Below, one piece after another: positions 1 to 35,992 of a stretch of DNA of 35,992 nucleotides (position 1 is the first letter of the stretch; every line of letters begins with the position of its first letter). Position numbers and translations under genes: made by a program. Source of the DNA: Candidatus Woesebacteria bacterium GW2011_GWB1_33_38 (GTDB taxonomy: Bacteria; Patescibacteriota; Microgenomatia; UBA8517); the NCBI GenBank assembly GCA_000990005.1, contig LBPF01000007.1, positions 1-35,992 of the forward strand, read 5' to 3'. The notes under the pieces were generated by a model that made no database searches, was not told the DNA's origin, and saw nothing but the letters and a program-made list of their open reading frames with translations.

Positions 1-1
1 A

Positions 2-79
2 CTGAATGGAACTTCATCTCTTGAACTTACTTTATCAAGCACTAAAAACTACAAAATACTTTTGAAGCTAATTAAGTGA
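2..79 (+). CDS. 3' end of a truncated ORF running off the window start (LNGTSSLELTLSSTKNYKILLKLIK*)
   Basis: Open frame from base 2 to TGA at 77-79; no recognisable family. Confidence 0.3.
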   Translation: MNGTSSLELTLSSTKNYKILLKLIK

Positions 80-119
80 CCGTTTATGTAACGGTATCGT
101 ATAGATTAGTATAACAAAC

Positions 120-243
120 AAATTTTGGTTTGTCCATAGGATATTTTGTTTCAACCGTGGGAACTAACGAAGGAATAATTAAAAAATACATTCAAAATCA
201 AGAGAAGCAAGATACAGGTCGATCAGAGATCGTACTGGAATAA
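120..243 (+). pseudogene. IS200/IS605-family TnpA (Y1/REP-associated transposase) C-terminal remnant
   Basis: Frame reads ...GYFVSTVGTNEGIIKKYIQNQEKQDTGRSEIVLE*, resembling the conserved C-terminal 'Y(F)VSTVG...I.KYI..Q' of Y1 transposases; no N-terminal part present. Confidence 0.65.
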
Positions 244-247
244 AATA

Positions 248-276
248 CCACGGGGGAAGCGAAGTAGAACCCGTGG
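248..276. repeat. Hairpin CCACGGG-N15-CCCGTGG just 3' of the TnpA remnant
   Basis: Perfect 7-bp inverted repeat, 248-254 and 270-276; position fits a right-end/REP-like hairpin. Confidence 0.6.
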
Positions 277-278
277 AG

Positions 279-437
279 TATCATTTTCTGATATTCTACA
301 ATAATCTTAGACCACACCAAGTCTTAAACAACATGACACCACTGCAATATCTTTTACAGAAAGGAGAAATGTCTAATATGTATCGAACTAGTACAGGGTA
401 TTGTAATAGATATGCAAAGTTATATAATATTTCATAA
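279..437 (+). pseudogene. DDE integrase/transposase (IS3/IS481-like) C-terminal remnant
   Basis: Frame reads YHFLIFYNNLRPHQVLNNMTPLQYLLQKGEMSNMYRTSTGYCNRYAKLYNIS*; 'YNN.RPH..L...TP..YL' is the classic integrase core C-terminal signature. Confidence 0.7.
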
Positions 438-543
438 CTTATGAAAAGTATTTCCCTTATTCAAATTGTCAACCTCATTGTTAATGGGGCATAATTTGGT
501 GGGAGAAACTAAAAAATAAACTAAAAAATTAAAATAAAAGTCA

Positions 544-570
544 AACCTCTCACCAGAGAGGTTTTTTTAT
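544..570 (+). terminator. Intrinsic terminator, possibly attenuator of the downstream aminotransferase
   Basis: AACCTCTC-ACCA-GAGAGGTT followed by T-tract, 12 nt upstream of the ATG at 583. Confidence 0.75.
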
Positions 571-582
571 TTCTTAAAAAGT

Positions 583-1530
583 ATGAAAAATTTTGTTTAC
601 TTTAATAATAAATTTGTTACTAAAAACAAAGCCTATGTAAATATTGACACACATGCTTTGCATTATGGAACTGGTTTCTTTGGTGGTATAAGAGGATATT
701 GGAATGCGAATACAAAATCTATGTTTCTTTTTCGTGTTAAAGATCACCTGAAGAGGTTAAAGAATTCTGCTAAATTACTTGGTTTAGAACAACCTTCCGA
801 TCTAAACAACTTGCCAGAAATTATTGTTAAGTTACTCAAAAAAAATAGTTATAAAACTAGTGTATATATACGACCAATTGTTTTTGTTTCAGAACTTACC
901 TATTTAAAGTTCGATTTAAGAAATTTATCTACAACCTTAGCAATTACTACTGTCCCATTAGAACACTATTTGAATGTCAAAAATGGAGTCAAATTAATGG
1001 TTTCATCTTGGAGAAGGCAGTCATCAAGCGCTATTCCACCAAGGGCGAAACCTACTGGAATTTATTTAAATACAGCTTTAGCTAATACTGAGGCAAAAAC
1101 AAAAGGTTTTGATGAGGCTTTGTTTTTAACTCAAGACGGTTATGTTTCTGAAGGTAGTGCTGAAAACATATTTTTTTTGAAAAATAACAAATTAGTAACA
1201 CCAGACTTGGATTCTGATATTTTAGAGGGAATAACAAGAAGAACTGTTGTGGAATTAGCCAAAGCAGAGTTGTGTATAGAAACAGTAGAAAGGAAAGTTA
1301 AATTATCAGAACTGTTATGTGCTGATGAAGTTTTCCTGACAGGAACTGGAGCTGAAATAACTCCAGTGATCCAGATTGATAAAAAGAAAATTAATAAAGG
1401 GGAAATTGGAGAATTAACAACTAAATTACAAAAATTATATTTTGAAATAGTTCATGGAAAAAACAACAAATATAAAAAATGGTTAACAGAAGTTAAAACA
1501 AAAGGGGGTGAGATATATGAAAAAGGATAA
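583..1530 (+). CDS. ilvE: Class IV aminotransferase, branched-chain amino acid aminotransferase-like
   Basis: 315 aa; 'ALHYGTGFFGGIRGYWN', 'EGSAENIFFLKNNKLVTP', 'LEGITRRTVVELAK' motifs. Confidence 0.85.
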   Translation: MKNFVYFNNKFVTKNKAYVNIDTHALHYGTGFFGGIRGYWNANTKSMFLFRVKDHLKRLKNSAKLLGLEQPSDLNNLPEIIVKLLKKNSYKTSVYIRPIVFVSELTYLKFDLRNLSTTLAITTVPLEHYLNVKNGVKLMVSSWRRQSSSAIPPRAKPTGIYLNTALANTEAKTKGFDEALFLTQDGYVSEGSAENIFFLKNNKLVTPDLDSDILEGITRRTVVELAKAELCIETVERKVKLSELLCADEVFLTGTGAEITPVIQIDKKKINKGEIGELTTKLQKLYFEIVHGKNNKYKKWLTEVKTKGGEIYEKG

Positions 1531-1708
1531 AGAATTAGAAACTAAAAAAGACGAACCTATAAAACCAAAACCTGAAAGTTTTGGCAGTTCAAATGGTGTG
1601 AATATGGAAACTTTGTTAAATTCGGGAGATACGCCGTTTGGTTGGGATCAAAAAACAATGGGTCTTTATGATAAGGAAGGAGGGAAATGGAGCGAGGGTA
1701 CTCCTTAA
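1517..1708 (+). CDS. Small hypothetical protein
   Basis: ORF overlaps ilvE end; GGGGGTGA Shine-Dalgarno-like just before ATG at 1517. Confidence 0.5.
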   Translation: MKKDKELETKKDEPIKPKPESFGSSNGVNMETLLNSGDTPFGWDQKTMGLYDKEGGKWSEGTP

Positions 1709-1717
1709 ATTTGTTTA

Positions 1718-1758
1718 CGGCCACAGACTGTAAAAGTCAAATAATGAGCCTGTGGCCG
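1718..1758. repeat. Intergenic hairpin CGGCCACAG-N23-CTGTGGCCG
   Basis: Perfect 9-bp inverted repeat, 1718-1726 / 1750-1758, between small ORF and ileS; no T-tract. Confidence 0.6.
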
Positions 1759-1807
1759 CACTCAAGTGTAGCATAGTATAGCTAATTATTGTAGAATATT
1801 GAAAAAT

Positions 1808-4723
1808 ATGAATAAAAATTATTTTGAATCTGTGGATCCAAAGGTTGATTTTCCAAAGATGGAAAGGGATTTACTTGCCCACTGGTATTCTCAGGGAATA
1901 GTAGATAAATATTTAAAAAAGAATAAAAATTCAGATAAATATTTTTCTTTCCAAGATGGTCCAATAACTGCCAATAACCCCATGGGAGTTCATCATGCTT
2001 GGGGGAGGACTTATAAAGACTTATGGCCAAGGTTTAAAAGTATGCAAGGATATAGGCAGAGGCATCAAAATGGTTTTGATTGCCAAGGACTTTGGGTTGA
2101 AGTCGAGGTTGAAAAAGAATTGGGTTTTAAGAATAAAAAAGATATTGAAAAGTTTGGTGTCGCAAAATTTGTTGAGCTTTGTAAAGAAAGAGTGAAAAAA
2201 TACTCTGGAATTCAAACAGAACAAAGTAAAAGACTAGGTTATTTTGCTGATTGGGACAATTCCTACTACACATTATCCGACGACAACAATTACATGATTT
2301 GGCACTTTCTAAAAGTTGTTCATGAAAACGGCTGGCTTTATAAAGGTAATGATTCAGTTCCTTGGTGCCCAAGATGTGAAACGGCAATCTCTCAGCATGA
2401 AATGCTAACTGAAGATTATAAAGAATTAACTCACGAAACAATTTATATGAAATTTCCAATTGTTAATAGTGATGAGAATTTATTAGTTTGGACCACAACG
2501 CCTTGGACAATTCCGGCAAATATTGCTGTTGCAGTTGATGAAAAACTAGATTATGTACTTATTGAAGTTGATGGTTCGAAATATTGGCTTGCTGACGAAG
2601 CAAAAGAAAGGACCTTTAAAGGTTCAACCTTTAAAGTACTTAAAAAGGTAAAGGGCTCTGAATTGATTGGTTTAAAATACTTCGGAGCCTTTGATGATTT
2701 ACCTGCTGTTTTTGCTGTTTCTAAAACTTCTGACAAATTCCATACGGTTATAGCTACAAATAATTTAATCATGCTCATAACTACAACTGAAGGCACGGGT
2801 ATGGTGCATACTGCTGTTTCTGCAGGTACTGAAGATTTCAAGCTCGGTCACGAGCTAGGACTACCAATGATTCCTGTAATAAATGATGACGCATCATATA
2901 TGGAAGGGTTTGGAAGCTTAAGTGGTCAAAATGCAAAAAAACATCCTGAATTAATTTTAGATATCATGAAAGAAAAAGATTTTGCTTTTAAAATCGAAAG
3001 ATATACTCATAGATATCCTGCTTGTTGGAGATGTAAAACTGAACTAGTTTGGAAAGTAACAGATGAGTGGTACATAGCAATGGACAAAAAATCAAAAAAT
3101 CAAAACCTAAAAAACTCAAAAACACTTAGGGAGAGGATGAAAGAAGTTACTAAAAAAATAAATTGGATTCCAGAATTTGGACTTAAAAGAGAACTTAACT
3201 GGCTTGACAATATGCATGATTGGTTGATTAGTAAGAAAAATAGATATTGGGGATTAGCACTTCCCATCTGGGAATGCAAAGTTTGTGGCAATTTTGATGT
3301 AATTGGAGGAAAAGAAGAATTAAAAGAAAAAGCAGTTTCTGGATGGGACAAAATGGAGAGAAAATCGCCTCACAAACCTCAGATTGATGAAGTTGAAATT
3401 AAATGTTCAAAATGTGGAAAAGTAATGTTCAGAATTGAACCGGTTGGCAATCCTTGGCTTGATGCAGGTATTGTTCAATTTTCAACAATTTCTGAAAATA
3501 ATAAAGCAAGTGGTTTTAAAGTTACTGATACAAAACCTTTATATTTAACTGATAGAAAAGAATGGGAAAAATGGTTTCCAGTTGATTTTATTACTGAAAG
3601 TTTCCCTGGACAATTTAAAAATTGGTTCTATTCAATGATTGCCATGAGTACAGTTCTCGAAAATAAAAATCCTTTTAAGACTGTTTTGGGTTTTGCAACG
3701 CAACTTGGTGAAGATGGTCGTGCAATGCATAAATCATGGGGGAATGCTATAGAATTTAACGAAGCTGCAGACAAAATCGGATCAGATGTCATGAGGTGGA
3801 TGTTTGTCAGACAGGATCCTAAAGAAAATATGCTTTTTGGCTATAAATTGGCAGATGAAACAAGGCGTCAATTTCATTTGAAACTTTGGAATATTTATAA
3901 CTTTTTTATAACTTACTCTAATTTGGATGGTTTTGTTCCCACTAGTCACAAGTCACTAATCACTAATCACTCTCATGTTTTGGATAAATGGATATTGATA
4001 AGACTTAACCAGACGATCCTAGAAGTTACAAAATGTTTGGAAAAGTTTGATCCTTATAATTCAAGTTCTGCAATTGATAAATTTGTTGATGATTTATCAG
4101 TTTGGTATTTAAGAAGATCAAGAGATCGTAGAAATTCAGATTTTTACAGTACTACTTGTTACATATTGCTTACTACATGTAAATTGTTAGCCCCATTTAT
4201 TCCATTTTTAGCAGAAACTATATATGTTAATCTGACCAAAAACGAATCAGTTCATTTAGAATCTTGGCCAGAAAGCCGAGATTTAACAAAAGAAGATCTA
4301 GATTTATTGTCAGAAATGCAAAAAGTTAGAGAGATTGTCGAGGTCGGACATAGTTTACGTAAAGAATCAAATATTCCAGTTCGCCAGCCACTCAGTGAAT
4401 TAAGAATTAAGAATGAAGAATTAAGAATTAAAGAACTAGAACAATTAGTTTTGGATGAATTAAATTTAAAAAAGATTGAATATAATAAAAAAGAGAACAA
4501 ACTAGATTTAACAATAACACCAGAATTAAAGGAAGAAGCAGATACAAGGGATCTCATTCGTAAAATACAAGCTACAAGAAAAGAATTGGGGGTTCATATA
4601 AACCACAAAGTTAAATTAACTGCTCCATGGCTACCATCCAATCAAAAATTAAAAAATTGGCTTATAAAGAAAACTTTACTTTCAAGCGTTTCTGTTGGAG
4701 AATTTAAGTTAGATGAAATTTGA
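1808..4723 (+). CDS. ileS: Isoleucine--tRNA ligase (class I aaRS)
   Basis: ~970 aa; 'NWLDNMHDWLISKKNRYWGLALPIWEC', 'DEWYIAMD', C-terminal anticodon region; ORF track start (TTG 1799) likely too early. Confidence 0.88.
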   Translation: MNKNYFESVDPKVDFPKMERDLLAHWYSQGIVDKYLKKNKNSDKYFSFQDGPITANNPMGVHHAWGRTYKDLWPRFKSMQGYRQRHQNGFDCQGLWVEVEVEKELGFKNKKDIEKFGVAKFVELCKERVKKYSGIQTEQSKRLGYFADWDNSYYTLSDDNNYMIWHFLKVVHENGWLYKGNDSVPWCPRCETAISQHEMLTEDYKELTHETIYMKFPIVNSDENLLVWTTTPWTIPANIAVAVDEKLDYVLIEVDGSKYWLADEAKERTFKGSTFKVLKKVKGSELIGLKYFGAFDDLPAVFAVSKTSDKFHTVIATNNLIMLITTTEGTGMVHTAVSAGTEDFKLGHELGLPMIPVINDDASYMEGFGSLSGQNAKKHPELILDIMKEKDFAFKIERYTHRYPACWRCKTELVWKVTDEWYIAMDKKSKNQNLKNSKTLRERMKEVTKKINWIPEFGLKRELNWLDNMHDWLISKKNRYWGLALPIWECKVCGNFDVIGGKEELKEKAVSGWDKMERKSPHKPQIDEVEIKCSKCGKVMFRIEPVGNPWLDAGIVQFSTISENNKASGFKVTDTKPLYLTDRKEWEKWFPVDFITESFPGQFKNWFYSMIAMSTVLENKNPFKTVLGFATQLGEDGRAMHKSWGNAIEFNEAADKIGSDVMRWMFVRQDPKENMLFGYKLADETRRQFHLKLWNIYNFFITYSNLDGFVPTSHKSLITNHSHVLDKWILIRLNQTILEVTKCLEKFDPYNSSSAIDKFVDDLSVWYLRRSRDRRNSDFYSTTCYILLTTCKLLAPFIPFLAETIYVNLTKNESVHLESWPESRDLTKEDLDLLSEMQKVREIVEVGHSLRKESNIPVRQPLSELRIKNEELRIKELEQLVLDELNLKKIEYNKKENKLDLTITPELKEEADTRDLIRKIQATRKELGVHINHKVKLTAPWLPSNQKLKNWLIKKTLLSSVSVGEFKLDEI

Positions 4724-5744
4724 TTGGCTTTTAGTCTTACCTATATTTTTACTTTTAATTTTTAGTTTTTTTATTTTAAATTCAATCAGTCCTTCTATTT
4801 TTCCTGCGTATTACTGGTATATTGGCTTAGGTGTTTTGGCTTTCTTGTTTTTTTCTCTTTTTGATTTTGAAATAGTCTCAGCCTTTTCAAATTATTTTTA
4901 CGTTATTTCAATAGTTCTTCTTATTGCGACTTTAATTATTGGTCAAGTAACAAGAGGAACAGTAAGATGGATACCAATAGGCTCGTTATCATTTCAGCCT
5001 TCTGAAATGGTTAGACCATTTTTACTTATCTTTTTTGCAGATTATATAACCCAAAAGAAATTACATCTAAAACGACTTGTTAAAATTATTGCTCTAATGG
5101 GATTTCCTTTGGTTTTAATTTTAATTCAGCCTTCTCTTGGAGTTACTGCATTAACAGCAATTGGATTTTTAGGATTATTTTTAGCTTCGGAAATAGATAA
5201 AAAGTACTTTTTCTTTTTGGGGTTAATTGCGGTTATTGTTATTCCAATAATTTTTTCGATATTGGCTCCATATCAAAAAAATAGAATAACAGCTTTTCTT
5301 GATCCATCCAAAGATCCACAAGGAGCAGGGTATAATGCAATTCAGTCAACAATTTCAGTTGGTTCTGGAAAATTATTAGGTAGGGGATTGGGGCGAGGTG
5401 TTGGAACACAACTTGCCTTTCTTCCAGAACACAGTACTGATTTTATCTTTGCCTCAATTGCAGAAGAGATGGGGTTTGTTGGAGCAATTGTACTATTAGT
5501 CTTAACTTTCTCACTTCTTTATAGATTAATAAGTTACACGGAAAATGCAATTAATATTCCTGCAAGACTTTTTTTGGGTGGTCTTGTTTTAACACTTTTT
5601 GCCCAAGTGACAATTCATGTAGGCATGAATATGGGACTTCTTCCTATTACTGGCGTTCCTTATCCACTTGTTTCTGCAGGTGGTAGTTCGTTGTTGGCTA
5701 CCATGACCTCCCTAGGTATTGCGATGGGGACAAAAAAAAGTTAA
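4713..5744 (+). CDS. rodA: FtsW/RodA/SpoVE family SEDS protein
   Basis: 343 aa polytopic; 'QPSEMVRPFLLIFFADY', 'STDFIFASIAEEMGFVGAI', 'PLVSAGGSSLLATM'. Confidence 0.9.
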   Translation: MKFDWLLVLPIFLLLIFSFFILNSISPSIFPAYYWYIGLGVLAFLFFSLFDFEIVSAFSNYFYVISIVLLIATLIIGQVTRGTVRWIPIGSLSFQPSEMVRPFLLIFFADYITQKKLHLKRLVKIIALMGFPLVLILIQPSLGVTALTAIGFLGLFLASEIDKKYFFFLGLIAVIVIPIIFSILAPYQKNRITAFLDPSKDPQGAGYNAIQSTISVGSGKLLGRGLGRGVGTQLAFLPEHSTDFIFASIAEEMGFVGAIVLLVLTFSLLYRLISYTENAINIPARLFLGGLVLTLFAQVTIHVGMNMGLLPITGVPYPLVSAGGSSLLATMTSLGIAMGTKKS

Positions 5745-6017
5745 ACTTCAGGGATTATCTACGGCAGAATGACCGCTCTCAATTTCTCTCCTTGTCGCAA
5801 TTCTAACTTTCAACTGTCTAAGATCATTATCAATGTACATAGCCTTATCAACTATATTATCGAATGGTTTCGTCACTTCTAATATTAACTTGCCCAGAGA
5901 TCCTGATCTAGAAAGTAAAGTGTTTACGTTTTTAATGTCATCAGGTAATGGTTTATATATATATATTAGTCATATTAGTCTTGTATTTTAGTACGAAAAA
6001 ACATAAAATACAAATCT

Positions 6018-6338
6018 ATGAATAAGATTGTCAAATTTGCAGTTATTAGAATTGGTGGAAAGCAATATAGAGTTTTTGAGGGTGAAGAAATTTTAGTTGA
6101 CAAATTGTTTGACGTCAAAAAAATCTCACTTGATGTTTTACTTTTTGTTGATGGGGAAAGAGTTGAAATTGGTACCCCAGTCTTAGAAAAAGCAAAAGTC
6201 ACAGTTAAAGTCATTACTGACATTGAAAAGGGTGTAAAAATAGATATTTTTAAATATAAAGCCAAATCAAGAGAAAGAAGACATGTAGGATTTCGCCCAA
6301 AGTACACCAGACTTCTGGTACAGAAAATATCAAATTGA
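6018..6338 (+). CDS. rplU: 50S ribosomal protein L21
   Basis: 'FAVIRIGGKQYRVFEGEEILVDKL...KYKAKSRERRHVGFRPKYTRLLV'. Confidence 0.95.
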   Translation: MNKIVKFAVIRIGGKQYRVFEGEEILVDKLFDVKKISLDVLLFVDGERVEIGTPVLEKAKVTVKVITDIEKGVKIDIFKYKAKSRERRHVGFRPKYTRLLVQKISN

Positions 6339-6347
6339 TATTTTCTG
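6321..6347. repeat. 27-nt palindrome CAGAAAATATCAA-A-TTGATATTTTCTG at the end of rplU
   Basis: 13-bp perfect arms spanning the rplU stop codon, just upstream of a promoter. Confidence 0.7.
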
Positions 6348-6352
6348 ATCAC

Positions 6353-6381
6353 TTGACAAGTGTGAAAAGGTGCATTATATT
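6353..6381 (+). promoter_or_regulatory. Sigma-70-like promoter of rpmA
   Basis: TTGACA (6353-6358), 17-nt spacer, TATATT (6376-6381). Confidence 0.75.
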
Positions 6382-6391
6382 GTCATCTAAT

Positions 6392-6643
6392 ATGTCAACA
6401 CACAAAGCAGCGGGAAAAGCCAAACAACATGTAAGTCCTTCTGGTAAAAGGCTTGGTACAAAAGTATCAGGTATGCAAAAAGTAAATGCTGGAGAAATTT
6501 TGGTTCGCCAAAACGGAACAAAAATTGGAGCAGGTAAAAATGTTAAAGTAGGAAGAGACCAAACAATTTACGCCGTTGCCCGCGGAACTGTACAGTTCTC
6601 AACTAAATTAGGTAAAAAGCTTGTAAACATAATTACAAAATAA
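6392..6643 (+). CDS. rpmA: 50S ribosomal protein L27
   Basis: MSTHKAAGKAKQHVSPSGKRLGTKVSGMQKVNAGEILVRQNGTKIGAGKNV...; ORF track start at 6335 would precede the promoter. Confidence 0.93.
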   Translation: MSTHKAAGKAKQHVSPSGKRLGTKVSGMQKVNAGEILVRQNGTKIGAGKNVKVGRDQTIYAVARGTVQFSTKLGKKLVNIITK

Positions 6644-6644
6644 T

Positions 6645-7463
6645 ATGGCTGAAGAAATAATTCAATTAGATATAAACCAACTACAGCCCAATCCCCTTCA
6701 ACCTCGTGGGGCAATAACACCTGAAAGTTTAGTAGATCTTGTAGATTCTATTCGTGAACACGGAATCTTGGAGCCATTGGTAATTGCTCTAACTCCTGCA
6801 GGATATCAAATAATTGCAGGTGAAAGACGCTGGAGAGCTAGTAAGCTTGCAGGATTGACTCATGTTCCTGTAATAATTCGTGAAACAACTCCCAAGGGAA
6901 TGCTTGAAATGGCCATTGTTGAAAATGTTCAAAGAGTTGATCTTAACGCACTTGATAGGGCAAAAGGCTTTGAAAGGTTAATGGATGAGTTTGGATTAAC
7001 CACGTCTGAAGTAGCAGTCAGAATTGGTAAGTCTGTTGCTTATGTGAGTAACTCATTAAGACTTTTAACACTTCCTGACGCTCTAAAAGATGGACTTCTC
7101 TCGGGACTAATTTCAGAAGGCCATGCTAGAGCCTTGGCTGCAATTGACGACACTGATTTAATGGTTGAGGCCTATAAGATAATTCTTCGTGAATCAGGGT
7201 CAGTAAGACGCGCAGAGGAATTGGCAAGACGTATGAAAGCTCAAGTTCAACAAAAACCAAGAGTAAACTTACCTAAAATGCATATTGTTTCTGATGAAAT
7301 TGATAATATGAAATCAGGCTTTGAAAAGGCACTTGGGGAAAAACACCAAGTAAGGCTTGCGAGAAGTAGGAGAGAAACAAGACTAACATTCATTTTAAAA
7401 GGTTCGCTTGATGAAACCGAAAATACACTTCAATTAATTTACAAGGCAGTGGCTAGTAACTAG
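6645..7463 (+). CDS. parB: ParB/RepB/Spo0J family partition protein
   Basis: 'PNPLQPR', 'IAGERRWRASKLAG', 'MAIVENVQRVDLN' ParB-N motifs plus HTH. Confidence 0.9.
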   Translation: MAEEIIQLDINQLQPNPLQPRGAITPESLVDLVDSIREHGILEPLVIALTPAGYQIIAGERRWRASKLAGLTHVPVIIRETTPKGMLEMAIVENVQRVDLNALDRAKGFERLMDEFGLTTSEVAVRIGKSVAYVSNSLRLLTLPDALKDGLLSGLISEGHARALAAIDDTDLMVEAYKIILRESGSVRRAEELARRMKAQVQQKPRVNLPKMHIVSDEIDNMKSGFEKALGEKHQVRLARSRRETRLTFILKGSLDETENTLQLIYKAVASN

Positions 7464-7995
7464 GCTGGGAAACGACTCCTGCAAGATTAAATGGAAAATA
7501 AATAAGCCAAGCTTTGCCTGTCATTACTTTTTTAGTAACTGGCCCCCAAGCTCTTGAGTCTGAAGAATGAGGTCTATTGTCTCCCATTACAAAATAATTT
7601 CCCATTGGCACTGTATATACCTGACCTTCAGAAAGAAAAGCTCCTCCTGAAGTATCAACTTTTATATAATCTTCTATTAACTCCTGTCCATTTACAAAGA
7701 CTTTACCGTTTGAAACTGAGACAGTATCTCCAGGAAGGCCTATTACTCTTTTTATGAATTCATCTTCTGAAATCGGAGGTTTAAAAACGATCACATCGCC
7801 TCTTTGTGGTTCATGTCTGTAATAACTTACCCTTTCAGTTAAAAGGTACTCTCCATCTGGAAAATTAGGATGCATAGATTGGCCCTTTATTTTGTGTGGT
7901 CGAAGAATTAATAAATAAACAATTAGAAATATTCCTACTGCAAGGACAATAACTTCAAGAATATCCATAAAAAAGGCACCAAGTTTAGAAAACAT
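7453..7995 (-). CDS. lepB: Signal peptidase I
   Basis: 'GQSMHPNFPDGEYLL', 'RGDVIVFKPP..DEFIKRVIGLPGD', 'YFVMGDNRPHSSDSRAWGPV'. Confidence 0.93.
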   Translation of the reverse strand: MFSKLGAFFMDILEVIVLAVGIFLIVYLLILRPHKIKGQSMHPNFPDGEYLLTERVSYYRHEPQRGDVIVFKPPISEDEFIKRVIGLPGDTVSVSNGKVFVNGQELIEDYIKVDTSGGAFLSEGQVYTVPMGNYFVMGDNRPHSSDSRAWGPVTKKVMTGKAWLIYFPFNLAGVVSQPSY

Positions 7996-7999
7996 ATTG

Positions 8000-9061
8000 T
8001 TATAATAATATCACATCATGAGACTCACTTTCTCTAACACCATTTGGAGTAATTCTGACAAATTTAGCTTTTTCCCAAAGTTCTGTAATATCTCTAGCAC
8101 CACAATATGAATAACCTGATCTAATGTTAGCAAGCCATCTATCCATACTATTTTTGAGTGGTCCTTTGTAAGGAACTAAACTTTCGACACCTTCAATATG
8201 GTTAGTATAGGTTCCTGGTAGACATTTTAAGTTCTCAACATGCCTTTTCTTTTCAGTTAAGGACGTTGAGGCGTTATACATTTTGTATTTAATTTCGTCT
8301 TTGATTACAACCTCACCAGGAGCTTCATCATGACCTGCAAATTGACTACCTATAATAACTGCAGAAGCACCTGCTGCCAAGCCTTTAACAATATCTCCTG
8401 AATTTTTAGTTCCTCCATCGCAAAGTACAGTTTTTTTATATTTTCTAGCAGCTCTAGCACAATCCAAAACTGCAGTTATTTGTGGTACTCCAAAACCTGT
8501 TTGAGTCCTTGTAATACATATTGTTCCCGGTCCAACTCCTACTCTAACTGAATCTGCTCCCGCTTTATAAAGAGCCTCTGCTGTTTCATATGTACCAACA
8601 ACTCCTGAAATAATATCGGCTAGTCTTCCAAATCGTTGTTTAAGTTCAGTTGTGGCATCAAGAGCTTGTTGCATGCCAGCATGAGCAACATCAAGAGTGA
8701 TAATGTCAACTCCAGCTCTAGCAAGCATCTCAGCGCGTTCCAGAAAGTTATCTTTGCATCCAACTGCAGCACCAACCAAACTGTCTGCCTTTTTAACTTG
8801 AAAGACCATCTCAGCTTGTTTTTCAGCTGTTTCAAATCTAGGCAAAAACCCAAGTCCTCCAAGTTTACCTAAAGATATTGCCATTTCAACACCTGTAACA
8901 TCACTCATGTTTATACTGATTAGGGGAATAGCCAGTTTTACTCTAGGTGTAATTTGACTTGATAAATCAACGTCTGATCTACTTTTGATATCAGAATAAC
9001 AAGGTACCAAAAGTACGTCATCGTATGACAATGCTAGTGGTATATCTTTAACTTTTTTCAC
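8000..9061 (-). CDS. IMP dehydrogenase/GMP reductase family protein lacking CBS domains
   Basis: 'LSYDDVLLVP', 'DGGTKNSGDIVKGLAAGASAVIIGSQFAG', catalytic-Cys loop 'GPGTICITR'; GTG start. Confidence 0.88.
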   Translation of the reverse strand: MKKVKDIPLALSYDDVLLVPCYSDIKSRSDVDLSSQITPRVKLAIPLISINMSDVTGVEMAISLGKLGGLGFLPRFETAEKQAEMVFQVKKADSLVGAAVGCKDNFLERAEMLARAGVDIITLDVAHAGMQQALDATTELKQRFGRLADIISGVVGTYETAEALYKAGADSVRVGVGPGTICITRTQTGFGVPQITAVLDCARAARKYKKTVLCDGGTKNSGDIVKGLAAGASAVIIGSQFAGHDEAPGEVVIKDEIKYKMYNASTSLTEKKRHVENLKCLPGTYTNHIEGVESLVPYKGPLKNSMDRWLANIRSGYSYCGARDITELWEKAKFVRITPNGVRESESHDVILL

Positions 9062-9172
9062 AACAATTATTAAATGTAGAGCAATGTCTAACTCATGTCA
9101 ATTCTGTGAAAAGTTCATAAAAAATGATATGATTACTCTAATATATAGGTATATATGTTATTTATAGGTATA

Positions 9173-9246
9173 GGTCGCATAGCTCAGCTGGTTAGAGCGT
9201 ACGATTCACATTCGTAAGGTCCTTGGTTCGATCCCAAGTGCGACCA
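9173..9246 (+). tRNA. tRNA-Val (anticodon CAC at 9207-9209); 3' CCA not encoded
   Basis: Acceptor GGTCGCA/TGCGACC, D-arm GCTC..GAGC, anticodon arm TACGA-TTCACAT-TCGTA, T-arm CTTGG-TTCGATC-CCAAG. Confidence 0.93.
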
Positions 9247-9659
9247 CCCCCTCGCCCAAACATGAAACTATCCATTTTAAAATAATCAATTATAAAGATT
9301 GATAAAATAATTGAGATTATAAAACCTATTATTATCAAATGAAAGTTTTTCTTGTATGAAAAATCATATTTTTTAAGCATTACTACTCCTAGAATTATTC
9401 CAATAATAGAAATCGCTGGAGCCCAAACGGGGAAGTCAGCTATTATCTGTTGAAATCTAAAATTCGCCATAGGACCATGTGCTTTTATGGAGAACATCAA
9501 AATTCTAATTGAAAAAATAGTAACTATATAACTTGATGCTAATCCAAAAATTAGTGCTAATGAGCCTAGGGTAAAATACCATCTGGGTTTCATTTTAATT
9601 TGCCCAGTTTTTATCTTGGACCTTATATTGTCTGTCAAATCTATTTTAGTTTTTTGCAT
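9192..9659 (-). CDS. Small membrane protein, putative sigma-associated; C-terminus runs antisense into the tRNA
   Basis: Three hydrophobic segments; overlaps the sigma factor start; last ~18 codons (GGRTWDRTKDLTNVNRTL) are antisense tRNA. Confidence 0.5.
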   Translation of the reverse strand: MQKTKIDLTDNIRSKIKTGQIKMKPRWYFTLGSLALIFGLASSYIVTIFSIRILMFSIKAHGPMANFRFQQIIADFPVWAPAISIIGIILGVVMLKKYDFSYKKNFHLIIIGFIISIILSIFIIDYFKMDSFMFGRGGGRTWDRTKDLTNVNRTL

Positions 9660-10186
9660 ATTTTTTTAATAATCAATTTACCTCTATTAATCCTTGTCCC
9701 TACTGTTCCTATTGGTAATCTTAATATATCGCTTATTTCATCATATGATTTCTCTTCCAGATAATAAAGACTTAGGACCTCTGAGTATTTTAAAGGTATC
9801 TTATCAAGACATATAGCAACCTCAGCAGTTATCTCTTTTTTAAAATATTCCTCCTCAATATTTTTAGTATCTGCTATCTCAAATTCAGGGTCCAATTTAA
9901 TTGCCTTTTTATTTTTAGTGATAAAATTAATAGCTTCATTATGTACTATTCTATAAATCCAGCTTGAAAATTTTTTCTTTTTGTCAAAACTATTTAAATT
10001 TATAAAACCCTTAATTAAAGCTTCTTGAACAACGTCAGCCGATTGCTGTTCATCATTAACTAAATAATTTGCATATCTTAATAGTTTGTCCTGGTATCTT
10101 TTGACTATTAACGTATACAATTCTTGGTCTTTTAACCTAATAACTTCAACCAATTCCTCATCTTTTACATTTTTGTAATTGTTCAT
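9641..10186 (-). CDS. RNA polymerase sigma-70 family (ECF) factor
   Basis: 'ADVVQEALIKGFINLNSFDKKKKFSSWIYRIVHNEAINF' region 2 and 'LSLYYLEEKSYDEISDILRLPIGTVGTRINRGK' region 4. Confidence 0.93.
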   Translation of the reverse strand: MNNYKNVKDEELVEVIRLKDQELYTLIVKRYQDKLLRYANYLVNDEQQSADVVQEALIKGFINLNSFDKKKKFSSWIYRIVHNEAINFITKNKKAIKLDPEFEIADTKNIEEEYFKKEITAEVAICLDKIPLKYSEVLSLYYLEEKSYDEISDILRLPIGTVGTRINRGKLIIKKICKKLK

Positions 10187-10220
10187 CTTTGTTCATTCTA
10201 ATACTTTTAAGATAAATGCC

Positions 10221-10247
10221 AAAACCCCGATCTTAATTAATCGGGGT
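10221..10247 (-). terminator. Intrinsic terminator downstream of the 10266-10640 gene
   Basis: ACCCCGAT-N8-ATCGGGGT followed on the minus strand by TTTT. Confidence 0.75.
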
Positions 10248-10265
10248 CGGCAATATGGATTAAGA

Positions 10266-10640
10266 TTATCTTGCAAATCTACCCATTCCTTGTCCTTTAC
10301 CTGCTCCGTTTTGGAGTCCAAGCCCCAACTCAGCTCGTATCTTTTGAGCCTCATCAGTTTTCCCATTTAGAGAAAGTTCATGAGCTTCTGCAAACTTAGC
10401 AAAGTTATCCTTGTTAACAACTTGAGTAACTCTACCTTTACCTTGCATTAAGTTTGACCAGGCGTTAAAGTCTTTGTTTTCAAAAGCTTTTAACATTGCC
10501 GTGTGTCTTTCTGCTGTGTAATTTGGACCTTTTACATTTGGATCACCTCTGTAGGCAAGAGTACTTGATGCAGTTATGGCTAAAATGCCTGTTCCTACTA
10601 CCAATGCTCCTAACCTCAAAATTATTGATTGTTTTGTCAT
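10266..10640 (-). CDS. Small exported protein of unknown function
   Basis: Signal-peptide-like N-terminus; strong AGGAGG Shine-Dalgarno upstream on the minus strand. Confidence 0.6.
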   Translation of the reverse strand: MTKQSIILRLGALVVGTGILAITASSTLAYRGDPNVKGPNYTAERHTAMLKAFENKDFNAWSNLMQGKGRVTQVVNKDNFAKFAEAHELSLNGKTDEAQKIRAELGLGLQNGAGKGQGMGRFAR

Positions 10641-10755
10641 TTTTATAAATCACCTCCTTGTCTATTATTAATACAAAATTCATGCCAATTTTATTTCATG
10701 CATTTTGTTTTTGTGTTAAACTGGGTTTTCGTGGATAGTAAATCTTTATACAAAT

Positions 10756-10995
10756 ATGAAGAAAATTAAAGTTCAGGGACATAAAATAACTGTTATCTTT
10801 GGTAAAGAACGCGATTACATATCTTTAACTGACATGTTGAGAGCAAAAGATGGTGATTTTTTTATTTCCGATTGGCTTCGAAATCGAAATACTATTGAAT
10901 TTTTGGGAATTTGGGAGCGGATTAACAATCCAAATTTTAATTGGGGCGAATTCGCCATAATTAAAAGTCATGCAGGTTTAAATAGCTATAATTAA
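10756..10995 (+). pseudogene. KilA-N domain protein, C-terminally truncated
   Basis: 'DYISLTDMLRAKDGDFFISDWLRNRNTIEFLGIWERINNPNFNWGEF..IKSHAGLNSYN*' matches the start of the KilA-N domain, then stops. Confidence 0.7.
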
Positions 10996-10997
10996 AA

Positions 10998-11546
10998 ATG
11001 ACAAATTTAGAAACAATTAATTTACTTCAGAGAATAACAGGAATTGTTGCCCTTGGTTTAATAACTTTGCAAATTTATTTAGGGGCAAATCACAAAAATA
11101 TTAAATTTCATATGATTAATGGAATAATTGCATATACTTTTGTTTTTATTCACCCTTTATTGTTAGTATTTAAGAATTACTTTACATATAGTAATTTTGA
11201 CCCATTTTATGTATTTGTTGATGCTTGTGTTCTTTGCGATGGTATATATGAGTATTATGTTAATTTTGGAAGAATTGCTTTTTATTTAATTACAATTGCA
11301 GTTTTAGCTGTAAAACTTAGAGGAATAATTCCTTGGTTAAAAACCAATTGGAGAAAACTTCATATTTTAAACTACTTAGCCTTTTATTTTGTTTCAGCCC
11401 ATGCTATTAATTTGGGTAGCGACTCAAAAAGTGTTTGGTTTATTGTTTACTTTGCAATTTGCCAAATTGTAGTTTTATATTCTATTTTTAATCAATTAAA
11501 GAGAGTAAATTTTGTCGCAATATTAAAGAGTAAGTTGGGTCGATGA
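10998..11546 (+). CDS. Ferric reductase-like / cytochrome b-type transmembrane protein
   Basis: Multi-pass; conserved His in TM segments ('GANHKNIKFHMINGIIAYTFVFIHPLLL', 'WRKLHILNYLAFYFVSAHAI'). Confidence 0.6.
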   Translation: MTNLETINLLQRITGIVALGLITLQIYLGANHKNIKFHMINGIIAYTFVFIHPLLLVFKNYFTYSNFDPFYVFVDACVLCDGIYEYYVNFGRIAFYLITIAVLAVKLRGIIPWLKTNWRKLHILNYLAFYFVSAHAINLGSDSKSVWFIVYFAICQIVVLYSIFNQLKRVNFVAILKSKLGR

Positions 11547-13134
11547 ATCTTGGTGTAAACATTTTTATTTGCAATATTAACGATTTAATGATTCTGGGAC
11601 TTTCAAATCTTTGATAGTATTTTAGATGCATTTTAATTGTTTGATAAATTCCTTTATTTTTAATTAATTTATTTTTGTAGGCACTATCCAAATCTTTTAA
11701 TATTTCATTGACCGATACAGCAATTTTAATGTTGGAACTGTAATTGATTTGATATGTATCAGAATCATTGTTAAACAAAACTCCTGAAAAAGTATTTTTA
11801 GTTACGTTTCCATCAATATCATATAGATATGAATCTAGTGTGTAGTTACCTTGAAGTCCTGTTATCATTAGTTTATAGTTTCCTGAGGCAGGTTTTTCAA
11901 AGTAAAGTATGCGAACAGATTCACCATCCAAAATTCCATCTTCTATAAAACTTACGTAATCAACTGGATTTCCATTTAGATCTTGAAAAATAAGATCCAT
12001 ATCAGGATCTGTTACAAACATCATATATGAAAGATCAGAATGAGTTGGAGTGTATGAATTGATTGCCAGGTAGCTATCTGCATAACTTTCCAAAGTATTT
12101 CTAGTCGCATAACCTGGATCATTTATAAAATATGTATCGTATTTTTTACCTGTAGCTACGATAAAATGACCATCTTCTTTTAAAATTGCAGGACGTAAGC
12201 TACTTAATTCACTGTCTAATTTTTCATCATCAACTCCTAACCGTTTATATTCAAGTGTGGGAGAAGAATTGCTATCATTTATTTTTGTGTATCGAGAAAC
12301 TGCAAGCCAGTTAATTAGACCATTTCTGATGTAGCCATCTGATTGACTATTTAACCAATTGTTTAAAGTATCTGGCATAATATTGTGGCCATGATATTTT
12401 AAAACCATAACTGCAGAAGTTAAGGCACAGCCCCAATCTTTGATAGTTTTGACAGTGTGATCATAAATTTGATTTTCCCAGCCTCCTTCGTACTGCTTAA
12501 TATTTGGCACCCCCATAGGTGTTGGTGTAGGGGTTGATGTTACTGTACTAGTAGCTGTGGCAGTTGCTGTTGAAGTCGAAGTTGCTGTCGCGGTGCTTGT
12601 TGCTGTTGATGTAGCTGTAGCTGTGGCGGTTGGGGTACTGACATTCCCCGTTCGTGTACAGTCTGTCCACACTGCCCCTTCAGCTGTTGTTCCAGGAAGT
12701 ACGCCATACATAACTCTAATCGATTCATAAGTAGGGGGTATATTAAAATCAAGCCCATAAACACCGGTTGGAATTTGGTGATATTGACTTGTTGGCCAGT
12801 CATACCATTGCCAAAAGGCACCAGTACCTAATCCTCCTCCACGATTTTGTCTACATCCAATTGGGGTATTTAGTGATATGTTACAACTCGGATCGTCAGA
12901 ATAGCTCCAAGGAATACCCAAGTCAGGTCCATACATACTCGAAACTAATGCTGAACCAGATTTTCTTATATATTGGACGACAGCTAATTTGTCTATATCA
13001 GATGTGATTGAAAAATCTAAACGATTGTTAATAATAGTTGCTTGATAAGTACACTCGAGGGCAAGTGTAGAAGGTACAAAAACAAAAAGATTAATAAATA
13101 ATAAAGTTAATAAAATTTCGAGTTTTAATAACAC
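11488..13134 (-). CDS. Secreted C39-like (papain-fold) peptidase domain protein with Thr/Ala/Ser-rich linker
   Basis: Signal peptide; 'DWGCALTSAVMVLKYHG', 'GHFIVATG', 'INDPGYATR' Cys/His/Asp arrangement. Confidence 0.75.
   Translation of the reverse strand: MLLKLEILLTLLFINLFVFVPSTLALECTYQATIINNRLDFSITSDIDKLAVVQYIRKSGSALVSSMYGPDLGIPWSYSDDPSCNISLNTPIGCRQNRGGGLGTGAFWQWYDWPTSQYHQIPTGVYGLDFNIPPTYESIRVMYGVLPGTTAEGAVWTDCTRTGNVSTPTATATATSTATSTATATSTSTATATATSTVTSTPTPTPMGVPNIKQYEGGWENQIYDHTVKTIKDWGCALTSAVMVLKYHGHNIMPDTLNNWLNSQSDGYIRNGLINWLAVSRYTKINDSNSSPTLEYKRLGVDDEKLDSELSSLRPAILKEDGHFIVATGKKYDTYFINDPGYATRNTLESYADSYLAINSYTPTHSDLSYMMFVTDPDMDLIFQDLNGNPVDYVSFIEDGILDGESVRILYFEKPASGNYKLMITGLQGNYTLDSYLYDIDGNVTKNTFSGVLFNNDSDTYQINYSSNIKIAVSVNEILKDLDSAYKNKLIKNKGIYQTIKMHLKYYQRFESPRIIKSLILQIKMFTPRFIDPTYSLILRQNLLSLID
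12518..12640 (-). repeat. Low-complexity (TA/TS)n-TPTPTP linker-coding repeat
   Basis: Encodes TPTATATATSTATSTATATSTSTATATATSTVTSTPTPTP. Confidence 0.8.
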
Positions 13135-13193
13135 TAATTAAAATTTAGAATAATAAACTTATCTTGTCAATGGTATAATTTGGAGATCCATAT

Positions 13194-13919
13194 ATGACCA
13201 AAATTTTAAATCTAATTAAAACATGGGATAAAGAATCAGAAAGTTATCTTTTTGAAAAAAAAATGCAAGTTGATTATTTAGCGAATTATTATCATTTAGA
13301 GAATTGTTTGGGAAACCTGAATAAAAAAACAATATTAGAAGTTGGTAGTGGTTCTGGTCAAACCAGTGCGTATTTAGCAACTCATGGTGGAATAATCCAC
13401 CTGGTAGATATTTCAAGTAAGTCATTAAATTTTTCAAAAAAGTACTTTGATTCGTTAAAGCTTCCAGTTAATATTTATAATCAAAACGCCTTTAATATGA
13501 AATTCCCAAACAAAAGTTTTGATTATGTTTGGAATGGTGGAGTTTTAGAGCATTATAACGATGCAGAAAAAGTAGAGTTGATTAAAAAAATGTGGAAGTT
13601 GGTTAAGCCTGGAGGAAAAATACTTATCACTACCCCTAATTTGTATGACATCCCCTTTATAGTTGCTAAAAAGATTTTAGAATTTAGAAAAAAGTGGTCG
13701 TTTGGTCTAGAAGAAAATATGAGTATGAAAAAAATAAGAGATCTTGCAAAAAAAGCTGGCGTTACCAATATTCATATATACGCATACAATCCCATTGTGG
13801 GTTTTTGGTTTTTCCCTTATGGGCGTGAAATAACTGATTTCTTAAAATTAAATACATTTAAATATCACAAAAGAATTACCAAATTTGGTCATGTCATAAT
13901 TATGTATGGCGTAAAATAA
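13194..13919 (+). CDS. Class I SAM-dependent methyltransferase
   Basis: 'ILEVGSGSGQTSAYLA', 'FDYVWNGGVLEHYND', 'LVKPGGKILITTPN'. Confidence 0.85.
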   Translation: MTKILNLIKTWDKESESYLFEKKMQVDYLANYYHLENCLGNLNKKTILEVGSGSGQTSAYLATHGGIIHLVDISSKSLNFSKKYFDSLKLPVNIYNQNAFNMKFPNKSFDYVWNGGVLEHYNDAEKVELIKKMWKLVKPGGKILITTPNLYDIPFIVAKKILEFRKKWSFGLEENMSMKKIRDLAKKAGVTNIHIYAYNPIVGFWFFPYGREITDFLKLNTFKYHKRITKFGHVIIMYGVK

Positions 13920-13922
13920 AAT

Positions 13923-14678
13923 ATGAATTCATTTTTTGATGAGGAAAGGTTTAGAGATAAATTAGCTAAAAAGAAGAAATATAGCGAATTTCGGAAATCA
14001 TATATAAATCCTAATAATATTATAGATAAAAATACAAAAAACTTTTGGAACAGTTTTACTACGATATACAAAGAAACATTATTAAATAGTTCTGTTTATC
14101 TAGACAAAATTAATAGGATTGTAAGGTTTTTAGTCAATAAAACCGGCAATATTCTTGATATTGGATTTGGTATAGGTGAAATTGAGAAAAGGCTTCAAAC
14201 ATCAAAATTAAAAATTCATGGTATAGATATATCATCAGTTGCAGTTAAAAATGCAAAAAAAGAATTGAAAGGGACTTATAAAATTGGCAGTATTTTTAAG
14301 ATTCCATATACTACAAAATCCATGGACTTTGTACTTGCACTTGATGTTTTAGAACACATACCAGTAAATAAAACATTCAATGTATATAAAGGAATTTCAA
14401 GAATATTAAAAACAAAGGGGATGTTGATTATCTCAGTTCCTATAAACGAAAATTTAGAAGAATTGTATATTGAAAATAATAATCCAAACAATCACCTTAG
14501 AGTATATACTCCAGACATTATAAAAACTGAATTAATACTAAATGGATTTAAAATAGTCAAAACAAACTATCTTTATGCTTTTGGTAAATTTTATTTTTTA
14601 AAATCAGTTTTTATCAATTTCTTTAAACTGAATATCAGAAAACCTAATTTAATGATTATTTTTTGTCAAAAACAATGA
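13923..14678 (+). CDS. Class I SAM-dependent methyltransferase
   Basis: 'ILDIGFGIGEIEKRL', 'MDFVLALDVLEHIPVN', 'ILKTKGMLIISVP'. Confidence 0.83.
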   Translation: MNSFFDEERFRDKLAKKKKYSEFRKSYINPNNIIDKNTKNFWNSFTTIYKETLLNSSVYLDKINRIVRFLVNKTGNILDIGFGIGEIEKRLQTSKLKIHGIDISSVAVKNAKKELKGTYKIGSIFKIPYTTKSMDFVLALDVLEHIPVNKTFNVYKGISRILKTKGMLIISVPINENLEELYIENNNPNNHLRVYTPDIIKTELILNGFKIVKTNYLYAFGKFYFLKSVFINFFKLNIRKPNLMIIFCQKQ

Positions 14679-15634
14679 AAATAGTTTTTTTAACACGAAG
14701 GGCATCTCCACAAATTGGGGGGGTAGAACGCCACATACAAAAACTGAATGAAGAATTAAGAGTTAAGAATTATAATGTAAAAATTATTTCAGAAAAAGAT
14801 ATTAAGTATCCACACATTAAATTTATTGGCCTACTTTATATTTGGTTTTGGTTATTTAAAAACAGAAAATTAATTCTGGATTCTGATATCGTTCATGTTC
14901 ACGATGTTTTTATATGGTATTTACCATTTAAATTTCTATATCCTAAGAAAAAAGTATTTCTAACAATCCACGGTCTTGAGTGGAGGAATCCTTTTAACGC
15001 TTTTAGTCTTTTACAAAAAAGAATTGCAGTTAAATTATTCAATGGTTCAATTGGGGTTGGAAAATTCTTAGAAAAATATATAGGAACTAAATTTGATTAT
15101 ATTATTTATGGAGGTTTGGAGAAACATTCACAGTCAACTGTTCACCGTTCACCAAACACTTTTCTATTTGTTGGCAGACTAGAACCAGATACTGGACTTG
15201 GGGAGTTTCTGAAATTGTTAGGTTCTAGTAGTCTAGTTCACGGAACTAAGGTTGATTTTGTTGGGGATGGTTCTTTACGAAAAGAATGCGAGAGGTTCGG
15301 AACCGTACATGGTTTTTGTGATCCTACCCCATTTTATAAGAAAGCGGAGACAGTTGTACCATCAGGATACTTAACATATTTAGAAGCAAAAAGTTATAGC
15401 AGTATTCAAGAAAACCTCGCAGAAAGCTGCGAGGATGAATTGAACACTGATATGTCATCCTCCCTTACGGGGAATCTCGCATTTAAAATGCGAGGAGGAT
15501 GTCATGGATGTAAAATAAAAACTTTTTATTCTACACAACTCAAAAAAGAATATTGGGAAGAAATATTAAAATTGAAGAAATATAATACTTGGAAAGACAT
15601 TTCAAATGTCTATTTAAAATTGTGGAATGAATGA
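14663..15634 (+). CDS. Glycosyltransferase family 4-like protein carrying several in-frame inserts
   Basis: 'PQIGGVERHIQKLNEEL', 'DIVHVHD', 'LFVGRLEPDTGLGEFLKLL', 'VDFVGDGSL'; acceptor region disrupted by a hairpin insert. Confidence 0.8.
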   Translation: MSKTMKIVFLTRRASPQIGGVERHIQKLNEELRVKNYNVKIISEKDIKYPHIKFIGLLYIWFWLFKNRKLILDSDIVHVHDVFIWYLPFKFLYPKKKVFLTIHGLEWRNPFNAFSLLQKRIAVKLFNGSIGVGKFLEKYIGTKFDYIIYGGLEKHSQSTVHRSPNTFLFVGRLEPDTGLGEFLKLLGSSSLVHGTKVDFVGDGSLRKECERFGTVHGFCDPTPFYKKAETVVPSGYLTYLEAKSYSSIQENLAESCEDELNTDMSSSLTGNLAFKMRGGCHGCKIKTFYSTQLKKEYWEEILKLKKYNTWKDISNVYLKLWNE

Positions 15635-15672
15635 CGATTTAATAGTTATTTAAAACATGTTATATTCGGATA

Positions 15673-16677
15673 ATGAAAGTTAAAATTACTGAACTTGATA
15701 CATTAACTACTCATTCGTTAATTAAATTAGGTTTTTCTGATGAGGAAGCATTAACAATATCAAAAAATTTAATAGAAGCAGAATTGGCCGGGCGAAAAGC
15801 TCATGGTTTGAACAAAATCTTGGTAATTCAAAAAGTTCTTAAAAATAAATTCGATAATAATAATAAATATTTTGATTACATTGATTTAGATAAAAGTAAA
15901 AAAATCGAGATACTTAAACAGTCAAACCATCATTTATATATCGATGCAAATTATAAAACAGGCTATGTAGCAATTACAAAGTCATTAGAAATTGCATTGC
16001 CTCAGGCTAAAGATGTCCCTACTTTTACTGTTTCAATCAAAAATATGGGTTTTGCTTCAGGCTTTATAGGTGCATATGCTCGATTGGCAACTGAGCAAGA
16101 TTTAGTATATCTAGGATTTCATAATTCATCGGGTGGTCTTAATTACTTTGGTACGAATAAGGATCCGTTGGGAACAAACCCTATAACGATCGGAATCCCA
16201 TCAAACAGTTATCCTGTTGTTGTTGACACTTCAATGGCAAAGATAAATTGGAACGATATAGAAAAAGCAAAGAATGACAACACTTCACTACCCCAAAATG
16301 TTGCAATTGACGAACAAGGTAGTGATACAAATGATCCAAATAAAGTATTTAGTGTAAAATCGATTGCTGATTATAAAGGTACTGCGATTGCATACGGAAT
16401 AGAGCTTCTAGCTGGAGCCTTATCAGGATCAAGGGTAGGCTTTTCAAATTTTGGTGGATGGGGAAGTACTTACATATTGATCAACCCAGAATATTTTGTC
16501 GGTTTAACAAATTTCAAAAATATAATATCAAAATCAATAGAGTCGATTAAAGCTTTGGGCGAAAATGTTTACGTTCCTGGAGAAAAGTCAGGTCATATTA
16601 AAAAAAGATTAATTCAAGATGGAGAAATTGAAATCTCTGATAAAATATATCAATTGTTGGTGGACCTTATTGGATAG
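15673..16677 (+). CDS. Ldh/malate dehydrogenase-like family oxidoreductase (MDH2/YlbC/DpkA-type)
   Basis: 'ELAGRKAHGLNKI', 'GTNKDPLGTNPITIGIP', 'DTSMAKI', 'GSRVGF'. Confidence 0.75.
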   Translation: MKVKITELDTLTTHSLIKLGFSDEEALTISKNLIEAELAGRKAHGLNKILVIQKVLKNKFDNNNKYFDYIDLDKSKKIEILKQSNHHLYIDANYKTGYVAITKSLEIALPQAKDVPTFTVSIKNMGFASGFIGAYARLATEQDLVYLGFHNSSGGLNYFGTNKDPLGTNPITIGIPSNSYPVVVDTSMAKINWNDIEKAKNDNTSLPQNVAIDEQGSDTNDPNKVFSVKSIADYKGTAIAYGIELLAGALSGSRVGFSNFGGWGSTYILINPEYFVGLTNFKNIISKSIESIKALGENVYVPGEKSGHIKKRLIQDGEIEISDKIYQLLVDLIG

Positions 16678-16695
16678 TAAACTTTTAATAAATAT

Positions 16696-17424
16696 ATGAC
16701 AAACAAATTTGCAGTTATAACTGGGGCATCTACAGGAATAGGTAGAGCTACTGCTATAGAGCTTGGAAAAAATGGAGCAACTGTTGCATTAGTTGCCAGG
16801 AATAAAGAAAAACTAGAAGAGACAAAAAGATTGGTTGAAGAATCGGGAGGTAAAGGAATCATTTTTGAAGCAGACTTAAGTAGTATTGATTCAATAAACA
16901 AATTTATCCAGTCAGTTAAACAACAAACAGATAAAGTTGATATTTTGGTAAATATTGCAGGAATTTGGCATGGGGTCAGCGAAGTGTTTGCAGGAAAGGA
17001 TTTTGAGACATTTGACCAAAAAATCGTACTAGATACCTTTTCAGTCGGTCTAATTGCCCCAACACTTTTAGTACATGGTTTAGTTTCAATAATGCCACAG
17101 GGATCATGTATTGTTAATCTTTCTGGTACTTTTGAAAACGGGGCAAAAGGATGGCTTCCATATTATGTTTCTAAAAAAGGAATAGAAGATTTAACCCTAG
17201 GTCTTTCAGATGAATTAAAAAACAAGGGAATAAATGTAAATTGTATTTCTCCATCAGATACTGCAACTGAAGAATATAAAAAATATTTTCCAGAAGATGC
17301 AATTGATGCTAATTTTTCAGAAACTGTGGCTAAAGAAATAGTTGATCTTATAAATTCAAACCAAACTGGACAGTTTGTTGTAGTCAAAAAGAATGTGTTA
17401 ATCAAAGAAGGGTATCATAAATAA
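16696..17424 (+). CDS. Short-chain dehydrogenase/reductase
   Basis: 'TGASTGIGRATAIELGKNG', 'NIAG', YYVSK (YxxxK). Confidence 0.9.
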   Translation: MTNKFAVITGASTGIGRATAIELGKNGATVALVARNKEKLEETKRLVEESGGKGIIFEADLSSIDSINKFIQSVKQQTDKVDILVNIAGIWHGVSEVFAGKDFETFDQKIVLDTFSVGLIAPTLLVHGLVSIMPQGSCIVNLSGTFENGAKGWLPYYVSKKGIEDLTLGLSDELKNKGINVNCISPSDTATEEYKKYFPEDAIDANFSETVAKEIVDLINSNQTGQFVVVKKNVLIKEGYHK

Positions 17425-17469
17425 AAAGTTTCGTTAAAAAATACTGTCTAGTGGTATAATTTGACTACA

Positions 17470-18327
17470 ATGTCTGCAGAAAAGATTTCTTTACTAACCT
17501 ATGCTGAGTCTCCCAATCTTGCTGATGGTGAAAAATTGTTGCCAACTGCTTTTGAAAAAAGTGGTTTAGTTGCTGAACCTACTCCATGGGATGGCGATGT
17601 AAATTGGGAAGATTATTCAACAATAATATTAAGAGCCTGTTGGAATTATCACCTCAAACGTGACGATTTTCTCTCGTGGCTTGAAAGTCAAGAAGCTACA
17701 GGTAAAAAAATATTGAACCCATTAAATGTGGTTAAATGGAACACAGATAAACATTACTTGTTGGATTTAGAAAGTAGAGGTGTAAATATAATTCCTACAC
17801 AAATACTAGAACCTTCTGACAAGCAAAGCTTAGTTTCAGTTCTTGAGACTAGAAATTGGAAAACTGGAGTTGTTAAACCTGTAGTAGGAGCATCTGCCTA
17901 TAAAGTTCAGAGGTTTGATTTGGCAAGTGCGTCAAGCGTAGAGAAACAGCTGCAAAGAAATGAACCTTTATTAGTCCAGAGATTTTGCCCAGAGATAAAT
18001 GAAGTTGGGGAATACTCCTTGATGTTTTTTGGTGGTGTGTTTAGTCATGCTGTTTTGAAAAAACCAAAGAGTGACGATTTTCGCACTCAACCTCATTTTG
18101 GTGGTTCGGAATGGTTAGTCGAAGCAGATGGTAAAATTATAGAACAGACATCTTCAATATTAGCCAAAATTGATAGTCCACTTCTTTACGCACAGGTTGA
18201 TGGTGTCGTAGTGAATGGAGCCTTTCAACTTATGGAGCTAGAACTAGTCGAACCATATTTGTTCTTAGACTTAGTTCCTAAGGCCCCACAAGATTTTGTC
18301 AAGGCATATAAGAAATTAACTGATTGA
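17470..18327 (+). CDS. ATP-grasp domain ligase (RimK/DcsG/glutathione-synthetase-like)
   Basis: 'NTDKHYLLDLESRGVNIIPT', 'GVVKPVVGASAYKVQRF', 'GEYSLMFFGGVFSHAVLKKPK', 'LMELELVEPYLFLDL'; ATG 17470 preferred because 17455-17460 is a -10 box. Confidence 0.8.
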   Translation: MSAEKISLLTYAESPNLADGEKLLPTAFEKSGLVAEPTPWDGDVNWEDYSTIILRACWNYHLKRDDFLSWLESQEATGKKILNPLNVVKWNTDKHYLLDLESRGVNIIPTQILEPSDKQSLVSVLETRNWKTGVVKPVVGASAYKVQRFDLASASSVEKQLQRNEPLLVQRFCPEINEVGEYSLMFFGGVFSHAVLKKPKSDDFRTQPHFGGSEWLVEADGKIIEQTSSILAKIDSPLLYAQVDGVVVNGAFQLMELELVEPYLFLDLVPKAPQDFVKAYKKLTD

Positions 18328-18358
18328 CTAGAGTTTTTAAAGTGCTATATTTCAAATT

Positions 18359-19306
18359 ATGAAAATTGTCGTTTTTAACCCACAAAGTGATTTTTCTAAT
18401 GAATTACAGAAAAAGCTTTCTACTTTAGGGACCGTTGTTTATACAAAAGATAGGGGAGAATTACCAATTACTAAACTTCTAGATTTAGCAAAAGGAGCTG
18501 ATATTATAGCTTGTGATCCTGATCCACTTGGTGGTTTTGAAAAAGGTAAAGAAGTCTTAACTAAAATCATGGAATCTTTATCAAATTTGAAAGGAGTTTG
18601 TCTCTCGACAGGATCGTTCGATTGGGTTGATCTAGAATATACCAAGAAAAGAAAACTTCCTGTTAGTAATATTCCTGGATATTCAACAGAGTCTGTTGCT
18701 GAGCATACGATTGCTTATTTGCTCGGAGCTATGAAGAGGATATTTATTTCTGACAGGAGAACTGCAAAGGGTAAGTATGTATTACAGCAAGGCCTTGAAT
18801 TAAAAGGCAAGACCTTGGGAATAATTGGGTTAGGCAGTATTGGAAGGGCAACTGCATTACTAGCGAAAAAACTTGGAATGAAGGTAATTGCCTACAACAG
18901 AACAAAAAAGACAATGAAAGGTGTAAAAATAGTAACTTTAAATCAACTTCTCAAAGAATCCGATGCGATTTCATTCCATACCACTCGTAAAGACACGAAG
19001 CAAAACATGATAGGTAAAATTGAATTTTCTAAGATGAAAAAAGGTGTGTTTATAATTAATACCACACCAGATCTTCAATTAATAAATGAAAAAGCTATGA
19101 CGGATGCTTTAAAATCAGGTCAGGTTGATACTTATATTTATGAACGTAGCGATTTATCTGATGCTCCATTCAAAAATTTAGAAAATGCGATTGGATTTCA
19201 TTTCTTTGGATGGTACACTAAAGAAGCTTTGGAAAATTTGTATAATATTTGGGTTGATAACATAGTTGCACTTGCAAAAGGAAAGCCTCAAAACAGAGTT
19301 GTATAA
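18359..19306 (+). CDS. D-isomer-specific 2-hydroxyacid dehydrogenase-like protein with atypical catalytic motif
   Basis: 'GKTLGIIGLGSIGRATALLAKKLGMKVIAYNRT'; usual 'NxARG' reads INTTPD. Confidence 0.82.
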   Translation: MKIVVFNPQSDFSNELQKKLSTLGTVVYTKDRGELPITKLLDLAKGADIIACDPDPLGGFEKGKEVLTKIMESLSNLKGVCLSTGSFDWVDLEYTKKRKLPVSNIPGYSTESVAEHTIAYLLGAMKRIFISDRRTAKGKYVLQQGLELKGKTLGIIGLGSIGRATALLAKKLGMKVIAYNRTKKTMKGVKIVTLNQLLKESDAISFHTTRKDTKQNMIGKIEFSKMKKGVFIINTTPDLQLINEKAMTDALKSGQVDTYIYERSDLSDAPFKNLENAIGFHFFGWYTKEALENLYNIWVDNIVALAKGKPQNRVV

Positions 19307-19312
19307 TCATCA

Positions 19313-19900
19313 ATGTACGATTTTAAAAATATATTAGGTATCATAGCAACAATTCTTGTATTTTTGGGATATGTTCCATATGTACGCGATATTATTAATG
19401 GAAAAACAAAACCTCATATTTATAGTTGGTTTATATGGGGTTTTGTTACTCTTTTAGCTTTTGCTCTTCAATTGAGTGATAAAGCTGGTAGTGGTGCTTT
19501 TGTGACATTGGCGGCGGCCATAATGTGTTTTGTTGTCATATTTTTTGGGTTTAAGTACAAAGCCAAAGTAAAAATAGTCAAGACTGACACTATTTTTTTA
19601 ATACTTGCAATAATCTCACTTGGACTTTGGATAATTGCTAAACAACCAGTATTGTCAATACTTTTGACTGTTATGGTTGATTTATTGGGATTTGCACCTA
19701 CAATTAGAAAATCTTGGAATAATCCATTTTCTGAAACACTTTCTTTTTATTATTTGAATTCAATACGTTTTGGATTAGCTATTATTGCCTTACAAAAATA
19801 CTCACTGTTAACAGCCTTGTATCCAATTACATGGCTTATGGCAAATACACTTTTTGCCTTAATGCTAATAATCAGACGGAAGAAATTGGGTAATTTTTGA
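19313..19900 (+). CDS. Multi-pass membrane protein, PQ-loop/SemiSWEET-like
   Basis: 'IATILVFLGYVPYVRDIINGKTKPHIYSWFIWGF' and repeat 'LLGFAPTIRKSWNNPFSETLSFYYLNSIRF'. Confidence 0.6.
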   Translation: MYDFKNILGIIATILVFLGYVPYVRDIINGKTKPHIYSWFIWGFVTLLAFALQLSDKAGSGAFVTLAAAIMCFVVIFFGFKYKAKVKIVKTDTIFLILAIISLGLWIIAKQPVLSILLTVMVDLLGFAPTIRKSWNNPFSETLSFYYLNSIRFGLAIIALQKYSLLTALYPITWLMANTLFALMLIIRRKKLGNF

Positions 19901-19912
19901 TATACTTCAGAT

Positions 19913-20005
19913 GTGAAAGTTTCTGTTTGTGTAACTACATTTTTAAAAAAATATGACACTTGGGAAGACATCACAAATGTTTATTTAAAATTGTGGAAAA
20001 AATAA
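19913..20005 (+). pseudogene. Chimeric remnant: GT2 5' end fused in frame to GT4 3' end
   Basis: GTG start, VKVSVCVTT (24 nt identical to 23985-24008) + FLKKYDTWEDITNVYLKLWKK* (19946-20005, 50/60 nt identical to 15575-15634). Confidence 0.85.
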
Positions 20006-20017
20006 ATAATATTCCTC

Positions 20018-20047
20018 TTGACATTAGACTAAATAGTCGGGTAATAT
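20018..20047 (+). promoter_or_regulatory. lexA promoter with candidate LexA operator in the spacer
   Basis: TTGACA (20018-20023), 18-nt spacer, TAATAT (20042-20047); inverted repeat GACTA-AA-TAGTC at 20027-20038. Confidence 0.7.
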
Positions 20048-20053
20048 AGATTT

Positions 20054-20680
20054 ATGCTAGCCTTTTTAACCAAAAGACAAAAAGATTTACTCCAAATAAT
20101 TTATTCGCATATCAAAAATGAGGGTTATCCTCCAACATTTGAAGAAATGAGAAATTCTTTGAAGGTTTCATCCAATCAATCTGTAATTGATTTACTTACT
20201 AAACTTGAAAATAAAAAGGTAATAGTTAGAAATGAATCTTCAGCTCGAGGGCTAGTAATTCTTCCTTATGGTTATGAAATTTTAAGAGAAAAACCTTTAA
20301 CTCCATTTTTAGGAGTATCTCATGCAGGATCTCCGATTGATACTATATCAATTCAAGGTGAATGGCAAGAAATATCAAGTGAATTAACAAAACTTGTAAA
20401 TGAAGTTTTTATTTTAAAAGTCAGTGGAGATTCAATGATTAATGCGGGAATAGATGATGGAGATAAAGTTTTGGTCCAAGAACAAAAAGAATATGTTTCG
20501 GGTGATATTGTTTTAGCTGATGTTAACGGTGAATCAACAATTAAAAGATTTATGTCTGATGATAAACCGCCCTATCTTTATCTAAAACCGGAAAACCCAG
20601 CTTATTCAAATATTACCTTTACAAGTGGAGTTGAACTTAAAGGTAAAGTAGTATCAATTATTAAAAATGCCGACAATTAA
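20054..20680 (+). CDS. lexA: LexA-family repressor (S24 autopeptidase)
   Basis: N-terminal wHTH 'LTKRQKDLLQIIYSHIKNEGYPPTFEEM', cleavage site 'SHAGSPI', Ser 'VSGDSMINAGIDDGD', Lys 'STIKRF'. Confidence 0.92.
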   Translation: MLAFLTKRQKDLLQIIYSHIKNEGYPPTFEEMRNSLKVSSNQSVIDLLTKLENKKVIVRNESSARGLVILPYGYEILREKPLTPFLGVSHAGSPIDTISIQGEWQEISSELTKLVNEVFILKVSGDSMINAGIDDGDKVLVQEQKEYVSGDIVLADVNGESTIKRFMSDDKPPYLYLKPENPAYSNITFTSGVELKGKVVSIIKNADN

Positions 20681-22616
20681 ACCTAATAAAGCAAACGAAA
20701 TTATTGATAAAATTTTTAAAGATCCTTCACTTAGATTTGGTCTGAAAGAGTTTGAGGGAATGATCTTTGAAGAAATACTATATATTTCGAAAGGAGATGA
20801 AAATAGATATTTTGTCAAAGATTTAAAATCAGGAAATAACAAATTTGTCTTTGACGAATCTACACAGAATGGAAAACCAGAAGAAATAGTTAGACAACTT
20901 TGGTTATATAAACTAAACAAACACTATAAATATCAACTAGATAGGATAGATACTGAAAAGAGCATTCACTTTGGAAGAGAAATTCACGCAAAGGCAGCGG
21001 ACATTATTATTTATAAAGAGGATAAAGTGACACCATACATTATTATTGAGGTTAAAAGTCCAACAGAAGAAAAAGGTATTGATCAACTAAAAAGTTATTT
21101 AAATGCTGAAGGGTGTGAAATAGGTGTTTGGTCAAACGGTATCGATCGCGTAATTCTATATAGAAACTATCCGAATAATTTTGAAGATACACTTTCTGAA
21201 ATTCCTACTTCTAATAAAACCATTGACGATTTACTGTCAGAAAAGAGAACATTAGCCGATACAAATCCTAAAGCAGATTTAAAAAGAATAATTGAAATTA
21301 CTGAAGAACTAGTTTTAGCTAATGCAGGAGTTGATGTTTTCAATGAAACCTTCAAATTAATTTATGCAAAACTATACGATGAACAAGAAGCTGAAAATCG
21401 AGAAGATCAAGAAGTATTTTTTAGAAAATATAAAGATCCCCAGAAAACATTTTCCTCAATAAATTCACTTTTTAGAAATGCAATTCATAAATGGCCGGGG
21501 ATTTTTTTTGATCAGGAAGTAATACGGCTTACGCCAGAACATTTGAATGTTGTGGTTGGAGAGATGGAAAAAGTGCGCCTTTTTGGATCAGATTTATCAA
21601 TAATAGACGAGGCTTTTGAATATTTAATTCCTGAGGTCGCCAAAAGTAAAAAAGGTCAATACTTTACTCCTCGCCATGTAATTAATATGGCTATTAAAAT
21701 ACTAAACCCTAAACAAAGCGAATATGTTTTAGATCCCGCTGCGGGATCTGGTGGTTTTTTGGTTTCTACTATGGCTTGGGTTATGGATCAATATTTAAAA
21801 AATAACAAATTAAGACAAGAATACGCAAAAGAATATTTGTATGGAATCGATTTCGCTGATGAAACAGCAAAAGTATCAAGAGCCTTAATGCTTATAGCGG
21901 GAGATGGCCGTTCACATCTTTTTAAGTTAAATTCTCTAGATGCCCGAGAATGGCAAGGCGAAGACGAAGATAAACTTCATGCGAGGTTAGAACTTAAGAA
22001 AAGGCTTGTAAAATATAAAGACTACTCAGAGGAGGAATCTAATCAAAAAACTTTTAAAAACTTTGATTTTGACATAGTTTTAACAAACCCACCATTTGCC
22101 GGAGAACTTAAAGATCCCGGATTATTAAGACAGTATGAGTTTGGAAAGAAAAATGGAGAACTTATTAGAAAAATTGAAAGACATATTCTTTTTATTGAAC
22201 GAAATCTGCAATTTGTAAAACCTGGAGGAAGACTTGCAATAGTTCTTCCGCAAGGTGTTTTAAATAATACAAATATGAAATATGTTAGGGAATGGTTATT
22301 TGATAAAGCTAGAATATTGGCGGTTGTTGGATTACATGTTAATACTTTTAAACCTCATACTGGGACAAAAACATCGATTCTTTTTCTTCAAAAATGGAAT
22401 AATGATAAAGAACTTTTAAAAGACTACCCAATTTTTATGGCAGTATCTAAAAGAAGTGGAAAAGACAATGGTGGTGAATATATTTATAAAAAGGGTGAAA
22501 ATGGCAAACCAGTTTTTGATTTTCGAGGCAAAAAAGTAATGGATCATGACTTAGACGAAATCGCAGACAAGTTTATTGAATTTGCAAAAAAAGAAGGGTT
22601 TGAGTTTTGGAAATAA
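20667..22616 (+). CDS. Fused HsdR_N-type PD-(D/E)XK nuclease + N6-adenine methylase (BcgI-A/type IIG-like)
   Basis: 'AADIIIYKEDKVTPYIIIEVKSPTEE' nuclease motif; 'YVLDPAAGSGGFLV' and 'FDIVLTNPPFAGEL' methylase motifs. Confidence 0.87.
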   Translation: MPTIKPNKANEIIDKIFKDPSLRFGLKEFEGMIFEEILYISKGDENRYFVKDLKSGNNKFVFDESTQNGKPEEIVRQLWLYKLNKHYKYQLDRIDTEKSIHFGREIHAKAADIIIYKEDKVTPYIIIEVKSPTEEKGIDQLKSYLNAEGCEIGVWSNGIDRVILYRNYPNNFEDTLSEIPTSNKTIDDLLSEKRTLADTNPKADLKRIIEITEELVLANAGVDVFNETFKLIYAKLYDEQEAENREDQEVFFRKYKDPQKTFSSINSLFRNAIHKWPGIFFDQEVIRLTPEHLNVVVGEMEKVRLFGSDLSIIDEAFEYLIPEVAKSKKGQYFTPRHVINMAIKILNPKQSEYVLDPAAGSGGFLVSTMAWVMDQYLKNNKLRQEYAKEYLYGIDFADETAKVSRALMLIAGDGRSHLFKLNSLDAREWQGEDEDKLHARLELKKRLVKYKDYSEEESNQKTFKNFDFDIVLTNPPFAGELKDPGLLRQYEFGKKNGELIRKIERHILFIERNLQFVKPGGRLAIVLPQGVLNNTNMKYVREWLFDKARILAVVGLHVNTFKPHTGTKTSILFLQKWNNDKELLKDYPIFMAVSKRSGKDNGGEYIYKKGENGKPVFDFRGKKVMDHDLDEIADKFIEFAKKEGFEFWK

Positions 22617-22625
22617 ATTTTGTCT

Positions 22626-23966
22626 ATGACTTTTTCAATCGTCCAAAAATCTCAACTTGAAGGTGCAGACCGCATTGACCCCGAATACTATCAGCCAGAA
22701 TATATAAGATCTAAGGATGTCCTTTTTGCCCACAACCTGAAATATTTATCAGACCTTTGCAAAGTAACCGACGGAAATCATATGAGCATAAGTAATAATT
22801 TTACAAACACAGGAGTTAGATATCTCCGAGGTAAAGATTTACAAGACTTTTTTATTTCAGATAGCGACCCAATTTTTATTCCAGAGGGTGAGTATGTAAA
22901 ACTTAAAAGATCATATATTTACCAAAATGATGTATTGGTATCCATAGTGGGAACGGTAGGTCTTGTAAGTGTTGTTCCTGATAAATTTGAAAAAATTACA
23001 GGGAGTTGTAAAATTGCGATCCTTCATACAAAAACAATTCAACCAAATTTTTTAGCAGCCTTTTTAACATCAAAATATGGACAATTCCAATTAAAAAGAA
23101 AAACCGCTGGGGCAGTACAGATGGGAATAATTCTTCAGGATTTGTCAAATGTCTTAATTCCAGATTTTTCTGAGTCTGCTCAAGAAAAAATAGCTTTAAT
23201 TGTTAAAAGTTCTTACGAAACAGGAGAGAGTAGTAAAAACCTGTATGAACAGGCAGAAAGTTTACTGTTGGAAGAACTAGGATTGAAAGATTTTATAGTT
23301 CCTAATGATTTAAGTTACATTGTAAATTATTCAGATGCGGAAAAAGTTGATAGAGTTGATGCGGATTATTTTCAGCCAAAATATGATTATTTAATAAATA
23401 AACTAGGAAACAAGAAAAGACTGTCTGAATTCGCAACCAAGATAAACCCATCTATTAGAATTGAACCAAATAAAGAATATAACTATATTGAAATAAGTGA
23501 TGTAAATGTTGGATCAGGAGAAGTCATTTTCAATAGAATTACCGGAAAAGAGCTTCCAGCAAATGCAAAAGTTAAGATATCTGGCGGTGAATTGATTATC
23601 TCTAAAGTTCGTCCAACTAGAGGTGCTATTGCAATTATTCCTGGTGAATTTAATCAAGATTTTGTAGCCAGTGGGGCCTTCTCTACTTTTATTATCAATT
23701 CGCCCTCAAGGGAATATTTACAAGTAGTGTTGAGGTCATTTATTGGAAAATTGCAGATGGAAAGACCAACTACGGGAACATCATATCCAACAATTACTGA
23801 TGAGGATGTTGAAAATATATTGATTCCCAACTTAAAAATTGAAATCCAGCAAAAAATTTCTAATTTGGTTAAAAAATCACACGAAGCACGAAAAAAGTCA
23901 AAAGAATTGCTTGAGGAAGCAAAAAGGAAAGTTGAAGAAATGATTGAAGCAAATATTACTAAATAA
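22626..23966 (+). CDS. hsdS: Type I-like restriction specificity subunit (HsdS), two target-recognition domains
   Basis: Two repeats 'DRIDPEYYQPEY...' and 'DRVDADYFQPKYDYL...', 'TGTSYPTITDEDVENILIPNL'; possible TTG start at 22620. Confidence 0.88.
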   Translation: MTFSIVQKSQLEGADRIDPEYYQPEYIRSKDVLFAHNLKYLSDLCKVTDGNHMSISNNFTNTGVRYLRGKDLQDFFISDSDPIFIPEGEYVKLKRSYIYQNDVLVSIVGTVGLVSVVPDKFEKITGSCKIAILHTKTIQPNFLAAFLTSKYGQFQLKRKTAGAVQMGIILQDLSNVLIPDFSESAQEKIALIVKSSYETGESSKNLYEQAESLLLEELGLKDFIVPNDLSYIVNYSDAEKVDRVDADYFQPKYDYLINKLGNKKRLSEFATKINPSIRIEPNKEYNYIEISDVNVGSGEVIFNRITGKELPANAKVKISGGELIISKVRPTRGAIAIIPGEFNQDFVASGAFSTFIINSPSREYLQVVLRSFIGKLQMERPTTGTSYPTITDEDVENILIPNLKIEIQQKISNLVKKSHEARKKSKELLEEAKRKVEEMIEANITK

Positions 23967-24878
23967 ATGACTTCTAAAAAGGTAAAAGTTTCTGTTTGTG
24001 TAACTACAAAAAATGAGAGTGAAGAAACAATTAAAAAACTTCTTGATGCTTTAAATCATCAATCTCTAAAACCCGACGAAATTATAATTATAGACGCTAA
24101 AGATTACAATAATTGCTCAAGATCTGAGGGAAGAAATTTGGCGATTAAAAAGGCCAGAAATGAAATTATTGTTATAACTGACGCAGGATGTGTGCCAAGG
24201 AAAGATTGGCTCAAGAATTTAACCGTCCACCTCGGGGGAGCCAAGGCTCACCCCCTAGGAGTACTTGCTGATGTTGTTGCGGGAGGTTACAAAATGATTG
24301 CCAAAAATTCTTTTCAAAAAGCGATGAGATTTTACTTGGGCGTCTCGCCAAGGAAATTCGACAAGAATTTCATGCCTAGTGCAAGATCAATGGCTTTTAC
24401 TAAAACAATCTGGAAAAAGGCAGGTGGGTTCCCTGAAAAATTAAGTGGGGCAGCTGAGGACACGCTTTTTAATGTAAATTTAATTAAAGCTGGGGCAAAA
24501 TTTGTCACAGCAAAAAATGCAGTTGTAGAGTGGGGGATGCCGACAACAATTTTTAATTTTTTCGTCAAAGACGGGTTCTTTTTCTTAATTTTTAATTACG
24601 CCGTCGGCGACGGGCAAGCGGGTATCTGGTGGCACCCTGTAAAACGTTTTCAGTCGCACAATATTAAGATACTAAGTATTTATCCTCGATACATAATTGG
24701 ACTTTTGTTATTAGTTTTAAGTTTTAAGTTTTCTGTTTTTGCTTTATTACTTTATATCTTAATTACTTTATATCTTTTATATTCATACAAAAAAGCTGGG
24801 ATTTATGGCCCGATTTTACAACTTGTTTCAGATATCGCTGTTATGACAGGCTTCATCCGAGGTATAATGTGGAAATGA
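23967..24878 (+). CDS. Glycosyltransferase family 2
   Basis: 'VSVCVTTKNESEETIKKLLDAL', 'PDEIIIIDA', 'VITDAGCVPRKDWL', 'AAEDTLFNVNLI'. Confidence 0.87.
   Translation: MTSKKVKVSVCVTTKNESEETIKKLLDALNHQSLKPDEIIIIDAKDYNNCSRSEGRNLAIKKARNEIIVITDAGCVPRKDWLKNLTVHLGGAKAHPLGVLADVVAGGYKMIAKNSFQKAMRFYLGVSPRKFDKNFMPSARSMAFTKTIWKKAGGFPEKLSGAAEDTLFNVNLIKAGAKFVTAKNAVVEWGMPTTIFNFFVKDGFFFLIFNYAVGDGQAGIWWHPVKRFQSHNIKILSIYPRYIIGLLLLVLSFKFSVFALLLYILITLYLLYSYKKAGIYGPILQLVSDIAVMTGFIRGIMWK
24230..24259. repeat. GC-rich hairpin within the GT2 gene
   Basis: CCTcGGGGGAGCC-AA-GGCTcaCCCCCtAGG. Confidence 0.6.
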
Positions 24879-26083
24879 ATCTTAAATCAAGTTTAATTTG
24901 GACGGGGAGCCTCCGTGCTGTTACAAGGAGTTTATTAATACTTAAAACCTTGATACTTGCCAGAATTTTAACTCCTGCACAATTTGGAATTTTTGGTATT
25001 GCCTCACTTGCTTTAGGATTTTTAGAAACCGTAACCGAAACAGGTGTGAACGTAATTTTAATTCAAGAGAAAAAAAATATTAGTCACTATATTAATACTG
25101 GTTGGGTTGTTTCAATTGTTAGAGGTTTTTTAATTTCCTTAATTATTATTGGAATATCTCCGCTTATAACAATTTTTTTTGATTCGTCAGAATCTCTTTT
25201 TTCACTCCGTTTAATTTCTTTAATACCAATAATTCGAGGTTTTATTAATCCTGCTGTAGTTAGTTATCAGAAAAATTTAAAATTTAATAGCGAGTTTAAA
25301 TTTAGAGGCTCTTTAGTTTTTTTTGAGGTTTTAACAACAGTTTTATTTGGACTTGTTCTTCGTAGTGAGATCGCTTTTGTACTAGGAATGATTGTTGCTT
25401 CTTTACTTGAAGTTGTACTTTCCTTTGCAACAATCTCTCTTCGTCCTAAATTAGAATTCAATTTTAAGAAACTTAAAATTTTAATGTTCCTTGGTAAATG
25501 GATAACTTTCGCAAAAATCTTTGATTATTTATTTTCCCATGGGGATGATATTGTGGTAGGTAAACTCTTAGGTGTTTATCCCTTGGGAATTTATCAACAA
25601 GCATATAAAATATCAACACTTCCAATAACTGAAATTTCTGAAACTTTTCAAAAAGTTACTTTTCCTCTTTATTCTAAAATGGTTACTCAAAATATTTCTG
25701 TTAAAAGAATTTATTTTAAGACGATAATTACAACTTCTTTAATAGTTATTCCATTTGGAATTATTTTGTATTTATTTCCAAAAGAAATAGTTATATTACT
25801 TTTAGGTAAAAATTGGCTAGAGGTTATTCCTGTTTTACAGGTCTTGGCAATTTTTGGTGTGATTAAGACTATTGCTAATAGTTCATTTCCGCTTTTACTG
25901 GCATTTAAAAGACAGGATTTAGTAATGGCCTTGACGTTAATTGGGATATTAGGTCTGGGATTTACCATTTATCCTTTAGTTAGTATTTATGGTTTGGTAG
26001 GGGTGGGAATATCAACAATAATTGGAAGTCTTGTCATGATTCCACCTGCGTTTTACTGGATAAATAGATATATTAATGATTAA
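24869..26083 (+). CDS. Oligosaccharide flippase (Wzx/MATE-like)
   Basis: 'LILARILTPAQFGIFGIASLALGFLE', 'GDDIVVGKLLGVYPLGIYQQAYKI'. Confidence 0.88.
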   Translation: MEMNLKSSLIWTGSLRAVTRSLLILKTLILARILTPAQFGIFGIASLALGFLETVTETGVNVILIQEKKNISHYINTGWVVSIVRGFLISLIIIGISPLITIFFDSSESLFSLRLISLIPIIRGFINPAVVSYQKNLKFNSEFKFRGSLVFFEVLTTVLFGLVLRSEIAFVLGMIVASLLEVVLSFATISLRPKLEFNFKKLKILMFLGKWITFAKIFDYLFSHGDDIVVGKLLGVYPLGIYQQAYKISTLPITEISETFQKVTFPLYSKMVTQNISVKRIYFKTIITTSLIVIPFGIILYLFPKEIVILLLGKNWLEVIPVLQVLAIFGVIKTIANSSFPLLLAFKRQDLVMALTLIGILGLGFTIYPLVSIYGLVGVGISTIIGSLVMIPPAFYWINRYIND

Positions 26084-27350
26084 CTATATTTTTATTGTTG
26101 TTGGAATTTTTTTAAGACAATTTAACATAGAAAGTGATTTTTATTTTACTGGTGAACTTGGTAAAGAACTTATTTTTTCTAAATATTTAATTGACAGTGG
26201 AACTATTCCCACAATTGGAATGGCTACTTCACACGAATGGCTTTATTATGGACCAATTTATTATTGGATTTTAACCCCGTTATTAAAAGTATTTTCATTT
26301 AATCCTTACACCTTATTTTGGTTAGCATTTGCAGTTTCAATTGTGGGGTTAGTAGCTAACTATAAAGTTATTAAGAAAATAGCAAATCAAAAAGTTGCAA
26401 TTTATTCAACTGTTTTAATTAGTCTTTCCCCACTTTTTATTTGGCAAACAAGGCTTTCTAAACTGCATGTTTATTTATTTTTGTTAACCCCGATTTTAAT
26501 TTATATGATGAAGCTTGTTTGGAACGGGAAACAGCGATTTGTTTTTTGGCTTGGGCTTGTCTTTGGAATATTTTTTAGTTTTCACTTTAGTCAAATACCA
26601 TTAATTATTGTAATACTCGCTGTACTTTTAATAAAAAAATATAAAATCAAAGATTATTTTTTATTGCTATCCGGAATTCTGATTCCAAACTTTGGAATAA
26701 TAATTAAAGATTTAAAAATACTACTCTGGTTACCTTATAGAAGTTTTGGTTTATCGAGTGAATCTTCAAGTCAGACACTAGAAAGTTTTAATAATTTTTT
26801 TGGTATGCAATTCTTTTGGGATCAGAAGTTGTGGTTTCTGGGAAGTGCTTTTTCGATTTTTATTTTAATAGTTTTTTACAAAAAATATATAGAATCTGTT
26901 AATAATAACTTTTTTAATTTTTACTTAATTTTTTCAACACTTATTGTTTTTGGTGGTCTCATATTACACAAAAACCCTCCAATTCATTATTTTTTACCAG
27001 TAGCAGCAAACATTTTTTATATGACCTCAGTTTTAATGGATAAGTATTTAAACAAAAAAATTGTATTCATAATTTTTATTTTATTTTCAGTTTTAAGTTT
27101 CAGGTATTATGCCATGCCAAAAGATATTGATTACGTTCCCTATAAAAAACAACTAGAAATTTCTCAAAAAATTGTTGAGGAAAATAAAGATAATTCAATT
27201 AAAATAAATAGAATTGGACCATATGATTATTTTCCTGAAAGCTATTCACAAAATTATAAATTCTTAATTTGGTATTTGGGTGGTAAAATCGATGACAATT
27301 CAGATAATGAAGTGATTATAAATGACAATGAAAATATTAATATTAAATAA
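26076..27350 (+). CDS. Membrane glycosyltransferase-like protein (GT-C/ArnT-like)
   Basis: 'GELGKELIFSKYLIDSG', 'HEWLYYGPIYYWILTPLLKVF' and ~10 TM segments. Confidence 0.7.
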   Translation: MINYIFIVVGIFLRQFNIESDFYFTGELGKELIFSKYLIDSGTIPTIGMATSHEWLYYGPIYYWILTPLLKVFSFNPYTLFWLAFAVSIVGLVANYKVIKKIANQKVAIYSTVLISLSPLFIWQTRLSKLHVYLFLLTPILIYMMKLVWNGKQRFVFWLGLVFGIFFSFHFSQIPLIIVILAVLLIKKYKIKDYFLLLSGILIPNFGIIIKDLKILLWLPYRSFGLSSESSSQTLESFNNFFGMQFFWDQKLWFLGSAFSIFILIVFYKKYIESVNNNFFNFYLIFSTLIVFGGLILHKNPPIHYFLPVAANIFYMTSVLMDKYLNKKIVFIIFILFSVLSFRYYAMPKDIDYVPYKKQLEISQKIVEENKDNSIKINRIGPYDYFPESYSQNYKFLIWYLGGKIDDNSDNEVIINDNENINIK

Positions 27351-27903
27351 GCCAAATATTACCGATTTTGCTTCAGCACGAAATGATTTACTTCGCAATT
27401 CGAAGTCTGAATGGAATTTGTTTTTAGATGATGATGAGTCAATTTCCAATTTCCAATTTCTAATTTCCAATAAATTTTCAAACTATCAACTAATAAGAAA
27501 GAATTATTTTTTAGGGCAATATGTTGGAACGGATAAAATAATTAGATTGGTTAAAAAAGGAACTGGGAGATGGCAGAGAGCTGTGCATGAAACCTGGATA
27601 CCGAATAAAACTCCCCTGCCTGCCGGCAGGCAGGACTCCCGATGTGGGATTTTAAATTCTGTTATTATTCATAATACTGCTGACAACTTGACAGACTATC
27701 TAGCTAAAATTGATAATTATTCAACAATTCATGCAAAAGCAAATTTTGATGAAGAAAAGACCTCTAATCTTTTTAAAATTATATTTTTTCCCATTGCCAA
27801 ATTTGTAGTCACTTTTGTTAAATCAAAAAATGTTGTGTTTAGTATAATGCAATCATTGCATTCGTTTCTCTCATGGACAAAATTATATTTTTTGCAATCT
27901 TAA
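27322..27903 (+). CDS. Glycosyltransferase family 2-like, N-terminally short, with repeat/palindrome inserts
   Basis: 'DFASARNDLL...WNLFLDDDE', 'RAVHETW', 'DNLTDYLAKIDNYSTIHAK'. Confidence 0.65.
   Translation: MTMKILILNKPNITDFASARNDLLRNSKSEWNLFLDDDESISNFQFLISNKFSNYQLIRKNYFLGQYVGTDKIIRLVKKGTGRWQRAVHETWIPNKTPLPAGRQDSRCGILNSVIIHNTADNLTDYLAKIDNYSTIHAKANFDEEKTSNLFKIIFFPIAKFVVTFVKSKNVVFSIMQSLHSFLSWTKLYFLQS
27615..27634. repeat. 20-bp perfect palindrome CCTGCCTGCCGGCAGGCAGG inside the GT2-like ORF
   Basis: Exact self-complementarity; flanked by ACTCC direct repeats (27610-27614, 27635-27639). Confidence 0.95.
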
Positions 27904-28925
27904 TTATTTTCCCACTTGGTCAAATAACAAAACTTGGGTTTGTTAATTTGATCGATGTTTTTGTTGTTATTCTAACCTTAATTACTATACTCAAGAAGCC
28001 TAAGTATCCAAATTGGTACAAATATTTTTTAACATTTATTCTATTTTGTGTTTTTTCACTTATCTTTAATTATCAATTAACTGAATTAAAAAGCATTCTG
28101 TATCTCGTGCGCTTAATCTCTTACTCTTTCATTGCTGTTTATGTTTTTAATTTTTATAGAAAACAAATTATTAATTCTTATTTATTAATTCTTAGTTGTG
28201 TCTCAGCAACACTTGGCTGGCTTCAATATATATTTCTGCCAGACGTTAGATTCTTGAAAAACTTTGGTTGGGATGATCATTTATATAGAATGGTGGGGAC
28301 TTTTTTTGATCCTACATATTTAGCACTGATAATTTTACTTGGGATAATAATTGCTGTTTACAAAAAACATACAAAAATCTTCTATTTTTTATTAATATCC
28401 CTTGCATTCACTTATTCTAGGTCAACTTACTTAGCGCTAGGCTTATTTTTATTATATAAAAGAAAGTTTTTAGCAATAGCATTTTTTGCAATTACAGTAT
28501 TACTACTTCCCAAAATGCTTTCAGAAGGGACTGATTTCGGAAGAGTAGTGAGTAGTCAAAATAAACTTTCTAATTATGTTGAAACATTTAAAGTTATTAA
28601 AAAATCACCAGCAATTGGTGTTGGATTTAACAATTTCTGTTTTGCTAGAACAAACATTGAAATAAATTCACATGCTTGTTTTGGTTCAGATTCGTCACTT
28701 TTATTAATCTTAGCAACAACAGGAGTTATTGGATTATTTTTGTTTATCAGTTTCGTGTTACGAGTTACGAGTTTGGCGCATACTACATACTACATAATAC
28801 TTACTACAAGTTTTGTTGTTGTTTTAGTGCACAGTCTTTTTGCCAACAGCCTTTTCTATCCTCACATTATGTTTTGGCTATTTAGTCTGGTTGGGTTAGG
28901 GAGTGAAGTTAACAGAAAAAGATGA
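27873..28925 (+). CDS. O-antigen ligase/polymerase (Wzy/WaaL-like)
   Basis: Polytopic; 'GTFFDPTYLALIILLGIIIAVY', 'SRSTYLALGLFLLY', 'PAIGVGFNNF'. Confidence 0.8.
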   Translation: MDKIIFFAILIIFPLGQITKLGFVNLIDVFVVILTLITILKKPKYPNWYKYFLTFILFCVFSLIFNYQLTELKSILYLVRLISYSFIAVYVFNFYRKQIINSYLLILSCVSATLGWLQYIFLPDVRFLKNFGWDDHLYRMVGTFFDPTYLALIILLGIIIAVYKKHTKIFYFLLISLAFTYSRSTYLALGLFLLYKRKFLAIAFFAITVLLLPKMLSEGTDFGRVVSSQNKLSNYVETFKVIKKSPAIGVGFNNFCFARTNIEINSHACFGSDSSLLLILATTGVIGLFLFISFVLRVTSLAHTTYYIILTTSFVVVLVHSLFANSLFYPHIMFWLFSLVGLGSEVNRKR

Positions 28926-29609
28926 CAAACTTTCATTACCTGATGGGTCTATTGCCTTAACTTCAAATGAATTAACACCCTCATTTAAGGTCGTTGTGAA
29001 GTTAAACGATCCATCGTCTTTGAGAGTAACAAACTTATCATTAATTTTTAAATCTACTTGTTCACTAACAGTACCCTTAATTGACAATTGTCTCTGCCCT
29101 GAACCATAAAAAGAATCACCATCCTTTGGTGATAATACTGTAAGTTCAGGTTCAGTGTTATCAAAAATAATTACAAAAAATTTAGTTGCACTGCTTAAAT
29201 TCCCTGAAGTGTCTTTGGCTATAGCTGAAATTTTGTTTTCTCCACCCTCAAGGTTAAAAAGAAAGATGAATTTACCATCGTTATTGGCAACGATCTCACT
29301 TAAATTACCATTTGCTGTTATGGATATTACGGCTCCATTTTCAGAGTAGCCAGTTATATCAATTGACTCATTATTTGTAAACTCGGGGATTGAGTCAAAC
29401 TGCGGTGGAGCGGGTGGGGTTGTGTCCTGAATTTCAACAGGCTTATCAGATTTGGCTACATCACCCAAGAATCCTGCAAATTTAACTAGAGTTGGTATAC
29501 CTAGAAAAATTAAAAAAACTATTCCTACAATTGATAAAAAAACATAATAATATGCTTTTTTGATATTTTTTCTCTCCTCAGTTATGGCCATCCTTGAATA
29601 TCTTTTCAT
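28896..29609 (-). CDS. Membrane-anchored Ig-like-domain protein
   Basis: One N-terminal TM, 'DTTPPAPPQFDSIPEFTNNESIDITGYSENGA' and 'ISAIAKDTSGNLS', 'FEVKAIDPSGNES' repeats. Confidence 0.75.
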   Translation of the reverse strand: MKRYSRMAITEERKNIKKAYYYVFLSIVGIVFLIFLGIPTLVKFAGFLGDVAKSDKPVEIQDTTPPAPPQFDSIPEFTNNESIDITGYSENGAVISITANGNLSEIVANNDGKFIFLFNLEGGENKISAIAKDTSGNLSSATKFFVIIFDNTEPELTVLSPKDGDSFYGSGQRQLSIKGTVSEQVDLKINDKFVTLKDDGSFNFTTTLNEGVNSFEVKAIDPSGNESLSSFSVNFTP

Positions 29610-29612
29610 TAA

Positions 29613-29629
29613 TTGTTATTATATAATAA
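29613..29629. promoter_or_regulatory. Overlapping divergent -10 elements
   Basis: 14-bp palindrome TTATTATATAATAA (29616-29629) gives TATAAT on both strands. Confidence 0.55.
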
Positions 29630-29633
29630 TCAT

Positions 29634-29885
29634 ATGCCAAAAGCTTTAAAAAACTATATTTCATATAATCCAAGTATTCTTAGTGGGAATGCAACAGTTT
29701 CAGGAACAAGAATTCCTATTGACCGTGTTTTTAGTTTAGTTAAACAAGGATATTCAACTTCGAGGCTTGAGGAAGAATTTCCACATGTTGAGCCTAAGAA
29801 AATTCAAAACCTGATAGCATATCTAATGCGTGCTGGACTAGATGCCTACGAAACATCACGAAAAATACAAGTTACTTCTAGATGA
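29634..29885 (+). CDS. DUF433-family antitoxin
   Basis: 'YISYNPSILSGNATVSGTRIPIDRVFSLVKQGYSTSRLEEEFPHVEPKKI'. Confidence 0.85.
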   Translation: MPKALKNYISYNPSILSGNATVSGTRIPIDRVFSLVKQGYSTSRLEEEFPHVEPKKIQNLIAYLMRAGLDAYETSRKIQVTSR

Positions 29886-30219
29886 AGGGTTGTCTCCAAA
29901 AAATAGATATAAAAATCTAAATAATTATTTTGATGTTAAACATATAAAACATGATCTTAAAAAAGGTGCAATTAGTGATAATGAGGTTTATAAATGTACA
30001 ACAAATGAGAAACGGATATTGGTAACTTTTAATATAAAGGATTTCAACAACTTGGTAAAATTGAATAAACCATCGATAATTGCATTATCAGTAAATTTAA
30101 CTAATGATCAAGCAGATAAAAAAACCTTTAAATTATTAAAAAAATTAAAGTATACTGAATCGCTTGGTCACATTATTTCAATTTCAAATAGTCAAACCAC
30201 GATTAAAAGATTAATATAG
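29842..30219 (+). CDS. DUF5615-like PIN-like toxin
   Basis: 'LLLDEGLSPK', 'HDLKKGAISDNEVYKCTTNEKRILVTFNIKDFNN'; overlaps the antitoxin ORF. Confidence 0.75.
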   Translation: MPTKHHEKYKLLLDEGLSPKNRYKNLNNYFDVKHIKHDLKKGAISDNEVYKCTTNEKRILVTFNIKDFNNLVKLNKPSIIALSVNLTNDQADKKTFKLLKKLKYTESLGHIISISNSQTTIKRLI

Positions 30220-30223
30220 ATAT

Positions 30224-31051
30224 ATGGACAAATATAAAGCTACATGGGTTTCTCATTCTTCAATTGCAGACTTTGTAGTTTGCCCGAGGGCGTACTACTT
30301 AAGAAATGTATTTAAAGATCCAAAAACAGGTAATAAAATAACAGTTACTTCACCTGCTCTTTCCTTGGGTCAGGCAGTACATGAGGTAATCGAAGGTTTA
30401 TCTATTTTACCCTCTGAAGAGAGATTTATAATATCTCCATTTAAGAAATTTGATACTGCCTGGCAAAAAGTAACAGGAAAAATGGGGGGATTTAAAACAA
30501 ATAAGGAAGAACAAGAGTTTAAAGAAAGAGGAATTAAGATGCTTAATAGAGTAATTGTAAATCCTGGACCAATTTTAAAAAAAGCTATCAAAATTCAGTC
30601 TGATTTTATTCCAAATTATTATATTTCCCAGGAAGATCAAATTATTCTGTGTGGAAAGATTGACTGGCTTGAATATTTGCCTGAAACAGATTCTGCTCAT
30701 ATTATTGACTTTAAAACAGGAAAAAATGAAGAAGAGGAAAAATCATTACAACTTCCAATTTATCTACTTCTTGCAACTAACACTCAAACAAAAAAAGTCA
30801 CAAAGGCATCATATTGGTATCTAGAGAAAAATGATGAACTAACACCAAAAGAATTACCAAGTTTGTTGGAATCAGAAGATAAAGTACTTACAATTGCAAG
30901 AAGAATCAAACTTGCTCGTCAACTTAACCATTTTGTTTGTCCAACTGGTGGATGTATGAAATGTAGATCCTTGGAGCGGGTTTTAAAAGGTGAGGGAGAA
31001 AAAGTTGGAGTATCTGACACTAAACAGGATATTTACATCTTATCTTCATAA
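30224..31051 (+). CDS. PD-(D/E)XK (RecB-like) nuclease family protein
   Basis: 'SHSSIADFVVCPRAYYLRNVF', 'LGQAVHEVIEG', 'GKIDWLEYLPETDSAHIIDFKTGK', 'LQLPIYLLLA', C-terminal Cys cluster. Confidence 0.85.
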   Translation: MDKYKATWVSHSSIADFVVCPRAYYLRNVFKDPKTGNKITVTSPALSLGQAVHEVIEGLSILPSEERFIISPFKKFDTAWQKVTGKMGGFKTNKEEQEFKERGIKMLNRVIVNPGPILKKAIKIQSDFIPNYYISQEDQIILCGKIDWLEYLPETDSAHIIDFKTGKNEEEEKSLQLPIYLLLATNTQTKKVTKASYWYLEKNDELTPKELPSLLESEDKVLTIARRIKLARQLNHFVCPTGGCMKCRSLERVLKGEGEKVGVSDTKQDIYILSS

Positions 31052-31083
31052 AATCTTAATAATTAATCTGGTATTATATCAAC

Positions 31084-32430
31084 ATGTCTAACAAAAAGGT
31101 GCACATTACAGGAATGCATTGCAGGTCCTGCGAAATTTTAATTGAGGAAGAATTAAAAAAAATCAAAGGTGTTACCGATGTATCTGTAAGTCATAAGGAT
31201 GGAATAGCTGATATTAGTTTCAAAGATAAACTAAAAAGTTTAGATATTAGAAATGCAGTAGAAAATGCAGGTTATTGCATAGGAGAAAATGCAAAACTTC
31301 CATATTTCTCCAAAAATAAAAAGGACTATATAGAGTTAGGAATTGCATTTTTTATAGTAGTTTTACTTTACTTGGTTGCTAAGCAGTTTGGTGTTTTTGG
31401 TCTGACAGGTCTTATTAAAGGAAACTATGGTTCACTTCCAGTTGTTTTTATCGTTGGGTTAACAGCGGGGATATCTACTTGTATGGCTCTTGTAGGTGGG
31501 CTAGTGCTTGGAATGTCATCTAAGTTTGCCAAACAGAATCCAGAAAGTACTGGTTTGCAAAAGTTTGTACCCCATATCTACTTTAATTTAGGCAGAATTG
31601 CTTCCTATTTTGTCCTCGGTGGAGTAATTGGTTTCGCAGGGTCATTTTTCAAAATTTCAACATCAGTTCTAGGATTATTAATTGTTGCAGTTGGATTTGT
31701 AATGCTACTTTTAGGTAGTCAATTAATTGATATATTTCCATTTTTAAAAACTGTTTCGTTTACCCTTCCTAAGGGACTTCATAAATTATTAGGGATTAAG
31801 GAGAGAACTGAAGAAAAATATAGTAATACTAATTCAAGCCTTCTTGGTGCATCAACTTTCTTTTTACCGTGTGGGTTTACACAAGCAATGCAACTTTATG
31901 CAATAAGTACAGGTAACCCCTTACAAGGTGCTTTGACAATGGGAGTTTTTGCACTTGGTACAACACCAGGACTTTTAGGTGTTGGTGGATTGACTTCGGC
32001 AATCAAAGGTCAATCTTCAAAACTATTTTTCAAAACTGCTGGTGTAATTGTTTTACTTCTTGCCTTTTTTAATATTTCAAACGGTCTAAATTTAGTTGGT
32101 ATTAGAGATGTTTTTGCAAAAAAAGATGTTCTTGCACAAGACAAAAATGTAAAAATTGTTAACGGAGTCCAAATTGTAAAAATGACACAAAAAGCAGACG
32201 GTTATTTTCCTAATAAATTTACAATCAAAAAAGGTGTTCCTGTTAAATGGATTATAACTTCAGAAAGTCAATATTCATGTGCCAGTAGTATTGTTTCACA
32301 AGGATTAGGAATAAGAAGTAGTTTAAAATTAGGTGAAAATATATTTGAGTTTACAGCTAACAAAATAGGTACAATTAGATTTACTTGCAGTATGGGAATG
32401 TATACAGGTTCGTTTAATGTAATTAATTAA
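31084..32430 (+). CDS. HMA + TauE/SafE-type membrane domain + cupredoxin-like fusion
   Basis: '[17 protein letters not shown]' HMA; '[22 protein letters not shown]', '[15 protein letters not shown]'; C-terminal '[16 protein letters not shown]...[14 protein letters not shown]'. Confidence 0.85.
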
Positions 32431-32435
32431 ATTTT

Positions 32436-34787
32436 ATGACAAGGCAAAATATAAATATTTCAGGCATGCACTGTACATCTTGTGCTGGTTTAATTGAGAA
32501 GCAATTAAAAAAAGTAAACGGCGTAACTGAAGCACATGTTAATTTTGCATCAGAAAAAGCATCAATTGTATATGATTCTGATCTTGTCAAAACACCATCA
32601 CTTTTAGAAGCTGTTGAGAAAGTAGGGTACACTGCTGAAATTGAAACAGAAGAACTATCTAAGAATCAAGGAAAAAGGCAAGAAGCAGAAATTAAAAAAC
32701 AATGGAATAAGTTTCTAGTTAGTTTTATTCTTTCTGCCCCAATGATCTATTTTATGTTTTTGGACTTCTTTAAATTTTTACCATTTGGCAATTTTATTTA
32801 TTCCTATATCGGAATAATTTCATTTATTTTGGCAACACCAGTTCAATTCTATATTGGCTCTAGTTTTTATAAAGGAATGATTTCTGCTCTTAAAATGAAA
32901 ACATTTAACATGGATAGTTTAATTGCTATCGGGACTTCTGTAGCTTACTTTTACAGCGTTGTTAATTTTGTAATGTATTATGCCATTAAGAATTCTTTTA
33001 TTGGAGTAATGGGTGAAAAGATTCCTGATTTATACTTTGAAACTGCAGCATTTTTAATTACATTTGTTTTACTTGGTAAATTCTTAGAGGCAAAAGCAAA
33101 AGGGAGAACTTCAGAAGCAATAAAGAAACTAATGGGATTACAAGCAAAAACAGCAAGAGTAGTTAGAAATGGAGAAACTATTGATATTCCTGTTGAGGAA
33201 GTAGTTAAAGATGACATTATAGTTGTAAGACCTGGGGAAAAAATACCAGTTGATGGCGTAATTACCAAAGGATCATCAGCAATTGATGAATCTATGATTA
33301 CTGGAGAAAGTTTACCTGTTGAAAAACATATCGACGACAATGTAATTGGTGGAACGATAAATAAACTCGGAAGCTTTGAATTTTGTGCAACAAGAATAGG
33401 GTCAGAAACTACATTATCACAAATTATAAGGCTTGTCGAAGACGCCCAAGGGTCTAAAGCTCCTATTCAGGCTGTAGCTGACAGAATTTCTGCTTGGTTT
33501 GTTCCAGCAGTTATTGGTGTTGCTCTTTTAACTTTTGTAATTTGGTTTTTTGTTTTGGGATCTACTTTATCATTTGCCTTAATGGCCTTTACTGCCGTTA
33601 TTGTTATTGCTTGCCCTTGTGCCTTAGGCCTTGCTACTCCTACGGCCATTATGGTAGGAACTGGTGTTGCGGCCGAACATGGAATTTTAATTAAAGGTGG
33701 AGAACCACTTGAGAGTGCAAGTACTATTAATACTATTGTTTTTGATAAAACAGGAACAATTACAAAAGGAAAACCAGAAGTTACAGATGTAGAAGACTTG
33801 GGCAGTATTGATGAGGAAGAAGTAACAGTTATTGCAGCAAGCCTTGAGAAACAATCAGAGCATCCACTAGCTGAAGCAATAGTAAATTACGCAGAAAGTG
33901 AGAAATTAAAACTAAAAGAAATTATAAATTTTGAAGCAATAGTTGGGTATGGTGTAAAAGGTAATATAGGGAAAACTACATATTATTTAGGAAATGGTAA
34001 ATTAATAGTTGAAACACTTAAATTAAATATCGATAAATTTGAAAGAAAGTTAGAGAGACTCGAGGATCAAGGTAAAACAGCAATGATTCTTGCAAATAAA
34101 AAGGAAGTCTTGGGAATTATAGCTGTAGCGGATACAGTAAAAGAGACATCAAGAGATGCAGTTGAGATGCTAAAAAAGAAAGGAATTGAAGTTTGGATGA
34201 TTACAGGAGATAACCAAAGGACTGCAAATGCTATTGGTATGCAGGTTGGAATTACAAATATTCTAGCTGAAGTGTTACCTCAAAACAAAGCAGAGGAAGT
34301 TAAAAAATTGCAAAGCATGGGTAAAAAAGTTGCAATGGTTGGAGATGGTATTAATGATGCTCCTGCCCTAGCTCAAGCTGATTTAGGTATTGCCATGGGA
34401 AGTGGTACTGATGTTGCTATGGAAACAGGAGGAATAGTTATTATTAAAAATGATCTTCGAGATGTGGTTAATGCTTTGGATTTATCAAAAACTACTGTAC
34501 AAAAAATTCGTCAAAATATGTTTTTTGCCCTTTTCTATAATGTAATTGGTATTCCTGTAGCTGCCCGCGCATTTGCATTTATGGGACTCATTCTTAAGCC
34601 AGAGTTAGCAGGTCTTGCCATGGCCTTAAGTTCTGTATCAGTTGTTTCAAATTCGCTATTATTAAAAAAATATGAGACAAACAAAAAAAATTATTTATCA
34701 ATGTATGCCCCTTACATAATGATGATACTATTTACTGCCCTCTTTTTTGAATTCGCCCGCTTCAGTTCAAACAGTATGGGAAAATAA
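32436..34787 (+). CDS. copA: Copper-translocating P1B-type ATPase
   Basis: HMA 'GMHCTSCAG', '[18 protein letters not shown]', '[15 protein letters not shown]', 'HPLAEAIV', '[25 protein letters not shown]'. Confidence 0.93.
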
Positions 34788-34842
34788 TTTGAATCAAAAT
34801 CTTAATGAAATCTTCATGTTTGATTGGATATACTTATATTTT

Positions 34843-35577
34843 ATGAAAAATAATATTCTTACCCCACTTTTAACAATTTTATTAATCGTTGCAGTTTTCT
34901 TCCTTGGTTCATTTTGGACAAAGGTACAATATCTTGAAGGTGGTTCAACCAAAACTCAAGCGGTTGCACAGCAACAGCAACAACAAGCTCCTGCTCCAAG
35001 TGGTTCTGTAAAAGTATCAATTGATGATGATCCAATTTTAGGAGATAAAAATGCAAAAGTTACCATAATAGAATTTTCAGATTATGAATGTCCATTTTGT
35101 AAAAGACATTTTGACGAGACCCTTCCTCAATTAGTTAAGGAATATGTCGATAAAGGTTTAGTAAAAATCGTATTTCGTGATCTCCCTCTTTCATTCCACG
35201 ATCCGATGGCAACGACAGAGGCTGTTGCTGCAAATTGTGCAAGAGAACAGGGTGATGATAGTATTTATTTTAAATATCACCACGAGATATTTAAAAGGAC
35301 AAAATCAAATGGTAATGGGTTAGCCTTGACTGATTTGTATAAAATTTCAGATGATTTAAAATTAAATACTACAAAACTTAAAACTTGTATTGATGATCCA
35401 AAACAGAAAGAAGAAGTGCAAAAAGACCTGAGTGATGCAAGTAGCGTAGGAGCAAGTGGTACTCCTGCCTTTTTTATAGGCAAATCAACAGACGATGGAA
35501 TAATTGAAGCTCCACTTACATCAGGTGCACAACCATTTAGTGTTTTTAAGACTATAATTGATGAACTTTTAAAATAA
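34843..35577 (+). CDS. DsbA/DsbG-like thioredoxin-fold protein, membrane-anchored
   Basis: 'VTIIEFSDYECPFCKRHFDETLPQLVKEY', 'SVGASGTPAFFIG'; start at 34843 gives MKNNILTPLLTILLIV anchor. Confidence 0.88.
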   Translation: MKNNILTPLLTILLIVAVFFLGSFWTKVQYLEGGSTKTQAVAQQQQQQAPAPSGSVKVSIDDDPILGDKNAKVTIIEFSDYECPFCKRHFDETLPQLVKEYVDKGLVKIVFRDLPLSFHDPMATTEAVAANCAREQGDDSIYFKYHHEIFKRTKSNGNGLALTDLYKISDDLKLNTTKLKTCIDDPKQKEEVQKDLSDASSVGASGTPAFFIGKSTDDGIIEAPLTSGAQPFSVFKTIIDELLK

Positions 35578-35934
35578 ATGATAATTGCAAGTACTTTAAT
35601 TGCAACTGCCTACTTAGTTGTTATCATATTTTTAATGAATAGTAATTTACTAATAACTACTTTAGTAGGTAATTATGATATAGATTATAAATTTAAAATA
35701 TTTGCATCGCTATTTTTGGGAATGTGGAATTCGATGTCGGGAACAGGTTTTGCATTACTTATTGTTACTGCAATTTTGACAGGAATAAATTTATCACTTC
35801 TAGGAAAGAAGCTAAAAAATCTTAAAAAACAAGGTAATCTAAAATTAGCCGTTGGTGGGAGTACTTTAATTGGAATTGTGGGAAGTGGATGTGGGGTTAA
35901 TAGGCAAAATGCGTTGGTGTTTTTAAGTTTTTGA
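35578..35934 (+). CDS. Small membrane protein, probably C-terminally truncated
   Basis: Three TM-like segments; ends abruptly after 'GSGCG' at the window edge. Confidence 0.45.
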   Translation: MIIASTLIATAYLVVIIFLMNSNLLITTLVGNYDIDYKFKIFASLFLGMWNSMSGTGFALLIVTAILTGINLSLLGKKLKNLKKQGNLKLAVGGSTLIGIVGSGCGVNRQNALVFLSF

Positions 35935-35992
35935 GAGAAGATAAAAGGTCCAGAAAAGTGCTTTGGCTACTTTGGTTCTTGATAATCCTCTG

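Follow-up and report, generated by a model that had tools for sequence, protein, structure and literature searches.

How a 93-nt open reading frame that begins as one glycosyltransferase gene and ends as another came to lie between two gene cassettes is the question raised by this locus of Candidatus Woesebacteria bacterium GW2011_GWB1_33_38. In the window (the whole 35,992-nt stretch of contig LBPF01000007.1 that was analysed), the order on the forward strand is a GT4 glycosyltransferase gene, cassette 1, the 93-nt scar, cassette 2 and a GT2 glycosyltransferase gene, as already recognized in a preliminary description of the sequence. The comparisons presented here support the view that the scar is a relic of recombination involving two occupants of one slot, and its origin was probably a single transfer, in which a linear fragment from a donor (GT4-cassette 1-GT2) was joined to the resident DNA by a homologous left end and an illegitimate right end.

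Composition of the locus and of the scar

The intact GT4 gene (14663..15634; Pfam Glyco_transf_4, E 2e-8) precedes cassette 1 (15673..19900), in which Pfam and NCBIfam matches point to five genes, encoding an Ldh_2-type dehydrogenase, an SDR, a GSH-S/DcsG-like ATP-grasp protein, a D-2-hydroxyacid dehydrogenase and a small membrane protein. Cassette 2 (20054..23966) carries the genes for a LexA-family regulator, for an HsdM with an N-terminal HSDR_N_2 nuclease-like domain and for an HsdS, and is preceded by a promoter region (20006..20053) where the palindrome GACTAAATAGTC (20027-20038) is placed between TTGACA and a -10-like region. The intact, resident GT2 gene (23967..24878; Pfam Glycos_transf_2) closes the series. 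GC content proved uninformative as a marker of cassette origin (0.33 vs. 0.32).

The scar itself (19913-20005) codes for 30 amino acids followed by a stop and reads VKVSVCVTTFLKKYDTWEDITNVYLKLWKK. Its first portion (19913..19939) is the 5′ end of a GT2 gene (start codon GTG, MKVSVCVTT) sharing 26 of 27 nt with positions 23982-24008 of the resident GT2; the 24-nt identity previously noticed to 23985-24008 is indeed exact, at 19916-19939, and the match extends from there back to 19913. Three bases, TTT, form the joint (19940..19942) and belong to neither half when compared with the intact GT2, the intact GT4 and the GT4 and GT2 genes of the same-genus relative G001, and in the same comparison no microhomology was visible. 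The remaining portion (19943..20005) corresponds to the 3′ end of GT4, with 84% identity between 19943-20003 and 15572-15632, and recomputation of the match of the last 60 nt to the intact GT4 end returned the 50/60 identical positions originally counted. When the 845,411-base genome was searched, these were the only strong matches (E = 2.8e-6 for the GT2 head and 1.7e-12 for the GT4 tail), the next-best match to the scar halves having an E value of 0.019.

The final gene of cassette 1 stops 12 nt before the GT2 head, whose GTG start faces a GTA at the corresponding place in the resident GT2. Because of this spacing and this difference, the head seems to be the 5′ end of a further GT2 allele and not a duplicate of the resident junction. 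The in-frame character of the fusion, pointed out in the preliminary description, carries no weight, being a 1-in-3 chance, and is no evidence for a functional peptide; with no ribosome-binding site evident before the GTG, a functional fusion peptide was ruled out.

The GT4-GT2 boundary in relatives

The family survey comprised 32 other loci with this GT2, 22 of them with a GT4 upstream. In 18/22 the distance from the GT4 stop to the GT2 start lay between -35 and +48 nt, i.e., the two genes overlap or abut, while the slot was filled in the other four: by a restriction-modification (RM) cassette in G001, by a glycosyltransferase-like membrane protein in G011, and by short reverse-strand ORFs in G021 and G008. 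Since the boundary is mostly empty and otherwise variably filled, the most likely ancestral state is a GT4 adjoining GT2, with the boundary acting as a recurrent insertion slot. The proposal that swappable cassettes lie between GT4 and GT2, and the suggestion to look in related genomes for such junctions with different contents, were thus borne out: a slot with differing cargo among relatives, within a variable glycan and defence region, is supported, and the boundary is marked as a variable place amid otherwise conserved glycan genes. The start of GT2 is not conserved at the DNA level outside the genus. One further locus, in G063 (L163), where no GT4 was found, differs strongly in the stretch that runs from the conserved ParB/LepB/IMPDH block to GT2, and there GT2 is preceded by a membrane protein related to that of G011 and by a different, 933-aa methylase-like protein.

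At the genus level the comparison rests on one other species, G001 (Ca. Woesebacteria GW2011_GWB1_33_22), in which the same flanking genes enclose the order GT4-LexA-HsdM-ATPase-HsdS-GT2, with LexA, HsdM and HsdS orthologous to those of cassette 2 and GT2 syntenic; both cassette 1 and the scar are missing from this locus. The scar's GT4 tail and the spacer before LexA are 77% identical over 132 nt to the GT4 end and spacer of G001, including TTGACA and the palindrome. As the tail continues into the same pre-LexA promoter and operator as in G001, it is the displaced end of the resident GT4. The intact GT4 3′ end is probably an incoming allele or a mosaic. Over the 60-nt GT4 ends, identities were 50 between scar and intact copy, 49 between scar and G001 and 44 between intact copy and G001 (10, 11, and 16 differences, respectively); these near-equal distances, over a length too short for a real tree, are as would be expected of alleles from separate lineages and not of a recent copy made within the genome.

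Fourfold-site identity to G001 was 32/69 (0.46) for LexA and 96/188 (0.51) for HsdM, against a local background of 885/1562 (0.57). With such background-like divergence, the RM cassette probably dates back to the genus split, and, as it and its spacer occupy the same slot in G001, cassette 1 is the likely newcomer. Its genes are absent from the G001 locus and from all the surveyed family GT2 loci. The three cassette-1 genes that were searched class-wide, for the ATP-grasp protein, the membrane protein and the Ldh_2 dehydrogenase, have relatives in the class outside this family: the ATP-grasp gene was not found in the other 49 family genomes searched, and the membrane protein shares 72% identity with proteins of other families vs. 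about 50% within its own. Within flanks of about 1.5 kb on each side, no other cassette-1 gene accompanied the ATP-grasp and membrane-protein matches, and the 2-hydroxyacid dehydrogenase had no relative in viral contigs. Alternatively, cassette 1 could conceivably have been lost in G001 through recombination between two GT4 ends.

To the left of GT4, the gene mt2 showed a fourfold identity to G001 of 43/57 (0.75), above the background (p = 0.006, one of seven tests), while that of GT4 was not significantly raised (p = 0.24). The mt2 value fits an import of the left stretch without being decisive, and a scan for breakpoints along mt2-GT4 gave no clear border.

One illegitimate end, and the alternatives

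In the reading favoured here, the ancestor would have carried GT4-[LexA-HsdM-HsdS]-GT2, as the genus relative does, and a related lineage would have served as donor, presumably with the five-gene cassette in its own GT4-GT2 slot, although GT4-cassette 1-GT2 did not turn up in any genome. A linear fragment would have entered the cell, probably by natural transformation, and its left end would have recombined homologously with the resident DNA somewhere in or near GT4. At the right end, a break about 27 nt into the donor GT2 would have been joined, free of homology, to a point some 60 nt short of the stop of the resident GT4, leaving a mosaic GT4, cassette 1, the donor GT2 start fused to the resident GT4 end, the RM cassette and GT2. 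Such a process would be homology-facilitated illegitimate recombination (HFIR), known from naturally competent bacteria, where homology anchors one end of a linear fragment and the other is joined illegitimately (PMC3240628). The border at 19939/19943 shows three unassigned bases and no microhomology, G001 preserves an insert-free ancestral state, and the host has a match to DNA uptake machinery, a ComEC competence domain (E 5e-45) in an intact 354-aa ORF and, on sequence inspection, an MBL-like 275-aa ORF and a ComEA-like ORF as its neighbors; natural competence has been proposed for Patescibacteria (PMC12455944).

The fragment proposed here would have the same two kinds of ends as in HFIR (PMC3240628), although the present case is deduced from one genome and not from an experiment; in that genome the resident genes flanking the slot were kept and no resident deletion is evident beyond the displaced GT4 body. 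HFIR has also been proposed for displaced gene ends in the T6SS arrays of Vibrio cholerae, with Rhs loci cited as well (PMC5361080). In those effector-immunity arrays too a new module comes to lie beside the old one, whose 3′ end is shifted downstream as a remnant; there, however, what is displaced contains a functional immunity gene, whereas here it is a 60-nt end without evident function, in a glycosyltransferase and RM locus of a Patescibacterium. Patescibacterial genomic islands share with the present locus the horizontal acquisition of RM and metabolic genes by streamlined genomes (PMC12455944), but here the junction scar is resolved at the base level. The scar is an instructive but ordinary recombination trace after gene transfer, of a kind already known. 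Its interest lies in the unusual clarity with which it preserves cassette stacking in an uncultured groundwater Patescibacterium, the order of events being readable from 93 bases, and in its value as evidence that a streamlined genome can take foreign DNA joined with one illegitimate end.

The preliminary description read the window as two full tandem units (GT4-cassette 1-GT2-GT4-cassette 2-GT2), the middle GT2-GT4 pair of which later collapsed by deletion to 93 nt. This history would end in an identical gene order and scar, and we consider it unlikely. It requires an extra step where a single insertion gives the same product, the GT4 tail of the scar being the resident end before the LexA promoter; that tail is no more decayed than the intact end, by the differences given above for a tiny sample; and the undeleted ancestor that was to be sought in relatives did not appear among the 32 other family GT2 loci, one of them from the same genus, nor was a tandem seen in any genome.

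Slightly less likely still is the mirror image, with GT4-cassette 1-GT2 as the resident arrangement and an incoming GT4-RM-GT2 fragment attached at its left by an illegitimate joint to the start of the resident GT2. It is symmetrical with the single insertion of cassette 1 and compatible with the scar itself, but the divergence of the RM genes from G001 is as expected of vertical descent, the RM cassette and spacer hold the same slot there, and cassette 1 is missing from the GT2 loci of all relatives.

An assembly chimera that merged co-occurring strains, of which one carried cassette 1 in the slot and the other the RM cassette, is improbable. The genome is a draft of 14 contigs and both forms are conceivable in one community; nonetheless, no shared sequence that could misguide a k-mer assembler was seen at the joint, there are no Ns, and the copies flanking the seam are either diverged (84%) or very short (24 nt).

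Least credible of all is a site-specific or programmed cassette exchange using GT2 starts or GT4 ends as attachment sites, since, for all that direct repeats exist (GT4 ends around cassette 1, GT2 starts around cassette 2), no recombinase, integrase or transposase was found in the genes that separate GT4 from GT2, the left GT2 start is missing at the G001 RM cassette, and DNA-level conservation of the GT2 start stops at the genus; an integron, ICE or phage-type cassette was rejected on the lack of an integrase or transposase and of a matching repeat at the G001 cassette. We likewise give little credence to the broader idea that breakage and joining are favoured at this boundary (in several relatives GT4 and GT2 overlap there by as much as ~35 nt), so that whole glycan, metabolic and defence cassettes can be stacked or swapped without a dedicated recombinase.

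The restriction-modification cassette and further observations

In cassette 2, the HSDR_N_2 and N6_Mtase domains lie within one protein (20667-22616), followed by a Methylase_S protein. This composition, in which methylase and nuclease domain share one chain and the S subunit is separate, would resemble BcgI-like or type I-like RM systems, and given the HSDR_N_2 domain on the HsdM-like methylase, restriction without a separate HsdR may be possible. The palindrome before LexA occurs once in this genome and at the same place in G001, and is a probable private operator for the LexA-family regulator of the RM cassette; the pattern GACTANNTAGTC has a single occurrence in this genome. In G001, the interval between HsdM and HsdS holds an AAA-ATPase gene (L058:9044-10759), absent in the window, with weak matches to defence ATPases such as AriA, PtuA and GajA.

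Farther downstream, a gene pair at 29613-30219 (90 and 125 aa) showed fourfold identities to G001 of 0.89 and 0.82 vs. the background of 0.57. It is possibly a toxin-antitoxin pair, and its high conservation suggests a recent exchange.

Palindromic stretches were also observed in frame inside three coding genes, namely GT4 (15400-15505), GT2 (24220-24270) and the gene at 27322 (27614-27634), where the stretch is CCTGCCTGCCGGCAGGCAGG, and they recall the Rickettsia palindromic elements. The one in GT4 constitutes a 36-aa insert missing from the G001 orthologue, in which (L058) a similar palindromic stretch, CCTGCCTGCGCAGGCAGG, occurs elsewhere in the gene.
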